Positions 1 to 64,000 of a DNA stretch of 64,000 nucleotides are shown piece after piece; the stretch's first letter is position 1; every line of letters starts with the position of its first letter. The translations under genes were made by a program, and so were the position numbers. Source of the DNA: Candidatus Obscuribacterales bacterium (GTDB lineage Bacteria > Cyanobacteriota > Vampirovibrionia > Obscuribacterales > Obscuribacteraceae); assembly GCA_020050835.1 (NCBI GenBank), contig JAGVKB010000066.1, positions 1 to 64,000 of the forward strand, given 5' to 3'. Under the pieces are notes generated by a model. That model ran no database searches, was not told the DNA's origin, and worked only from the letters and a program-made list of their open reading frames with translations.

Positions 1-172
1 CGTTAAGCATCTGCGCTCTCTGCATCTTCCAAGACGGTCGCTGCAACCCAAGTTGTATATTCCCCCGCACTAGACAAGTTTAGATGCTTCGGTCGAGGCC
101 GATTCGCCCGTCGAAGCTCTAACCCGGCCGGGCATAACAGTAGAGTCACTCTGGAGCCAAAGTAAAGCAGCG

Positions 173-1666
173 ATGCCGACGAAGCAGCTAATCAATCTAA
201 AGCTCTCTCATAAAGGAATGATCTTGGTCTGCGTACCGCTTGCCTTCGAACTGATATTCGTCACGTCGCTGGCCTTTCAATTGCATCAAGCCGAGCAGGA
301 GACAGCCAGGCAGTATCGCTCTAAAACAATTATCGCAGAGGTAGACAGCCTTCAGAATATTTTCCTGGAGCAGGTAGCGATCGCCTCACTCTATGCCACC
401 ACAAAGAACAAGTCGCTTGGAGATCAGCTCAGTCAAAAGGCTGTTGAGTCCGACCAAAGATTCAAGCGACTGAGACAGCAGTGTCAGGGGCGGACCGATC
501 AGTTAGCGCTGCTCGACAAGGTGGAGCAGATCTACCAGCGCGAGCAGACTTTGGCCAATGAGTTGCGGCGAGCGATCGAATCTAATACAAGAGAGCTCAC
601 ATTTATTCGCGCAACAGACCTGACGCAAGAAGGAGGAAATCTTGCCAAAGAGATGAATCAAGGACTCGAAAGATTCGTCGCCTTCGAGCGTGCAGGACAG
701 GCCGAACAATCACAATCAGTTGCCAATTCAAAACTGCTCGTCAAGACAATCCTGGCCGTTGGCATCCTTCTCAACATTTTACTTGCTTTGGCTCTAGCCA
801 TGTTCTTCAACAAAGTAACGGCCAGCAGATTGGATGTTCTCATGGACAATACCAAACGGATGACTCAACAGAAAGATCTCAATCCGCTGCTCGATGGCAC
901 AGACGAGCTGGCGCATCTCGATCAAGTCTTCCACGAGATGGCCGATGGACTGGCACAGGTAGAGAAGCTCAAGAAGGAGTTCGTGGCGATGATTAGCCAT
1001 GACCTGAGAGCTCCCCTGTCGGCATTGCAAATGTATCTATCGCTTCTGGTCGAAGGCACTTACGGTCAGATGAATGAAGTCGGCGAACGGCGCGGGCAGA
1101 GTGCGCTCAAAAGCGTTGCTCAACTGGTAAAGCTGATCAACGATTTGCTGGATATGGAGAAGCTCGAGGCAGGCAGAATGGAGATGAACTTCAAACAAAC
1201 TGAGCTTTCCTCGGTTGTGGAGTACTCGGTGGAGTCCGTGCGCAACCTTGCCGAAGGACCTGGAATCAATGTAGAGTTCGACAATGTTGATTTCAAAATT
1301 ACCGCCGATGGTGACAGGCTCGCCCAGGTATTGATCAATCTGCTTTCTAACGCCATCAAGTTCTCGCCAGCTGGCGGTACGGTGCGAGTGACTGGCTCGA
1401 AGAGTCTTGAAGCAATTACAATCTCCGTAAGCGATCAAGGTCAAGGCATTCCGCCTCAATATCAGCAAACGATTTTCGAACGATTCAAACAGGTACCAGG
1501 GCAGAAAAAGGGTGGCACCGGACTCGGTCTGCCAATCTGCAAATCGATAGTCGAGCAACATGGTGGAACGATCGGCGTCGACTCAGAGGAAGGCAAGGGA
1601 ACCACATTTTGGTTCGAATTGCCGTTTGAACGCGGGGTCGAGCTATCACAGGCACGCTCCACCTGA
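173..1666 (+). CDS. Membrane sensor histidine kinase (HAMP-HisKA-HATPase)
   Basis: This 497-residue sensor kinase autophosphorylates on His and would pass the phosphate to a response regulator. Two membrane segments (about residues 15-37 and 187-211) bracket an extracytoplasmic region of about 150 residues with no recognised sensor fold. A HAMP-like linker follows. The H-box SHDLRAPL carries the phospho-accepting His at about residue 276. The N-box (NLLSNAIKFSP) and G-box (GTGLGLPICKSIVEQHGG) are intact, so it should be active. The nearest gene is a convergent PP2C phosphatase. No response regulator is adjacent, so it is an orphan kinase and its partner and stimulus are unknown. Confidence 0.93.
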   Translation: MPTKQLINLKLSHKGMILVCVPLAFELIFVTSLAFQLHQAEQETARQYRSKTIIAEVDSLQNIFLEQVAIASLYATTKNKSLGDQLSQKAVESDQRFKRLRQQCQGRTDQLALLDKVEQIYQREQTLANELRRAIESNTRELTFIRATDLTQEGGNLAKEMNQGLERFVAFERAGQAEQSQSVANSKLLVKTILAVGILLNILLALALAMFFNKVTASRLDVLMDNTKRMTQQKDLNPLLDGTDELAHLDQVFHEMADGLAQVEKLKKEFVAMISHDLRAPLSALQMYLSLLVEGTYGQMNEVGERRGQSALKSVAQLVKLINDLLDMEKLEAGRMEMNFKQTELSSVVEYSVESVRNLAEGPGINVEFDNVDFKITADGDRLAQVLINLLSNAIKFSPAGGTVRVTGSKSLEAITISVSDQGQGIPPQYQQTIFERFKQVPGQKKGGTGLGLPICKSIVEQHGGTIGVDSEEGKGTTFWFELPFERGVELSQARST

Positions 1667-1690
1667 CGCTAAGCGGAAGTATCAACGCTA

Positions 1691-2482
1691 TTAGTACAGC
1701 TGGGATACGTCAGCAGTAGACATTACTTTCACCGGCGCCGCTACATATTGAATCGCCACCACCGTGATATTGTCCGGCGCGCCCTCGAACAGCGTCTCGG
1801 CAAGCAGGGTGTCGCAAACAGAACCGGGCTCATCGCATTTCTCGACTACTTCACCAATCTGCTCTTCATGCATGACGGCAGACAGTCCGTCGGTAGATAG
1901 AATGATCCAATCTCCCGGGACAAGCTCGACCGGCGTTTGATCTATCTCTACTTTGCTCTTGTGACCGACACAGCGGGTGAGATAGTGCCGGAATGGACTC
2001 GTCTTCAATTGCTCAGGTGTAAGATGACCATTAATCAGCATCTCCATGATCATTGTGTGATCTTGCGTAAGAACGACTGTTTTGTTGTTCCGCACAAGAT
2101 ATGCGCGCGAATCGCCGACGTGCGCAATGTGCATAAATCCATCGTCCGACTGCACGGCAACAACGATTGTCGTACCCATTCGGCGCAACTCAGGACTAAC
2201 AGCTGCCGTGCTGAATACTGTTTGATTGGCGCTTGAAACAGCTTCCGCCAGCCATTGATGTATGCCCTCGCGGTCATCAGCAGGCGGCGGATGCCGCTTC
2301 CACAGCATTTCGACCGCCTCTACCGCCAGCCTGCTAGCTACCGCCCCACCTTTGGACCCGCCCATCCCATCAGCAACTACATATACTCTTTGATCCGGGC
2401 TTATGTAGTAACTATCTTGATTGTCCGCACGCACAAGTCCCCTGTCTGTCACCGCGGACACTCGCCAATTCAAACTGTTCAT
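1691..2482 (-). CDS. PP2C-family protein Ser/Thr phosphatase
   Basis: This 263-residue soluble metal-dependent phosphatase (PppA/Stp type) removes phosphate from Ser/Thr residues. Metal-binding and catalytic motifs appear in the expected order: RADNQDSYY near the start, VADGMGG, HVGDSRAYL, LSTDGLS and the terminal DNITVV. The start is an ATG preceded by GGAG six bases upstream. It is convergent with the histidine kinase and divergent from a potassium channel. The natural partner in this window would be the Ser/Thr kinase at 28047-30815, although the two are not adjacent. Identification is secure; the substrate is inferred. Confidence 0.93.
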   Translation of the reverse strand: MNSLNWRVSAVTDRGLVRADNQDSYYISPDQRVYVVADGMGGSKGGAVASRLAVEAVEMLWKRHPPPADDREGIHQWLAEAVSSANQTVFSTAAVSPELRRMGTTIVVAVQSDDGFMHIAHVGDSRAYLVRNNKTVVLTQDHTMIMEMLINGHLTPEQLKTSPFRHYLTRCVGHKSKVEIDQTPVELVPGDWIILSTDGLSAVMHEEQIGEVVEKCDEPGSVCDTLLAETLFEGAPDNITVVAIQYVAAPVKVMSTADVSQLY

Positions 2483-2696
2483 CTGCTACTCCCTGCCGGT
2501 TCTCTGGTGCTCCCGCACTGTCACCCAACCGCGTCACAAGTGGTCTATGCCCAGTTGGAAGGGCAGAATAGTGCGATGCAGCCAACTATTTCCTAAGAAT
2601 GTGCTAAGCCCAGAAGCCATTAACTCGAGCATCACTTCGCTAAAATGTAGCTTAGCTTTAGCCGAACTCTCATTGAAAGCAGGGTCGCTTCCACGC

Positions 2697-3431
2697 ATGA
2701 AGACTCATAAGCAAATTGGTTGGCTGTCCGACCTGGTTCGGCCCCAGAACTACTCGAGCATGCTTGTGACTTCAGTCACCTTGATTCTGATCGCACCGCT
2801 GGTCGATAATACGCCCTGGGGTCGCGTTTTGATGTTACTGCTAGTCATTCTTTCGATGCTTTCCGGCGCTGTGGCAATTAGCGATCGGAAGCACGAGAAG
2901 GTTGTCGGAGTCAGCTTAGCCGGGCTGGCAATCTTTTTTCTTGGGTTTGCTTCGGTTTTCGAGAGTGCGTTGTTCGGACAGACCTACTTCTGGTTGATCG
3001 GAGATGGGCTTGCGCTGCTGTTCTTTCTCGTTACCGGAACGATCATGCTGCGCGATATCTTCTCAGGCGAAGTAACCGGCAACCGAATCTGCGGCGCAAT
3101 CTGCGTCTACCTCCTCTTGGGCCTCTCATTTGCTATTCTCCACCAGGCAGTCTTAATGATTGACCCGCATTCACTGCGCTTCAATCAAGAGCTGTTGGAA
3201 TCAATCTCCGAGGCACAACAGACCGGACGTCCGCGTGTTTTCTCGATGCTGATTTACTACAGCTTTTGCACTTTGAGTACACTCGGATATGGCGACATCT
3301 CGCCGGTCGGAACGATCGCGCGCACTCTTTCGTGGCTGGAGGCGGTTTGCGGCCAGATGTACCTGACCATTTTGGTGGCCCGTCTGGTCGGGCAATACGG
3401 AAATGCAAAATCGCGCGCGGCAATCGATTAG
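2697..3431 (+). CDS. Six-TM potassium channel
   Basis: This 244-residue membrane protein ends in a pore module with the selectivity filter TLGYGD, the hallmark of K+ channels, followed by the last helix. About four or five hydrophobic helices precede the pore, giving a voltage-gated-like 6-TM layout. No S4 helix with regular Arg/Lys spacing is seen and no C-terminal RCK domain is present, so the gating signal is not apparent. The frame stays open upstream to 2421, but that stretch is not hydrophobic and overlaps the leader of the divergent phosphatase gene. The ATG at 2697 places the first TM properly. Confidence 0.88.
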   Translation: MKTHKQIGWLSDLVRPQNYSSMLVTSVTLILIAPLVDNTPWGRVLMLLLVILSMLSGAVAISDRKHEKVVGVSLAGLAIFFLGFASVFESALFGQTYFWLIGDGLALLFFLVTGTIMLRDIFSGEVTGNRICGAICVYLLLGLSFAILHQAVLMIDPHSLRFNQELLESISEAQQTGRPRVFSMLIYYSFCTLSTLGYGDISPVGTIARTLSWLEAVCGQMYLTILVARLVGQYGNAKSRAAID

Positions 3432-3452
3432 TTAGGCTGGCACGAGCACCGA

Positions 3453-3475
3453 GAGCGCCGCCAGCCTGGCGGCTC
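3453..3475. terminator. GC-rich hairpin between convergent genes
   Basis: GCCGCCAG and CTGGCGGC form a tight stem between the end of the channel gene and the end of the convergent lipoprotein gene. No U-tract follows, so termination is only a guess from position. Confidence 0.35.
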
Positions 3476-3589
3476 GCCGGCATTTTAAGGCTGCAATCCC
3501 GAGGGTGCCGGACTGCCAGGACGGATTACGAATGAATCCTGCCTCTCATTGCAAGACGGCAAGTAGTGCGCAAGCAGTATGTGCTCTTT

Positions 3590-4636
3590 TCAATCGCCGG
3601 ACACTCCGGCGTCTTGATTCGAATCACGGCGCACTTCACCTTCCAGTATTACTTTGTCGACAAAGTCTCCAGCTGGTCCATATCTGACTGAAGCAGCTTC
3701 AACTTTCAAGGTGCCGGCATCGACGGCCGAAAATTGTATGTCGTTTTCGGAGAAGGCGTGGCTGACACCACCAGTCAGCCGGCTTACATCCGATTCGTAG
3801 GTAAGAACCTGTTGCTCTATGACCTCGGCAGAGAGCGTATTAACGCTATCGCTCAGCAACCGGCCCGAAAGGTTATTTCCAGTCACACCAGTGCCTGGCT
3901 CGAACAGGCCCAAATGAAGTATGTAGATGAAAGGCTGACCGGCGATCGGACGAATGCTCCCTATCTTCACCCAACCAGGACCGGGGGAATCGGCCGATTG
4001 CTGGTCGACAACCATATTTTGACTGGCAAAGAATCGGAAGTGATTGGCAGTGGCAGGTTTGGAAAAGTAAACTTGAGCCGGCTTAAGTTCCATTTTGCGA
4101 TCGCCGCCTTCGGTGAATTTGAATGTGACCTGACCGCTGGTTCCCGGCTGCATCAAACTTTGAGTCTGAGAGAACTCGGCGGGATCGAACCGAGCGCACA
4201 GCGGATTATATTGAAACACTTTGATCGTCAACGTACCGCTCCAGCTGCCATGCCAATCGTCAGGAAACGATCCTGACTTGCTGATACCACCAGTCAGGAC
4301 AGTAGGCTTGCTCCATGTCGTATCCAGCTTTGGCGTCAAGGACTTAAGCTTGACAGGCAATTGCGCACCATTTTCAGAAAGCAGCTGGGCAATCCGGCCC
4401 TTTGCCGGAGCAGCGCCGAAAGAGCCGGACTTCCCCCTGCCAGTGGTGGCATTAGCAGCTTTTGCGCTCTCGCCACCAGATTTGGTGCTAGAATCGCTGC
4501 CGCTCGAGGGGCTTAGGTCGTATTTCGGTTGTTCAACACCAGACAATCCGGACGACAAGGAGAGCGAGCAACTGGAGAGCACGCTCAGAATTGACAAAAG
4601 TCCGCCGGCAAGAAATCGCACTCTTCCATTTATCAA
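3590..4636 (-). CDS. Exported lipoprotein of unknown function
   Basis: This 348-residue protein starts at a TTG with GGGAG eight bases upstream. The N-terminus has a basic residue pair, a hydrophobic core and the lipobox-like LSSC at about residues 20-23, so lipidation is likely. A Ser/Gly/Lys-rich low-complexity region follows (about 25-95), then a more ordered domain with motifs such as WHGSWSG and many beta-like stretches. I recognise no family. It is adjacent to the FSLGxMK paralog cluster, but no functional link is evident. Confidence 0.75.
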   Translation of the reverse strand: MINGRVRFLAGGLLSILSVLSSCSLSLSSGLSGVEQPKYDLSPSSGSDSSTKSGGESAKAANATTGRGKSGSFGAAPAKGRIAQLLSENGAQLPVKLKSLTPKLDTTWSKPTVLTGGISKSGSFPDDWHGSWSGTLTIKVFQYNPLCARFDPAEFSQTQSLMQPGTSGQVTFKFTEGGDRKMELKPAQVYFSKPATANHFRFFASQNMVVDQQSADSPGPGWVKIGSIRPIAGQPFIYILHLGLFEPGTGVTGNNLSGRLLSDSVNTLSAEVIEQQVLTYESDVSRLTGGVSHAFSENDIQFSAVDAGTLKVEAASVRYGPAGDFVDKVILEGEVRRDSNQDAGVSGD

Positions 4637-4707
4637 GAGAAGAGCTCCCTAATTCGACGGAGGCAGCGGCTGCCAGCAGTCCAGCCGCACGTTCCAAGCC
4701 TGAGCGC

Positions 4708-5121
4708 TCATTTCATCTCACCGAGGCTGAACGCATCCTTGCTAAACGGCTTGTCGTCGGAGTTAACCCAACTGTTGGCGACACCGGTATAAAGCCCTTC
4801 GACCCCACCGCTGAAAACTCCCCAGGGCAGTGAGATGATGCCAGCCGGCACGAGAAACACCGGATTTCGACTTTCCCCGACCAGCTCTTTGGTGTCACTG
4901 ACGGTGCACTCGACAGACTTGCGAAAGATAGCAATCGGCGTGCCAACTATAACGCCGGTAGTAAATGATGCCAATCGTTGAGTAACATTCTTGCCACCAG
5001 CAACGGAAGGCGAGCCCGTTTTCTTGCCTGACTGCTGCGGACCATCATCTGCGCTGGACGGAGCAGCCAGAGCAATGGCGAGAAAGGAGCCGATTACAGT
5101 CGCAGACCAATATTTGTTCAT
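4708..5121 (-). CDS. Small exported FSLGxMK-family protein, copy 1
   Basis: This is a 137-residue protein with a signal peptide (about residues 1-24, ending ...PSSA). The mature part has two glycine-rich hydrophobic segments (around GVIVGTPIAIF and PAGIISLPWGVFSGG) separated by a charged stretch containing ELVGE. It ends in NSWVNSDDKPFSKD and FSLGEMK. ATG 5121 is chosen over GTG 5130 because AGGTG lies six bases upstream of it. It is one of three local paralogs with the same core (VGTPIA..R.S) and the same extreme C-terminus. Function is unknown. Confidence 0.8.
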   Translation of the reverse strand: MNKYWSATVIGSFLAIALAAPSSADDGPQQSGKKTGSPSVAGGKNVTQRLASFTTGVIVGTPIAIFRKSVECTVSDTKELVGESRNPVFLVPAGIISLPWGVFSGGVEGLYTGVANSWVNSDDKPFSKDAFSLGEMK

Positions 5122-5352
5122 GCTCGACACCTTTTATACTAAGCGGTTGATTATTGATTGGAAAACTTGCCGACAGCTCTCATCTAAGCAATGATTATCT
5201 CCGCCTGACATCCATTGTTGACAAACATTTCACACCACTGCCAGCTCTGTGTGTCAAGGACAGGCTTTGTAATGCTTACGCTTGGCAAGGCGTCACAGCA
5301 AGTAGTTTTGGTGTAGAGTAGGATTAGTTCTCGGGGACAAAAGGGGTCAAGC

Positions 5353-5733
5353 ATGACAAGAAGATTTGCAGCACTTATTTGCGGTACGGCACTTTCAGCA
5401 ATGAGCGCAGCACCGGCATTCGCAGCGGAAGCACCAGATGTAGCCAAAGCGCTCGTACTGACTCCGCTGAGACTGGTGGCTTTTAGTGCTGGTGCAGTGA
5501 TCGGAACTCCGATTGCCGTATTGAGAAAGTCATATGCCAATACGCACGAAACATTCAGCAGTAAGAGCGACAATAAGGTCATGGCTGCAGGCACGGCGCT
5601 GGCTGCGCTTCCAGTTGGAATTTTCACAGGCACGCTGGAAGGTGTCTTTCTTGGAACGAAAAACAGCTGGATGAACAGCACAGAACATCCGTTCGGGAAA
5701 GACTCATTCAGCCTGGGTGAGATGAAAGAATAA
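5353..5733 (+). CDS. Small exported FSLGxMK-family protein, copy 2
   Basis: This 126-residue paralog is divergent from copy 1. Its signal peptide ends near AFAAE (about residue 25). The core GAVIGTPIAVLRKS and the terminal NSWMNSTEHPFGKD and FSLGEMKE are retained, but the middle ELVGE block is replaced by a Ser/Lys/Asn-rich stretch, so it is the most diverged copy. AAGGGG six bases before the ATG is a strong ribosome-binding site. The gene ends in a good intrinsic terminator at 5757-5787, so it is an independent unit. Function is unknown. Confidence 0.8.
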   Translation: MTRRFAALICGTALSAMSAAPAFAAEAPDVAKALVLTPLRLVAFSAGAVIGTPIAVLRKSYANTHETFSSKSDNKVMAAGTALAALPVGIFTGTLEGVFLGTKNSWMNSTEHPFGKDSFSLGEMKE

Positions 5734-5756
5734 CAATTCCATTTTGCTAAATTGAG

Positions 5757-5787
5757 CGGGACGGTGCGCTAAGCACCGCCCCGTTTT
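5757..5787 (+). terminator. Intrinsic terminator of FSLGxMK copy 2
   Basis: An 11-bp GC-rich stem (CGGGACGGTGC with GCACCGCCCCG, one A-C mismatch) and a 5-nt loop are followed directly by TTTT, 24 bases after the stop codon. Confidence 0.8.
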
Positions 5788-5839
5788 ATCAGACAGGCAC
5801 AGTCACGAATTCTCGTAGCTGATAAACTCGACTGATTGC

Positions 5840-6292
5840 TTACTTCATGTCACCCAAGCTGAACGAATCCTTGCTAAAAGGATTGTCATCAGCATTGGTC
5901 CAGGCATTGCCGATTGCATGCGCCAGCCCGTAGATTCCGCCGCTCATGATCCCGGCAGGAACGCCCAGAACTGAAGCAGGAGCGAGTATTAGAGGATTCT
6001 CCGTTTCGCCGACCAGCTCTCTGGTGGCACTGACGACTTCACGCTTTGACATTCTGACAAAGGCAATCGGCGTACCAACTACCACGCCGGCGACAAAGGC
6101 AGGAACATTCTTAGGCACCTTCGAAAACATGCCGCCCAGTCGTCCGATCGGACCAGAGGAGGAGCTTTTGGACGAAGTTTGTGAAGCGTCCGAATCGGTC
6201 TTGGGAGCAGCTGACTCCTCTGCGCCGGAAGGAAGCCTTGTCGCTGCCAAAAGGCTAAAAGCACACAACATTGCTGCAATTGATCGCTTCAT
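5840..6292 (-). CDS. Small exported FSLGxMK-family protein, copy 3
   Basis: This 150-residue paralog is convergent with copy 2. ATG 6292 gives a clean signal peptide (MKRSIAAMLCAFSLLAATRL, then a site near GAEES) and has AAGGA upstream; the longer open frame to 6382 lacks such features. A Ser/Asp-rich linker (about 30-55) precedes the shared core GVVVGTPIAFVRMS, the ELVGE block, a glycine-rich hydrophobic segment, and the terminal NAWTNADDNPFSKD and FSLGDMK. It is closer to copy 1 than to copy 2. Function is unknown. Confidence 0.8.
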   Translation of the reverse strand: MKRSIAAMLCAFSLLAATRLPSGAEESAAPKTDSDASQTSSKSSSSGPIGRLGGMFSKVPKNVPAFVAGVVVGTPIAFVRMSKREVVSATRELVGETENPLILAPASVLGVPAGIMSGGIYGLAHAIGNAWTNADDNPFSKDSFSLGDMK

Positions 6293-6569
6293 GGTAGGTT
6301 CCTTAATGACATTATGTTCTGAAGGTAAGAGCCTGGGAGCAGAGCGTACCTGCTCGATTATCCATGCCTGACAACCGTGCATGGCGAATCAAGCGCCGAA
6401 ATCATCACCCCTGCCTGGAGTAATAGACTTAGACCGACGCTTGCATGCAGCATCGACATCGAAGCACCTGCCAGCCCAGGAATATGTGGTAAATACTGAA
6501 TTAGTAGCAGTTTCAATCTGGCATTCTTTCAAATTCGCCAGAATCGCCGTCGATTTGGAGCCTAAAACT

Positions 6570-7589
6570 ATGCCGGTTTGCCGGTCAATCATTCAAATCG
6601 CACACCGCTCATCCCGAGTTGCTTTACTCTTAATGGTCTGGTGCGCAACCGCCTGCTCAAGCCTAGCTCAAGATGTTGGGATGAATCTTCCCAGCCAATT
6701 GAAACAAGAGATAGGCGATGTGGCAAACTTGCGCAATATAACCACGCAATTTCTCCAAGGCGGAGGGCGCTGGTTCCCCACGCCGAAAGGAGACGACGCA
6801 GATCTCGCCAACTACCTAAGAGATTTGCAAGAACGTCTCGGGCAGTTCAAGCAAGATTGGGACACGAAAGAGTCTCTCGAGACATTGAAACATGACATGC
6901 GTCAGGTCGACGAAAGCTATGACAACGTAGAAGCCACTTTGCCTAAGGTGGGAGGCAATAAGGATGTAGCGAACGACTGGAATGCCGTTCAAAGAGATAT
7001 GTCTGGTGTCCGCCAAACGTTCGATGCGGTCGTTGCAAACAGCGACGGCAGCACGGCCAATAAAGATGAGAGTACACCGACCGTACCAGACCTGATTCAG
7101 AAACTGGGCATGGAAACGCAAGGATACAAAGGCTCGCTCGGCGCGTTTTTGAATATGCCCACCCGAATTCCGCCTAATAACAATGAAGATTTGATGCTGG
7201 TTCAATCACTCAAACAGTTCGAGCAGATGCTCTCCAAATTTGCAAGGGAAACAGAGTTAGGACGTCCAATTCAATTTCTTCAAGAACAGATGAAGCAGAT
7301 TCGATACGTCGCTCGCAAGATGGACCCTTACATGGAGGCTGTCGGTCCGGACGATACAACTATCCAACGCTGGCAACAGATGCGCTCGACGGTCGAGCAA
7401 CTGCATGAGTTGATCGGCAATAAGCCAGAAGGCAGCGATGCGGCTTATCTCGAGCCGATCCCGTCGGCCCAGCCAGCCCAGAGCCTGCCCGGAGTTGGAC
7501 CGGCGGCGGGTCAACCGCAGCCCGGCAGCCGCTTCGGCTCATCCGGAGACGGAGCACCGTTGCCGCAGGACAACCTTCCTGGATTATAA
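6570..7589 (+). CDS. Secreted protein with two duplicated helical modules (family A)
   Basis: This 339-residue protein starts at ATG 6570, which places a signal peptide (MPVCRSIIQ... to SSLAQ) at the N-terminus; the frame is open upstream to 6381 without signal-like sequence. Two related modules of about 100 residues follow. Each begins with a hydrophobic helix and a Pro-rich turn (GRWFPTP in the first, TRIPP in the second), continues with Gln/Leu-rich helices, and ends with a W-centred helix (NDWNAVQRD, QRWQQMRST). The C-terminus is Pro/Gly/Gln-rich. The gene at 8886-9854 is a paralog with the same two-module plan. I recognise no named family. Confidence 0.75.
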   Translation: MPVCRSIIQIAHRSSRVALLLMVWCATACSSLAQDVGMNLPSQLKQEIGDVANLRNITTQFLQGGGRWFPTPKGDDADLANYLRDLQERLGQFKQDWDTKESLETLKHDMRQVDESYDNVEATLPKVGGNKDVANDWNAVQRDMSGVRQTFDAVVANSDGSTANKDESTPTVPDLIQKLGMETQGYKGSLGAFLNMPTRIPPNNNEDLMLVQSLKQFEQMLSKFARETELGRPIQFLQEQMKQIRYVARKMDPYMEAVGPDDTTIQRWQQMRSTVEQLHELIGNKPEGSDAAYLEPIPSAQPAQSLPGVGPAAGQPQPGSRFGSSGDGAPLPQDNLPGL

Positions 7590-7639
7590 GAATAGTTGCT
7601 TTATTAGTCATTGTTCAGGATCGATCCTGAAAAGGTCCA

Positions 7640-8827
7640 TTGACTGCCCGTCGATCAGACAAGTACGATCTCAAGGATCGAACAGGGTCATTGCCTTTGT
7701 CTACCACACCAACAATTCCAGGTCTTTTACAAACTACCCAAGTCCAATCGGAACCGGCAGTTGCCACCGCGCGCGAGCAGGTAACCGGCGTCGGCACCTG
7801 GTTTTTGCGTAACATCTGGTATTTTGCCTACCCCGGCCAACAGCTTAAGTCCGGCAAAACAGTAGCCAAAACCATCTTGGGTGAGCCAATCTTAATCGGG
7901 CGCGATTCTTCCGGCAAAGTATTCGCCATGAAGGATGTCTGCCCTCACCAGGCAGTACCGCTGAGCATGGGCCGATTTGACGGCTGCCAGGTCGAATGCC
8001 CGTTCCACGGTTGGAAATTTGGCGTAGACGGAGTCTGCACGGAGATTCCCTCACTCGTGGACGACCAAGATTTCAATGTTTGCCGCATCAAAGCTCAAGC
8101 TTATCCCTGCAGAGAAGTGCAGGGAAGTATCTGGGTCTTCATCGGCGATCATACAGCCGATCTTCCAGCAGTACCGGTTGCTCCGGGTCTGACTGATATC
8201 AAATACTGCCAGAGCACCGTCACACTAATGATTCCCACTCATATTGACTATGCCTGCGCCGCTTTGATCGACCCCGCCCACGTGCCTTATGTGCACAATG
8301 CCTGGTGGTGGCGCTCCACGCGCAACATGAAAGAGAAAAGCAAGAAGTACATTCCCGATGATAATGGCTGGACTATGGTCAAGCACCAGCCACCGGGGCA
8401 CTCGATCGTTTTCAAATTGATCGGCAAAAAGATCGAAACTGAAATCAGCTTTCGGCTGCCTGGTTGCCGGCGTGAGTATCTCTCCTATCGGGGTCGCACA
8501 TTCCTTTCGGGCATCTCAACCTTGACCCCGATTGACGAAACGCACACCGAATTGAATCACACAACTTACTGGACGATTCCAGGCACCAGCTTCATCTCGC
8601 CGATCGTTGATTACTTTGTCCGCGAGTTTCTCGGTCAGGATAAAACCATCGCTGAGATGCAAGAAGTAGGTTTGCGCAGTAAACCGAATTTGATCATGAC
8701 AATCAAGGACGCGGGTACACCGGGACACTGGTACTTTCTGCTCAAGAAAGAATGGGCACTGTCACGCGCAGAAAGTCGTCCGTTCAAGAATCCCGTAATA
8801 GAATCAATCCTTCGTTGGCGCAGTTGA
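7640..8827 (+). CDS. Rieske [2Fe-2S] oxygenase, pheophorbide-a-oxygenase-like
   Basis: This oxygenase subunit of about 395 residues couples electron transfer through a Rieske cluster to O2 activation at a mononuclear iron. The Rieske motif CPHQAVPLS...CPFHGWKF supplies two Cys and two His. The iron site is visible as DPAHVPYVH (Asp-x2-His-x4-His), as in the pheophorbide a/chlorophyllide a oxygenase group. The C-terminus has a Trp-rich segment but no clear TM anchor. TTG 7640 follows AAAGG closely; TTG 7691 (378 residues) is an alternative. No reductase or ferredoxin gene is next to it, so the redox partner and substrate are unknown. It lies between two secreted family-A proteins on the same strand. 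Confidence 0.88.
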   Translation: MTARRSDKYDLKDRTGSLPLSTTPTIPGLLQTTQVQSEPAVATAREQVTGVGTWFLRNIWYFAYPGQQLKSGKTVAKTILGEPILIGRDSSGKVFAMKDVCPHQAVPLSMGRFDGCQVECPFHGWKFGVDGVCTEIPSLVDDQDFNVCRIKAQAYPCREVQGSIWVFIGDHTADLPAVPVAPGLTDIKYCQSTVTLMIPTHIDYACAALIDPAHVPYVHNAWWWRSTRNMKEKSKKYIPDDNGWTMVKHQPPGHSIVFKLIGKKIETEISFRLPGCRREYLSYRGRTFLSGISTLTPIDETHTELNHTTYWTIPGTSFISPIVDYFVREFLGQDKTIAEMQEVGLRSKPNLIMTIKDAGTPGHWYFLLKKEWALSRAESRPFKNPVIESILRWRS

Positions 8828-8885
8828 AGCACCACTTACCGCAATGTGCTAAAAAGTAATCTCCAAAGAAAGAGGGATTTTCTCC

Positions 8886-9854
8886 TTGAGTAAGATTCTG
8901 TCGACACTACTTTGCCTTTTGATGCTTTCCAGTGCCACTGGCAATGTTGCGTCGGCTCAATTTTCAGACTCAAACTTCGCCGGACAGGTCAACAACGTCC
9001 GCAACAATACCCAACAACTGACAAGCAGCGTGACCTCCTTTCTGCAATCGCAGGGGAGATGGTTTCCGCAACCGCAAGGCGCCGACATGCAACTTTGTCA
9101 GGAATTGAGCAACCTCCAACAGCAGGTCGATCGTTTATCACGCGACGCTGGTGGCAGGCAATCGGTGCCGATGTTGCAGGGACAGCTGCAGCAGATTCAA
9201 AACACCACCGGTCGCATCGAGGGGATGTTCGCGATGATCAACCCGAATCGCGATGTCAGACGCAAGTGGAACAGAGTAAAGGATGGCGTGAATTCTGCAT
9301 CGCAAGCGCTTTTCAGCGGCGGTGGCTTCAACCCTTACAATCCCAACCCGTACAATCCGTACAACCCGAATCCATATAACCCGAATCCGTATAATCCGAA
9401 CCCATACAACCCTTACAATCCAAACTTCAACCAACCTTCCGTTAACACTGGAGCCTTAACCAACGCGCTCAAGAAGACAACTAACGATACTCAGCAGATG
9501 ATGAACCAACTGGCTGTCTATCTAGCCACTCCGGGCAGACCGCCGATACCGGCCGGGCAAGACACACAACTGGTGCAAGAGCTCCAAATGTTCCAGCAGC
9601 AGGTCAATAGCATGGTCAGGGACGGCAGCTCCAATCGTTCCTTTCCTTACGTCCAGAGCCAATTGCAACAATTGCAGTTTCGAGCACGCAACATCGACCG
9701 ACTCACCACCACAGTTGCCAACAATCCGTTTGTCCTTCAGAAATGGTGGAACGTAAAATCCAGCCTGGATAAAGCGACTCAAGCATTGTCAGGCGGCGGA
9801 CGCTATTACAACAACGGATTCATCCAAGGTCCCGAAAATAACAACATGTGGTAA
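8886..9854 (+). CDS. Secreted protein with two duplicated helical modules (family A paralog)
   Basis: This 322-residue paralog of the gene at 6570-7589 starts at a TTG with AGAGGG upstream. A signal peptide (residues 1-25, ending ASAQF) leads into module 1 with GRWFPQPQG and a W helix (RRKWNRVKD). A 32-residue Asn-Pro-Tyr repeat linker follows, then module 2 with PGRPPIPAG and QKWWNVKSS. The strong Gln/Leu helical character suggests a coiled-coil or helical-bundle periplasmic or secreted protein. It may be cotranscribed with the Rieske gene (58-bp gap). Function is unknown. Confidence 0.78.
   Translation: MSKILSTLLCLLMLSSATGNVASAQFSDSNFAGQVNNVRNNTQQLTSSVTSFLQSQGRWFPQPQGADMQLCQELSNLQQQVDRLSRDAGGRQSVPMLQGQLQQIQNTTGRIEGMFAMINPNRDVRRKWNRVKDGVNSASQALFSGGGFNPYNPNPYNPYNPNPYNPNPYNPNPYNPYNPNFNQPSVNTGALTNALKKTTNDTQQMMNQLAVYLATPGRPPIPAGQDTQLVQELQMFQQQVNSMVRDGSSNRSFPYVQSQLQQLQFRARNIDRLTTTVANNPFVLQKWWNVKSSLDKATQALSGGGRYYNNGFIQGPENNNMW
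9330..9425 (+). repeat. Asn-Pro-Tyr-Asn-Pro coding repeat
   Basis: These 96 bases encode 32 consecutive residues drawn only from Asn, Pro and Tyr (units NPYNP and NPNPY). They form an extended linker between the two modules of the secreted protein. Synonymous codons vary (aac/aat, cct/ccc/ccg), so it is an older repeat rather than a recent slippage tract. Confidence 0.9.
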
Positions 9855-10052
9855 CTGCCGGAATAGCTGCGCATTAAGTTATTATCCTTACTTCTAGCGT
9901 TCAGTCAGCTGTGCCGCATCACCGGCCGATGCAGCCGATTTGACGATTGGTAGAGCCTCCAGTCGAAGCGAAACAACTTACCGCGTCAGCTGCGCATACG
10001 GACCGCTCATGTTACTCAACAATTGCATTGTCGCTTGGTATCATGTCTAAAT

Positions 10053-11414
10053 ATGCAATTGAATGGTCTACTAAGTTCGCTTCTGGCTATCACTGTCTTT
10101 CTGGCTGGATCAATAAGCTTACCTGCCTGGTCTGCTCAATCGGCGCCGGAGAAGCAAAACAGCGCCGAAAGAGAACCGCTGTCGATTTACAATCGGGTCT
10201 GGCAGCTTGTTCACAACTCATTTTACGAACCCTCATACAACGGTCAGGATTGGGACCGTTGGCAGCATCGCTATGACACGACCATCAAGACCAGCGCCGA
10301 CGCCTACAAGGCTGTCGACACGATGCTGGCCAGCCTCGGTGACCGCTACACGCGCTTTCTTACGCCCGAGGCCTTCAAAGAAGAAACCGAAATGATCGCC
10401 GCCAAGCTGTTCGGAATCGGCATTCAAATGGGCTATGACAAGACACACAAGATTATCGTCATCGCTCCGATTCCAGACACCCCCGCGGCCAGAGCTGGTC
10501 TTATGCCGCTGGATGAAATTATCGAAGTAGATGGCAAGTCGACCCAGGGCATGTCGGTTGAAGCAGTCTCGAAGATGGTCAGGGGCGAACTGAATACACC
10601 GGTCAAAATCACCATCGAACGAAACAAGGAGCGAAAGACTCTGACAATCATTCGCGGAGAGATCCCGATCAAGTCCGTCCAGAAGACGGTTATGCTCAAC
10701 AGCGACATCGGATATGTTCGCTTGAGTACTTTCATCTCATCCAAAGCCAGTGAGGAGATGAAGGAGGCGCTCAGTCAGCTGCTGCCGGCCCGAGGCATAA
10801 TCATCGACCTGAGAGACAATCCAGGCGGACTCGTTACCAATGCCGTCGACATTTGCAACATCTTTCTCAATGGCGGAATCATTGTTTCAACCATCAATCG
10901 GCGCGATCACAAAGTGTCCACAGTCTCTTCGGCCAGACCCTTCTGCAAGCAGCCGCTTGTGGTCTTGATCAATCAAGGCAGCGCGAGCGCATCGGAGATT
11001 ACTGCCGGTGCGCTGCACGATCACGACCGCGCCCAATTGGTCGGACAGAAGAGCTTCGGCAAGGGTCTGGTGCAAGCAATCGAAAAACTGGCGGACGGTT
11101 CGAGCGTTCATATTACGATTGCTCGTTATCTTACTCCCAACGGAACAGACATCAACAAAAAAGGGATCGGCCCTGATTTTGAAGTCAAACTTACCAAGGA
11201 AGACTACCAGGCCGCGCGCGGCCCGTGGTGGCTGGACCCCGGCGGCCCAACCGTCAAGCGTTCACCGGGAGATCTGAAAGACGTCCAACTCAAAAAGGCG
11301 GTCGAAGTCTTAGACAACGCCATTAGTAACGTGCAATCGCCTTACGAACTGAAATTGAACTTTCCGGGCTTCGGTCCTTCTATTCCAGACATAGGCATAC
11401 AAGAGAGAAATTGA
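10053..11414 (+). CDS. Carboxyl-terminal processing protease (S41A, CtpA type)
   Basis: This 453-residue exported serine protease trims or degrades periplasmic proteins from their C-termini. ATG 10053 gives a clear signal peptide ([19 protein letters not shown], cleavage near WSAQS). An N-terminal helical domain ([15 protein letters not shown]), a PDZ domain (about 120-200, [13 protein letters not shown]) and the S41 core follow. The catalytic Ser lies in GSASASEI and the general-base Lys in [16 protein letters not shown] is conserved. A C-terminal tail of about 60 residues follows the core. A shorter paralog lies at 55291-56493. The msrA ribosome-binding site overlaps its stop codon, so the two genes are probably cotranscribed. 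Confidence 0.93.
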
Positions 11415-11428
11415 GGAGCGTAGAGTAT

Positions 11429-11893
11429 ATGGAAAAGGCCAGTTTTGCAGCAGGCTGCTTCTGGGGCGTGGAAGCTGCCTTTCGAAAGATAAGAGGAGTC
11501 CACTCGGCAATTGTCGGCTACACCGGCGGTTCTACCGAGAATCCCAACTATAAGGAGGTCTGCACCGGGCGCACCGGACACGCCGAAGCGGTCGAGGTTG
11601 ACTACGATCCCCAACAAGTCACTTACGACGAGCTGCTTGAGGCTTTTTGGGATATGCACGATCCAACCACTTTAAACCGGCAGGGACCAGACATCGGAGC
11701 GCAATACCGGTCTGCGGTGTACTGCCATTCCAGCGAGCAAGAAGACCTGGCGAAAGCGTCCAAAGCAAGATTGAACTCATCCGGCAAGCTCTCCAAACCG
11801 GTTGTGACTGAAATAACAGCGGCGTCAACTTTCTGGAAGGCTGAAGAGTATCATCAGCGCTATCTGGAAAAACACGGGGTCGAGCATTGTTAG
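11429..11893 (+). CDS. msrA: Peptide methionine sulfoxide reductase MsrA
   Basis: This 154-residue enzyme reduces methionine-S-sulfoxide in proteins and free Met. The active-site motif GCFWG lies at residues 10-14 with the catalytic Cys. [39 protein letters not shown] and the C-terminal EEYHQRYL are all canonical. ATG 11429 is preferred over TTG 11411: GGAG, which sits on the upstream ctpA stop, is about 11 bases away and the protein then starts as MsrA proteins usually do. It pairs with the envelope protease upstream, but has no signal peptide and should be cytoplasmic. A long hairpin follows at 11937. Confidence 0.97.
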
Positions 11894-11918
11894 GATAGCG
11901 CCGACGCTGCCGGCTCAC

Positions 11919-11938
11919 TAGATTTAGCTAGATTTAGC
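11919..11938. repeat. Tandem 10-bp direct repeat
   Basis: TAGATTTAGC occurs twice head to tail immediately before the hairpin at 11937. It lies in the 305-bp gene-free stretch 11894-12198, which otherwise holds only that hairpin and the EAL gene leader. Confidence 0.6.
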
Positions 11939-11978
11939 AAAAGGATAGGCCGCAGCTGGCAGGAGCCTATCCTTTTGC
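11937..11978 (+). terminator. 14-bp perfect stem downstream of msrA
   Basis: GCAAAAGGATAGGC pairs perfectly with GCCTATCCTTTTGC across a 14-nt loop. The T-run inside the right arm resembles a bidirectional terminator, 44 bases after the msrA stop. Confidence 0.65.
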
Positions 11979-12198
11979 CGCTATGTCCAGGTGGAAACTC
12001 GTTCGAGAGATTATCCGACGTAATCTTTTAATCAACACAGCCAGCGACATAAACGCCGGACTATGCCCATCTTTGCCGCTGAGTCACCGCTCCGGGCCGA
12101 ACCAAACAACGGCGCTCCCCTGGCAACCGCCGCTTTTACCTGCTGGAAGCAGGTATTATTGTTAGGCAATCGACTGACGAGAGGATGCCTAACTGCAC

Positions 12199-12900
12199 TT
12201 GACAGAGCCCGACGTCACAGAAATCCTTCTTTCCGGGCGCGGCTTTCGCGCCTTGAGTCATCCTATTCATCGGTTGTCCGACGAAGCAGTGATCGGCTAT
12301 GAGATGCTTACCAGGGGTCCGAAAGGCCCATTTGAGATCCCCGAAGTGCTCTTCAAAACCAGCCTGGAGCACGGCATCCTTACGCAGGTTGATCTGCATT
12401 GCATGAAACGATGCATTACGGCTGCCAAGACGATGGATCCGTCCTTATCTTTCCATGTCAACCTGTACCCTTCGACAATTCTTTCAACTCCGCCAGAAAC
12501 GTTGTTGAAACTGTTTCCCCGCAATACGGATAAGTGGAAATTTTGTGTCGAGATTGTGGAAGACGAACACATCTCAGATATGGACAGACTTAGAGAGCAG
12601 CTTGCCAAGCTGAGAAAAGCCGGCGTTCAACTGGCAATTGACGACGTCGGATTCGGCGCCAGCACTCTGGAAAGCCTGATTGTGCTGGAGCCTGACATTC
12701 TCAAAATCGATCGCCGCTACGTAAGCAAAGTTGCTGGCGATAGCCGCCGAGAAAGATACCTTTTGCGCTTGATCAAGGTAGCTCGCGCTTTAGGCGCTGA
12801 ACTTGTGGCCGAAGGTATAGAAACTCGCACCGACCTGGAGCTGATGATGGAAGTCGGCGTGGAGTATGGACAGGGCTTCCTCTGGGGTCCGCCGAAATAA
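12199..12900 (+). CDS. Stand-alone EAL domain, probable c-di-GMP phosphodiesterase
   Basis: This 233-residue protein consists of an EAL domain only, with no GGDEF, sensor or membrane part. The signature is YEMLTRG in place of EALLR. The other metal and catalytic positions look intact: FHVNLYPSTI (Asn), EIVEDEH (Glu), IDDVGFG (Asp pair), ILKIDRRYV (Lys), AEGIET and YGQGF. It should hydrolyse c-di-GMP to pGpG, but substitutions around EAL leave room for a c-di-GMP-binding role. The start is a TTG; GAGG is rather far upstream (14 bases), so the start is uncertain. Confidence 0.87.
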   Translation: MTEPDVTEILLSGRGFRALSHPIHRLSDEAVIGYEMLTRGPKGPFEIPEVLFKTSLEHGILTQVDLHCMKRCITAAKTMDPSLSFHVNLYPSTILSTPPETLLKLFPRNTDKWKFCVEIVEDEHISDMDRLREQLAKLRKAGVQLAIDDVGFGASTLESLIVLEPDILKIDRRYVSKVAGDSRRERYLLRLIKVARALGAELVAEGIETRTDLELMMEVGVEYGQGFLWGPPK

Positions 12901-12904
12901 CCGG

Positions 12905-12919
12905 CACCACCGGCGGTAT
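12905..12919. repeat. Dispersed intergenic motif CACCACCGGCGGTAT, copy 1
   Basis: This 15-mer recurs exactly at 18174-18188. Its first 12 bases recur at 47745-47756 and its first 9 at 53245-53253. All four copies are in intergenic sequence. The core ACCACCGGYGGT is nearly palindromic. Confidence 0.5.
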
Positions 12920-13011
12920 GGCTCGCTCCGGCACTGCTAACGCTCTTGTTATTCGCCTGCCAACAATTGCCGGCGCAACTCGATTGTTCAAATCGATTCG
13001 AGCCACTTAGA

Positions 13012-16000
13012 ATGAGTAGGATGCAGGAACCACACGCAGATCTCAAGTGGGCTCATCCTTTAGTTGCCGACTGGTTCGTCAACCGGTTCGGCACGCCGAC
13101 TGAACCTCAGATTAAAGGCTGGCCGCAGATATTATCCGGAAGGACAACGCTGATTTCAGCACCGACCGGATCCGGCAAGACCCTGGCAGCCTTTCTAGCT
13201 TGTATCGACATGCTCGTGCGCAAGGCGCTTGATGGCAGCCTGGAAGATCGCACTTCGGTGCTCTACGTCTCACCATTGAAAGCGCTGAGCAATGACATTC
13301 AGAAAAATCTGGAAGCACCTTTGCGAGAGATTCAACAGCTTGCAGCCGAACGCGGGCTCGCAATGGGCGAGATACGCGCCCAAGTTCGAACCGGTGACAC
13401 GCTCATCCCGGAAAGACGAGCGATGCTCACCAGACCTCCGCAAATTCTGGTTACTACCCCGGAGTCGCTCTACATTCTCTTGACTGCGGAAAAGAGCCTG
13501 GCTATCCTGCGCGACGTCGAGACCGTCATAGTAGACGAGATTCACGCCGTAGCCGACGACAAGCGCGGCGCCCATCTGATGCTGTCGCTCGAGCGGCTGA
13601 ATGCAATCACTGTCAAACCTCCGGTGCGCATCGGACTTTCAGCGACTCAGAATCCAATTGAAACGGTCGCCCGGTTCTTAGTCGGTGGACACCGCCCTCC
13701 GCCGGTCATCATAGATATCGGTCATGAACGAAAGCTGGATCTGGCGATCGCAGTGCCTGCCAGCCCACTGGGCCCGATTACATCCAATGAGATGTGGGAT
13801 GAGTTGTACGACAGCATTGCGGAGCTGGTGGGACAACATCGCTCGACGCTGGTGTTCGTAAACACGCGCCGAGTAGCTGAACGAGCGGCCCATCATCTAG
13901 CAGAACGATTGGGCGAAGAGTTTGTCGCCGCTCACCACGGCAGTCTCTCGCGGAAACTCAGACTGTCGGCCGAGAAGAAGTTGAAATCCGGAGAGCTTAA
14001 GGTGCTTGTCGCAACAGCATCACTTGAGCTGGGAATCGATATCGGCACGGTCGACCTTGTCTGTCAGATCGGCTCACCACGCTCAATCTCGGTCACACTG
14101 CAGCGCGTCGGAAGAGCCGGGCACTGGCGCGGGGCTGTCCCAAAGGGTCGCATCTTCGCCACCACCCGCGACGAACTCTTGGAATGCGCAGCTCTCGTTA
14201 GAGCAATTCGATCCGGAAAACTGGACCGCTTGATCCTGCCAGAGGCTCCGCTCGACGTCTTGGCTCAGCAGCTGGTTGCCACCTGTGCCACCAGTGATTG
14301 GGATGAAGAGGCCTTGTTCAACCTGGTGAAGCATGCCTATTCCTACCGCGACCTTACCCGAAAGCAGTTCGACGAAGTCCTGACGATGATCTCGGAGGGG
14401 TTTGCGGGAAGGAATGTTCGATTCGGAGCCTACCTTCACCACGATCAGGTCAACCACCGCTTAAAGGCACGGCGCGGCAGCCGGCTGGCTGCCATTACTA
14501 GCGGTGGCGCAATTCCGGACAATGCGCTCTATACGGTTGTAGCAGAACCGGAAGGAACAGTGGTTGGAACGCTCGACGAAGATTTCGCGGTCGAAAGCAA
14601 TCGCGGCGACATTATTCTATTGGGCACCACTTCCTGGCAGATTCGCCGGATTGAAGGAGCCACCGGTCGCGTAATCGTTGAAGACGCGCACGGAGCGCCA
14701 CCGAGCGTACCGTTCTGGCGCGGTGAGGCGCCAGCTCGCACTGAGGAACTTTCAGATCAAGTCGGCTCATTGCGAAAGAATGTCAGCGAGATGCTATCGG
14801 GCACCACTGCGGATAACTTCTCTACTCAGGACAGCGCGGTACAGGCAGCGGTCACCTGGCTCAAAGCCGAATGCGGTTTGGACGACTTCTCGGCCTTGCA
14901 GGCTGTCGAGTACATTATACAAGGGCGCGCCTGCCTGGGCTCCGTACCGACGCAAACTACAATCATCGCCGAGCGATTCTTCGATGAAAGCGGCGGCATG
15001 CAGCTGATCATTCATGCCCCATTTGGCGGGCGGATCACCAAAGCATGGGGACTGGCTCTGCGCAAACGATTCTGCCGTACCTTCAATTTCGAGCTGCAGG
15101 CGGCGGCTACGGATAACGGTTTGAACATCTCACTTTCGGAGCAACACAGCTTTCCACTGGCTGATGTCTTCCATTTCCTTCACCCCAATTCGGTCGAACC
15201 GGTGCTCGAGCAAGCCGCCTTGCAATCTCCAATTTTCACAACCAGATGGCGTTGGGACGCCAACCGCGCCTTATCGGTCCTCCGTTTTCGCAACGGTAAG
15301 AAAGTACCACCGCAGATTCAACGCATGCGGGCCGAAGATCTCCTGGCCGTCGTCTTTCCCGATGCAGCAGCCTGCCAAGACAACATTGACGGCGAGATCC
15401 AAGTGCCGGATCACCCTCTGGTAAAGGAGGTTATGAAGGATGTAATGACTGAAGCGCTGGATCTTGAAGGCTTAAGACGTGTTCTGGCTGGTATCAATGA
15501 CGGTACCATTCAATGCATCGCAGTGGATACGCCGGTGCCGTCACAGTTCTCACACGAGATACTCAATGCCAACCCCTACGCCTACCTTGATGATGCTCCG
15601 CTCGAAGAGCGCCGGGCCCGGGCCGTCGAAATGCGCCGAGTGCTCCCGCCGTCCGTTCTGGAAGAGGTGGGAGCGCTGTCGCCGTCTGCAATCTCACAAG
15701 TTACCGAAGAGGCGTGGCCTGATGTTAGAGACTCAGACGAACTGCACGACGCGATGCTAACTCTAATAGCCATTCCGGAGGAATTTCCCAGAAAGGACGC
15801 TGGCAGTCCCAAGTCGACCTGGTCGAGATTCCTGGACGACTTGCTCAGGTCCGGTCGAGCTGGAATCGCCGTTCACAATCAAAGGCGGCTGTGGGTTGCG
15901 GCCGAAAGGCTGAAAACATTTCAAGCTGCATTTCCAGAAGCCTCATTCGAAACGCCACCGGCTGCCGTTAAACAGCCAGACGTTACGCCGGAAGAAGCGC

Positions 16001-17340
16001 TGGTCAACCTGCTCAAAGGGTGGCTAATGCACCTCGGTCCGACCACGGCATCCGAATTAGCAATGATACTCACGATTGAGCGTTCGGCCGTCGAAAAAAC
16101 CTTGCTGCGGCTGGAGTCAGCCGGACAGATTCTGCGCGGCAGCTTCTCCGGCTCGGCTTGTGTGGAGATGGAATGGTGCGAACGCAGAACTCTGGCTCGC
16201 ATACACAAACTCACTTTGACCGCTCTGCGCAAAGAGATCGAGCCGGTGTCAGCGGCAGCGTTCTTGCGCTGGTTGTTTCAATGGCACCACCTCGCGCCAG
16301 GCACTCAGTTATCCGGACAACATGGACTGCTTGCTGTCCTGCGCCAGCTGCAGGGCTTCGAAATCCCAGCCAACGCCTGGGAACACCAGATACTCGGCCC
16401 GCGTTTACGCATTTACGATCCCGACGTCCTCGATCAACTGTGTATGACCGGTTTGGTAGGCTGGGGAAGACTGTCGCCGCATCCTGCCACCGTCGGTCAA
16501 GTTCAGGATGCGCCAGCTGATCTCAATCCAAACTGGCCGGAGCAGAAGGCAACAGTCAAAAGAGTAATTCCGACCAGCGTCGCTCCGATCACCTTCTTTG
16601 TTCGGGAAGAGATGGACTGGATGGTATCCAGGCAGGCTGATATCAGCCTGGAAGCCCGCGCGCTGAGTCATGCCGCACAAGCCGTCGGCGGTTATCTACA
16701 GCGGCGCGGCGCGTCATTTTTCGCCGACATAGTGCGTGCTAGCGGTTGTCTCAAATCAGAGGTGGAAACAGCTCTCTGGGAGCTGGTTACAGCCGGACTG
16801 GTGACAGCAGACGGATTCGACAATTTGAGAGCGCTGGTCGATCCGCACAGACGCTCCGGTGCTGGCCGGGGACGCTCATCGAGACCGAGACACAGCACCG
16901 GTCGCTGGACGCTCCTGCACACCGCTTTCGAAACGGACCGGCAGAAGGCGGTCGAAGCTACCTGCTGGCTGCTATTGAAGCGTTATGGCATCGTGTTTCG
17001 AGACCTGCTGGAAAGAGAGACGATTCTGCCTGGATGGCGAGAGCTGGTTGCCGCCTTCCGTCGTTTGGAAGATCGCGGCGAGATACGCGGCGGTCGATTT
17101 GTCAGCGGCTTTCGCGGAGAGCAGTTTGCTCTGCCGGTCGCAGTCGAAGCGCTCCGAGCCATGCGAAAGCGCGAACCTACCGGTGAATTAGTGACACTTT
17201 CAGCTGCCGATCCCTTGAACTTAGCCGGCATTTTGCTTCCCGGCGAGCGAATTGCGGCTATCTCCGGCCGGTTCATCACTTTCTGCGACGGTCAATTTCT
17301 ACAAATGACCGAGCGCTTGCCGATTAAACTGGCGCCTTGA
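13012..17340 (+). CDS. lhr: Large Lhr-family ATP-dependent helicase
   Basis: This 1442-residue superfamily 2 helicase belongs to the Lhr (large helicase-related) group, involved in DNA repair by 3'-to-5' translocation. Walker A APTGSGKT is at about residues 50-57, DEIH at about 175, SAT at about 208, then the helicase C domain with VATASLELGIDIG and QRVGRAGH. An Lhr-specific winged-helix/beta-barrel region and a long C-terminal half complete the usual length of about 1500 residues. ATG 13012 is preferred to the upstream in-frame codon at 12946, which overlaps a repeat-like stretch after the EAL gene. It is convergent with, and 11 bases from, the LRV gene. Confidence 0.93.
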   Translation: MSRMQEPHADLKWAHPLVADWFVNRFGTPTEPQIKGWPQILSGRTTLISAPTGSGKTLAAFLACIDMLVRKALDGSLEDRTSVLYVSPLKALSNDIQKNLEAPLREIQQLAAERGLAMGEIRAQVRTGDTLIPERRAMLTRPPQILVTTPESLYILLTAEKSLAILRDVETVIVDEIHAVADDKRGAHLMLSLERLNAITVKPPVRIGLSATQNPIETVARFLVGGHRPPPVIIDIGHERKLDLAIAVPASPLGPITSNEMWDELYDSIAELVGQHRSTLVFVNTRRVAERAAHHLAERLGEEFVAAHHGSLSRKLRLSAEKKLKSGELKVLVATASLELGIDIGTVDLVCQIGSPRSISVTLQRVGRAGHWRGAVPKGRIFATTRDELLECAALVRAIRSGKLDRLILPEAPLDVLAQQLVATCATSDWDEEALFNLVKHAYSYRDLTRKQFDEVLTMISEGFAGRNVRFGAYLHHDQVNHRLKARRGSRLAAITSGGAIPDNALYTVVAEPEGTVVGTLDEDFAVESNRGDIILLGTTSWQIRRIEGATGRVIVEDAHGAPPSVPFWRGEAPARTEELSDQVGSLRKNVSEMLSGTTADNFSTQDSAVQAAVTWLKAECGLDDFSALQAVEYIIQGRACLGSVPTQTTIIAERFFDESGGMQLIIHAPFGGRITKAWGLALRKRFCRTFNFELQAAATDNGLNISLSEQHSFPLADVFHFLHPNSVEPVLEQAALQSPIFTTRWRWDANRALSVLRFRNGKKVPPQIQRMRAEDLLAVVFPDAAACQDNIDGEIQVPDHPLVKEVMKDVMTEALDLEGLRRVLAGINDGTIQCIAVDTPVPSQFSHEILNANPYAYLDDAPLEERRARAVEMRRVLPPSVLEEVGALSPSAISQVTEEAWPDVRDSDELHDAMLTLIAIPEEFPRKDAGSPKSTWSRFLDDLLRSGRAGIAVHNQRRLWVAAERLKTFQAAFPEASFETPPAAVKQPDVTPEEALVNLLKGWLMHLGPTTASELAMILTIERSAVEKTLLRLESAGQILRGSFSGSACVEMEWCERRTLARIHKLTLTALRKEIEPVSAAAFLRWLFQWHHLAPGTQLSGQHGLLAVLRQLQGFEIPANAWEHQILGPRLRIYDPDVLDQLCMTGLVGWGRLSPHPATVGQVQDAPADLNPNWPEQKATVKRVIPTSVAPITFFVREEMDWMVSRQADISLEARALSHAAQAVGGYLQRRGASFFADIVRASGCLKSEVETALWELVTAGLVTADGFDNLRALVDPHRRSGAGRGRSSRPRHSTGRWTLLHTAFETDRQKAVEATCWLLLKRYGIVFRDLLERETILPGWRELVAAFRRLEDRGEIRGGRFVSGFRGEQFALPVAVEALRAMRKREPTGELVTLSAADPLNLAGILLPGERIAAISGRFITFCDGQFLQMTERLPIKLAP

Positions 17341-17351
17341 TCCGCAACTAG

Positions 17352-17927
17352 CTACCCACCGCTGGACTTTTGGGCCGATTGTCCGGCACTATTCCAGTTA
17401 GATTCGCAGAGCAAATTGTCGGCCTGCAGCCGGCAAAGCGTGCGTTGGGCTCGGCAAGACACGTAAGGATTAACGTCATCCGACAAAATAGCAAGAATCT
17501 CGGACGGAGAGTGATGGTTCTCCGCCAGGATATACCTTACATCCGGGTTTTCATCACTGGCTAGCCTGACAAGGACGGCAAGCGAGGTGTTGGCGTTTTC
17601 AGCCACCGCTGCGCGCACAACCGGACTCTGGTGCTCCGCCAGCAACGCAAGTGTCTCGGCATGAGCGCGCGGATTCTCGGCGACGCGCTCCTGAATCTCC
17701 AGATGTTCAATCCGAGCCAGTTGATGTAGCACCGGCGCCGGAGTGCTCGGATTTACCGCCATCATAAGCCTGACTCGACAATACTCACCGGAGTTCTCTC
17801 TGTCGACTGCCGGCTCCTGCTCAGGAGCTGGCTCGCTCAGACGCGAGTGCATCAACGCTCGCATCGCCTCCTTTTGCTCCGGCGAAAGATCTTCCCAACG
17901 GAAGTCTTCTCGAAAAGAATTGGTCAT
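17352..17927 (-). CDS. LRV (leucine-rich-repeat-variant) repeat protein
   Basis: This 191-residue soluble protein has an N-terminal acidic/charged segment (SPEQKEAMRALMHSRL) followed by about four tandem repeats of about 24 residues with the pattern (A)(V/E)N.....L..LA.....VR. This is typical of LRV/HEAT-like helical solenoids (for example VAENANTSLAVLVRLASDE). ATG 17927 is chosen because GGGAGG lies six bases upstream; the frame extends only seven codons further. Such repeats bind proteins, and the partner is unknown. An attenuator-like hairpin lies in its leader. Confidence 0.78.
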   Translation of the reverse strand: MTNSFREDFRWEDLSPEQKEAMRALMHSRLSEPAPEQEPAVDRENSGEYCRVRLMMAVNPSTPAPVLHQLARIEHLEIQERVAENPRAHAETLALLAEHQSPVVRAAVAENANTSLAVLVRLASDENPDVRYILAENHHSPSEILAILSDDVNPYVSCRAQRTLCRLQADNLLCESNWNSAGQSAQKSSGG

Positions 17928-17963
17928 CAGCAACCTCCCGCTAAACAACGCGCACTAAATGCA

Positions 17964-18002
17964 GGAGAAAAATTAGGGGAGTTACATGCTCCCCCATTCT
18001 CC
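17964..18002 (-). terminator. Hairpin followed by U-rich run in the leader of the LRV gene
   Basis: Read on the minus strand, GGGGAG/CTCCCC form a stem followed by TAATTTTT, as in an intrinsic terminator. A second pair of arms (GGAGAA with TTCTCC) encloses it. Only about 37 bases separate it from the LRV start codon, so it either ends upstream transcription or acts as an attenuator. Confidence 0.5.
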
Positions 18003-18173
18003 ATCTTACCTAATGTGAAGCAATTCTGGGAAGGTTGAAGCCAAACCTATTACTCCAAAGAGTCAGTGCGTCTCGACTGCTGTCGCCGATACGCCGCAGT
18101 CGATTTCAGACAATTGCATCCAATGGAGACTGGCCAGAGCGAAAGTCAACCAGGGAGCCGGCCAAGCAATTGA

Positions 18174-18188
18174 CACCACCGGCGGTAT
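18174..18188. repeat. Dispersed intergenic motif CACCACCGGCGGTAT, copy 2
   Basis: Exact match to the 15 bases at 12905-12919; the flanks differ. Confidence 0.5.
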
Positions 18189-18452
18189 CGTCCTCGGTTG
18201 CGCCTCGGCTTTGTTTCAGCCATGAGGGTGATCGTTTCGCTCTGCCTAATAGGTGATTGCTAATCCCACTACTACATTTATACCTTAGTCTAGGGACGCA
18301 ACCACACGTGCGTCTCCGGCTTTTGCAATTTCGACTGCGCCTGACTCTACGCCAAACCAAACCGAACCAAGCCAAATCAAATCTCCGGCCGATACTGCGC
18401 AAATGAGCCGGTTATGACCAGGCTACTACAATTTGGCTTGGCTGCTTTGCAG

Positions 18453-21400
18453 CTATCCGAGATCTGTGAAGTTGAACGGCGGTTTCGCAGCAGGCTGCCT
18501 GCTGGTCGCATCCGGATTTTGATTGACGACCTGATCGAGCGTCTTCAATCCCGGCGCGTTGCCATCGCTAGCTGCGTTCGGGTCAACTTGGACAACCTGA
18601 TTTTGAGTTTGACCGCCATCAGGAACTTGTCTCACGTCTGGCGAAGAGCCCGGTGCCAGAACGTTTTGAGGCAGTTCTTGCGCGTAGGAGCTGGGGTTGC
18701 TGGGATCGATCTGCTGCTGCTGCTGATTTGCAACATCGTTGGCCGGTTGTCCGTTTACCGCTGTCGCCGGACTGGCTGAAGGAGTCGAATTTCCTGGATC
18801 GGAATTAGCCGATCCTGAGCTTTGGGTTGGATCGTTAAATGCAAGCGTACGGTTGTCGTAACCGACTGAGGGCGGATAGTCAGCGGTACCGGCGACGGTC
18901 TGACCATTAGTTTGATAGCCACCGGTTAACGGCGGACCGAACTGATCCGCTCTGCCGTCAAACTGTCCGGACAGTGTAGCGCCCGGCTGTCCGCTGTCTG
19001 GAACCGACAAGCTTCCGGTCTGAACACCATTGGCTCCCGGTTGATTGAGCGGTCCTTGTCCAAGCGAAGCCGTTTGCAGCACATCTTGCCCGGCGCTTTG
19101 CGGTAAGCCGAAATTATTGGCTGCGCTGCCGGGCAGGGCGGACGAATTAGGTTGAGCCAAGTTTCCAGCCGGCACAGACTGCGCATCGCCGAACTGCGAG
19201 CTCTGCACTTGAGAAGACGGCGGCAGCAAGCCTGAGCCTCCGCCGGAAACCGTGCCATCACGTTGCGGTTGTTGACCTTGCCAGAAGGGCTCCGCTTGGG
19301 CACCGCGCCCCTGAGCGAGCAAGCTCGGATCGCCTGGTTGTGATAGCAGATCGCGGCGAGATTGAGCCAACTCTCTGCTCGACGGCTGCCCCTGCTGCTC
19401 TTGGAACAATGCTTGAGCGCGTTCTTGCTGGTCCTTCTGTGCCTGTTGCTGGACTTGCTCCTGCTTATGCTGCTGCTGAGCAGCTTGCAGCTCAGCGTTT
19501 ACCCAGGTCTGCTGCTGGCGCTTGTCTTGCTCCTGCCGCTCATCCTTTTCACGCTGCTCTTGGTAGGAACGGTCTTGACTGTCTCGTCTGGCCGCATCTT
19601 GCTCGGACTGCTGCATCGTTTGATCGACTTGCGGTCCGTTGACTGCCTTGGTTTGTGACGAATCAGTGCCGACTTGCTGCCAAGCCTGCGTTGGATAGTC
19701 TGTAGCGATGCCTCTGCTGTTGAAGCCGGTCAGGTCCGAACGGAGGTCAGACAGGCTATTTAAGGCCGCCACCTGGATTCCTTGACCGCTTTGACTCAAC
19801 GGTGGCTCGGGATGCTGAACCGTCGGGTTGCTCAGCGGCCCGCTTGCTGCCAAGGCAGAGATGGGCGGCAGCGTGCTGTCTTGGACCTTGGTGGCATTGC
19901 CTTCGATAAAGCTGCCCGGAGCTGAAGAGAGCTGAATCGGCGAGCTGATATTGTCACCCGTGCTTGACTGCGCGACTGCAACCGGATCGATCTTATCGGG
20001 ACCAACATTTGGATTAGGATTTGGTCCAGGCCCAGGATTTGGTCCAGGTCCTGGAGTCGGGCTAGGCTCAGGCTTGCTGCCGCCGCCTCCTTTCCCCGCC
20101 ATCTGAGCCGTCTTCTCAGCCAACCTGGCAGCTTCCCGGCCAGCATCCTTAACCAGTCCGCTGAAGTCAAAGGCAAATTTGACCGAGCCAAGAGCTAAGA
20201 AGTTGAGCGCGGTGAAAATGATCGTTCCGGTATCATCCACACCTCTAAAGCATGCCATCAGAAGGATGGTGGTGCTCCAGAAGAAGCTCCAAAAACAAAG
20301 CGATACGACGCCTTCAATCCAGTTAGGGAAGGCCTGGCGCAATTGATTCATCGGATAGATCCAGAGCGCTGCCACCACCGGTCCCACGAACCACAGATAA
20401 TATAGATAGCATTGTTGCACCGCACAGAGAATGGTCCAGGCAAAGGCCAGCCCGGCATTGATCTGGTTGTACATCAAGCGCGCTTGATTGACCAGAAAAG
20501 GGACGGTCTCAGCCGCTCGGTCAGCCGGCACGATGTAGAGCCCGACTGCCGGATCGTGATATTTGATGGCTAACAACCGCCCCTCCAGGCGCGCCAACGG
20601 TGAATCTCCGAAGTAGTTGTACATCGTAGCGTCGATATTGGGAATGACGCTGTAATTTTCCTCTGGCAGCCTGACCGGAAAGGCCCGGACATGACCGGAG
20701 AAGGCATCCTCGTACATGTCGGTTCCAAACACTGTGTGATACTGATCGGCGATCGTCTTGGTAAACGAATTGGCCACGTCAATTCCGTAGTTCATCATCA
20801 AGTAGGTTGCCGGAATGAGAAAGACTCCGATAATCGCTCGCAGAATCCCTTCGAATGGATTGATGTCTCCAAGCACTGAGAATCCTTGTGAAACAATTGA
20901 TTTAACCTGTGCCAGCACCGCCCCCGGCAGGAGCAGTAAGATAGCCATCGGCACGAACAGATTGTCTCGTAATTTATTCCACTTGTTGCCACCATTGGTG
21001 GTGAAGTTCTCGAGATAACTTCTGACAAAATCAATCGCCGTCGCCGCTTGCTCGCGCTCCATACCGGCTAGATTGTCGGCCGTTTGTCCTTTTTCGGCAT
21101 TCTGATTTACCTTGGCCTGCTCTGAATTTGAGCCGGGCATATTGGCCGCCTTGATCTGCTGGAAGGCGCCGGACAGACCGATGATGCCAGCTTCCGCCGC
21201 CCCCAACATCTTGCCGCCAGCAGGGCCGTCCAGTCCAGACTGCCGAAGCATGTCCCTCATATTGGCCGCCATCGGCGCGCTCAATCCACTATAAACTTGA
21301 GGCGGACCCAAAAGCGGCTCTGTCTCGGGCGGAGTACTGACGCTATGACTGTTGGCACAGCCCGAGCAACCGCCGCCACCACCTTCGTTATTATTGCTGT

Positions 21401-22187
21401 TGAGCTTTTCGCTCAGGTTGCCGACAGCCGGAAGATTGGCAGGCTGCGAACTGGAACTTTCGGAGCTGCCAGATTGCTTATGACCGGCCTGGCTATCACC
21501 CGGGCAACACGGCCACTTCGCGCTACAACATGGCAGATGAGCCTTGCAGCAAGCAGGTAAGCTGCTGTCGTTGCTACCACCGGTCGGTCCGGCTTCGCCG
21601 GCCGGCTTTCCGACCGCCGACGAGATCAATTGCGGCGATTGAGCCGCCGCCCCATAATTGGCATAATGACTGCCACCATAACCACCATAGACTCCACCCC
21701 TACCACCGAGACTGGCCGGAGCAAATTCACCGCCGCCGCCACCACTACCAGACTTTCCGGCCGTCGTCACGGCATGATACGGCTGAGCGCCGTCGCCCAT
21801 GCCGACCGCAGCGTTACGATTGCTGCCAAGATTGTAATATCCGCTCGGATACTGGTTGTAGACCCGGCCTGCGGTGACCGGACTTGGGTGAGCAGCGCCC
21901 TGTCCACCGCCGCCACTGCCGCCGCCGCTGCCCTGCGGGTCGGGCAGCTTTCCACCCTGCGATACGGTCAGCTCGTGCTGCGGCTGGCCACCGTTGTTCC
22001 AGTTGTTGGCCGCCTTTTGATCTCTGGCTACATTATCCTTCGATTCTGTACCGGCCGCAAAGCCTCCCGGTGTCATCATGTCGCCGATCTGCATCTGGGC
22101 GTGGGCAAAATTGGAGAGTCCGAAGGCAATCATCAGCGCCAGCGGCAGTGCGATTGCTAGTTTTAATTGATGCGGTAGGGATGACAT
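18453..22187 (-). CDS. Large multi-TM envelope protein, VirB6/TrbL-like architecture (long paralog)
   Basis: This 1244-residue protein starts at ATG 22187 with GGAG 11 bases upstream. A signal-like segment (about residues 10-30) is followed by about 350 residues rich in Gly/Ser/Asn with two Cys clusters (around CCKAHLPCC and GCSGCANSH). A membrane core of about five or six helices comes next, including PMAILLLLPGAVLAQVKS, GVFLIPATYLMMNYGIDVAN and YLWFVGPVVAALWIYP. The tail of about 530 residues has a Pro-Gly-Asn run and Gln-rich sequence and is probably disordered. The TM core aligns with the next gene upstream, 86 bases away. The layout resembles VirB6/TrbL subunits of type IV secretion, but this rests on architecture, not on a recognised motif. 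Confidence 0.72.
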   Translation of the reverse strand: MSSLPHQLKLAIALPLALMIAFGLSNFAHAQMQIGDMMTPGGFAAGTESKDNVARDQKAANNWNNGGQPQHELTVSQGGKLPDPQGSGGGSGGGGQGAAHPSPVTAGRVYNQYPSGYYNLGSNRNAAVGMGDGAQPYHAVTTAGKSGSGGGGGEFAPASLGGRGGVYGGYGGSHYANYGAAAQSPQLISSAVGKPAGEAGPTGGSNDSSLPACCKAHLPCCSAKWPCCPGDSQAGHKQSGSSESSSSQPANLPAVGNLSEKLNSNNNEGGGGGCSGCANSHSVSTPPETEPLLGPPQVYSGLSAPMAANMRDMLRQSGLDGPAGGKMLGAAEAGIIGLSGAFQQIKAANMPGSNSEQAKVNQNAEKGQTADNLAGMEREQAATAIDFVRSYLENFTTNGGNKWNKLRDNLFVPMAILLLLPGAVLAQVKSIVSQGFSVLGDINPFEGILRAIIGVFLIPATYLMMNYGIDVANSFTKTIADQYHTVFGTDMYEDAFSGHVRAFPVRLPEENYSVIPNIDATMYNYFGDSPLARLEGRLLAIKYHDPAVGLYIVPADRAAETVPFLVNQARLMYNQINAGLAFAWTILCAVQQCYLYYLWFVGPVVAALWIYPMNQLRQAFPNWIEGVVSLCFWSFFWSTTILLMACFRGVDDTGTIIFTALNFLALGSVKFAFDFSGLVKDAGREAARLAEKTAQMAGKGGGGSKPEPSPTPGPGPNPGPGPNPNPNVGPDKIDPVAVAQSSTGDNISSPIQLSSAPGSFIEGNATKVQDSTLPPISALAASGPLSNPTVQHPEPPLSQSGQGIQVAALNSLSDLRSDLTGFNSRGIATDYPTQAWQQVGTDSSQTKAVNGPQVDQTMQQSEQDAARRDSQDRSYQEQREKDERQEQDKRQQQTWVNAELQAAQQQHKQEQVQQQAQKDQQERAQALFQEQQGQPSSRELAQSRRDLLSQPGDPSLLAQGRGAQAEPFWQGQQPQRDGTVSGGGSGLLPPSSQVQSSQFGDAQSVPAGNLAQPNSSALPGSAANNFGLPQSAGQDVLQTASLGQGPLNQPGANGVQTGSLSVPDSGQPGATLSGQFDGRADQFGPPLTGGYQTNGQTVAGTADYPPSVGYDNRTLAFNDPTQSSGSANSDPGNSTPSASPATAVNGQPANDVANQQQQQIDPSNPSSYAQELPQNVLAPGSSPDVRQVPDGGQTQNQVVQVDPNAASDGNAPGLKTLDQVVNQNPDATSRQPAAKPPFNFTDLG

Positions 22188-22273
22188 TCCAATCAGTACT
22201 CCTGAAAATCCAGACGAACAGAGAGTTCTCTCAAAAGGCAGCTGTGCATCTGGCACAGCAATCGAACCAGACT

Positions 22274-24088
22274 CTATCCTCCCCCTTGAGACGGACCCTT
22301 GGAGCCACCGCCACCTTTTGCTCCTTTAGCGGCGACCTTGCCGGCTTGAGCCTCGGCGCGCGCCAGCACCTGAGTGACGATTTCACCGGGTTTGAAATCA
22401 AACGGATTGAATGGGACAAACAATAAAAGCGACTGGAATGCCAGCAGATAATAGATATTGACCGGATCGTACGGATTGACTCCGCCTTGCTCGAGCCAAA
22501 CTGTCATGCAGACCAGAACGACATCCCACCAAAACTTCCACAGAGCAAGAATTACCACGCCGTCCATCCACGAGGCGAAAGCTTTGCGGAAGAGATCGCG
22601 ACCGACTCCGGGCCAGGCAAAAAATGCCGCGGCGATTGGCCCGAGCAGGAAGAGATAGGTCATGAAGACAAGCTGAAACCCGCTGATGATAGCAATTCCC
22701 TGTGTCAGAAGCGCCATCAGCTCGTTGGTGATGTCGACCACATTCAGGTCCGTGTAGCTCATCTGCTCCATCATCGCCAGGCGAGTCGGCATTCCGGCCA
22801 ACTTTCCTCGATATGCAGCTCGCGGTACGATCGGCAGATTCATCACCGGCCGCCCCTGCTGGTCAGGTCCGAATGTTTGAATCTGCTCGTTGGCCCACAT
22901 GAATACCAGAGAGACATTGGCTTCTCTGGCAACGGCTGCTTGCAGCGCATTGGCTGTGTCAATCACATAACTGACGAAAAGTTGCGTGGCCGGTATCAGG
23001 AAAACAGCTATCATAGACCGCGTGATACCGGTGAACGGGCCTTGCGTATCCTCATCCCGCAGGTGCAGGAACTGATAGCCGATCAAACTCTTCATGTTAG
23101 TCAACAAGGCACCGGGCAGCACCAGCAGAATAGCCATTGGTATGTAGCACTTGTGAAACATCTGCTGCACCATCCAGATTGCGTTCGAATAAGTCTTCGA
23201 TACCGCATGCGATGTCGTCGGGCTGGAGGCATTTTCATTGGCGACATTGAGAAGATATTGGACCATCCCGTCCAATGCGTCAGCGAGCTGTTCTTTCGCC
23301 TCTTCGCCTTTCGCTCCGCCGGAGGTGCCGCCTTTCATCGCTTGATTGGCCTTTGCCTGGGCCATATTTGAGCCCGGCGCGGTCAATCTCTCGGCCGCTG
23401 CCTGAGCTTGAAAGACTTCAGCGACTGCTTGAGTGGCCGCGGTGTTACAACGACCGCCTTCCATCGGGAGCGTAGAGCCGCCGCCGGCCGGAGCGCTGAA
23501 TTCGCCCAGCGATGACATGCCGCCGCCACCGCTGCGAAGGCCACCCGATGAATTGATCAATCCGGCCAGCTGGCCGTCGATGTCGTAAGCGGAAGAAGAA
23601 GAAGAAGAAGAAGAAGAAGAAGAAGAAGAAGAAGAGCCGCTGGCTCCGCGGTCGCCAACTATGTCATCGAAGAAGCTGCCACCACCACCGCCACCGCCGC
23701 CGGCGCCGGAAGATCCGGTGAGAAACTCATTGTAAGCAGACTTCTCGGAGCCCTCCATCGCCTCCATCTGGTTGTAGGTTCGCTCTGAATTAGCGTAGAG
23801 CGTTCGCGGGTCCGGAATGCCATCTTCTACCGCCTCGTGCCGGTAACCCTTACGCTCGGCGGTGAGATCGTAAGTAACACTCTTGCCTTGAATGGTCGCA
23901 AGATTTTGTCCCTGCCCGGTCGATTTAAGCGGTTGATGGAGTGTGCCTTGACCTGTCAGAGGAGCGGTTTGAGACCAGTTTTGCAGCGCCTTATATGGCG
24001 TCATTTGAGCGCTAACCGGTAATGAGCCGGTAAGGCAACAAAGCAAACCGTAACCGAGTACGTGGAGCGCTAGCTTCACAGACCACAT
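22274..24088 (-). CDS. Multi-TM envelope protein, VirB6/TrbL-like architecture (short paralog)
   Basis: This 604-residue protein starts at ATG 24088 with AAGGG about eight bases upstream. A signal peptide ends near PVSAQ (about residue 28). A Gly/Ser-rich region contains a pure serine run (from 14 GAA triplets on the plus strand). The core of about five TM helices shares blocks with the downstream paralog: YIPMAILLVLPGALL, AVFLIPATQLFVSYVIDTAN, LFLLGPIAAAFFAWPG and DGVVILALWKFWWD. It lacks the long Gln-rich tail and ends in a short Gly/Lys tail. It is probably the first gene of a two-gene operon with the long paralog. No ATPase or coupling protein of a secretion system is nearby. Confidence 0.72.
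   Translation of the reverse strand: MWSVKLALHVLGYGLLCCLTGSLPVSAQMTPYKALQNWSQTAPLTGQGTLHQPLKSTGQGQNLATIQGKSVTYDLTAERKGYRHEAVEDGIPDPRTLYANSERTYNQMEAMEGSEKSAYNEFLTGSSGAGGGGGGGGSFFDDIVGDRGASGSSSSSSSSSSSSSSSAYDIDGQLAGLINSSGGLRSGGGGMSSLGEFSAPAGGGSTLPMEGGRCNTAATQAVAEVFQAQAAAERLTAPGSNMAQAKANQAMKGGTSGGAKGEEAKEQLADALDGMVQYLLNVANENASSPTTSHAVSKTYSNAIWMVQQMFHKCYIPMAILLVLPGALLTNMKSLIGYQFLHLRDEDTQGPFTGITRSMIAVFLIPATQLFVSYVIDTANALQAAVAREANVSLVFMWANEQIQTFGPDQQGRPVMNLPIVPRAAYRGKLAGMPTRLAMMEQMSYTDLNVVDITNELMALLTQGIAIISGFQLVFMTYLFLLGPIAAAFFAWPGVGRDLFRKAFASWMDGVVILALWKFWWDVVLVCMTVWLEQGGVNPYDPVNIYYLLAFQSLLLFVPFNPFDFKPGEIVTQVLARAEAQAGKVAAKGAKGGGGSKGPSQGGG
23592..23633 (-). repeat. (GAA)14 microsatellite encoding poly-Ser
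   Basis: Fourteen perfect GAA triplets on the plus strand read as consecutive TCT serine codons on the minus strand, inside the short paralog. The repeat is perfect at base level, so its length may vary by slippage without shifting the frame. Confidence 0.95.
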
Positions 24089-24397
24089 TCTATTTTGACC
24101 CTTCAACCGTGCTGTTTATCCTTCTTGCGGTATCAACCGAGCGGTGTGCTTGAAACATTCTCCAGAGTCCGTTGCGTTTGGTGTTCTAGATGCCTTCTAG
24201 AATGCGGGCCGTCAGACGGGCTTGGTAGTAATGGCAGACCTTGATGGCTTGGAAGATATAAAAAACTTGTGGAAATTTCGTGAAACGCACTGACAGTAGC
24301 GCACCGCAAACAGCGTTGAGAATCACGATTTAGCCTACGAGATCGCTAGTCTAAATTGGCAGTCTCCAATCAAAAGAGCGATTCTGACGAAAGCAAG
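24089..24397. other. 309-bp intergenic leader region
   Basis: No gene is seen. It separates the end of the TPR gene (24398) from the start of the short VirB6-like gene, and should hold the promoter of the latter on the minus strand. A TTCTAGA repeat pair (around 24184-24201) is the only visible structure. Confidence 0.5.
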
Positions 24398-25639
24398 CTA
24401 CTTCGCAACCGGCTGAGAGCTAAGACCGCTCAGCCGGCCCTGGATGAATTGCTTCAACTTTTCGGTCGGAGCGTTCTTCAAGGCCTGATTGTAGGCATCA
24501 ACCACCTTGCCTCTGGGCTGGCCATCCTCTGTATAAAGTTCCGCCAGATAAATCCAGAGAAGCGGAGACTGCTCGTGTCCACCCCTTATGTAAAGGAGCA
24601 TCGCTTGCTCGGCCGCTTCATACCTCTTCTGCATCTTCAAGGAAGTTACATACAAACCGTTAGTTGGTCCATCGCCGGGCTGAATCTCGAGTGCTCTTTT
24701 GAAAGCTCGCTCGGCATCCGAATACTGCTTTCTGCTCATGAACAACTTACCGAGGCTGCGCCAATAATCTGCATCATTGGGTCGCAGAGTCGCAGCCCGT
24801 TGAAAGAACGCGACAGCCTGCTCTGGCTTGTTGCGCGCGACCAGACAATCGGCCAGATTATGCATGAAGACCGGTGAGTTCGGATTGAGCTCAACCGCCT
24901 TTCTCAACTCAGACTCCGCTTCGTTGCTTGCCGCATCCCTCGGCAAAAGCAGACCAAGCCACTCATGATACTCGGCATTACGAGGATTCATCGCCACCGC
25001 TTGTCGCAAGTCGGCTACCGCTCTTTGTAGCCGTCCGGTTCGCCAGTGAAACTTGCCGGCGCAAAACCAGAATTCCGGAGAGCCATTTCCCAAACCGGTC
25101 GATTGACTGAAGATTCTTTCGGCGGCCTCCATTTGACCGTTCTCAAACCAGACCAGCCCCATCTGAGCCAGAACGGCAGGGTCCTTCTTGCTCAAACCAA
25201 GAGCCTTACTCGCACTATCATAGGCAGTCTGGCGATCGTTGTCCGCCAAACTTACCTGCGATAGAAACAACCAGGCATCCTTACTTTCAGGATTTAACTG
25301 AATCGACCGCTCGAGCAACTCTTTGGCCATCCTGGCATCATCCTGGTCCAGGTAGGCTCTGGCCAATCCGACATGGAATCGCCCATCTTGCGGATAAATC
25401 TTGAGCGCCTCGTTGTATTTAGCGATTGCGTCATCTGTTTTATAGTCATTGCGCAATCTATTGGCCTGATTGTAAACAATCGATGCCCTCCACCAGTCAT
25501 AAATACTGCCCTGCCTGGGGAATTCAGCACAGGTCGAAGCGAGGAAAGTTAGAAGCCACCCGCAGGCAAGCAGTCCAAGTAAGGCGGCCGACAGTTGGAC
25601 CGCAGACCATTTTTTGATCGATTTCAAAAGGGCGAGCAT
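24398..25639 (-). CDS. Membrane-anchored TPR protein
   Basis: This 413-residue protein has one N-terminal TM helix (about 13-35, SAALLGLLACGWLLTFLAS). About nine 34-residue TPR units fill the rest, for example AKYNEALKIYPQDGRFHVG and AFKRALEIQPGDGPTNGLY. TPR arrays are scaffolds, so it likely assembles partners outside or at the membrane. It lies downstream of the two VirB6-like genes on the same strand (310-bp gap). An AT-rich stretch at 25704-25730 could be its own promoter. No catalytic domain is present. Confidence 0.88.
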   Translation of the reverse strand: MLALLKSIKKWSAVQLSAALLGLLACGWLLTFLASTCAEFPRQGSIYDWWRASIVYNQANRLRNDYKTDDAIAKYNEALKIYPQDGRFHVGLARAYLDQDDARMAKELLERSIQLNPESKDAWLFLSQVSLADNDRQTAYDSASKALGLSKKDPAVLAQMGLVWFENGQMEAAERIFSQSTGLGNGSPEFWFCAGKFHWRTGRLQRAVADLRQAVAMNPRNAEYHEWLGLLLPRDAASNEAESELRKAVELNPNSPVFMHNLADCLVARNKPEQAVAFFQRAATLRPNDADYWRSLGKLFMSRKQYSDAERAFKRALEIQPGDGPTNGLYVTSLKMQKRYEAAEQAMLLYIRGGHEQSPLLWIYLAELYTEDGQPRGKVVDAYNQALKNAPTEKLKQFIQGRLSGLSSQPVAK

Positions 25640-25703
25640 GCCCCAATTATCGCAACTTTGCCATCGTTAAGAGCGCAGATAGTTTGATCTGTCTTTTAGG
25701 CAT

Positions 25704-25730
25704 ATCATATTATAGATAGACTACTATCAA
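25704..25730 (-). promoter_or_regulatory. Possible promoter of the TPR gene
   Basis: On the minus strand TTGATA is followed after 15 bases by TATGAT, and TATAAT overlaps. Spacing is short of the ideal 17, so this is tentative. Confidence 0.35.
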
Positions 25731-25799
25731 GCTGGTTGCCAGGCATTTCCAAAAGCTGGAGAGACCGGACCTAATCGTAAGCTATGCGCGCTCTGAAAA

Positions 25800-27296
25800 T
25801 CAGAGGCCGGTTTTGACAGTCAATACTTGCGGCGGCGTGGCATCAGGTGGGTAGAGGAATTCAACTTCCAAATCATTGCGCTTGCCGGCAGCAATCGGAA
25901 TGTTGATGAGCGGTTCCAGCAATTCACCCTGACGCTCGACGAGATGCAGGTATCTGATAACTGCCGACTGTTTTTCATCCCGGTACCGGAAACGGACTGT
26001 ACCTCTAAAGAACACTCGTTCCGGTGGCGGCTGTTTGAAGACAAGCCCATCTGCACTCTCTTTGACCGGCGTGCGCACCGCAACCGAGACATGACGCAGC
26101 TGCTGGGAGGGATTGTAGAGCGGCAACGAGAGCAGATAACTCGCTGCGTAGTTGCCGTGAGCCTGGTAAGCAGTATCTGGATATCGCACCACCAGCGGTG
26201 CGCTCTGAACTTGATTGGTGCCAAGCGTCTTTTTGTCCACCGTGCTAAGCACATAACAATAGGACTTACCAGGCTCCGGAATAGTTAGAACGGAAGCTTT
26301 GCCCGGTCTGTCGACTGCCTTCGCCTTCCAGACACTGCCCAATGCCACGCCAGCAACACGTCCATAATAGAAGGGTCCAGTCGCGCCCGGCAAACTGGCT
26401 TCGTGTTCTCGCGGACCAGCAAGCGCTCCTGTTTCCAGCAGCTTCTGCCATTCGGCAAGGGTGGGAGAGCGCTCATTGCCATCTTGGCCAACCGGCGCGT
26501 ACATCGCCAGGGAAGCCGCATAAACCGGACCAGAAGATCTTACTTTCAAGCAGGCGGATCTGCCGTTAAGTGGTGGCGTCAGAGAATTGACAGGGATCGG
26601 ATGGTTGAGCAACAAGCAACTCTGACCCGGCTTCAATGAAACTCGCTCCGGAAAGTCCTTTTGTCGCTTATCTCGCAAGAGATCGCTCATCACTCGATCG
26701 CCCGGACCAGCAAAGATCAACCCGTCCTGGTTCTCCAGCACGGGAGGCATAGCAATGAACGGAGCATCCGGTTGGCTGAGATAACTGGCCGCAGATTGAA
26801 CAGTCAATTGCACTGTCTTAAAGCCGGCATTCTTCAGAAGCAAACCGAGATAGAGGGTGCGAAGATCACCGGCGGTGGCAGGCTTGGAGATATGGTGAAG
26901 GAACAAATTGAAGCGCCCGCTCAACGCCTTGTGAAGGTGCGCAGCCGGATGAGCCATCTTTTCCGGAGGAAAGGTCGACAGCAATATCCCTTCGCTCTGC
27001 ACAACTTCGGGGCTGTTGCTGTTAAACATCAAAGTTTGATCGAGGCCCCCTGGCAGCGCTCTTACTGCTATCGGTTCGTCAATTGTCTCGACCGGCGGCC
27101 GGACAGCCGGAGCTGCCACCGAATCGCGGGCTGCGCCGGTCGCATCCGGCTTACCGGCATCAGGCGCGCTCAGCACCGGCTTTACAGTAGACAATTCGGC
27201 TGACTGCGAGACAGGACAATCGGCAATCGCAGAGATAGTCGCAATTAGCGCTGTCGAAATGAGAAGAGCAATATTCATAAGTACTAAATTTAGCAT
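25800..27296 (-). CDS. DUF3370 exported protein
   Basis: This 498-residue protein has an N-terminal hydrophobic export segment (NIALLISTALIATISAIA). It carries the blocks I associate with DUF3370: LPGGLDQTLMFNSNSPEVVQSEGILLSTFPPE, HLHKALSGRFNLFLHHI, AASYLSQPDAPF and FAGPGDRVMSDLLR. The family is known mainly from cyanobacteria and has no assigned biochemical role. The C-terminal half (RVFFRGTVRFRY, YPDTAYQAHGNYA) continues the family pattern. ATG 27296 is used; ATG 27278 is nearly as good. It is divergent from the pseudouridine synthase gene, with a perfect hairpin between them. Confidence 0.88.
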   Translation of the reverse strand: MLNLVLMNIALLISTALIATISAIADCPVSQSAELSTVKPVLSAPDAGKPDATGAARDSVAAPAVRPPVETIDEPIAVRALPGGLDQTLMFNSNSPEVVQSEGILLSTFPPEKMAHPAAHLHKALSGRFNLFLHHISKPATAGDLRTLYLGLLLKNAGFKTVQLTVQSAASYLSQPDAPFIAMPPVLENQDGLIFAGPGDRVMSDLLRDKRQKDFPERVSLKPGQSCLLLNHPIPVNSLTPPLNGRSACLKVRSSGPVYAASLAMYAPVGQDGNERSPTLAEWQKLLETGALAGPREHEASLPGATGPFYYGRVAGVALGSVWKAKAVDRPGKASVLTIPEPGKSYCYVLSTVDKKTLGTNQVQSAPLVVRYPDTAYQAHGNYAASYLLSLPLYNPSQQLRHVSVAVRTPVKESADGLVFKQPPPERVFFRGTVRFRYRDEKQSAVIRYLHLVERQGELLEPLINIPIAAGKRNDLEVEFLYPPDATPPQVLTVKTGL

Positions 27297-27324
27297 GGCG
27301 CGCCAGCCGAAACTCTCTAAACAC

Positions 27325-27345
27325 CCGGAGCCCTTCGGGCTCCGG
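27325..27345. other. Perfect 9-bp stem, 3-nt loop, in a divergent intergenic region
   Basis: CCGGAGCCC and GGGCTCCGG flank TTC. It sits between two divergent starts (27296 minus, 27416 plus), so it cannot be the terminator of either gene. It could be an operator or a leader hairpin. Confidence 0.5.
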
Positions 27346-27415
27346 CGATGGATGGCATCGCCGCTACAAGTGTGATAGTCTCTGCAAGCTTCAGGCGACC
27401 CGGCCGGTAGATCTA

Positions 27416-28042
27416 ATGCGCAGCCAAAGCAACCGCACAAGAGCTCAATTCAAACCGAAAGCGCAATGCACGTATATTGCCTTTAACAAACCATATGGAG
27501 TGCTCTGCCAATTTACGACGCCTGAAAATAGCCAGAAGAGAACACTGGCTGAATTTGGCTTTCCCCAGGGAGTGTATTCAATCGGACGCCTGGACTACGA
27601 CAGCGAAGGACTGCTCCTTTTATCTGATGATGCTGAGCTCAATAAGACTCTGCTCGATCCCCAACACGGACACCGCCGTACATACTACTGCCAGATCGAA
27701 AACGTTCCTGACTCTGAACAACTAAGACGGCTGGCGACCGGGGTTGTGATTCAAGGTAGCATGACTCGACCTTGTGTAGCAAAACTGCTGGCCGCGGAGC
27801 CGGAGTTTCCACCGCGGTCGAATCCGATCCGCGTTCGCAAGTCCATTTTGACTTGTTGGCTGGAGCTCGGCTTGTCCGAAGGTAAAAACCGGCAGGTGCG
27901 GCATATGACGGCGGCAATCGGTTGCCCGACGCTCAGGCTCGTGCGCGTCGCAATCGGAAAGCTCGACTTGGATTCGCTGGCTCTCAAGCCTGGTGACTGG
28001 AAGAGATTAACCGGCGAAGCAATCACCAGATCGCTTCTTTAG
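27416..28042 (+). CDS. rluE: RluE-type 23S rRNA pseudouridine synthase
   Basis: This 208-residue member of the RsuA/RluB/E/F group isomerises a uridine in rRNA. The catalytic loop GRLDYDSEGLLLLSDD (Asp in GRLD) is intact, followed by KTYYCQIEN-like sequence and the GKNRQVRHM motif. It lacks the N-terminal S4 domain, as RluE does, and starts almost directly with the family opening FNKPYGVLCQF. The gene symbol rests on this length and layout; the exact rRNA position is not provable here. It is convergent with the kinase gene, 4 bases apart. Confidence 0.87.
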   Translation: MRSQSNRTRAQFKPKAQCTYIAFNKPYGVLCQFTTPENSQKRTLAEFGFPQGVYSIGRLDYDSEGLLLLSDDAELNKTLLDPQHGHRRTYYCQIENVPDSEQLRRLATGVVIQGSMTRPCVAKLLAAEPEFPPRSNPIRVRKSILTCWLELGLSEGKNRQVRHMTAAIGCPTLRLVRVAIGKLDLDSLALKPGDWKRLTGEAITRSLL

Positions 28043-28046
28043 ACAA

Positions 28047-30815
28047 CTAAGAAGAAGGGAAGTGCGACTTGAACCAGATTCCCAAAGAGCGAAACTTCAT
28101 CTTGAGCGATTGCGAGCCCCGACTGGTTTTGCCGAGCAGAGCTGAATAGCCATCAAGCGTTGCCGCTACATCAGGGTGATTCGGTCCAAGCGCCTTCTCC
28201 CGCAACGCCAGAGTCTTGGCAAACAGCTCTTCAGACTTCTTATAGTCGCCCTTCAACAGATAGAGATCCGCCAGCTCATTCAAGCTCGAAGCAACTTCGG
28301 GATGATCAGGGCCAAATGCCTTTTGACGAATATTCAAGGCGCGCTCGTAATAAGTCAGAGCAAGATCGTACTTGCCTTCTGCTTTATAGAGCTGCCCGAG
28401 GCTGTTTAGCACTACCCCCAGTTCAGGATGGTCGGCCGGCAAAGCCTTTTCGTCAATGGTCAAGGCTCGCTTGTAGAGCGGCTCAGCTTCAGCCAGCCGC
28501 CCCTGAGCTCGATAATCCTCGGCCAGGCAGTTGAGGCTCTGGGCGATCTCCGGATGATCGGCACCCAGTGTTCGTTCTCTCACAGCTAGAGCGCGTTTGA
28601 ACATCGGCTCGGCTTCCTTGAATTTGCCTTCCTTGTAGAGGACAACCGCCAGATTATTGACGATCGTCGCCACGGCCGGGTGATCTGGACCCTGAACCTT
28701 CTCATAAAGCTCGAGCGCACGAATGTACATCCGTTCAGACTGACCGTACTTTCCTTCGTTGAAGTAGAGACCAGCGAGGTTGTTCAAAGCGAGCGCCACT
28801 GTACGGTGCTCCGAACCGTAGACCTTCAAATAAATCTCGAGCGACTGCTCGTAGAGCGGCTCTGCGTCCTTGTAGCGTCCCTGAATCCGGTAGAGATCTG
28901 CCAGCCCGGTCAGATTCATAGCCACATGCGGATGCACCTTGCCGTAGGCCTTTTCGTAAATTGCCAGGGCGTCTTTGTATAGCTCCTCGGCCTTTTGATA
29001 CTTGCCTTGCTCGGCATAGAGAGCGGCCAGATCGCTCATGCTGCTCGCTACTTCAGGGTGATTGGCTCCTAGTTTTTTCGTTCGGATGTCGACCGCCTTT
29101 TCATAGAGCGCCATCGCTTCGTTATACTGCCCCTTTTTCGTGTCCTTGATCGCCGCCAGATAGCTCATTGTCCTGGCCACCTCACTGCTATCGGCGCCGA
29201 GCGAGGCATGTTCAATCTCGAGCGCTTTATTCAAGAGCTCTTCGGCCTTCTCGTAATCCTGCTGCTTGGTAAGCATCATCGCCAGGTGATTGAGCTTCTC
29301 GGTCAACTTGGCATATTGCGGCCATTTGTCCTTTTCGATCGTGCGGGGGCAGAGACTCATGGTTAAGTCCGCCAGCTCGGCCACATTTTCGTCGTTACCG
29401 CTGCTAGTCTCCAGCGCTTGCTCCTGCCTGATGTTAGCGACACGAGCATCAAGTTCTTCGGCATCATCTTTGTTACCTTGCGACTTATAGACGCTCGACA
29501 GCTTCTCTAGACTGGAGACAAATCGTCTGTCTTGTTCGCCAAACCGCTCGGCCTCCTTAACGGCTACCAAGAGCTCCTGCTCGGCTAACGGCAGCTCGCC
29601 GCTATCCAAAGCCTTTAACCCTTTGTTGTAATGCAGCTTCCAAGTATTAGCGACGGCAGCTGAGTCATCTTCGCTGGAGTGATTCAACAATCGGAAGGTA
29701 AAGAAGGCCGCAACTAGCATTACCAGCGCAATCGCGCCAAACATGGCCTCAATCGGGATGGTCTTTTTGACCTTTCTGACCTGCTTGAGCCTGGCAGATC
29801 TTTTCAAATCCTCCAAAAGCCCGGTCGTTTTACTGCCGCCATCTTTGATCAAGTCTATTTCGCTCTTGAGCTCAGCCATCGTTTGATAGCGCTGGTCCGG
29901 CTCCTTCGCCAAGGCGATCATGATTACCTGTTCGAGCGCTTTTGGAACCTTCAACTCGGGGTCGATCGGAGCCGGGGGATCGGCCAGGCGCAGATACATG
30001 GTTTCGAGCGGATTCTGCCCGACGAAGGGCGGCCTGCCGGCAAGCGCCTCGTACATCACGCAACCCATTGAATAAAGATCCGAGCGAGCATCGAGCGGTT
30101 GGCCGGTAACCTGCTCCGGGCTCATGTAGACCGGACTGCCGAAAACCTCGCCGGTCTGGGTCAGGCGTTGCCCTTCAATTTCGGCTCCGGGCATCAATTT
30201 TGCAATGCCGAAATCGACCAGCTTGACTCTGTCGTTAGCCTCGCCTTCCTTGATGAGCATGACGTTGCTGGGCTTGATGTCGCGATGAATTACGCTCTTT
30301 TGATGCGCGAAACCGAGCGCATCGCAAATCTGCGAGAAGATACCGAGCGCTCGCTCGCAAGGCAGCGGACCGGTTTGATGGATCAGCTCACCCAGACTCA
30401 TTCCTTCCAGGTAATCCATAATTAGATAAGGCTGGCCATCCGGCGTCGAGCCGAAATCATGAACGGCGATGATGTTATGATGCGACAAATGGCTGGCAGC
30501 TTGCGCTTCTTGTTGGAAGCGGGCAAGATTTGTCCGGTGTCCCACCAGGTGCTCGCGCAAGAACTTGATCGCTACAACCTTGTGCATGAGCACGTGCCTG
30601 GCCTTATAGACCACGCTCATGCCGCCTTCGCCAAGCATCGACTCAATTTCATAGTGCTGCGCTAGCACGGTTCCCAAAAGCTTATCGACCTTCTTGGGAA
30701 CAACCAACACCTTGCTGGCCATGGTTGGGCAATCGCTGCTGCCATCGGGATGTTCCATCCCGCATAACGGACAGAGCTCCGAACTTCTGGTCTGAGTAAA
30801 TAAAGGGTCGTCCAC
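28047..30815 (-). CDS. Ser/Thr protein kinase fused to kinesin-light-chain-type TPRs
   Basis: This 922-residue membrane kinase begins with a short Cys motif (CPLCGMEHPDGSSDC) that looks like a zinc ribbon. The kinase domain (about 55-320) has GEGGMSVVYKARH, the catalytic HRDIKPSN and DFGIAKL, so it should be active. One TM helix (about 355-375, AIALVMLVAAFFTF) separates it from an extracytoplasmic region of ten or more 42-residue TPR units with the recurrent pattern ALGPNHPDVA. The TPRs probably sense or bind envelope proteins and signal inward. The start is a GTG without an obvious Shine-Dalgarno sequence. The PP2C at 1691-2482 is the likely opposing enzyme. Confidence 0.93.
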   Translation of the reverse strand: MDDPLFTQTRSSELCPLCGMEHPDGSSDCPTMASKVLVVPKKVDKLLGTVLAQHYEIESMLGEGGMSVVYKARHVLMHKVVAIKFLREHLVGHRTNLARFQQEAQAASHLSHHNIIAVHDFGSTPDGQPYLIMDYLEGMSLGELIHQTGPLPCERALGIFSQICDALGFAHQKSVIHRDIKPSNVMLIKEGEANDRVKLVDFGIAKLMPGAEIEGQRLTQTGEVFGSPVYMSPEQVTGQPLDARSDLYSMGCVMYEALAGRPPFVGQNPLETMYLRLADPPAPIDPELKVPKALEQVIMIALAKEPDQRYQTMAELKSEIDLIKDGGSKTTGLLEDLKRSARLKQVRKVKKTIPIEAMFGAIALVMLVAAFFTFRLLNHSSEDDSAAVANTWKLHYNKGLKALDSGELPLAEQELLVAVKEAERFGEQDRRFVSSLEKLSSVYKSQGNKDDAEELDARVANIRQEQALETSSGNDENVAELADLTMSLCPRTIEKDKWPQYAKLTEKLNHLAMMLTKQQDYEKAEELLNKALEIEHASLGADSSEVARTMSYLAAIKDTKKGQYNEAMALYEKAVDIRTKKLGANHPEVASSMSDLAALYAEQGKYQKAEELYKDALAIYEKAYGKVHPHVAMNLTGLADLYRIQGRYKDAEPLYEQSLEIYLKVYGSEHRTVALALNNLAGLYFNEGKYGQSERMYIRALELYEKVQGPDHPAVATIVNNLAVVLYKEGKFKEAEPMFKRALAVRERTLGADHPEIAQSLNCLAEDYRAQGRLAEAEPLYKRALTIDEKALPADHPELGVVLNSLGQLYKAEGKYDLALTYYERALNIRQKAFGPDHPEVASSLNELADLYLLKGDYKKSEELFAKTLALREKALGPNHPDVAATLDGYSALLGKTSRGSQSLKMKFRSLGIWFKSHFPSS

Positions 30816-30992
30816 GGGCAGGATAAAGCTCTACTAGGCGGATTGAATTACCCTTAGCTTACCTCGTACAAGCGCACTTACTGAAGATCTGATCTTTCCA
30901 ACGTCGTGCCGGCAGCAATAGCCTGTTTACCCGCCACTTGAGTACTCTCCAGTTAAGGAATTCATCAACCCTCGTCAGTCTTCAGTGGTCCG

Positions 30993-31009
30993 AATGTCCA
31001 GAAATGTCC
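30993..31009 (+). promoter_or_regulatory. Paired AATGTCC direct repeats, one helical turn apart
   Basis: AATGTCC occurs at 30993-30999 and 31003-31009, ten bases apart, and is followed by TAATATAAC, which could be a -10 region. It lies 56 bases upstream of the NarL-type gene and may be its operator. Confidence 0.35.
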
Positions 31010-31064
31010 TAATATAACTCTATCGAGTTAGTTTGCAATCAGTGAAAAATCGCCTCAAACAATC

Positions 31065-31733
31065 ATGCCGGAGCGCGCTCCAGTCAGAATCATCATTGCA
31101 GACGACAAGCAGATTTACCGTTTTGGCTTGCGGGAGCTGCTCAGGGGCATAGAGCGCTGCGAAGTTGTGGCGGAGGCTCACGATGGTCTCCAAGCCGTCG
31201 ATTTGGCAATCCGACTTCAACCGGACTTGGTCTTTCTCAAATCCGATATCGCCGAGCTCAATGGAGTTACGGTCACTCAAAAGATCAAAAAGAATAATCA
31301 GAATATTAGCGTGCTGATGTTGCTCTCCAAAGAGCAGGATTTCTGGGCAGCGCTTGATTCAGAGGCGGACGGATATGTGGTGCGCGAAATGATGACCGAA
31401 GTGCTACCGATGGTCATTACGGTACTAACCGAGGGCGGTGCCTTCATCGGACCGACTATCTCTGCCTATTTACTCAGAGGTGAAGGCTTAAGACTCCTCA
31501 AATCAACGGTCACCAGACAGCCGGACGCCAGCGCTTTAGCGGCACTTTCTCTGCGAGAAAAGGATGTGCTCAATCTGCTGGTGGAAGGCATGAGCAACCA
31601 GCAGATCGCCGACAGACTGGGTTTGAGCATTCAGACGGTGAAAGTGCACGTGCGGCATATCTTGAGAAAGCTGCGCGTCGAAGACCGAACGCAGGCCGTT
31701 TTGAAAGTCTTGAAACCAGCTAGCAGAGCCTGA
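31065..31733 (+). CDS. NarL-type regulator with a degenerate receiver
   Basis: This 222-residue protein has a receiver-like domain (1-130) and a canonical LuxR-type HTH (about 158-215: LSLREKDVLNLLVEGMSN, then QQIADRLGLSIQTVKVHVRH). In the receiver the acidic pair is present (IADDKQI), but the phospho-acceptor Asp is Lys59 (PDLVFLKSDIAELNG), the conserved Thr/Ser is Leu87, and the conserved Lys is Arg107. It therefore should not be controlled by ordinary phosphorylation. Asp61, two residues further on, is not at the usual position. No histidine kinase is adjacent; the Ser/Thr kinase is divergent upstream. Confidence 0.9.
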   Translation: MPERAPVRIIIADDKQIYRFGLRELLRGIERCEVVAEAHDGLQAVDLAIRLQPDLVFLKSDIAELNGVTVTQKIKKNNQNISVLMLLSKEQDFWAALDSEADGYVVREMMTEVLPMVITVLTEGGAFIGPTISAYLLRGEGLRLLKSTVTRQPDASALAALSLREKDVLNLLVEGMSNQQIADRLGLSIQTVKVHVRHILRKLRVEDRTQAVLKVLKPASRA

Positions 31734-31846
31734 ACGGTTGCCAAGCATCGAAGCGAAAAATAAATTCCTATGAGCGATTTAGGCGCCCGCCTAACTGGGT
31801 ACAAATTTGAGTAGAAACCAGAAGTGGTGCTTCGAGGAACGCGAAG

Positions 31847-32167
31847 ATGAAGGCTCTAGTGCTGGCTATCCTGCTAATGACAATTAGCCCGGCGTTTGGA
31901 CAGGAGTTGCAGCCGGCCTGGGAAAGCTCCTTCAAAGATGCCGAGCAGGCGTTCGAAAGGCGCGACTACTTCGGTGCTAGACGGTTGTTTTCACAAACTT
32001 TGGCCGAAGCGGAGCGCAGCAGTCAGGAGCTAGAGCTTGCTAAGAAACTCGAATCTGTCGCTGAGCAGTATGCCGCCAAAAACAGATGTCACGTCGCGGC
32101 TGCCTTGAGAAAACAGGCCGGCAAGATTTACGACCACATTTTTGGACTAGCTACTAGAGCTCGCTGA
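31847..32167 (+). CDS. Small exported helical protein, TPR-like
   Basis: This 106-residue protein has a signal peptide (ALVLAILLMTISPAFGQ). The mature part (SFKDAEQAFERRDYFGARRLFSQTLAEAE) resembles one or two TPR helical pairs. AGGA nine bases upstream supports the ATG. No domain beyond this is recognised. Confidence 0.68.
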   Translation: MKALVLAILLMTISPAFGQELQPAWESSFKDAEQAFERRDYFGARRLFSQTLAEAERSSQELELAKKLESVAEQYAAKNRCHVAAALRKQAGKIYDHIFGLATRAR

Positions 32168-32176
32168 TAGCTGCAT

Positions 32177-32503
32177 TCAAGAGAGTGCGTACAGCAACCA
32201 GGAGCGCCTGGGTCTGTCAGCGAACAGGAAGGATAACAAGTTAGACAGATTGAGCAGCTGGTTGAACAAACAACGCCGAAGTTCAGCTTCGGGCAATAAC
32301 TCCGATTTGAAAGTCTGGCGTAGCGCTCGCTTATTGTGCCAGGACAGGCCGATGTGCTTTCTGTGCAGCACGTAATTGTGCCAACGCTTATGGTGCAGCT
32401 CGAACAACTCTTGCCGGTCGTAGGATTCCTGCGGCTCCGGCACCTTTTCGGTCTCCAACCGGGAAGCTGGAAGGTCGAACTCTTTTATCTCTGAAGGAAT
32501 CAT
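32177..32503 (-). CDS. Hypothetical protein
   Basis: This 108-residue protein is rich in His, Trp and Arg in its middle (KRWHNYVLHRKHIGLSWHNK) and Leu-rich near its end. GGGAG eight bases before the ATG supports translation. It is convergent with the small exported protein, 9 bases apart. I recognise no family. Confidence 0.55.
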   Translation of the reverse strand: MIPSEIKEFDLPASRLETEKVPEPQESYDRQELFELHHKRWHNYVLHRKHIGLSWHNKRALRQTFKSELLPEAELRRCLFNQLLNLSNLLSFLFADRPRRSWLLYALS

Positions 32504-32732
32504 CTATAAAGCTCCCGAAGGCAGCTAAAATCACGGTTGCCATGGGCCGGCAACAACGCCACCGCCGCCGGCCATGATCGGATCTTAATTATAAGTGCTT
32601 AGTCAAGCCCATCGCGCCACCAGCCTGACAACTCAAAGCTAAGGACTGATGCTGATTACCGCCAGCGGCATCGGCGCGGACCGGACACTCTATAATCTTT
32701 CTCAGAAAGGAAATGGTTGGAGGATCATCACC

Positions 32733-33164
32733 TTGAAAAGAATGTTTCCTGGAAACAACTACTGCCCCTGCGGCAGCCAGATTAAGTACAAGAAGTGTTG
32801 CCAGCCAAAGGGGATTGACTACTTTCTCAAGAAGAACGGCAAGATAGTGCGTGAAGCGCAAATGACGCCTGAAAGGAGAGCCGCATTCGAAGCCGAGAAG
32901 CAGCGCTTTTTCGAGGAGCACAGTCGAAAGCCGACCGAAGAAGAAGAATCAGTCATGCGTTATTCAGAATTCGAAGAGATCGATGCCGTCATTGAAAAGG
33001 AGCTGATCGCAATGGGAGCTTCAGCGGAAACTATCTACGCTTTTGAAAAGACCGGCATTCTAATTACTCGCGAAAACGAGCATCAGTTTCCCCCCGACGA
33101 GCTCAAGCGCTGGTCCGCAGCTGTCCAGGAGTACAGGCTCATACAGGATCTGGTCAAAGAATGA
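32733..33164 (+). CDS. SEC-C motif protein
   Basis: This 143-residue protein carries an N-terminal SEC-C zinc motif (CPCGSQIKYKKCC, about residues 10-22), as at the C-terminus of SecA, where it binds zinc and SecB. The rest is a charged helical domain (EFEEIDAVIEKELIAMG). TTG 32733 is chosen over ATG 32742 because GGAGG lies nine bases upstream of the TTG. SEC-C-only proteins are common and mostly uncharacterised. A terminator follows at 33186. Confidence 0.75.
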   Translation: MKRMFPGNNYCPCGSQIKYKKCCQPKGIDYFLKKNGKIVREAQMTPERRAAFEAEKQRFFEEHSRKPTEEEESVMRYSEFEEIDAVIEKELIAMGASAETIYAFEKTGILITRENEHQFPPDELKRWSAAVQEYRLIQDLVKE

Positions 33165-33185
33165 GCGCTGACATTTTAGAACTCT

Positions 33186-33209
33186 AAACGATCCGGAAAG
33201 ATCGTTTTT
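33186..33209 (+). terminator. Intrinsic terminator before xpt
   Basis: AAACGATC pairs with GATCGTTT across a 6-nt loop, with a T-run at the end. It lies between the SEC-C gene and xpt, so xpt has its own promoter or is read past the terminator. Confidence 0.7.
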
Positions 33210-33226
33210 CACCCGGAGATAACTCG

Positions 33227-33805
33227 ATGCAAATTCTACGCGAGCGAATTCTGACAGACGGCAGGATACTAGCTGGCAACATCTTGAAAGTCGACTCGTT
33301 CATGAATCATCAAATCGATCCGACCCTAATGAAAAGCATTGGTGAGGAATTTGCCCGCCGCTTCGCCTCAGTAAAGGCATCCAGAATTTTGACCGCCGAG
33401 ACCAGCGGCATCGCACCAGCGCTGTCAACCGCCATGGCGCTTGAAATCCCGGTTGTGTTCGCTCGCAAGCATCAACCTAAAACGATGGTTGGCAACCCGT
33501 TCAGAGAGAAGACTGAATCGCCAACTCACGGCAATCAAGTCGAGCTAATCGTCTCTCCGGAGTATCTGAAATCGACCGACCGCGTTTTGATCCTGGACGA
33601 CTTTCTCTCGAGCGCGCGTACCATCGTGGCCCTTGTCAAGTTGATTCAACAGAGCGGCGCGACCTTGGTCGGCATCGGCGCCGTGATTGAAAAGACGTTT
33701 GCCGGTGGCCGGGCCAGTCTCCAATCTCTCGATGTGCCGATCGAGACGCTGGCTCAAATCGAGCGCTTTGACGGTGATCAAATCATATTAAGCGAGTTGA
33801 ATTAA
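33227..33805 (+). CDS. xpt: Xanthine phosphoribosyltransferase
   Basis: This 192-residue purine-salvage enzyme converts xanthine and PRPP to XMP. It follows the Bacillus Xpt pattern closely: LKVDSFMNHQIDP near the start, TAETSGIAPALS, VVFARKHQP and the PRPP-binding loop VLILDDFLSSART. A GGAG Shine-Dalgarno precedes the ATG. I looked for a purine riboswitch in the leader and found only the terminator of the gene before it. Length and motifs match the family. Confidence 0.95.
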   Translation: MQILRERILTDGRILAGNILKVDSFMNHQIDPTLMKSIGEEFARRFASVKASRILTAETSGIAPALSTAMALEIPVVFARKHQPKTMVGNPFREKTESPTHGNQVELIVSPEYLKSTDRVLILDDFLSSARTIVALVKLIQQSGATLVGIGAVIEKTFAGGRASLQSLDVPIETLAQIERFDGDQIILSELN

Positions 33806-33822
33806 ACCAGCTTTGCGCTTAA

Positions 33823-33856
33823 CTCTCATTGCCGCCCGGAGATGAGAGGGCAATGA
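33823..33856 (+). other. Two mutually exclusive stems downstream of xpt
   Basis: CTCTCAT (33823-33829) can pair with ATGAGAG (33842-33848), and the overlapping TCATTGCC (33826-33833) can pair with GGCAATGA (33849-33856). Only one can form at a time. This could be an xpt terminator with alternative folds or a leader switch for the acyltransferase gene. Confidence 0.4.
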
Positions 33857-34058
33857 TTCACAAGTTGGCCAGACTTTCATCACTTGTTAGCTTGTAAATT
33901 GCTGACTGTTTGACCGATGAACCGACCTTAATCCGGAAGGAGCCGGCGGACCGTGCTATATTCTATTGGCAACTGGCGAATCTGGTGGAACAATATAAGA
34001 GGGTGGGAAGTCTTAAATAGACAAATCGTCGTTTGGCACGTTCCCGGGGAAGGACAAA

Positions 34059-34949
34059 TTGGATAGAAACTCAGGTAATCGAACATTTTCGCTGTCTTGG
34101 CTGTCGCGTTGGCGTTGGAATGTTCTAGATCTCATACAGATTTGCAATCGCGGCAGTATCGCCACTTACTTGTATGCTGACATGGATATGAGCTGGTCCG
34201 AGCAGCTGCGTGCATCATTAGCCAAGATTGGTCAAAGAGTAACTATTACAGCGATTGTGCTCAAGGCGATCGCCATTGCCCAGATCAAACACCCAGAAAG
34301 CAGAAGCGTCTTGTTGCCGTTTGGACGCACCGCCGTGCTGGAAGAAGTAGTGGGCGGCTTTACAGCGGAGAAAGTGGTAGAAGGCAAGCCGGTCGTTTAC
34401 TTTGGCGCAATCAAAGAGCCGATCAAAAAGACAATCGCCCAGATTGCACGCGAGCTCAGAGAATATGCCGAAAGGGATGTCTCCGAGATTCCCCAGCTCG
34501 ACCTCGAGCATCGCTTCGCAAAGATGCCCTGGTTGATCAGACGGATTATCCTTTGGTTCGGAGTCACCTTTCCGGACTTTCGCCTTAAGTTTATGGATGC
34601 CACGTTCGGCATCAGCTCGTTGGGCAAATATGGCATCCGGATGTTGATTCCACCCTGCGTTACGACTTCGACATTCGGCATCGGTTCGGTCGAAAACCGA
34701 CCGGTGGTGCGTGGTGGCGAGATTGTAATCCGCCCGATCATGAATATCTCGCTCAACTTCGATCATCGCTTGATCGACGGAGCGCCAGCGGCGCGTTTCC
34801 TAAACGATGTAAGGCTTTTGTTGGAAGGTGGCTTGCACGAGCATCTGACACCGGAAGAGCGTGCAGCCGTCTCGCAGACTCAGGAAACGACCGAACTGAT
34901 CAACAGCCTGGAAAATGCGATCGCCGACAAGAAGGTCTCAGTCGGTTAA
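34059..34949 (+). CDS. Lipoyl-less 2-oxoacid dehydrogenase acyltransferase (E2 catalytic) domain protein
   Basis: This 296-residue protein is an E2 catalytic domain only. The terminal FDHRLIDGAPAARFLNDV contains the catalytic His and Asp-Gly (HxxxDG) of CoA-dependent acyltransferases, and GRTAVLEEVVGGFTAEKV and the FGIGSVENRP block fit the fold. There is no lipoyl domain, no E1/E3-binding domain and no E1 or E3 gene nearby. It may acylate a free thiol or amine rather than work in a dehydrogenase complex. The start is a TTG with AAGGA close upstream. Its end overlaps the convergent patatin gene by 12 bases. Confidence 0.85.
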   Translation: MDRNSGNRTFSLSWLSRWRWNVLDLIQICNRGSIATYLYADMDMSWSEQLRASLAKIGQRVTITAIVLKAIAIAQIKHPESRSVLLPFGRTAVLEEVVGGFTAEKVVEGKPVVYFGAIKEPIKKTIAQIARELREYAERDVSEIPQLDLEHRFAKMPWLIRRIILWFGVTFPDFRLKFMDATFGISSLGKYGIRMLIPPCVTTSTFGIGSVENRPVVRGGEIVIRPIMNISLNFDHRLIDGAPAARFLNDVRLLLEGGLHEHLTPEERAAVSQTQETTELINSLENAIADKKVSVG

Positions 34950-35957
34950 ACCGCCTGTTTGCGCTCTGCTGACCGCAGACTGGACTACACTTTGTAGCTT
35001 TGCCTTGATCTGAGGCAGGGCAGCACGAGCGGCTTCCTCGCCGGCCTTGATAGCTTTGCTGGCATCCTTCGCCTTTAAGGAGAGAACGCCGATCCCATCC
35101 ACATTGGGATGAATGACTACATCTGAGTCTTTGACCGGAAACTCATCACCATGCTCGAGCGCAATCTCTTCGATGCGGGGAGCGACGCTGCCAATTTTGC
35201 GAAAGTGCTTTTTCTCCATCGGATGGAGATTTTCATCGACATCCACTGAGATGACGATGTCGGCACCCATGCCTCTGGCCGCCTCGGATGGCACATTGGC
35301 GACGATAAATCCGTCGACCAACAGTCCATCGTCATATTCAACCGGCCGCCGAAGCACCGGAATGGCTGAACTGGCTTGCATCGCTTTGGACAGAGAGCCC
35401 TTGGAGATAAGGTATTCCTTGCCATCCAACAGATTGGTAGAGACCGCCCGATACGGGATGTTCAACTGCTCGATCTCGCGCTTGCCTTCAGGCAAGCAGC
35501 TCTCCAAGTAATTTCGCAACTTGTTGCCAAAATAGAACCCGTCATAGGGGTGCCAGCCGAACAGATGCGGGATAGCAAAGAACGGAATTGCCAGTACTCG
35601 AACATAAATCGGAACCGTCATGTAATTTTTCATGATGTGCGGTTCGGTAAACTTCGCTTCAATCTGATCAATCGGCAAGCCGGCGCAATAGAATCCACCG
35701 ACGATCGCCCCCATACTGGTACCGGCTACCATGTCGATTGGAATACCCTCCTTCTGCAGGACGCGCAGAACACCGACGTGCGCCGCTCCGCGTGTGCCTC
35801 CGCCTCCGAGCGCCAATGCCACGCGCGGACGGGTGCTGGCACCAGTCGTTTTGCTGTCGTCAGCGAGCGCCGGAGCGTTCGAAGCGACTAATGCCGCCAG
35901 GACGACTGAAGATAGCCTGATGGATAGGGATTGGTAATGCCGGATGCTCTTAATCAC
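34938..35957 (-). CDS. Exported patatin-like phospholipase (RssA type)
   Basis: This 339-residue protein is a Ser-Asp dyad lipid hydrolase. The oxyanion motif GGGGTRGAAHVG, the nucleophile motif GTSMG and the dyad Asp in DGLLVDG are all present. GTG 35957, with GGAG ten bases upstream, gives a signal-like N-terminus (SIRLSSVVLAALVASNAPALA), so it acts outside the cytoplasm. The C-terminal part (VIHPNVDGIGVLSLKAKDAS) follows RssA-like proteins. It is convergent with the acyltransferase. Confidence 0.92.
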   Translation of the reverse strand: MIKSIRHYQSLSIRLSSVVLAALVASNAPALADDSKTTGASTRPRVALALGGGGTRGAAHVGVLRVLQKEGIPIDMVAGTSMGAIVGGFYCAGLPIDQIEAKFTEPHIMKNYMTVPIYVRVLAIPFFAIPHLFGWHPYDGFYFGNKLRNYLESCLPEGKREIEQLNIPYRAVSTNLLDGKEYLISKGSLSKAMQASSAIPVLRRPVEYDDGLLVDGFIVANVPSEAARGMGADIVISVDVDENLHPMEKKHFRKIGSVAPRIEEIALEHGDEFPVKDSDVVIHPNVDGIGVLSLKAKDASKAIKAGEEAARAALPQIKAKLQSVVQSAVSRAQTGGLTD

Positions 35958-36397
35958 TGGACAAATTCTCCTGAGATGCGCTTCACCTGCGTGCAGGCAT
36001 TCGAAACGCGCACCTGGAAAAGTATACACCGCCTCGCTCTGACCGTGTAAGGCGGCAGACTGCTCTTACCACCGAATTCAAACTAGCAGCGCAAGCTCAA
36101 ACACAGTTAACATGCCGATTGACGCAAGTGTTCGGTCAGTACAAATACGATATCTCGCTGGGGCGGCTCCGGCAGCCATCCCAACACATGCTTTCATGCC
36201 GTGCTGGCTGAATACTTACCGATTGGCAGCCTTCGGCGGTGATGCTCTGACGGGTCGACTGGTGAGCGGATGCCATGCGTCCGCTCACCAGTCGACCCGA
36301 CCTGCAAGCAGGACAAATGCTCGCAACAGTCTCAATTGCCTGGTATGACACTACCAACGGTGCCAGGCCAAAGCAGGCGAGCTGGAAGCTTCAGCAG
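35958..36397. other. 440-bp gene-free stretch with a 20-bp perfect inverted repeat
   Basis: Nothing protein-like is seen on either strand. The striking feature is the inverted repeat at 36251-36299. The patatin promoter on the minus strand should also lie here. Confidence 0.6.
36251..36299. repeat. Perfect 20-bp inverted repeat with 9-nt loop
   Basis: Bases 36251-36270 are exactly complementary to 36280-36299, and three more pairs (one wobble) extend into the loop. It lies about 100 bases beyond the 3' end of the tricorn gene and lacks a U-tract on either strand. Confidence 0.9.
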
Positions 36398-39300
36398 CTA
36401 CCTTTTGGTTTTCGCGAGAGTCGGAATTTTTAGACTCGGGCGTCGTTTGAAGTCCGGCAGCTCGACCGGTGCCTTAGACAGCGAATCAAGCACCAGATCG
36501 AGCGCTCGCTCCAGCTGTGGATCATGCCCGCTGCGATAGTCTTGTGGCGAGATGTCCACTTCATAATCAGGGTCGGTGCCGTAATTCTCCACGCTCCAAC
36601 CGACATCGGAGAACCAGAAGGAGAACTCCGGCTGCGTAGTGATAGTGCCATCAACCAATCCATGTCTGGGCCAGATGCCAATCACACCGCCCCAGGTGCG
36701 CTTGCCGACTAGCGGTCCTAACTTGTACAGCTTGAAGCAATGGCTGAAAATGTCACCATCCGAACCAGCAAACTGATTGGTCAGAGCGACGAGCGGACCG
36801 GCGACTGATTCGGGCGGATAGGGCAGCGGAAGCCCCCAGCGCGATACATCGTAGCCGACCCGCTTGCGAGACAATTTCTCCAGCAATAAAGGCGAAACAT
36901 GGCCGCCACGATTGTAGCGCACATCCACAACCAGCCCTTGCCGATTGAATTCGGAGAGATAGCCGCGATGGAATTCAGCGAAGCCGGCCGGCCCCATATC
37001 CGGAATGTGGACATAGCCAACCTGGCCTTTGCTCCGCTCGTGCACATACTTGCGGTTGGTCTCCACCCAAGATCTGTAGCGCAACGCGCGCTCATCGCGC
37101 AAGGTTCTGACTACTACCCGGCGGCGTTCGCCTTTCTTGCTCTTCATCGTCAGCACAATCTCTTGTCCTGCTCGGTGAATTAAAAGCTCCTCCACCGAGC
37201 ATTCGCGCGAGACTTTGTGCCCATCTACGGCCAGGATGACATCACCGGGCTCGATGCCAAGTCCGGGCTCGGCCAGTGGAGAATCGATCTCTCGCTCCCA
37301 TGAATCACCACGCATAATGTTGCTGATTCGAAATCCGCCGCTTGCTTTATCAAAACTGAGGTCGGCGCCAAGGAAGCCTCGATAATACTGAGGGCTGCGG
37401 CGGTAATCGCCCAGCATCTCATAAGCGTGAGAAGTGCCGAGCTCACCTTGCATCTCCCAGATTAGATCGGAGAGCTCGCTACGCGTACGCACGCGCGGGA
37501 GCAAACAGCTGTAACGCTTACGAACCAAGTCCCAATCGACATCCGACATGCGCTCGTCCCAGAAATGCTCGCGCTGGAGCCGCCACGCTTCGTCGAACAT
37601 TTGCGACCACTCGGCACGCGGCTCGATCATCGCCTTCACTCGCGAAAGATCGATCCAGCCGGTCTTGCGACTCGGTCTGCCAGCCGGCACCGAAGCCGGT
37701 CCGCTCTCCGGCAACTTCTCCAGGGCGTCGATCACTCTCAGCCATCTGTCGCGGGAGGTGTAGACCATCGTTCGGTAATCGGAAGCAAGCGCAATCGAGC
37801 CGACTTCCCGCTGGAATTGCCCAGCACGATTCTCCTCGAAGTCATAAGCCATGAGCGTAGCCATCGGCTCCCCTTCTTGCCACCACGCCTGTCCCGGTCT
37901 GATCCCCTTGACCGGAAAGAGCGTAAAGAGAACCCGACCGCGCGCAGCTGCAATCTGTCCGTATCGGCCCGGCTCTACCGGAAAGCCGAGAACTCTACCG
38001 GCGATACCATCGAAATCGATTTCGACCACCGGTTTTTTGTCGACATTCTTCTGCGACTGAGCGGATTTGAGACGGCCGACCTTGGCTGCTTTCACTTGTT
38101 TGGCAGCCTTTCCGCTGGCTGGCCGCTCCGTCTCTCCTTGAGCGGCTCCGGCACCTGGTCTGTCGATCTTAACCAGCGGTTTCGGCTTCAGCACGAACGG
38201 CGAAGGTACATCTTTGCGTAAAGTAACCAGATATGGCCGCACCGATTCGACGAAGCTCAAGTCGAATTGCATGTGGTCATAGACTGGATGAAAGTCTCTG
38301 GCTGACAGGAAATACAGGTACTTGCCATCAGGGTCGAAACACGGCTGCCAGTCATAGCGCAATTCGTCTGTTATGTCATGAACCGCTCCGGTCTTTACCT
38401 CCACGATTCGAATCTTAGACATTCCATAGAGCGCCGACCAGACATAAGCGAGCCAACGGCCATCCGGCGACCAATTCAAACCGGTAATGCGATCGGCCGG
38501 GCTGCGATCCACAATCCGGGATTTCTTGGTTTTAAGATCGACCAGCACCAGCTCGTGCCGGTGATTTGACAGAGCCACAAGATCGGCGTGAGGAGCGGCA
38601 ACGAGTTGAATCACCCGACCGATTTCGCCGCTGCTGGCTAAGACAGGGTCCTTGCTCTGGTCGGCGTGATGCACTTCCAGCCGCTCGAAACCGGCTTGAT
38701 CATTTACGACAACGAAGCGGTTGCCGTCAGGCAACCATTCCGAAAGCCGGTAACGGACGCGGCTGCCTGCACCGTGCTGCACTGCAGCTTCTTCCCAGAA
38801 GGGCATGGTAAATGGCTGTCCACGAGCGATCAGGGCCAGTGTATGTCCGTTCGGACTGAGCGAGACGTGCTCCAGGTAGTCTCTGGTCGGAACAAATCGT
38901 CGTGCCGACTGAGTTGTGGTAGAGGGACAGTCGATAGCTACCCGGCTCGCTCTCTCCGTTTTTGGATCGAAGACATAGATGTCGGCGCCGGCCGTGTAGA
39001 CTATCCGCCGACCATCAGTCGATGGATAGCGCACGAAATAGTCGTTGTGTTTAGTATGACGCTTGAGATCGGAGCCATCCGGCTTGCATGAGTACAGATT
39101 GCCGACTCCATCTAAATCAGAGAGGAAATAAATGCGGTTGCCTATCACCATTGGCCAGACGTGATTGCCCGGCTGCTCGACTATCCGCTTGTACTTTCCT
39201 TTGCCGGCAGCATCCACCCAAATTTCGCCGGCGGTGCCTCCGCGATAGCGCTTCCACATGGCAGGATCGACGCTATTGCGACCGATGGCGGTGACAGCTG

Positions 39301-39730
39301 TCTTGCTTTGGGAGATAGTTTTGACTAAACCAAGATTGAGCGGGCGCGGCGTGCCGCCCGCCAATTTGACAGCGAACGCTTCGGTGTGCTTGACGAAGGC
39401 GGCGCCGGCATCACTGACAAATAATATCTCGCTGCCATCGGGGCTCCAGCCTAAGACCAGACAGGTATCTCCACTCAAGTAAGTCACCCGCCGCGCCAGA
39501 CCACCTTCTGACGGAATGACATATACTTCGGGATGACCTTCTTCCCGACCGACAAAGGCGATGTATTTGCCATCCGGTGAGAACCGCGGCAAGGTGCAAT
39601 CGCCTTGTCCGACTGTCAAACGCCTGGCCCGGCCTTCGTCCATAGATGCCGACCAGATATCGTCCTCGCAGACAAAGGCGACTTTGTCACCATGAATTGT
39701 TGGATGTCGGTAATACCCGGAGTCGTCCAT
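36398..39730 (-). CDS. Tricorn-type protease (S41B)
   Basis: This 1110-residue protease belongs to the tricorn family, which cleaves oligopeptides into short peptides. The N-terminal half holds WD40-like/PD40 beta-propeller repeats (FSPDGKYIAFVG, WSPDGSEILFVSD). A PDZ domain (around EPGLGIEPGDVILAVDG) and the S41 core follow. Catalytic-site motifs are visible: ELGTSHAYE (His), NQFAGSDGDIF (Ser) and TTQPEFSFWF (Glu). A Lys/Ala-rich insert lies between the propellers (about 540-580). No signal peptide is seen, which agrees with a cytosolic role. GGGTGGG five bases before the ATG supports the start. Confidence 0.93.
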   Translation of the reverse strand: MDDSGYYRHPTIHGDKVAFVCEDDIWSASMDEGRARRLTVGQGDCTLPRFSPDGKYIAFVGREEGHPEVYVIPSEGGLARRVTYLSGDTCLVLGWSPDGSEILFVSDAGAAFVKHTEAFAVKLAGGTPRPLNLGLVKTISQSKTAVTAIGRNSVDPAMWKRYRGGTAGEIWVDAAGKGKYKRIVEQPGNHVWPMVIGNRIYFLSDLDGVGNLYSCKPDGSDLKRHTKHNDYFVRYPSTDGRRIVYTAGADIYVFDPKTERASRVAIDCPSTTTQSARRFVPTRDYLEHVSLSPNGHTLALIARGQPFTMPFWEEAAVQHGAGSRVRYRLSEWLPDGNRFVVVNDQAGFERLEVHHADQSKDPVLASSGEIGRVIQLVAAPHADLVALSNHRHELVLVDLKTKKSRIVDRSPADRITGLNWSPDGRWLAYVWSALYGMSKIRIVEVKTGAVHDITDELRYDWQPCFDPDGKYLYFLSARDFHPVYDHMQFDLSFVESVRPYLVTLRKDVPSPFVLKPKPLVKIDRPGAGAAQGETERPASGKAAKQVKAAKVGRLKSAQSQKNVDKKPVVEIDFDGIAGRVLGFPVEPGRYGQIAAARGRVLFTLFPVKGIRPGQAWWQEGEPMATLMAYDFEENRAGQFQREVGSIALASDYRTMVYTSRDRWLRVIDALEKLPESGPASVPAGRPSRKTGWIDLSRVKAMIEPRAEWSQMFDEAWRLQREHFWDERMSDVDWDLVRKRYSCLLPRVRTRSELSDLIWEMQGELGTSHAYEMLGDYRRSPQYYRGFLGADLSFDKASGGFRISNIMRGDSWEREIDSPLAEPGLGIEPGDVILAVDGHKVSRECSVEELLIHRAGQEIVLTMKSKKGERRRVVVRTLRDERALRYRSWVETNRKYVHERSKGQVGYVHIPDMGPAGFAEFHRGYLSEFNRQGLVVDVRYNRGGHVSPLLLEKLSRKRVGYDVSRWGLPLPYPPESVAGPLVALTNQFAGSDGDIFSHCFKLYKLGPLVGKRTWGGVIGIWPRHGLVDGTITTQPEFSFWFSDVGWSVENYGTDPDYEVDISPQDYRSGHDPQLERALDLVLDSLSKAPVELPDFKRRPSLKIPTLAKTKR

Positions 39731-39939
39731 GAATGCCCACCCTGCTGTAACGCTGACAACGTAATTTCTCTCAAGTAATCATTTTAATCTCTTGCGCAAT
39801 CATTTTAGTCTCTTGGCGGCAGAACGCCGTCAGCCTGATTTTTCAACTCCGTCCGTAGTAAAGAGTTGAATTGAATTGCCAGTTACTTGAAAATGCCAGA
39901 CTTTACAGCCGACAGTTTCAACTTTAGGAAGGCGAAGGA

Positions 39940-40476
39940 ATGACAAGCCAGCTACTAGTGACGGCAACCGGCGAAGACCGTCCCGGTATTGTTGCTCGAT
40001 TGACCCAGGTATTCGTCAAACACGGCGCCAATCTCAAGGAAAGCCGCATGGCCTTGCTGGGAGGGGAGTTCGCTGCGATTATCTTGATAGTGATTCCGGA
40101 AGACAAGATAGTCAACTTGACTCATGAGCTGGCCTCACTTCGAAACGAATCGATTACTGTCACAACCAAGGCAACTCAACCAGTAGACCCCGAGCGCATG
40201 AAAGGTCATGTTCCCTGTGAATTGACTGTCAGTGGAGCGGATCATGAAGGGATTGTGCACACAGTATCATCCTATCTGCACGATCGCGCCATCAACATCC
40301 AATCGATGGAAAGCGATGTCGTACATGCACCAGTAACCGGCACGCCGCTGTTTTGCATGAAAGCGACCGTGCAGGTGCCTGCCTCAATCGCGCTGTCTGA
40401 GTTGCGCAAGAGCTTAATCGAAATCGGTGACAAGGAATCAGTCGAGATAGACGTACGCATGGCAGTGTCCGGCTAA
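39940..40476 (+). CDS. Two-ACT-domain regulator, GcvR-like
   Basis: This 178-residue protein consists of two ACT domains (ATGEDRPGIVARLTQVFVKHGANL at the start and SGADHEGIVHTVSSYLHDRAIN at about residue 98). ACT domains bind small ligands such as amino acids. The arrangement matches GcvR, the repressor of the glycine cleavage operon, but no gcv gene is here, so the symbol is withheld. It has a good Shine-Dalgarno (AAGG) and is followed by a strong terminator. Confidence 0.87.
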   Translation: MTSQLLVTATGEDRPGIVARLTQVFVKHGANLKESRMALLGGEFAAIILIVIPEDKIVNLTHELASLRNESITVTTKATQPVDPERMKGHVPCELTVSGADHEGIVHTVSSYLHDRAINIQSMESDVVHAPVTGTPLFCMKATVQVPASIALSELRKSLIEIGDKESVEIDVRMAVSG

Positions 40477-40502
40477 GCCGGCTCTTACCGTCGGCAGCGA
40501 CA

Positions 40503-40536
40503 CTAAACAGTAGCGGCTCCGCACGCTACTGTTTAG
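40503..40536 (+). terminator. 13-bp perfect stem downstream of the ACT gene
   Basis: CTAAACAGTAGCG pairs with CGCTACTGTTTAG across an 8-nt loop, 26 bases after the stop. Read either way it carries a short T-run within the arm. Confidence 0.7.
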
Positions 40537-40599
40537 CCGCCACCGTCTCTGGACTTCCAACAAAATTTAACTACTAATCGACTGGTGATTGGAACAGGA

Positions 40600-40813
40600 T
40601 AAACCCTGAGAGCGTCACAGGAGATAGCCGGGATGCACACTAGGGCCTGCGCTCTTAATCTGAGTCCGGCAAACCGGTAGAGTAAGTAGTACCCAAGTTT
40701 AAGCGCCTGGCCTCTGCCGAGCGACAGGTCACCATCAACCAGTTCAAGAGGTATCCGCTCCCCACAGCGGTAGAAACGCTCTAGCGAAGGTTTCCCCCGG
40801 GCTAGAGCGTTTC
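40600..40813 (+). ncRNA. Candidate structured non-coding RNA, identity unknown
   Basis: This lies in a 340-bp gap between two convergent genes that each end elsewhere. TGAGAGCG (40607-40614) pairs with CGCTCTTA (40650-40657), continuing after a 3-nt bulge with CAGG (40618-40621) and CCTG (40646-40649). Smaller hairpins CCGG/CCGG (40666-40677) and CCGCT/AGCGG (40755-40770) follow, then a 13-bp terminator stem at 40773-40813. The 5' AGAGCGT can also pair with ACGCTCT at 40776-40782. Size and layout recall 6S RNA, but I could not confirm any family motif. No promoter is clear. Confidence 0.38.
40773..40813. terminator. 13-bp perfect stem beside the NCS1 stop codon
   Basis: GAAACGCTCTAGC pairs with GCTAGAGCGTTTC across a 15-nt loop. 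It lies 4 bases from the end of the permease gene on the minus strand and could end that gene, the candidate RNA, or both. Confidence 0.7.
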
Positions 40814-40816
40814 ATT

Positions 40817-42376
40817 TCAGCAGTTTTCTCCAATTTTGCAGCCTGACACCACCGGTAGTGTCGCTTCCGGCCGGTAGAGCTTCATCAAGCAATAGTATGA
40901 AACTCCGGAAACTACGAATCCCACCTGCCATGCATAATCGTAAATCAACTTCAAAGCCGGCACAACCAGCCCAACCCAAGCGCAGGCACAGCCTAAGGCG
41001 GTAGCCACTACCGCTCGCCAATTCCAGCCGCGGCAATACCAATAAGTCCCTTCTTTGCGGTAAAGATCCGCCAGCACCAACTGCTTATTTCTAATCAACC
41101 AGTAATCTGTGATCAGCACTCCAGCGATCGCCCCTAATCCGCCTGAATAGCCAAGCAGCCAGGAGAAAATGTAACCAGAGGGATCGGCCACCAGCCGCCA
41201 GGGCTGCAACAAAATACCCAGCACTCCGGTAATCAGCCCGCCGATTCGAAAGGTAATGAACTTGGGAAAGGCGTTGGCAAAATCATTAGCCGGCGACACT
41301 ACATTGGCTGCGATGTTTACCGAAAGAGTAGCCACGGCGATAGTAAACATCGAGACAGCGATAATCAATGGTTGGTCGAATAAACCGACCAGCTTGACCG
41401 GATCCCACAGTTCAGCCATCTTCGCCTGAGGATAGATGACCAGCGCCGAAGAGGTGATCACAACGCCCATCGCCGAAAAAATTGTCATCGCCGAGGGCAG
41501 CGCCACCACCTGACCGAGCGACTGCTCGCGCTGGCTGCGCCCGAAGCGAGTGAAATCAGGCATGTTCAAGGAAAGCGTAGCCCAGTAGCCGATCATCGCT
41601 GTAATGGACGGAATGAACACCGGCCAGAAATCAGACCAGGATTGAAACTTCCCCGCTTCCTTCAACATGCTCCCGAAGCCGTGAGCTTGCACTATCGCCC
41701 AACCCATCAGTAAGGCGGTCATCGTGATTACAAACGGTGCAGCCAGGTTCTCGACCTTCTTCAATAGATCCATCCCTCGAAAGATAATGTAGATGTTCAG
41801 CCCCCAAAACAACAAGAAAGACAGCCATTCAGTAGGAGTGTGCCCACCGACCGGTCCGCCCAACAAAGTCGGCCAACCAGGCACCATCGATTTCAGGAGC
41901 GTATAGACCGCCTGACCTCCAATCCAAGCCTGTATGCCAAACCAGCCACAAGCCACAACCGCTCGCATAAGCGCCGGCAAATTTGATCCCAAAGTACCGT
42001 AGCTAGCGCGAGCGTATACCGGAAACGGAATGCCATACTTCGTGCCGGGATGCGAGTTTAAAAGAATCGGCACCAATACGATCACGTTACCGATCAAGAT
42101 AGTGAGGATCGCTTGCCACCAATTCATCCCCTCGGCGATCAAACCGGATGAAAGCATGTAAGTGGGAATGCAGCATGACATGCTGAACCAGAGTGCGACG
42201 TAAGTGTAGGTCGACCAATTGCGATTGGCGACCGGCACTGGAGCAAGATCGTGATTGTAGAACGGGCTTTCGGCAATCGACTCCAGGCAGGCAAGCTCAA
42301 CCCGACCGTCTGCATGTTCGATCATTTGCGCCTGAGGTTCAGGCACGACCTTTGGTATCTGTCCTTCTTGTTCCAT
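40817..42376 (-). CDS. NCS1-family nucleobase/hydantoin-type transporter
   Basis: This 519-residue permease with about 12 TM helices belongs to the NCS1 group (cytosine, purine, uracil, allantoin, hydantoin). Family features include NRNWSTYTYVALWFSMS near the start, GTKYGIPFPVYARASYG, NMPDFTRFGRS and ANVVSPANDFANAFP. It probably imports a nucleobase or hydantoin with a cation. Its presence fits purine salvage through xpt, although the two genes are 7 kb apart. GGAG eight bases before the ATG supports the start. The substrate is not determinable here. Confidence 0.93.
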   Translation of the reverse strand: MEQEGQIPKVVPEPQAQMIEHADGRVELACLESIAESPFYNHDLAPVPVANRNWSTYTYVALWFSMSCCIPTYMLSSGLIAEGMNWWQAILTILIGNVIVLVPILLNSHPGTKYGIPFPVYARASYGTLGSNLPALMRAVVACGWFGIQAWIGGQAVYTLLKSMVPGWPTLLGGPVGGHTPTEWLSFLLFWGLNIYIIFRGMDLLKKVENLAAPFVITMTALLMGWAIVQAHGFGSMLKEAGKFQSWSDFWPVFIPSITAMIGYWATLSLNMPDFTRFGRSQREQSLGQVVALPSAMTIFSAMGVVITSSALVIYPQAKMAELWDPVKLVGLFDQPLIIAVSMFTIAVATLSVNIAANVVSPANDFANAFPKFITFRIGGLITGVLGILLQPWRLVADPSGYIFSWLLGYSGGLGAIAGVLITDYWLIRNKQLVLADLYRKEGTYWYCRGWNWRAVVATALGCACAWVGLVVPALKLIYDYAWQVGFVVSGVSYYCLMKLYRPEATLPVVSGCKIGENC

Positions 42377-42502
42377 TTACAGCGCTCCGAAATTCGGTCT
42401 GGGACATCATATTATCGCACCGGTTGAAAGAGGAAATTTTGCAGGACAGATGCTATAACAGTGGCTGAGTTGGTCTCTGCCATGCAGGGAGGGCACACGA
42501 CG

Positions 42503-43945
42503 ATGCGTAAGCTTTGGCTCTGCCTGCTGACTGCTCTTCTAATAGCGGCTCCGGCAGCCGCTGCTGATTCGCAGCCGGCAGAAGGAGCGGCCTTGGTCCA
42601 AGGCTCAGCCGAATTCTCCGCGCCAGCATCAGGGAGTGAGATAAGCCGCTGGCAAAAACATTACGAAAAGGGCCGCAAAGACTATCACAGCCGGCTTTAC
42701 ACGAGCGCTCAACAGCACATTCTGGAGTCCATCAAAGAGGCTCGCCGATTCGGGTGGCAGGACAATCGCCTAGTGAAGAGCCGAAACGCACTTGCCGAGC
42801 TTTATTGCTCGCAAGGGAGATACACCGAAGCCCAGCAGATATTCGACTCGACACTCTCGCTCAGCAAAGGCAGCCAGTCAATTGAATACGCTCAAAGTTT
42901 AAATGGATTGGCCGCGATTGCACTTGCGCGCGGCAATTTCTCCAAGTCCGAATCGTTAAGCAGGCAAGCGCTTGCCATTCGTGAAAAGCTGCTCGGCAAA
43001 GAAAATGCAGCGGTCGGACAATCCTTGCATATTTTGGCAATGGCGCTGGCCAAGCAATCCTGGTTAGACGAAGCCGGGCCATTATTTGCTCGCTCGATCG
43101 CCATCCTGGAGAAAAATCCAGGCAGCGACGACTTCGATCTGGCCGATGGGCTGAGAGACATGGCGCTCTTCTATCAAGCACAAGGGAAGACCGACAAGAG
43201 CGCTCAACTCTTCACGAAGGCGATCACCTTAAAAGAGCGGTCGATCAGATTGGATATGCCGCCGGCGATCGCCGGTGTGATTAGCTTTCCCTGGGATGAA
43301 GGCTCTCCCGGCTCGGGACAGATAGTCGACGGTATGTATCCACTCAAATACATGACAGTCGGCGGACTGCGAATCGCCGCGACGGTAGTGCAGAGCATGA
43401 ACCTGATAGACATCCTGATTTCACTCAAGAACACAACCGATCAAGCGATTGACGTGGGGGTCGGGCCGGTTAACCTTTCGACCGTCAGACCGAAAGTAAA
43501 GCAGTTCGAACGATTCAATCCGGATGCTATCGACTGGGTGCTCGAAGAAAATACCGTCTGGGACTGGACTCATCGCCAGCCTTCCCTGGCTATCTTGCAA
43601 CAGAACACGATAGACCCCGGCAGCATCGCCACCCGCGCGCCGGCCTGTAAGGAGTGCCCGGGCGGCAATGTCTGGGGGCGCTACGGGCGCTGGGACTCTA
43701 CTCCCGCCAGCCTTTCCTATTCGACCGCAAAGAATCGGGCTCGCTCCCAAATCGAATCAATTCTGATGGCCGGCGAAGTTAAGTGGGACACGGTCCGAGC
43801 GCTCGATATGAACATCGTGCGGATTGGACCCAATGAGTCGCGCAGCGGCCTGGTCTACTTTGCAAACCCGCATTTCGGCGAGGCAATCTTGAGAATTTTC
43901 GTCGGCAATACCTCCTTCGACTTTCCGTTTCGTTTGAACGGCTGA
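42503..43945 (+). CDS. Secreted TPR protein with C-terminal beta-domain
   Basis: This 480-residue protein starts at ATG 42503 behind a very strong GGGAGGG. A signal peptide (LWLCLLTALLIAAPAAAA) is followed by about six kinesin-light-chain-type TPR units (about 45-260; for example LAIREKLLGKENAAVGQSL). A C-terminal domain of about 220 residues has no recognised fold (MNLIDILISLKNTTDQAIDVGVGPVN suggests a beta-sandwich). Export and TPRs suggest an extracytoplasmic scaffold. Confidence 0.85.
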   Translation: MRKLWLCLLTALLIAAPAAAADSQPAEGAALVQGSAEFSAPASGSEISRWQKHYEKGRKDYHSRLYTSAQQHILESIKEARRFGWQDNRLVKSRNALAELYCSQGRYTEAQQIFDSTLSLSKGSQSIEYAQSLNGLAAIALARGNFSKSESLSRQALAIREKLLGKENAAVGQSLHILAMALAKQSWLDEAGPLFARSIAILEKNPGSDDFDLADGLRDMALFYQAQGKTDKSAQLFTKAITLKERSIRLDMPPAIAGVISFPWDEGSPGSGQIVDGMYPLKYMTVGGLRIAATVVQSMNLIDILISLKNTTDQAIDVGVGPVNLSTVRPKVKQFERFNPDAIDWVLEENTVWDWTHRQPSLAILQQNTIDPGSIATRAPACKECPGGNVWGRYGRWDSTPASLSYSTAKNRARSQIESILMAGEVKWDTVRALDMNIVRIGPNESRSGLVYFANPHFGEAILRIFVGNTSFDFPFRLNG

Positions 43946-44052
43946 GGAGACAGCCTAAGTAATGTCCGCAACGACCGGCCGAAGATTGGATTGCAGGAGA
44001 GCGCTTGAGCGCTCCAAAACGAAGTAAAATAACTGCCGGGTGGAGACGAACA

Positions 44053-44904
44053 ATGAAAGTTCAGGCGATTTTCAATCCAATCAGCGGCGCACTCCTTTTG
44101 ACGGTGGCACTGGCGATAATTGCCGGCGCGCAGGCAGATTCTGACAACGACACCGGCGAGGCCCAGTCTGGCAACTCACCGGCTGCGACAGTTATCTCCA
44201 AAGCCCAGTCAGGAGATCGCGCCAGTCAGTTTAAACTGGCAAAGATGTATGAATCCGGTCAGGGCGTCGCTCAAGATGGGCTGGAGTCCATCAAATGGTA
44301 TCGCAAAGCGGCAGATCAGGGCAGCGCGCCTGCCATGGTTAGGCTGGGCGAAGCGTATGACGCAGGCAGGCTGGTGGCACTCGACCAGGCAGAAGCGATC
44401 AAATGGTTTAAGCAAGCGGCTCAACTGGGCAATGCTCAGGCTGCCTATCAGCTGGGCAAACACTATGACACCGGCTCCGGTGTCGAGGCAGATCAAACCG
44501 AGTCGGTCAAATGGTACCGCCAGGCAGCTGAAAAGCACATGCCACGAGCCGAATTCAGCTTGGCGGAGAAATACCGCACCGGTCAGGGCATCGCTCAGGA
44601 CTACGACGAAGCGATCAAATTGTACCGGCGCGCCTCTCGCAAAAAAGATGCTACCTCCCAATACCGGCTCGGCTTGATGTATTCCGCCGGCGATGGCTGC
44701 GAACGAAATCTACAGCTGGCTTATGTCTTTTTCAATCTAGCTTCAGCTTCTGACGATTCGGTGGCAAGCGACGCCAGAAGCAGGATGAACGACATCAGTT
44801 CGCAATTGTCAGAGCATGAGTTGAAAGATGCACAGTCGATCGCTCTAAATTACTACAATTCCACCGAAAGGCAAGCCCCGGCTCGCCGCCGCCGAAACAG
44901 ATGA
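44053..44904 (+). CDS. Exported Sel1-repeat protein
   Basis: This 283-residue protein starts at ATG 44053 with GGAG nine bases upstream. A signal peptide (ISGALLLTVALAIIAGAQA) leads into five Sel1-like repeats of about 36 residues (pattern LA.MYESGQGV.QD..E.IKWYRKAADQG). The C-terminus is helical and basic (RQAPARRRRNR). Sel1 proteins serve as extracytoplasmic adaptors in signalling and host contact. The upstream gene on the same strand is a TPR protein, 107 bases away. Confidence 0.9.
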   Translation: MKVQAIFNPISGALLLTVALAIIAGAQADSDNDTGEAQSGNSPAATVISKAQSGDRASQFKLAKMYESGQGVAQDGLESIKWYRKAADQGSAPAMVRLGEAYDAGRLVALDQAEAIKWFKQAAQLGNAQAAYQLGKHYDTGSGVEADQTESVKWYRQAAEKHMPRAEFSLAEKYRTGQGIAQDYDEAIKLYRRASRKKDATSQYRLGLMYSAGDGCERNLQLAYVFFNLASASDDSVASDARSRMNDISSQLSEHELKDAQSIALNYYNSTERQAPARRRRNR

Positions 44905-44966
44905 CTTCAGCGCCGAATCTTCGGTCGGTGTCATTTTGAACTTGCGGAAGGCGGCGACTAGTTAAA

Positions 44967-45038
44967 TAGGGTCAGGGGGATTCGAACCCCCTTCTCCGGC
45001 TTGAGAGACCGGCGTCCTTCCCGCTAGACGATAACCCC
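44967..45038 (-). tRNA. tRNA-Glu (anticodon CTC)
   Basis: A full cloverleaf of 72 nt is seen on the minus strand: acceptor GGGGTTA/TGACCCT with two wobbles, D arm GTCT/GGAC, anticodon stem CCGGT/GCCGG with loop CTCTCAA, and T arm GGGGG-TTCGAAT-CCCCC. Anticodon CTC reads GAG. CCA is not encoded. Confidence 0.92.
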
Positions 45039-45301
45039 GCATTCAGGCAGCGCATCCGACTCACCTCATTTTCCTGCCTGAAACCACCTGTGGTGCAGCC
45101 TGAACAGACTGCGATTGGCCGGCGGCGCGATCGATCACCTCCTTGGCGCCGCTGCGAGTATGTCACCATGGGCGGTGCGGACGGCCCGCAGACCGCCCCT
45201 CCAGAACCGCTCCAGAAGTCAGTGGCCAAGCGAGAATACGACGTTGTCGCATTCTGTGCGCGAAGCCAAGCTCCAACCTGGGAGCAACTCTACCGCCTAG
45301 T

Positions 45302-45373
45302 CTGGGTGGCGAGGACTCGAACCTCAATTCTCAGATTCAGAGTCTGATTTCCTACCAGTTAGAAGACCACCCA
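45302..45373 (-). tRNA. tRNA-Gln (anticodon CTG)
   Basis: A 72-nt cloverleaf on the minus strand has acceptor TGGGTGG/CCACCCA (seven perfect pairs, U1-A72 as in Gln tRNAs), D arm TTCT/GGAA, anticodon stem TCAGA/TCTGA with loop CTCTGAA, and a TTCGAGT T loop. It is upstream of tRNA-Glu on the same strand. The 263 bases between them hold only GC-rich hairpins. Confidence 0.93.
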
Positions 45374-45524
45374 ATCTACCTTCGTGGGTGGGACAAAAAC
45401 CAAAATCCCGAGCTCACGACCGGCGCTACTGCCGGTGGCAGACATTCAAGCTGTCGATGTATTTTGGTTCTCGTTGACTTCTTCGCATAAAAACTATCTC
45501 TACTTACTCAGGACAAGATTAGCA

Positions 45525-45677
45525 TCATATCATGACTGGCTCGGCATGACAAGAGCCTGACTCAAGATTTCCAGCCGATTGAAATTTGTGAGCGCCCGGC
45601 AACTGCCACCACGCACGATACCATACCAAAACCGCTGTTAACGCCAAGGTGATACCAGCGAGGCGCCAAAATGCCAT
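45525..45677 (-). CDS. Possible 50-residue single-TM protein overlapping its upstream neighbour
   Basis: An ATG at 45677 opens a 50-residue frame with one good TM helix (LAGITLALTAVLVWYRAWW). GGA lies seven bases upstream. It overlaps the end of the preceding gene by 40 bases in another frame. It is either a translationally coupled small protein or the second half of a frameshifted two-TM protein. Evidence is only composition and the start signal. Confidence 0.38.
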   Translation of the reverse strand: MAFWRLAGITLALTAVLVWYRAWWQLPGAHKFQSAGNLESGSCHAEPVMI

Positions 45678-45853
45678 TTCGATTCCGCTGCGTGCGCGGC
45701 AGAATTGTGGATCAAACTCTTACTGATGCCGCTTAGACAAAGTACCAAGCAGATGGTGAGCAAAAGACCGGTGCCACGCGGCACGCCCAGTCCAGGATGC
45801 ACGCGGCTATCGGCAGCCGCCTTGCTTACAACTTCTTTAGCCGTCGATTCCAT
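45638..45853 (-). CDS. Small single-TM protein
   Basis: This 71-residue protein starts at ATG 45853 with GGAG ten bases upstream. One TM helix (TGLLLTICLVLCLSGIS) is followed by a short polar tail. The frame can be extended to a GTG at 45949 but lacks a usable ribosome-binding site there. No family is recognised. Confidence 0.5.
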   Translation of the reverse strand: MESTAKEVVSKAAADSRVHPGLGVPRGTGLLLTICLVLCLSGISKSLIHNSAAHAAESKWHFGASLVSPWR

Positions 45854-46014
45854 TTGCTTATCGGTCTCCGGAGCTTCGGTCGAGGAAGCGCTTATCAGTC
45901 GAAACAGGGCGCCCTTTGTACAAGAATCGCCGGTCGGCGGAAATTCCACATCCCCAACTCGGGGGAAGCTTGTCGAGACAACCGGTTATGGACTCCACTT
46001 AAAGGACTAATCAA

Positions 46015-46788
46015 TTAGGACAAGCCGGTCTGAGAACCGATATTGCCAGCCAAGCTTTCGGCTTCGGCCACTAGCTGATCGGACTCTTGAGTTCGGCCTA
46101 GCTTTTTCAGGAAATCGGCATAGGCTCGCAAAACTTGTTCTAGCCCGCGCCATTTTGCACGCTGGCGATAAGCATCAACCGAACGCTTGAAAGACTTCTC
46201 GGCATCTTCGTTTTTGCCTAGCTCTTGAAAGGTAATCGCCTGATCGTAAAGGAAGTCTTCGACTGGTCCCCAGGGCGTATCAGCCGCAGTGACAGCTTTC
46301 TTGAGGAGAGCTTCGGCATCGGTCCATTTACCGGTTTTCTCGTATAAATGGATGAGTCTTCCAGTCACATGAAGGATGTCCGGGCGATCCGCACGCGAAG
46401 TCTTTTGATGAATCTCGAGCGCTTTCTTAAGAAGCGGTTCGGCCTCTTCGAGCCGCCCCTGGGCCAGGTAGCACTCAGCCAGATGCTCGACGACCGGACC
46501 AACCTTTGCATGCTCTGGATAGTAAGCCGCCTCAAGCATTGTTTGGGCCTTTTTGAACTGCTCCTCGGCTGCCGGATAGCTCTTCTGCAAAAGGTCGAGC
46601 CGCCCAAGCGCAAAATGCGTCTCAGCTACGGCCGCAGCATTTGGACCCAATTCACTCTCCTTGAGCCGAAGCGCTTCATTGAGCCGGGAAGCTGCTTCTT
46701 CGTATCGGCCGAGCGTCTCGGCACGGGCGGCCTGCTGCTCTTTGACTTCGGCAGCATAGAGCGCGTTTTGAGTTTCTGACTGTTTCAT
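46015..46788 (-). CDS. TPR protein
   Basis: This 257-residue soluble protein has about five 42-residue TPRs of the kinesin-light-chain type (for example RLNEALRLKESELGPNAAAVA and LKKALEIHQKTSRADRPDIL). No signal peptide, TM or enzyme domain is present. It resembles the TPR part of the kinase at 28047-30815 and of the protein at 58310-58756, so these could share partners. The 46789-46966 gap upstream should hold its promoter and shows nothing else. Confidence 0.85.
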   Translation of the reverse strand: MKQSETQNALYAAEVKEQQAARAETLGRYEEAASRLNEALRLKESELGPNAAAVAETHFALGRLDLLQKSYPAAEEQFKKAQTMLEAAYYPEHAKVGPVVEHLAECYLAQGRLEEAEPLLKKALEIHQKTSRADRPDILHVTGRLIHLYEKTGKWTDAEALLKKAVTAADTPWGPVEDFLYDQAITFQELGKNEDAEKSFKRSVDAYRQRAKWRGLEQVLRAYADFLKKLGRTQESDQLVAEAESLAGNIGSQTGLS

Positions 46789-46966
46789 AATCTGATTCTA
46801 TCCAGGGTTGGTTTTCAAGCTAGCGAGCAGGAAGCTCCAGCTGATCTTATCGTGTCGAAAAGCAAATTACCCGCTAAGTAAACTCAGAAGCGGCCAGCAG
46901 TGCCGGACCTAAAGAGATTGGGATCAAATATATTGTTTGTCTAGGCAGCAATTTACCGAGGTAAAG

Positions 46967-47180
46967 GTGGACAAAAGCGACTTATTGCCTGGGCTGGCAG
47001 ACCGCTATCACGAGTTTATCGAGCTCAGCCTGTCGACATCAGCTGGTGGTCCAGTCAGGCAGCAAACCGGCTGTCGTAAGCCAGCTCGAGCTGCTATTGT
47101 TGGATCATCTCGATGATCACGGCAAGCCGAGCCTGCCATATGTAACCGAGCTGTTCCTGGTAAGAAAGTTCGCCCACTAA
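46967..47180 (+). pseudogene. Small gene broken by a single-base frameshift
   Basis: A GTG at 46967 with GAGG five bases upstream reads DKSDLLPGLADRYHEFIELS. The +1 frame then continues as LVVQSGSKPAVVSQLELLLL and onward to a TAA at 47180. Joined near 47040, the two give a plausible protein of about 70 residues; neither half alone has both a start and the full length. It could be a true frameshift, a programmed one, or a sequence error. Confidence 0.45.
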
Positions 47181-47275
47181 GACATGCCGAGGTTACAAGC
47201 GAGAGTCCAACCGGCACTTTTCAAGAATTCCTTCGTCCATCTGGGCAAGAGGCGACAATTTAAGGAGGCGCTGTC

Positions 47276-47674
47276 ATGACCAGGTTGCTAGTTAGAATAC
47301 TTTTGTCCGCGCTGGCATTTATGTATATCCTGCCGATGATCGGTGGAATTACTTTCCATGGCGGCTTCGTATCCGCTATCGGCATGGCAGTCTTCTTTGG
47401 AATTATGGTTTGGCTGGTCGATATTGTGGCCGTGGCTCTGTCGGCGATGGTTGCGGTCGGCACGCTCGGCACGGCGCTTTTCTGGTTGATTCCGGTTTGG
47501 CTCTTAGGATTTTGGCTGCTGCCGGCGGTTGCGCTCAAACTTGTGTCCGATTTCATGCCCGCCTATCTGACTGTCTCCGGGTGGATTCCAGCCATTCTCG
47601 GTAGCTTGGTCCTGATGTTGGTCGGACTGGTAACGAGCGGATCGATGTACAACACGGTCAGACGACCAGCATAG
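47276..47674 (+). CDS. Small integral membrane protein
   Basis: This 132-residue protein has about four TM helices (LLSALAFMYILPMIG, VFFGIMVWLVDIVAVALSAM, FWLIPVWLLGFWLLPAVA, ILGSLVLMLVGLVTSG). It starts with ATG behind GGAGG eight bases upstream. The phage-holin family IV and related small membrane families have a similar layout, but I cannot assign it. A terminator follows at 47707. Confidence 0.75.
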   Translation: MTRLLVRILLSALAFMYILPMIGGITFHGGFVSAIGMAVFFGIMVWLVDIVAVALSAMVAVGTLGTALFWLIPVWLLGFWLLPAVALKLVSDFMPAYLTVSGWIPAILGSLVLMLVGLVTSGSMYNTVRRPA

Positions 47675-47706
47675 ACAAGCCGAACTAGTCCAAGCAAACA
47701 CTGTTC

Positions 47707-47740
47707 CCAGGCGCATTCCCGGCGATGCGCCTGGTTCTTT
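47707..47740 (+). terminator. Terminator of the small membrane protein gene
   Basis: CCAGGCGCAT pairs perfectly with ATGCGCCTGG across an 8-nt loop, then TTCTTT. It lies 33 bases after the stop codon. Confidence 0.78.
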
Positions 47741-47831
47741 CAGTCACCACCGGCGGAGCAGCGCCAGCGGTGCCGGAAGCAATAGCCGCAGCCGAAGCCA
47801 CATTACTGTCAGTCAATCAGTAAGCAAACAA

Positions 47832-47898
47832 AAAACAGGCCCGGTCGGTCGAACCTTAGAGGAGGAGGAGAACTAGTCTTTCCTGCCGGACCTGTTTT
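47832..47898. ncRNA. Long hairpin with an exposed SD/anti-SD repeat in its loop
   Basis: AAAACAGG pairs with CCTGTTTT, and CCGG with CCGG, around a 41-nt loop containing GAGGAGGAGGAG. On the minus strand the stem is followed by TTTTTT and the loop reads CTCCTCCTCCTC, which is complementary to Shine-Dalgarno sequences. It is separate from the previous gene, whose terminator is at 47707-47740. It may be a minus-strand small RNA, a bidirectional terminator, or both. No convincing promoter is visible. Confidence 0.42.
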
Positions 47899-48006
47899 CT
47901 GTCAACAGCACAATTTTCTCATTGGAAATTTCTACTTACAACCGTAAAATCCCCACCGCAGGCGTCGCTCGAGACCTCAATTAATTAGCAGGATGCAAGC
48001 ACATAT

Positions 48007-48019
48007 CTGACAATGTCAG
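48007..48019. promoter_or_regulatory. Palindrome CTGACA-A-TGTCAG upstream of rel
   Basis: This 13-nt perfect dyad lies about 90 bases upstream of the probable rel -10 box. It is a candidate operator; no regulator is identified. Apart from this palindrome, the rel promoter and the two hairpins above, the 473-bp gap 47675-48147 shows nothing else. Confidence 0.35.
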
Positions 48020-48107
48020 CAATCATGTAGTAGGAGACATACCGCTTTAACACTAAACAGTTCGTCACGCTGCCCAAATTACGCTGTATTTGGTGTTTGG
48101 GCAAATG

Positions 48108-48113
48108 TATAAT
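48108..48113 (+). promoter_or_regulatory. Probable -10 box of rel
   Basis: A perfect TATAAT lies 35 bases before the ATG. The -35 region is weak (TATTTG with short spacing). Confidence 0.5.
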
Positions 48114-48147
48114 CTTCATTAACTCTATTCCGAAGGCAGCCGCGCAG

Positions 48148-50433
48148 ATGACTCTTGCGATCGAGAATCTTTTATTTGAAGTCCTGGACCGGCAAGAAAG
48201 ACCAGCTGAAGATGTAGCGGTCATACGCAGCGCCTATGAATTCGCCTACAAAGCGCACGACGGGCAGTTTCGCAAGTCTGAAGAACCCTATATCATCCAT
48301 CCGGTGTCGGTGGCCAGAGTCCTGACCGAGCTCAACGCCGACCGTGAGACTATCTGCTCGGCCCTCCTGCACGATGTCGTCGAAGACTGCAACATAAGCC
48401 CGAAGGAGATCGAAGAAAAGTTCGGCGCTCAAGTCAGGAAGATAGTCGAAGGTGTAACCAAGCTCGGCAAATTCAGTTTCAGCTCCAAAGAAGAGCGCCA
48501 AGCCGAGAACTTCCGCAAGCTGATTGTGGCGATCGCCGAAGACGTCAGAGTGGTTTTGGTCAAATTGGCAGACCGGCTGCACAATATGCAGACGCTCGAT
48601 CATATGGCCGAAAAGAAGCAAAAGGAGATAGCCAAAGAGACGCTCGAGATTTACGCCCCGCTGGCCAATCGCTTCGGATTAGGGAAGATGAAGTGGGAGC
48701 TCGAAGATTTGAGCTTGAAATATCTTCATCCCGATGAATTTCAACGAATTGAAGAGATGGTCGCAGCCAGTCGGGCGCAGCGAGAGGCGCTGATCGACCA
48801 GGCTGTCGCCACCCTTAAATCGGACGTCGAGTCGCGCGGGATCAATTCGGACATCGTCGGCCGGCCGAAGCATACGTACGGCATCTGGAAGAAGATGAAC
48901 CTGCAGGGCAAATCGTTCGAAGAGCTTTATGACGTGCTGGCAATTCGCGTCATTATCGACAGCAGCGACGATAAGAATTACTGCGAGCTCGGCTCCGATC
49001 CAGACACGCAAAAGTGTTACGAGGTAATGGGCTTGGTGCACTCGCTGTTCCGACCGATTCCCGGACGCTTCAAAGACTACATAGCGATGGCCAAGCCGAA
49101 CAACTACCAATCGCTCCACACGGTCGTAATCGGTCCGAAGGGTCATGCGATGGAGGTCCAAATCCGAACCAGGCGTATGCACCACGTGGCTGAATTCGGA
49201 ATTGCAGCGCACTGGCGCTACAAAGAGAGCGACGGCGAATCAGTCAAAGCCGACAGTCCAATCGATCGTAAACTCGCCTGGCTCAGACAATTGGTCGAAT
49301 GGCAGCAAGACTTGAAAGATTCACAAGAGTATCTCGATACAGTTAAGATGGACTTGTTCGCCGACGAAGTCTTCGTGTTTTCGCCGCGCGGTGATGTCTT
49401 CGATCTGCCGACCGGTTCGACACCGATTGACTTTGCCTACCGAATCCACACCGATATCGGTCATCACACGATTGGAGCAAGAATCAACGAGCGAATAGTT
49501 CCGTTGAATTCGGTGTTGAAAAACGGTGACATCGCCGAAATTATCACGGCCAAGAATGCTCATCCTCATATGGATTGGCTTAACTTCGCCCAGACGCACA
49601 GCGCAAAAAATCGCATCAGACAATGGTTCAAGAAACACCATCGCGAAGAGCATATTCAGCAAGGTCGCCAGATGCTGGAAGCCGAGCTCGGGCGGCAGGG
49701 GCTTGATGAACTGATCAAATCGGACAAGTTCAAAGAGATCGGCAAACGCCTGAATCTAACCGAATCAGACGACATTCTGGCCGCTATCGGCTACGGCGAT
49801 CTCTCAACGACGCAAGTAGTCAACAAAGTGCGCGAGCAGGAATCACTGGAAAGTCGTGTCGCCAAGCGACTTACCTCCTTGCCGGCTCAACCGGAGCAGC
49901 GCCACGGCAATGTCGGAAGTTTGGGCGGTTTGATGCACCACCTGGCGAAATGCTGTTCGCCCGTGCCTGGTGAGGAGATAGTCGGCGTAGTTACGCGCGG
50001 CAGCGGGATCGCAGTCCATCGCAGCGACTGCAACAATTTGCTCAAGATTGAAGCCGAAAGACACATGCCTGTCGATTGGTCGCAGGAGCGAAACAATACT
50101 TATCCGGCCTCGCTGAAAGTAGAGTGCATCGATCGCGTTGGTATCGCCGGTGATATCTTGAAGAAGATCTCCGACTACAAAATCAACCTCAAGGATTTGC
50201 GGGTCGAAACGCATAAAGACTCGAAGACTGCCACAATTCATCTCATTCTTGATGTGCTCGATATCGATCAGCTGACCAGGATTTCGCAGGCGATCAGCCA
50301 AATTAGCGACGTCTTGCTCGTGCAACGCAGAGATCATCGTAAACGCGGCAACGGCACTAATAACGTGACACCGCTGCCGAAAGGCCGGAGCACAGAACCG
50401 CCACCCAAGAAGCAAGCCAAATCCCGCGAATGA
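48148..50433 (+). CDS. rel: Bifunctional (p)ppGpp synthetase/hydrolase
   Basis: This 761-residue RelA/SpoT homologue makes and degrades (p)ppGpp in the stringent response. The N-terminal HD hydrolase has HDVVED with ALL before it. The synthetase domain has GRFKDYIA, carrying the RXKD motif of bifunctional Rel enzymes rather than the EXDD of RelA. A TGS domain (VFVFSPRGDVFDLPTGST), a conserved Cys region (CCSPVPGEEI) and a C-terminal ACT domain (ECIDRVGIAGDILKK) follow. ATG 48148 is used; the frame is open to a TTG at 48097. It overlaps rdgB by 4 bases in ATGA, so they are translationally coupled. Confidence 0.96.
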   Translation: MTLAIENLLFEVLDRQERPAEDVAVIRSAYEFAYKAHDGQFRKSEEPYIIHPVSVARVLTELNADRETICSALLHDVVEDCNISPKEIEEKFGAQVRKIVEGVTKLGKFSFSSKEERQAENFRKLIVAIAEDVRVVLVKLADRLHNMQTLDHMAEKKQKEIAKETLEIYAPLANRFGLGKMKWELEDLSLKYLHPDEFQRIEEMVAASRAQREALIDQAVATLKSDVESRGINSDIVGRPKHTYGIWKKMNLQGKSFEELYDVLAIRVIIDSSDDKNYCELGSDPDTQKCYEVMGLVHSLFRPIPGRFKDYIAMAKPNNYQSLHTVVIGPKGHAMEVQIRTRRMHHVAEFGIAAHWRYKESDGESVKADSPIDRKLAWLRQLVEWQQDLKDSQEYLDTVKMDLFADEVFVFSPRGDVFDLPTGSTPIDFAYRIHTDIGHHTIGARINERIVPLNSVLKNGDIAEIITAKNAHPHMDWLNFAQTHSAKNRIRQWFKKHHREEHIQQGRQMLEAELGRQGLDELIKSDKFKEIGKRLNLTESDDILAAIGYGDLSTTQVVNKVREQESLESRVAKRLTSLPAQPEQRHGNVGSLGGLMHHLAKCCSPVPGEEIVGVVTRGSGIAVHRSDCNNLLKIEAERHMPVDWSQERNNTYPASLKVECIDRVGIAGDILKKISDYKINLKDLRVETHKDSKTATIHLILDVLDIDQLTRISQAISQISDVLLVQRRDHRKRGNGTNNVTPLPKGRSTEPPPKKQAKSRE

Positions 50434-51026
50434 GAATTGTCCTGGCAACCAAGAACCCCGGAAAGCTCAAAGAGTTTTCGCAACTTGCCGGTGATACTGA
50501 CTGGCTGGACCTCGAGTTGGCACCGGACGATTATCAGGCCGAAGAGACCGGCGACACATTCATGGAGAATGCTGAAATCAAGGCGCGACAGGCAGCGAAA
50601 TTGACCGCCATGATTTCGGTGGCCGATGATTCCGGAATCTGCGTAGAGGCACTCGACGGGCGACCCGGCGTTCATTCGTCGCGCTACTGCGATGGCGATG
50701 AAGCGCTCGGTCGCACCAAGCTGCTAGCCGAACTTGCGGCCGTACCGGCAGACAGGCGTGGTGCTACCTATGTTTGCAGTATGGTAGTTTGCGGAGCCGA
50801 CGGCGCCGTGCTATTTTCTACCGAAGCTCTCTGGAGTGGACAGATTGGCTTTGCGGAAAAGGGCGCCAACGGGTTTGGATTCGACCCGATTTTTTATCTT
50901 CCCGACTGCCAGCTGACAGCAGCAGAGCTAAGCCCAGGCGAGAAAAACTCCGTATCTCACCGCGGGAAGGCCTGGCGACTGGTCCTCAAGTATCTGGCGA
51001 CGATGGTGGCTACAAAAGCGATATGA
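50430..51026 (+). CDS. rdgB: dITP/XTP pyrophosphatase (RdgB/HAM1)
   Basis: This 198-residue house-cleaning enzyme hydrolyses dITP, ITP and XTP to the monophosphates. Key motifs are ATKNPGKLKEF at the start, DDSGICVEALDGRPGVHSSRY, GFGFDPIFYLP and the terminal SHRGKAW. It overlaps rel upstream by ATGA and the next gene downstream by ATGA, so all three are one operon. Length is normal for the family. Confidence 0.96.
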   Translation: MRIVLATKNPGKLKEFSQLAGDTDWLDLELAPDDYQAEETGDTFMENAEIKARQAAKLTAMISVADDSGICVEALDGRPGVHSSRYCDGDEALGRTKLLAELAAVPADRRGATYVCSMVVCGADGAVLFSTEALWSGQIGFAEKGANGFGFDPIFYLPDCQLTAAELSPGEKNSVSHRGKAWRLVLKYLATMVATKAI

Positions 51027-51646
51027 CGGAACAACTGCTTGCAGAAGACTTGAGCATCAGGCTCAATCTATTCGGATTTAGTCTGGCGAAGCTTGAGTCA
51101 ATCTTGGCTAGCGGCGATCTCGACCTGGTAGCCAGACTGAAAGTAGCGCTGATGGAAAGCGAGGACGACCTGGGAGAGCTGCCCGAGGTGATCGCCGAGA
51201 CCGGCAAGATTATCGCAGAGGCGATCGCCAAAGGAGCACCGCTTAACAGTCTGGTAATCGAAGGGGACGCGCACGTGCTGGCAGCATGCCTGCTTGCCGA
51301 GCACGACCAGGACTTTACCCCGACCGGATCGGACAGCTGGCAGGCCGGGGCTTACTGGACGCTAGCTCAACAGTTCGGCGAAGAGCTCGAACCGGAGTCC
51401 CGCAAAATGTTGGGCTATTTCTGCGAAGGCCGCCCGCTTTTCGGCAAGGTAATCGATACCGACAACAAATATTACGGCTATCTGACTGCCGCCGAGCTCG
51501 TTTTCCTCAAGCTCGAACTGGTGCAGCTGGAAGAATACGTCAAAGACTGGGAGGAAGCAGGAACGCTGGAGTTCCTGCGCGACTTGATCACCTGGTTGCA
51601 CACGGTCGCCGAAGCAGAACAGGATCTTTGGTTCTACACCTGGTGA
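51023..51646 (+). CDS. Uncharacterised protein in the rel-rdgB operon
   Basis: This 207-residue acidic, Leu/Glu-rich helical protein starts at an ATG that overlaps the rdgB stop by ATGA. It ends in a Trp/Tyr-rich motif (EQDLWFYTW). I recognise no family. Its tight coupling suggests a role linked to nucleotide quality or growth control, but that is inferred from position only. Its end overlaps the convergent membrane protein by 13 bases. Confidence 0.72.
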   Translation: MTEQLLAEDLSIRLNLFGFSLAKLESILASGDLDLVARLKVALMESEDDLGELPEVIAETGKIIAEAIAKGAPLNSLVIEGDAHVLAACLLAEHDQDFTPTGSDSWQAGAYWTLAQQFGEELEPESRKMLGYFCEGRPLFGKVIDTDNKYYGYLTAAELVFLKLELVQLEEYVKDWEEAGTLEFLRDLITWLHTVAEAEQDLWFYTW

Positions 51647-52584
51647 GCCTGACCGTCTTGAACTTTTCGGCGCCCGACAATACCGCCTAAGAGCGCCGAA
51701 CCGAGTGCAACAGTCGAGATCAGCACCGCCGAAAGCAGAGCGCGCCAACCAAGTCCGGCTCCCATTGCCACCGTATCGAGAGCCAGCGAGAGCAGATTGC
51801 CGAAGAGATTGAGCATGTTTGCCAAGACTAGCGGCAAGATGGAAATTAGCGCGATTGAAAGCACGCTGCTCCAGCGCTTTGCACCGGAAAGCCGAACCGA
51901 AACTGCGGCTGCCGCCAGAGACAAGAACGAATAGGCCGCTAGCTCGAGGCGAAAGTCGACAGCTACCAAACTACAAGCAACCGCCATTGGCAAAAAGGCT
52001 GCCATCGCCGGCAGCAAGGCGACGATCGGGCGTCTCATGCGCTCGCTAAGCGAGCGGTAGACGCTCTGCCCGCCGATTAAACCGCCCAAATAGGCGCCCA
52101 GCCCGCAGACAGTCTGCCCGGCCGTACGAAGCGGATGGATAAGAAAGTCAGGCGGGCTACCTGAGAAGACAACCAAAGTCAGGAAAAGCAGAACGACAGC
52201 GGCTCCAGCCAATATCCATCCGCGCTTGGCGCCGGCTGCAGCCTTGAAATAACCGAGAAAAAGCCCGAACAACATTGGAATGATCGAACAGAGCAAACTG
52301 GTAAAAGCCATTACCCCCTGATTGGCTTCAGCCGCCTGCCCGTAAAGGCTGGCTATCAAATGGTATCCCCAGTCATATCCCACATGAACAGTGACTGCAC
52401 CCAACCAGGCGGCGGCTGCACTGAGCAACAGCGCCATCACAAGCTTGAGCGGTTGCTTTCCAGCCGCTCCACAGACCAGTCCGGTGGACTCGGTTGCGAC
52501 GGCGGCGGGCATCGAGCAGTGCTCCACTAACTCTTCGCCGGCCACCGTCCCTTTGCTTTTGGTCTCGGTTTTGGTTTGCCTCAT
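51634..52584 (-). CDS. Multi-TM membrane protein of unknown function
   Basis: This 316-residue protein has about eight or nine TM helices (for example LVMALLLSAAAAWLGAVTVH, MLFGLFLGYFKAAAG, ISILPLVLANMLNLFGNLL). A charged N-terminus of about 50 residues precedes the first helix. ATG 52584 is preferred to the GTG at 52599 because AAGGTG is well placed. No transporter signature is recognised. Confidence 0.7.
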   Translation of the reverse strand: MRQTKTETKSKGTVAGEELVEHCSMPAAVATESTGLVCGAAGKQPLKLVMALLLSAAAAWLGAVTVHVGYDWGYHLIASLYGQAAEANQGVMAFTSLLCSIIPMLFGLFLGYFKAAAGAKRGWILAGAAVVLLFLTLVVFSGSPPDFLIHPLRTAGQTVCGLGAYLGGLIGGQSVYRSLSERMRRPIVALLPAMAAFLPMAVACSLVAVDFRLELAAYSFLSLAAAAVSVRLSGAKRWSSVLSIALISILPLVLANMLNLFGNLLSLALDTVAMGAGLGWRALLSAVLISTVALGSALLGGIVGRRKVQDGQAHQV

Positions 52585-52979
52585 CCTTCTCACCTTCACG
52601 ATCAGTCTCTAGTTGGAACTGTGCTCTTATTGGCTTTCAACTTGCTGGCTCTGACCGATCTCGATGCTATCACCGGACGACGATCGCTTGCACGCACCTT
52701 GGCAAGCCGGACGCTCTTACAGCTCCTTTCATTACAGTTTGTACTGGCCGGATTAGGAAGGCTAAGTTTGTTAAGGTCGACTAATGAACAACAAATAGGC
52801 TGACTCCGCCGCGAGCCCAGTAGTCAGGAGCAGCTCCGGCTTCAAAAATTTCATGTATAACTCCGGACCGGTGCATATACAATCACTCAGTTGTCAGACC
52901 AGCGTGCCTGTTCAGATTCTGACGGCAAAGCTGAGCATCCCGTCGACCGAATAATTACGGATAGAAAGAGTCGTCAAGC
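52585..52979. other. 395-bp gene-free stretch
   Basis: This is a divergent region between a membrane protein gene and a small plus-strand gene. A short plus-strand frame ending at 52803 encodes hydrophobic sequence but lacks a ribosome-binding site, so I do not call it. No strong hairpin is seen. Confidence 0.5.
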
Positions 52980-53234
52980 GTGAAAGCCGGAATAGACAAC
53001 GAGACAACCCAAACATTGCCCGCGGCGGACAGGCCACACACCGGCAACGAAGAGTTCGTGCATACACTCATGAATCTGCGAGACGGGCTCGAACGATTAT
53101 TGACCGGCAGCGATCAAAGCGAGCCTGCCGATCCGGAGCGGTCGGTCCGGCAGGAGCGCAGCCTGGAGTTGCTGCTCTGGCTTCTAAACCTGGAATCGCG
53201 CTTGCCGCCGTACGGAGATGAGCAACCGGCTTAA
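52980..53234 (+). CDS. Small acidic protein, possible
   Basis: This 84-residue frame starts with GTG. Its middle (RLLTGSDQSEPADPERSV) is polar, and its end is helical and Leu-rich (LELLLWLLNLESRLPPYG). The ribosome-binding site is weak (AGAAAGAG). No family is recognised. Confidence 0.42.
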   Translation: MKAGIDNETTQTLPAADRPHTGNEEFVHTLMNLRDGLERLLTGSDQSEPADPERSVRQERSLELLLWLLNLESRLPPYGDEQPA

Positions 53235-53244
53235 GCGCGGTACG

Positions 53245-53253
53245 CACCACCGG
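53245..53253. repeat. Partial copy of the dispersed CACCACCGG motif
   Basis: CACCACCGG followed by TGATACCG lies 11 bases after the preceding stop codon; the start matches the 15-mer at 12905 and 18174. Confidence 0.35.
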
Positions 53254-53487
53254 TGATACCGCGCCGGCGAAGCACGGTCTACTTGAAGCGCTTGGCAAAC
53301 GGCTTCGGCTTTGGCGCAGCCCAAAGCAATAATGGGTTGTTTTTTGATTGTAAAACATACCGGCGAGCCAGAGACAGGTTAAGGAACCGCCATATCAAGG
53401 CTCCAACTCGATCGCTGCCCGCACTACCCGGGGTAAAATTCTCTCTTTACTGGCTGTCTATCAATCTTCTTCAGTCGAGAGAATTTT

Positions 53488-55089
53488 ATGGGATATCAGG
53501 ATTTACGAGAGTTTATGCAAGTCCTCGAACGGGAGGGGGAGCTCGTCAGAATTGACACTCCGGTTTCAAGCGATCTTGAGATCGCCGAAATAACCGACCG
53601 GGTAAGCAAAGCATCGCCGGCAGAAAATAAGGCACTTCTGTTCACACAGGTAAGCGGCTACGATCTGCCAGTTTTAATCAATACTTTCGGCTCCCTCAAG
53701 CGAATGTGCCTCTCGCTGGAGGTGGAGAATCTCGACGAGATCGCCTGCCGGATCAGAAAGTTGGTCAAGCCGAAAGTTCCCGAGACGTTTCTCGATAAGC
53801 TGTCACTCCTGCCTACACTCCTGGCAGTCGGACAGTTTCCACCGAAGACGTCGAGCAAGCCAGCTCCTTGCCAGGAAGTAGTAATTACGGACCCGACCCA
53901 ACCGATGCTGGACAAATTGCCGGTGATCAAATGCTGGCCTCACGACGCCGGACCGTTTATCACGCTGCCGGTTGTGATTACTCGCGATCCCAAAAGTGGA
54001 GTAAGAAATGTCGGCATCTACCGGCTGCAGCGCTACAGCAATCACACGACCGGCATGCACTGGCACAAGCACCATGACGGTGCGCGACATTTTGAGGACA
54101 GCCGCCGCGCGGCCCTCGGCGGCTCGACGGCCGGAGCAAAAACCGGCTCACAATCCACAGACGGCCAACCGCTCGAGCCTCCCAATTACGGCACATTTTT
54201 TGCCAAAGAGCCATACGAGAAGCCGGGCAACCGCCTGGAAGTAGCCGTAGCGCTGGGCTGCTGTCCGGCCGTAACCTATGCGGCGACCGCGCCGCTGCCG
54301 CCGGACATTGATGAGCTGGTCTTCGCCGGATTCTTGCGCCAGAGCCCGGTCAGACTCACAAAATGCAAGACCATCGATTTAGAAGTGCCAGCCAATGCGG
54401 AGATTGTAATTGAAGGATACGTCGATCAAAGCGAGCTGAAGGAGGAAGGCCCGTTCGGCGATCACACCGGTTTTTACAGTCTGGCAGGGCTGTTTCCTGT
54501 TTTCCATGTCACCGCTGTCACCCACCGCCGGAATCCTATTTATCAAACGATCATTGTCGGTAAGCCACCGCAAGAAGACTGTTACATGGGCAAAGCCACC
54601 GAGCGCATATTCTTGCCGATGGTGCAGCTCTTGGTGCCGGAGATCGTTGATATGAACCTACCCTGGGAAGGGGTGTTTCACAATTGCGTCATTCTTTCGA
54701 TCGACAAGCGCTACCCCGGCCATGCGCGCAAGGTAATGAGTGCGGTCTGGGGTCTCGGTCAGTTGATGTTCACCAAGTTCTGCATCGTAGTGGACAAAGA
54801 CGTAAACGTTCACGACCTGTCCGAAGTCGCCTTGAACGTCTTTGGCAACAGCGATCCACGCCGCGATATGATGTTCGTAGACGGACCGCTTGATATCCTC
54901 GATCATGCCTGCCCGATCCTGGGATATGGCTCGAAGGTGGGAATTGATGCCACACGCAAATGGCGGGCGGAAGGCTTCGAGCGTGATTGGCCCGAACCGA
55001 TCGTCATGAGCGACGACATAAAGGAGAAAGTGTCCCGGCGCTGGAACGAGTACGGGCTGTCCGGTCGACTGCCGGTTCATCAAATCTGA
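53488..55089 (+). CDS. ubiD: UbiD-family prFMN-dependent decarboxylase
   Basis: This 533-residue decarboxylase uses prenylated FMN, as in ubiquinone or menaquinone-type synthesis. Family blocks run in order: GYQDLREFMQVLEREGELVR, GVRNVGIYRLQ, MHWHKHHDGARHF, PPDIDELVFAGFLRQ, GPFGDHTGFYS, GKATERIFLP, and RYPGHARKVMSAVWGLGQ. An unusual Gly/Ser/Thr-rich insert of about 35 residues (roughly 204-243) follows the MHWHKH block. The partner prenyltransferase UbiX is not in the window. Assignment to a specific substrate is not possible. Confidence 0.93.
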   Translation: MGYQDLREFMQVLEREGELVRIDTPVSSDLEIAEITDRVSKASPAENKALLFTQVSGYDLPVLINTFGSLKRMCLSLEVENLDEIACRIRKLVKPKVPETFLDKLSLLPTLLAVGQFPPKTSSKPAPCQEVVITDPTQPMLDKLPVIKCWPHDAGPFITLPVVITRDPKSGVRNVGIYRLQRYSNHTTGMHWHKHHDGARHFEDSRRAALGGSTAGAKTGSQSTDGQPLEPPNYGTFFAKEPYEKPGNRLEVAVALGCCPAVTYAATAPLPPDIDELVFAGFLRQSPVRLTKCKTIDLEVPANAEIVIEGYVDQSELKEEGPFGDHTGFYSLAGLFPVFHVTAVTHRRNPIYQTIIVGKPPQEDCYMGKATERIFLPMVQLLVPEIVDMNLPWEGVFHNCVILSIDKRYPGHARKVMSAVWGLGQLMFTKFCIVVDKDVNVHDLSEVALNVFGNSDPRRDMMFVDGPLDILDHACPILGYGSKVGIDATRKWRAEGFERDWPEPIVMSDDIKEKVSRRWNEYGLSGRLPVHQI

Positions 55090-55111
55090 AATCAGCTGAA
55101 ACCTAAGGGCC

Positions 55112-55137
55112 AGCTTAAGCTGATCTGGGCTTAAGCT
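55112..55137 (+). terminator. Hairpin downstream of ubiD
   Basis: AGCTTAAG pairs with CTTAAGCT across a 10-nt loop, followed by CCTCTTTC, 23 bases after the stop. The arms are each nearly palindromic. Confidence 0.5.
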
Positions 55138-55290
55138 CCTCTTTCGTTGTCTAGAAAACAATTTACGTAAAATATGTTGAGATTTGCGAGAACCAGGGAA
55201 TAAGACAGCTAGTCGCACAGTTCGAGCCTTCAAGCGGCAGAAGCGCTGAGCGATAAGGTGGGACTAACTCTTAGGTCAGGCATCATCGTT

Positions 55291-56493
55291 ATGAAATCGG
55301 TCAAGCATTTGTGGGCTTGTCTATCAGCCCTTGTCGTCATTGTTTCGTTCTTCTATCTGCCGGCGCAGGGGCACCGCTCCCAGCCGCTAGAGATGTATCA
55401 GCGAGCCTGGCAGCTGGTGCGCGACAATTACTACGACTCAGCTTTCAACGGTCAAAACTGGACCAATTGGGAGCACCGTTACGACGGACAGATTCATTCG
55501 ACAGCTGAAGCGCACAAAGCGATCAAATCAATGCTCGAGAGCTTGAACGATCCTTATACGCGCTTTCTGGATCCGCGGGCATTCCAGGACGAAAACGATG
55601 CGATCGACGCCAAGATAGTCGGCATCGGCATCAACCTGCAACAGTCTAAGGACCAAAATCATCTCATGGTCACCCGAACGATCGAAGGCAGTCCGGCCGA
55701 CCTGGCAGGCATCGCCCAGGGAGACGAGATCATCGCGATCGATGGCAGTTCAGCTGTCGGTCTGACTCCGGAGCAAGCCGCCGAAAAGATTCGAGGGAAA
55801 GCAGGTTCGGACGTCATGATCGGCATCCGCCGCGATACCACTGCCAAGAATTTGAATATTACTCGCGCTGAGATATCGATTCACGCGGTGGCAGCCAAAG
55901 TTATCAAGCCGAACATAGGCTACATTCAGCTGTCTACCTTTATTTCAAACGATACAGCCAAAGAGTTTCGGGCTGCACTGCAAAAGCTGTCCGGTACGGA
56001 CGGACTAATCGTAGATTTAAGAGACAATCCGGGCGGCCTTTTATCTAATGCACTCGAGATCGCCGACATGCTTCTGGAGACCGGCCCAATTGTCAGCACA
56101 ATCGGCCGGCACGGCAGACACACCGACATGTCATCGGGCGAGCCGCTCACTCATCAACCGATTGCGGTGCTCGTCGACGAAGACAGCGCCAGCGCCAGCG
56201 AGATTCTAGCAGGCGCGCTGAAAGACAACGGTCGGGGAACAATCGTCGGCACTCGCACTTACGGGAAGGGACTCGTGCAAGAGATAAACCGCTTGCCTGG
56301 AGGGTCGGCCATACACATTACTGTTTCACGTTATTTGACTCCGTCTGGAACCGATATCAACAAGATCGGTGTGGCACCGGATATCCAAGTCGGCAAGAAA
56401 GATGAGCAGATGAAGGTGGCGCTCGAGTTCTTGAAAGAGAAGTTAGCCACCCTCCATCCAATTCATACCAGCGCTGTCTCTTTCGCTCGGTAA
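55291..56493 (+). CDS. Carboxyl-terminal processing protease (S41A), second copy
   Basis: This 400-residue paralog of the protease at 10053-11414 shares the N-terminal pattern (QRAWQLVRDNYYDSAFNGQNW), the DPYTRFLDP block, the PDZ domain (IEGSPADLAGIAQGDEI) and the core with Ser in DSASASEI and Lys in TRTYGKG. ATG 55291 gives a signal peptide (LWACLSALVVIVSFFYL). It is shorter by the C-terminal tail of about 50 residues seen in the first copy. It likely processes envelope proteins. Confidence 0.93.
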   Translation: MKSVKHLWACLSALVVIVSFFYLPAQGHRSQPLEMYQRAWQLVRDNYYDSAFNGQNWTNWEHRYDGQIHSTAEAHKAIKSMLESLNDPYTRFLDPRAFQDENDAIDAKIVGIGINLQQSKDQNHLMVTRTIEGSPADLAGIAQGDEIIAIDGSSAVGLTPEQAAEKIRGKAGSDVMIGIRRDTTAKNLNITRAEISIHAVAAKVIKPNIGYIQLSTFISNDTAKEFRAALQKLSGTDGLIVDLRDNPGGLLSNALEIADMLLETGPIVSTIGRHGRHTDMSSGEPLTHQPIAVLVDEDSASASEILAGALKDNGRGTIVGTRTYGKGLVQEINRLPGGSAIHITVSRYLTPSGTDINKIGVAPDIQVGKKDEQMKVALEFLKEKLATLHPIHTSAVSFAR

Positions 56494-57002
56494 GTGATGC
56501 GGCCCGGGACAAAACAGCCGGTCGAGCTGGCTCGCCTTTGCTTTGGGTCAAGCTAAATAGCCTGAGAATCAGGCGATCGCCACTTGGAAAAGCGTAAAGC
56601 AACCGGCCAGGCTTTGCAGCCTACCTCACGAGAGAATACGGCGCCGGGACAGGTGAGCGCTTACGCTTGCAAGTGAAAGAAAACTGAAAGGTCGCTGTCC
56701 TAGACTGGTGATTGTGAGGCTTACACAAACTTTGTTTGCCAACAGTGCCAGCTGTCCAGACAACCGTCTTGTGTCGCCGCATATACCAGCAATCGCCCCG
56801 GTTACCCCCTTCCCAAACCGGGGCTTGTTGGCAGCCACGCATACTTGTCAACAATCGCTTGCGAGCAGTTTGTCGAACACGAATCAGCCCTTTCGTATCA
56901 GTATCTCAATTAAACGCGCGCGGTCTGAAATCGGACAGCGAGCGTATGCTAAGAAATGACGTAAGCGCTTGAAATTGTTTAACGCAACACGGCAAGATTC
57001 GA
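56494..57002. other. 509-bp gene-free stretch
   Basis: It holds a small hairpin CCTGA-GAA-TCAGG just before a GCGATCGC site at 56573-56580, then the candidate RNA at 56707-56824 with its terminator. Bases 56825-57002 should hold the promoter of the glycosidase gene but show no clear -35/-10 pair. Confidence 0.55.
56707..56824 (+). ncRNA. Candidate structured non-coding RNA with intrinsic terminator
   Basis: GGTGATTG (56707-56714) pairs with CAATCGCC (56790-56797, one wobble). It encloses three small hairpins: CAAAC/GTTTG (56726-56738), ACAG/CTGT (56742-56755) and AGAC/GTCT (56758-56769). A strong stem GCCCCGGTT/AACCGGGGC (56795-56824) followed by TTGTTG closes it and overlaps the outer stem, so the two compete. 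The terminator is over 300 bases from the preceding gene end, which suggests a separate transcript. No known RNA family was recognised. Confidence 0.4.
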
Positions 57003-58262
57003 ATGGACGCTCAAACTCTAACGCCGGTAAACGTCGACAGACTGAGACAGTTCCTAATCTCCATGGCCGAGCGCTGCGTGCATCCGGCTGCCGGGCAGCT
57101 AAAACACAGATTCGTCACTCCCAGCTATAGCGTTAATCCAGGCGGCGATGATCACTGGCCGGTGCCGGACCGATCTCTAACCGGGCATTATCTCCAGATG
57201 TACGACTGGGATGCATGCTTTTTCAGCCAGGTCGCACCGAAAGCCGGCATTTACGGCTTGGCCGAGGCGGTGGTATCAAATTTCGTGAATCTGCAAAACG
57301 ACGAAGGTTACATTCCCAGGACAGTCTCGCCAAATCGAGTCTGGGACCAGGGCGACATTTGCAAGCCGTTTCTTGCGCAGGCGTTGCAATTCAATCTTGC
57401 CGGTCAAGACGGACCGGCAAAATCAATCAGCGCTGACCTGCTCGAGAAGCTCGAGGCTTATCTGGCGTACTTTGAGACGCACCGGCGGGACAAGACTGGT
57501 TTGTACCGGTGGCGCAACGTGCTGGAAAGCGGTGTCGATGACAATCTTGCGCTAATCTCTCCACGCTAGGCAGCCAAGGACGAGGACGCCAGCGCCAGGG
57601 ACTTTCCGGACGCGAGATTACTGTCCTGCGATTTGAGCGCTTACCTGGTCGCGGAGATGCGCGCATTTGCTGGCTTGTGCGAGCTTGGCGGTCTACGGCA
57701 GAGAGCAATTGAACTAAAAGCACGCGCAGAGGAGCTCGCCGGGCAGATAGACGATCTACTTTGGAACGAACGACTCGGCATGTACTGCAATCGCGACACC
57801 ACATCCGGTGCCGCGGTCGAACTCCGCAGCTGGACTGGCCTGGCTCCCGTTCTATTCGATGCAGCGAAAGCAGAGCGGATCGAGGAAGTGATCAAAGGGA
57901 ACATCCTTTCTGAAACGCAGTTTCTCAGACCAGCTGGATTATCTTCAGTTGCCGCTTCAGAACCGCTCTACAATCAGGCCAAGCGTGGCTTGTACGGAAG
58001 GGCGATCGTGTCGAACTGGCAAGGCCCGATGTGGATTCTGCCAAACGCGCTCGCAGTCCGGTGTTTAGTCAGGCACGGCTTCAAGAGGGAAGCCAGGACG
58101 ATTGCCCACCGCGTACTTGCCACCATATATGGTGGGCTGGCGAGCGCTGGTACCCTTTTCGAAAACTACAACGCTGAGACAGGAGAGCCGCTCTGGGCAC
58201 CACATTTTATGAGCTGGAACATCATGGCGCTGGAGCTAATCGAACTGCTCGAAGATTTTTAG
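57003..58262 (+). pseudogene. GH63/MGH1-like glycoside hydrolase with one in-frame TAG
   Basis: The frame runs from ATG 57003 to 58262 (419 codons) with one TAG at 57567-57569. Both halves are clearly the same family: MYDWDACFFS, GYIPRTV and SGVDDN before it, FPDARLLSCDLSAYLVAEM, SNWQGPMWILPNA and NAETGEPLWAPHFMSWN after it, as in mannosylglycerate-hydrolase-like glycosidases. Homologues usually carry PREAAKDE here, so GAG to TAG is a likely single change. TAG ends other genes here (for example at 3431 and 11893), so recoding is unlikely. It is a recent pseudogene, an error in the sequence, or read through. Confidence 0.8.
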
Positions 58263-58309
58263 AAAGGCGGATTCAACTGGCAAGGATTGCCTAGCCGCCG
58301 CGAGCAGCT

Positions 58310-58756
58310 TCAGGATGTGGCGCAGTTTGCCCAGATCTCTTCCGCCTCGGCTTCGAGCTTGCTTGCTTCGTCGTCTCGATGCTGCTCTTTCAATACTCGC
58401 GCCATGCTCTCGAGGGCGATCGCGACATCCATATGATTGCGCCCGAACATCTCTTCGCGAATCCTAAGCACCCATTGATAAAAACGTTCGGCCTCCGGAA
58501 ACTGTTCGTAAGTTTCATAGAGAGCGCCGAGACTGATGAGCGTCTCGGCCACCTTCGCATGCGTCTCGCCCAAAAGCTTTCGTCTGATTGCCAGCGCTCG
58601 CCAGAAGAGTGGCTCGGCATACATGGTCTTGCCGGAAGAGGCGTACATGCCGGCCAACTCCATCAAGCTGTCGGCAAAGCGTGGATTATCGCTGCCGAGC
58701 TCCCGCTCAATCTCGGCAACTTTGCTCCCTAATTGTGATTCCGGATCGCCGCGCAT
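58310..58756 (-). CDS. Small kinesin-light-chain-type TPR protein
   Basis: This 148-residue protein has about three 42-residue TPRs (for example FWRALAIRRKLLGETHAKVA and YQWVLRIREEMFGRNHMDVA). ATG 58756 is preferred, with GGAGGTG upstream. It is the last gene of the minus-strand group, 131 bases downstream of hflX. No signal peptide is seen. Confidence 0.83.
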   Translation of the reverse strand: MRGDPESQLGSKVAEIERELGSDNPRFADSLMELAGMYASSGKTMYAEPLFWRALAIRRKLLGETHAKVAETLISLGALYETYEQFPEAERFYQWVLRIREEMFGRNHMDVAIALESMARVLKEQHRDDEASKLEAEAEEIWANCATS

Positions 58757-58887
58757 CAGGGACCCACCTCCCCAATACCAGTAAAGCACCGCTTGCTCCG
58801 TCTGGAACTCCCTACAATGAGTGATTTTTGAAACAAAAGCTAGAAACTCATGCCGCCTGCAGACGATCGAATGTACGGCGAAGCTGG

Positions 58888-60627
58888 TTAAGCGCTAAAC
58901 TGCTGGCGCCGCGGGCAGACCTCTTGCAAAACGTCCTGCACCCTGGAAAGCAGCCGTCCCATTCCGACCCGCTTCAAGGCAGACACCAGCACCGGGTTCG
59001 GAACCTGCCCGGCCAACCAGTTCAAATCCTCATCCCGCATGCGATCGATCTTGTTGAGAACCGTGATCGTCGGCTTATCCACTGCACTGAGTTCGCTCAG
59101 GACGTCATAAACGCTGGCAATCTGCTCGAGCACATTGGGATGCGACGCATCGACTACATGCATCAAAACGTCTGCCACGATCACTTCTTCGAGCGTCGCT
59201 CCAAATGCGGCGATCAATGACGTCGGCAATTTCTTGATAAAACCAACCGTATCGGTGATCAAGACAGTACTTTGATCTGGCAATATTGTTCGTCTGGTGG
59301 CCGGATCCAGCGTGGCGAACAGCTTGTCCTCGACCAGCACTTCCGATTTCGTAAGTGAGTTCAAGAGAGTCGACTTGCCTGAATTAGTGTATCCAGTTAA
59401 TGCCACCACAGGCAGATTCTCGAATGTCCGGCGCCTTCTCTGGGTATCTCGATAGCTTCTAATGCGCAGCGTCTCACGCTCGAGGAACGTAATACGATCG
59501 CGATTGCGCCGCCGGTCTACCTCCAGCTTCGTTTCGCCCGGACCTCTCGTGGCGATGCCGCCGCCCAGCCTGCTCAAGCTCAGCCCCTTTCCGACCAGGC
59601 GCGGATAGAGATACTTGAGTTGAGCGAGCTCGACTTGCAGCTTGCCCTCTTTGGTTTGAGCCCGTTGCGAAAACACGTCGAGAATGAGCTCGGTCCGGTC
59701 GATAACCTTTACTCCGACAACCTCTTCCAGATTGTGTTGTTGATTGGCAGTCAGCTCCTGGTCGATAATCACCAGATTCGCGCCAAGCTCCTGGACCAAC
59801 AGGGCCAACTCTTGAACCTTGCCAGAGCCCAGGAAATAACGCGGGTCCGGTTGGGGCCTAGCCTGAGTGAGCCGCCCACATACCGCCGCGCCAGCCGTTC
59901 TGGTCAACATTGACAGCTCGTCGAGGTCATCTTCGACTTGCCAGGCATCGCTGTCCTGTCCGATCAGCCCGACCAAGACCGCCCGCTCTTCGCCGGCAGG
60001 TACTTGCAGCTTGGGAGCCAGGCGCCTGAATTCATACTCCAGCGCTTGGATCAACTCATTGAAGCTCTCGTCCTGTGCTCTGCGTGCCGTCAAGGGCGGC
60101 AGCTTCTTCCAGAGATTACCGTCGCTGTCGCGCCCCGGCAGAAGATGCGAGATGTGCACAACATCGGCCAGTCGCACTTGTTCACCACGATTGCGGCTGA
60201 AGGTACCTTCCGGATTCACCTCAATCAAAGCCAATAAATCCAAGCGGTTGCGAGCGAGACATTGCATATCTTGCTTGGACGGCCCGTCTCCAGACCCATC
60301 AGCGGCAGCTTTGCCGTTGCGTCCCTTTAAGTGCGTGTGAATAATCCTCTGCCCGCAGAGCCGTCCCGGTCCGACTCTTACCCCTCTCAACTCCGGAGTC
60401 TGCACATCAGCCGGCGGGCCAACAGTAACATTTACAACCTGCCCGTTCCGGTCGACAACGACAGAGAGCGGGTAGCCAGTTGTATGGGAGAAGTCGGCTA
60501 GCGATTCGGCTAGTTCGAGGGTGACGATGTTGTCCGCGGGAATTCGCTGCTGAAGCAGTCGCTCTAACTTCTTAATCTCCGATTTCTTAAGTCCTTTAGA
60601 CTTTGCAAGATCCAGCTTGCCGTGCAA
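58888..60627 (-). CDS. hflX: Ribosome-associated GTPase HflX
   Basis: This 579-residue GTPase rescues or splits stalled ribosomes. G1 is GYTNSGKST, G3 is DTVGF and G4 is NKID; the HflX signature RYFLGSGKVQEL and GGGIATRGPGETKLEVDRRR precede the G domain. It has an N-terminal extension of about 200 residues relative to E. coli HflX, as in cyanobacterial forms. The TTG start is well supported by AGGAGG six bases upstream. glcD lies upstream on the same strand. Confidence 0.95.
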   Translation of the reverse strand: MHGKLDLAKSKGLKKSEIKKLERLLQQRIPADNIVTLELAESLADFSHTTGYPLSVVVDRNGQVVNVTVGPPADVQTPELRGVRVGPGRLCGQRIIHTHLKGRNGKAAADGSGDGPSKQDMQCLARNRLDLLALIEVNPEGTFSRNRGEQVRLADVVHISHLLPGRDSDGNLWKKLPPLTARRAQDESFNELIQALEYEFRRLAPKLQVPAGEERAVLVGLIGQDSDAWQVEDDLDELSMLTRTAGAAVCGRLTQARPQPDPRYFLGSGKVQELALLVQELGANLVIIDQELTANQQHNLEEVVGVKVIDRTELILDVFSQRAQTKEGKLQVELAQLKYLYPRLVGKGLSLSRLGGGIATRGPGETKLEVDRRRNRDRITFLERETLRIRSYRDTQRRRRTFENLPVVALTGYTNSGKSTLLNSLTKSEVLVEDKLFATLDPATRRTILPDQSTVLITDTVGFIKKLPTSLIAAFGATLEEVIVADVLMHVVDASHPNVLEQIASVYDVLSELSAVDKPTITVLNKIDRMRDEDLNWLAGQVPNPVLVSALKRVGMGRLLSRVQDVLQEVCPRRQQFSA

Positions 60628-60756
60628 ATTATGCCTCCTAAGAAATGGTGCCCCGCCGCGGTGTCAGATCTGTCTCACAACCGCATCATACCCCTGTTAT
60701 CAGAAATTGCACCACAAATTTAATCTTGCAACAGAGCTCGACCCGCTCTCAGGAGA

Positions 60757-62211
60757 TCAACAGCTGAGTCGATGGCGCAACAACGGCCTGGCCCCCGATT
60801 CACCGCAGCTCTTCGGGTTGGGAAGCACTTTCCCTGGATTGCACAATCCGCTGGGATCGAATGCTTCGCGCAACCACCCCATCGCTCTCAGCTCCGACTC
60901 GCTGAAAACAAACGGCATCGCCACTACCTTCTCCACCCCGATGCCATGCTCTCCCGATAAAGTACCTCCGAGATTGACACAAAGCTCGAGAATTTCCCGA
61001 CCAGCCTTCATCACGCGCACCACCTCTGCCTCATTATCCTGGTGATAGAGGAGAGCCGGATGAAGATTGCCATCACCAGCATGATAGACGTTAGCGATCA
61101 ATACCTCATGCTGGCGACCGATCTCGGCGATGCCATATATAGCTTCGGCCAGCTTCGAGCGGGGGATGACACCGTCGAGCACATATGCATGCGGCGCGAT
61201 TCGCCCCAAGGCGCCAAAAGCGGACTTTCTCGCTTTCCAAATCGCCTCTCTCTCACCGGCGTCGGCAGCCCACTTCACACCGAATGCTGCCCGCTGGTCG
61301 ACGCAACGAATGACAACCGCACGCTCGACTTCGATTGCCGCACGCGCACCATCGAGCTCCACAATCAGGAGCGCGCCTGCCTCGCTATTCAATCCGAGCT
61401 GGTGCGCATTCTCCACGGACTGAAGCGTAAGCTGATCGATCATCTCCATCGCCGCCGGCACGACGCCGGCCGCGACTATATCTGAAACTGCTTGCCCGCC
61501 CATCTCCACTGAAGGGAAATAGGCCAGCATCGTCTCGACCGATTCGGCTTTTGGCGTCAATCTCACGGTCACCTCGGTGGCCACACCGAGCGTTCCCTCT
61601 GAGCCAACAAACACTCCAAGCAGATCGAGTCCGAGAGCATCCCGCACCTTGCCACCAAATATAGTGACACTGCCATCGGGCAGCACCACTTTTGCCCCGG
61701 CCACATGATTGAGAGTCGTGCCGTACTTAAGCGTGTGCGGCCCGCCGGAATTTTCCGCCAGGTTGCCACCGATAGTGGAGGCCTTTTGACTGGAAGGATC
61801 GGGAGCGAAGTAAAGTCCATAACGCTCGCAAGCCTTGGAAATCGAGGAGTTGGTTGCACCGACTTGAACGGTCGCGATGAAATTATCCGGCTCCACCGAG
61901 ATTACTTTCGTCATTCTGGTGAGCACCAGGCTGATACCACCCATGATGGTGGTCGCCCCACCGGACAGTCCGGTTCCAGCGCCGCGGGCGGTAAAGGGGA
62001 CTCTGTACTTGTTGGCCAAGCGAACGACCGCCTGCACCGCATGCGTCGAGACAGGAAGTACAACCAGATCCGGCCGCGCCAGGTCGAGCGTCTCGCCGTC
62101 ACACTGATAGACGGCGAGGTCGACCGGTGAGGTAAGCACATTGTCGTCTCCGACAACAGCTTTCAGTTCGTCAACCAGCTCCTGGAATTGGACAGACTTT
62201 GGATCCACCAT
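60757..62211 (-). CDS. glcD: FAD-linked oxidase, GlcD type
   Basis: This 484-residue FAD protein resembles the glycolate oxidase subunit GlcD. The FAD_binding_4 domain shows ARGAGTGLSGGA, PDPSSQKASTIGGNLAENSGG and GSEGTLGVATEVTVRL. The C-terminal FAD-oxidase_C domain ends with GTLSGEHGIGVEK. D-lactate dehydrogenases share this architecture, so the substrate could be glycolate or D-lactate. No glcE or glcF is adjacent. The start at ATG 62211 lacks a strong ribosome-binding site. Confidence 0.88.
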   Translation of the reverse strand: MVDPKSVQFQELVDELKAVVGDDNVLTSPVDLAVYQCDGETLDLARPDLVVLPVSTHAVQAVVRLANKYRVPFTARGAGTGLSGGATTIMGGISLVLTRMTKVISVEPDNFIATVQVGATNSSISKACERYGLYFAPDPSSQKASTIGGNLAENSGGPHTLKYGTTLNHVAGAKVVLPDGSVTIFGGKVRDALGLDLLGVFVGSEGTLGVATEVTVRLTPKAESVETMLAYFPSVEMGGQAVSDIVAAGVVPAAMEMIDQLTLQSVENAHQLGLNSEAGALLIVELDGARAAIEVERAVVIRCVDQRAAFGVKWAADAGEREAIWKARKSAFGALGRIAPHAYVLDGVIPRSKLAEAIYGIAEIGRQHEVLIANVYHAGDGNLHPALLYHQDNEAEVVRVMKAGREILELCVNLGGTLSGEHGIGVEKVVAMPFVFSESELRAMGWLREAFDPSGLCNPGKVLPNPKSCGESGARPLLRHRLSC

Positions 62212-62286
62212 GCCAAACACCAAAAGTAGAATACGGCGAAACTGAGTTGCGCCGTATGAATTCTAGCAGGAGTGACAATTCGGCTG

Positions 62287-63135
62287 TTAGCGCCCCGGCA
62301 GGATCTCGCGGTCGCCGACGGTATAGCGGAAAGCCCCGCGGCCGGCCATGTCGAACACGCCGAACTTGTCAACCGTCATCCGCCGCGAACCCTGTGGAAA
62401 CTGCAACAGAGCTTGATCACCGTTGATCGATTTGATGCATTGCAAAATCAGCGCGTTAAACATCAGGTTGGGGCACTTCTGACTGAACTGAACGTTGCCG
62501 ATTCGCCCTTCACGCGTCACAACATAAGAGACGCGCGCGACGAGCATCGGATTGGCGGTGAAGGCCTTATTGGCGAAAAACTTGAATCGTTCAAAGATCG
62601 CTTCGGCTACCCGGTGATGCCATTCATCCCAGGCCAATTGCATTTCTGGGCTGGAATCCGGATCGGCTGCGGCTGCATTTTGCGGAATCGCAGCTTGCAG
62701 AGAGGGGTCTTCATCGATCGGGATGAAAGTTCTAGGCGCTGCTTCTTGCGGCAAGAGCGCTGTTTGATCCGGGATACCCGGAATACCCTTACCGCGGAAA
62801 TTGCCGCCGCCTTCATCTTCGGCATGCAATCCGAAGCTTGGTTTGGGTTTGAGACTGGCGCCCTGAAAGGCTTCCTTGGGAGCATCAAGCGCACCGTTGG
62901 CAGGAGCCGACTGATGATCGAACGGACTCTTTTCAATGTCCTTGCGACTCAAACTCGGTCCGCCTACGCCAGCCAGACCATCATCGGAGGGAACATTGTA
63001 ACCCGCCTGGTCTACTTTCCCTCGCAACACCGTCTTGCCACCGGCCCAGGCGCTATCTGGCGCCGTCAGACTGAGGAAAGCAAGACCGAGTAAAACCGCT
63101 AGCGCCGAGGTAATTGTTCGTTTGAGAGAGATCAT
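62287..63135 (-). CDS. TonB-like C-terminal domain protein
   Basis: This 282-residue protein has an N-terminal hydrophobic segment (TSALAVLLGLAFLSLTAP), a low-complexity Pro/Gly/Lys-rich middle, and a C-terminal TonB-like domain (ARVSYVVTREGRIGNVQFSQ, then CPNLMFNALILQCIKSIN). It may transfer energy or bind envelope partners. ATG 63135 is chosen because the upstream extension is not hydrophobic. No ExbB/ExbD or receptor is present. Confidence 0.72.
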   Translation of the reverse strand: MISLKRTITSALAVLLGLAFLSLTAPDSAWAGGKTVLRGKVDQAGYNVPSDDGLAGVGGPSLSRKDIEKSPFDHQSAPANGALDAPKEAFQGASLKPKPSFGLHAEDEGGGNFRGKGIPGIPDQTALLPQEAAPRTFIPIDEDPSLQAAIPQNAAAADPDSSPEMQLAWDEWHHRVAEAIFERFKFFANKAFTANPMLVARVSYVVTREGRIGNVQFSQKCPNLMFNALILQCIKSINGDQALLQFPQGSRRMTVDKFGVFDMAGRGAFRYTVGDREILPGR

Positions 63136-63269
63136 CTTGTTGTAAAACCCGTATGTTTGCCGTCGGGGTGTCCAGCCCAAAAGTACTGTAACTACGGCAA
63201 AGCTAGATTAATACACGGTTTCTCACATGTTAATACGTATTTCCCGCAGTTCGAGCTAGAATTTTGGTG

Positions 63270-64000
63270 ATGAAAAGCATTATCGACAGCCATGCTCATT
63301 TGACCTGGGACACATTCGGGCAGGACCAGGCAGCAGTGATCGAGCGCGCTTTTAAGGAAGGTGTCGTCCAAATCGTCCAGGCCGGAGTCGATCTTCAATC
63401 TATTCCAGAGATGATTAAGGTGTCCGACCAATATGAAAGTATCTATTTTGGAGTCGGCATTCATCCGCATGAAGCCAAATTTTGGAGCCAAGAAGCAGAA
63501 AGCGCGTTAAAGGCCGCCGCCGGTCATCCGAAGATGGTCGCTGTCGGCGAATGCGGGCTGGACTACTACTACAATCACAGCGACCGCCAGGCTCAACAAG
63601 CAGCCTTTCGGGCTCAGGTCAGACTAGCCAGGACGCTCGGCAAGCCGCTCATTATTCATACGCGCGATGCCTGGGAGGAGACATTTGAGATCCTGGACGA
63701 GGAGAAAGCTTTTGAAGTAGGCGGCGTCTTTCATTGTTTCACCGGCGGACCGGAGGTTGTAGCACGGATCAAAGCGCTCGACTTCTATGTATCATTTTCC
63801 GGCATTGTCACTTTCAAAAATGCCAAGCCGATTCAGGAAGCAGCACCACTTTTCGCCGATGATCGCATCCTGGTCGAGACCGATTGCCCTTATCTCGCTC
63901 CGCTTCCGCACCGAGGGAAGCGAAACGAACCATCCTATGTTTGGTTCGTGGCTCAAAAGCTGGCAGACTTACGCGCAGTGGAATTAGCTTCCCTGGCAGC
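63270..64000 (+). CDS. tatD: TatD-family DNase (truncated by the window end)
   Basis: The frame runs to the window edge with 243 full codons and no stop. Metal and catalytic motifs are DSHAHL at the start, GECGLDYYY, IHTRDA, HCFTGG and ETDCPYLAP, so this is a TatD/YcfH metal-dependent hydrolase. The usual length is about 255-265 residues, so little is missing. It is divergent from the TonB-like gene, 134 bases apart. Confidence 0.95.
   Translation, partial: MKSIIDSHAHLTWDTFGQDQAAVIERAFKEGVVQIVQAGVDLQSIPEMIKVSDQYESIYFGVGIHPHEAKFWSQEAESALKAAAGHPKMVAVGECGLDYYYNHSDRQAQQAAFRAQVRLARTLGKPLIIHTRDAWEETFEILDEEKAFEVGGVFHCFTGGPEVVARIKALDFYVSFSGIVTFKNAKPIQEAAPLFADDRILVETDCPYLAPLPHRGKRNEPSYVWFVAQKLADLRAVELASLA

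Follow-up and report, generated by a model that had tools for sequence, protein, structure and literature searches.

A previously undescribed family of exported glycine-zipper proteins in Vampirovibrionia and its possible role in the cell envelope

Vampirovibrionia form the non-photosynthetic sister class of cyanobacteria; most of them are uncultured and their envelope has been little studied. The genome of one such organism, a Candidatus Obscuribacterales bacterium, carries three small neighboring genes in the window considered here (the whole stretch of 64,000 nucleotides that was analyzed), and their products end in much the same way. What are these proteins, and does their common C-terminus act as a sorting or binding tag, as originally predicted, or does it belong to the fold itself? 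The three paralogues were found on alternating strands exactly where they had been predicted (Table 1). The claim that each copy has start signals of its own holds for translation, a purine-rich ribosome-binding site of the AAGG type standing just upstream of each ATG (5121 and 6292 on the minus strand, 5353 on the plus strand), but not for promoters, as a sigma-70 scan came out at chance level (2 found vs. 1.2 expected). An in-frame ATG at 6382 was rejected as the start of member 3 in favor of the ATG at 6292, which is preceded by the ribosome-binding site TTAAGGAAC. Once the three products are aligned, 33 of 151 columns are invariant and fall in the predicted common elements, i.e., GTPIA..R (first read as VGTPIA..R.S), the second glycine-rich segment and the tail PF.KD.FSLG.MK; the linkers were likewise confirmed to be unlike between the copies. 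The other two members are 39 and 45% identical to member 1 in pairwise comparison. This similarity is not due to chance, because a profile built from the trio reaches further members in related genomes with E-values down to 1e-42.

Table 1. Features of the three genes, numbered by window position (aa, amino acids; RBS, ribosome-binding site).
Feature	Position	Strand	Evidence
Family member 1, 137 aa	4708..5121	-	ORF and RBS AAAAGGTG; profile; alignment
Member 1, layout: signal peptide, linker, two zipper helices, tail	4708..5121	-	
Member 1, tail motif PFSKDAFSLG, aa 125-134	4720..4749	-	Alignment; spacing; conservation
Family member 2, 126 aa, shortest linker	5353..5733	+	ORF and RBS AAAAGGGG; profile; AlphaFold2 hairpin
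Member 2, predicted helix 1, aa 28-68, GxxxGTPIAxxR zipper	5434..5556	+	Periodicity; AlphaFold2
Member 2, predicted helix 2, aa 75-111, small residue at each fourth position	5575..5685	+	Periodicity; AlphaFold2
Member 2, tail motif PFGKDSFSLG, aa 113-122	5689..5718	+	Alignment; AlphaFold2
Family member 3, 150 aa	5840..6292	-	RBS TTAAGGAAC ahead of 6292; profile; AlphaFold2 hairpin
Member 3, predicted helix 1, aa 59-94	6011..6118	-	AlphaFold2; periodicity
Member 3, predicted helix 2, aa 100-133	5894..5995	-	AlphaFold2; periodicity
Member 3, tail motif PFSKDSFSLG, aa 138-147	5852..5881	-	Alignment; conservation

The original prediction did not recognize the family, and no named family emerged for its members: scans of Pfam, NCBIfam and PHROGs returned scattered noise only, a PDB sequence search found no relative, none turned up in the plasmids and viral contigs searched, and a limited full-text search of the literature found no description. 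By these searches, the trio belongs to a previously undescribed protein family. The host genome (7.0 Mb, 154 contigs) contains 13 places matched by the profile at E<=10, of which ten have E-values under 1e-3. Counting a later-found fourth array member on contig C2 brings the copy number to ~13-14. Profile searches found relatives in nearly every genome of the host's family and of its order, Obscuribacterales, and the loci found among 84,980 species bear the titles Melainabacteria, Obscuribacterales, cyanobacteria or uncultured bacterium. When 292 genomes sampled across the phylum were searched, the only additions were distant members in other families of the same class; partial matches in f5, located in ORFs of 425-433 aa, were excluded. 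The distant kin occur in two other families of Vampirovibrionia. Relatives from one of them, f7, match the core family in a profile-profile alignment that includes the tail (98.5% probability, E 2.4e-15 for a single comparison), and on profile evidence they are true relatives. Searching with f7 members placed the family in f1, f2, f4 and f7; f3 gave a single weak match, and no members were seen in f5, f6, and f8. The family thus appears to be confined to this non-photosynthetic branch of the cyanobacteria. In a quick tree built on 97 columns, with many open forks, the window copies fall into three different groups, each with relatives from other genomes. This argues against a recent tandem duplication and for a trio that gathers old paralogues: on this tree, the three copies are old, separate lineages that are not each other's closest kin.

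Altogether, 121 ORFs of the family were collected, 78 of which were aligned. All members examined begin with an AxA signal peptide that has a short positive start, a hydrophobic core and no lipobox; in the alignment the AxA site is followed by A, D or E, with no Cys at +1. Members are therefore predicted to carry a Sec/SPase-I export signal and, as the glycine-rich segments also number two throughout the family, the description of the trio as exported, glycine-rich proteins was borne out. The signal peptide is followed by a linker, the two glycine-rich segments and the tail, the linker being the sole strongly variable part (up to ~280 residues, with tenfold variation). Invariant or nearly invariant residues are, in member 3 numbering, G69, G73, P75, A77, R80, P112, G122, N129, P138, F139, S145, and L146. 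Small residues (G/A/S) occupy every fourth position in both segments, in 95-100% of sequences at 65/69/73/77 of helix 1 (permutation p=0.03) and in 63-100% from 106 to 130 of helix 2 (permutation p=0.0002), so that each helix would present one flat face, i.e., a glycine zipper. AlphaFold2 models of two paralogues, made from two alignments, agree on two long antiparallel helices plus a short tail helix, with a mean pLDDT of 81 for member 2 and 73 for member 3 and pTM values of 0.48 and 0.59 for the two monomer models (moderate confidence). Confidence is ~77-90 over the helices and low over the linker where it is long, and the tail block averages 85 in the second model. The structure that had been sought for the glycine-rich segments is thus an antiparallel helical hairpin in both models, and the mature chain probably folds in this way, although a partly soluble or a peripheral hairpin is also conceivable. 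Foldseek found no match below E 1 for either model. One ORF of 335 aa (L157:4813-5817) contains the domain twice in tandem and resembles a natural dimer.

The genomic surroundings of the family differ from paralogue to paralogue. Neighbors of the trio with known domains are a histidine kinase, a PP2C phosphatase, a K+ channel, a Rieske oxygenase and an S41 protease, and at L047 a family relative adjoins a similar Rieske gene and a kinase. The trio is not located beside lpx or ispH genes; such linkage is found for other members. On contig C2 of the same genome, a four-gene family array (254.5-256.3 kb; L080:4482-6332) follows fabZ-lpxA-MFS-GT28-GT2, and co-directional arrays located after fabZ, lpxA, an MFS gene, in some cases a GT28 gene, and a GT2 gene occur in 17 genomes, a count that includes the host (L200 plus L080). 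The array members keep their order and their own tails (KPFSKDAFTFKDE; KPFSTESYLVTEE; KPFSRWSYITMEEK; YPSPHSGSHSM.FQGKGFVVPYDDNY), the tail of the fourth gene being different but equally conserved. A single member and ispH are arranged divergently in 24 f1 (Obscuribacterales) genomes and in 11 of f7; the host's own divergent pair with ispH (LytB) is at L081:3897-5697 on contig C17. As the pair is found in both f1 and f7, it probably predates the split of these families. Further paralogues are found near Pit-type phosphate transporter or ftsX genes and, on contigs C30 (L082:5851-7878) and C5 (L079:7186-11233), beside genes for YadA-like trimeric autotransporters. Each of the latter two loci also encodes a TPR protein, and these two proteins are 43% identical. 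A search of the loci fetched from other genomes did not show the YadA-like link, so it is based on the host genome only. Near the C30 member, an ORF of 1115 aa (L082:1-3345) contains multiple AAA modules together with an FtsH-like M41 peptidase domain.

Although gene neighborhood is no proof of function, the members located beside lipid A and isoprenoid genes suggest that the family probably helps to build or organize the outer membrane. Taken together, export, the hairpin with two zippers, the lipid A linkage and the autotransporter neighbors point to an oligomeric membrane protein of the envelope, probably of the outer membrane, which would work in a SlyB-like manner; we hold this reading tentatively, with a little less than even confidence. 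The Sec-exported chains would fold into two-helix hairpins with a glycine-zipper face on each helix and insert into a membrane of the envelope, most likely the outer one, where the zippers would mediate assembly into homo- or hetero-oligomers. At the membrane surface, the tail PF(S)K(D)SFSLG would fold back on, or dock to, a neighboring hairpin or an envelope partner, while differences in linker and tail would tell the paralogues apart. The likely task of such assemblies would be structural, i.e., to organize or stabilize the lipid-protein environment of the outer membrane while it is being synthesized. No assembly factor or tail partner was identified. An unnamed family with up to 13-14 copies per genome and with linkage to lipid A and isoprenoid genes across the order may well be a core component of the Vampirovibrionia envelope, and its sequence model allows many “hypothetical proteins” of these genomes to be named.

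SlyB, with which this role was compared, assembles into ring-shaped oligomers that span the outer membrane (PMC13067283). Like the SlyB/17-kDa-antigen type (PF05433), the members of the new family are small exported proteins, probably of the envelope, in which two helices bear glycine zippers, and the GxxxG-type zipper hairpin expected of PF05433 proteins is also predicted for them. Unlike PF05433 proteins, which have a lipoprotein signal with Cys at +1, they would be cleaved by SPase I, and they differ from SlyB by a P conserved in both helices, an R that follows helix 1 and the PFSKDSFSLG tail. Membership in the SlyB/PF05433 family was rejected: PF05433 matches 0 of 43 members and nothing above cut-off anywhere in the host genome, and the lipobox is missing. 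Weak matches of the distant f7 relatives to the YMGG-like Gly-zipper family PF13441 (best E 0.0066) and to Romo1 PF10247 (best E 0.00068), both below the curated cut-off in the f7 member shown in full, and a single weak Romo1 match among core members (E 0.07) would reflect the Gly-zipper hairpin, a generic zipper resemblance. Proteins of the exosortase-associated family TIGR04073 are about 120 aa long and have a signal peptide and glycine-rich segments; this identity was also rejected, since the TIGR04073 model matches no member (none at E 0.1; the best hit, at E 0.56, is in a frame with stops). A bolder extension of the SlyB-like reading is that a lineage-specific outer-membrane scaffold of Vampirovibrionia replaces the SlyB/17-kDa-type zipper proteins and that the four fabZ-lpxA hairpins and their paralogues hetero-oligomerize, with a composition set by paralogue-specific tails, which we regard as unlikely.

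The tail is where the alternatives can first be weighed. It occupies the last 10-16 residues in the trio, as the original prediction of an extreme C-terminal motif had it, and usually lies 3-8 residues from the end in the wider family; that description does not extend to some members, f7 included, in which 10-30 further residues follow. The motif itself is common property: a PFSKDSFSLG-like tail ends most copies, the strict form PF....[FY]S[LMV] being located within the last 30 residues of 84 of the 121 ORFs and a relaxed form in 103, and its P, F, S, and L are conserved at ~90% or more. A conserved motif so close to the C-terminus of exported proteins would be expected of a tag for sorting or secretion that a dedicated machine recognizes, comparable to PEP-CTERM, LPXTG or type IX signals. 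Yet the motif is restricted to one domain: across the host genome, the DNA pattern for D.FSLG is C-terminal in family members only, its other matches being internal (e.g., in apparent protein kinases) or out of frame, so that no unrelated protein ends in it. The helices precede the motif and few residues come after it, with neither the C-terminal anchor helix nor the basic end of sortase-type tags. Moreover, 7 residues separate it from the end of helix 2 in 67 of 89 cases measured, and its conservation when extra residues follow indicates that a free carboxylate is not needed. A sorting tag is consequently very improbable. Even less credible is the idea that the tail marks the proteins for degradation or processing by the S41/PDZ protease whose gene (10023-11414) lies ~4 kb from the trio. 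PDZ and S41 proteins generally prefer hydrophobic free C-termini, whereas 82 of 118 family sequences end in D, E or K and the others in variable residues. Fixed spacing to helix 2, a variable last residue and a family-only motif argue instead for a structural or docking element, and the tail seems to belong to the fold or to serve in docking. Of the two tag functions originally suggested, sorting was thereby set aside, and binding stays plausible in view of the spacing, the conservation and the paralogue-specific tails of the four-gene array.

Where the hairpins reside is the subject of the main rival, according to which they are small accessory subunits in the inner membrane, with both termini in the periplasm and a tail that binds a partner complex. 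The loop between the helices carries more positive charge than does the C-tail in 70 of 78 aligned members, a pattern that is equally compatible with this location, and paralogues do occur near varied transport and envelope genes such as those for the Pit-type phosphate transporter and ftsX. Hydrophobicity gives a divided answer: it is moderate overall (KD 1.83 for helix 1 and 1.57, borderline, for helix 2), and the usual inner-membrane threshold is reached by helix 1 in 77% of members but by helix 2 in 47% only. The lipid A linkage favors the outer membrane, and since neighbors differ between paralogues, no common partner complex is visible; inner-membrane subunits thus seem possible, if doubtful. 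The original suggestion of pore-forming peptides corresponds to secreted pore-forming or contact-killing proteins akin to the Caulobacter Cdz system. Class IIb bacteriocins typically have glycine zippers, and so do CdzC/CdzD, exported proteins with extended GxxxG stretches that rely on type I secretion and an immunity protein (PMC5380434). Zippers that oligomerize and many paralogues per genome would suit such a function, but nothing points to a toxin. The family differs from Cdz, however, by its Sec signals and its hairpin with a tail, and no such cassette was found: scanned neighbors in the window, some of which have no family, matched no exporter or immunity family and included no ABC exporter, and the identified genes next to the trio encode the K+ channel, PP2C phosphatase and Rieske protein. 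Single-copy orthologues keep the same neighbors across genera, unlike fast-moving toxins, and plasmids and viral contigs yielded no relatives. With a Sec signal, orthologues that are conserved and no exporter or immunity gene in sight, the case for a bacteriocin-like role is weak, and such a role is, in our judgment, improbable.

Other exported proteins surround the trio. Several, of no known family, are interspersed among its neighbors in the window, and an MsrA-like gene, recognized by eye, follows the gene for the S41 C-terminal protease with its PDZ domain (10023-11414). Two paralogous exported proteins of no known family, encoded at 6381-7589 and 8886-9854, flank the Rieske gene; they are 24% identical (E 7e-26) and share a GRWFP.P.G motif, and the second also contains an NPYNP repeat.
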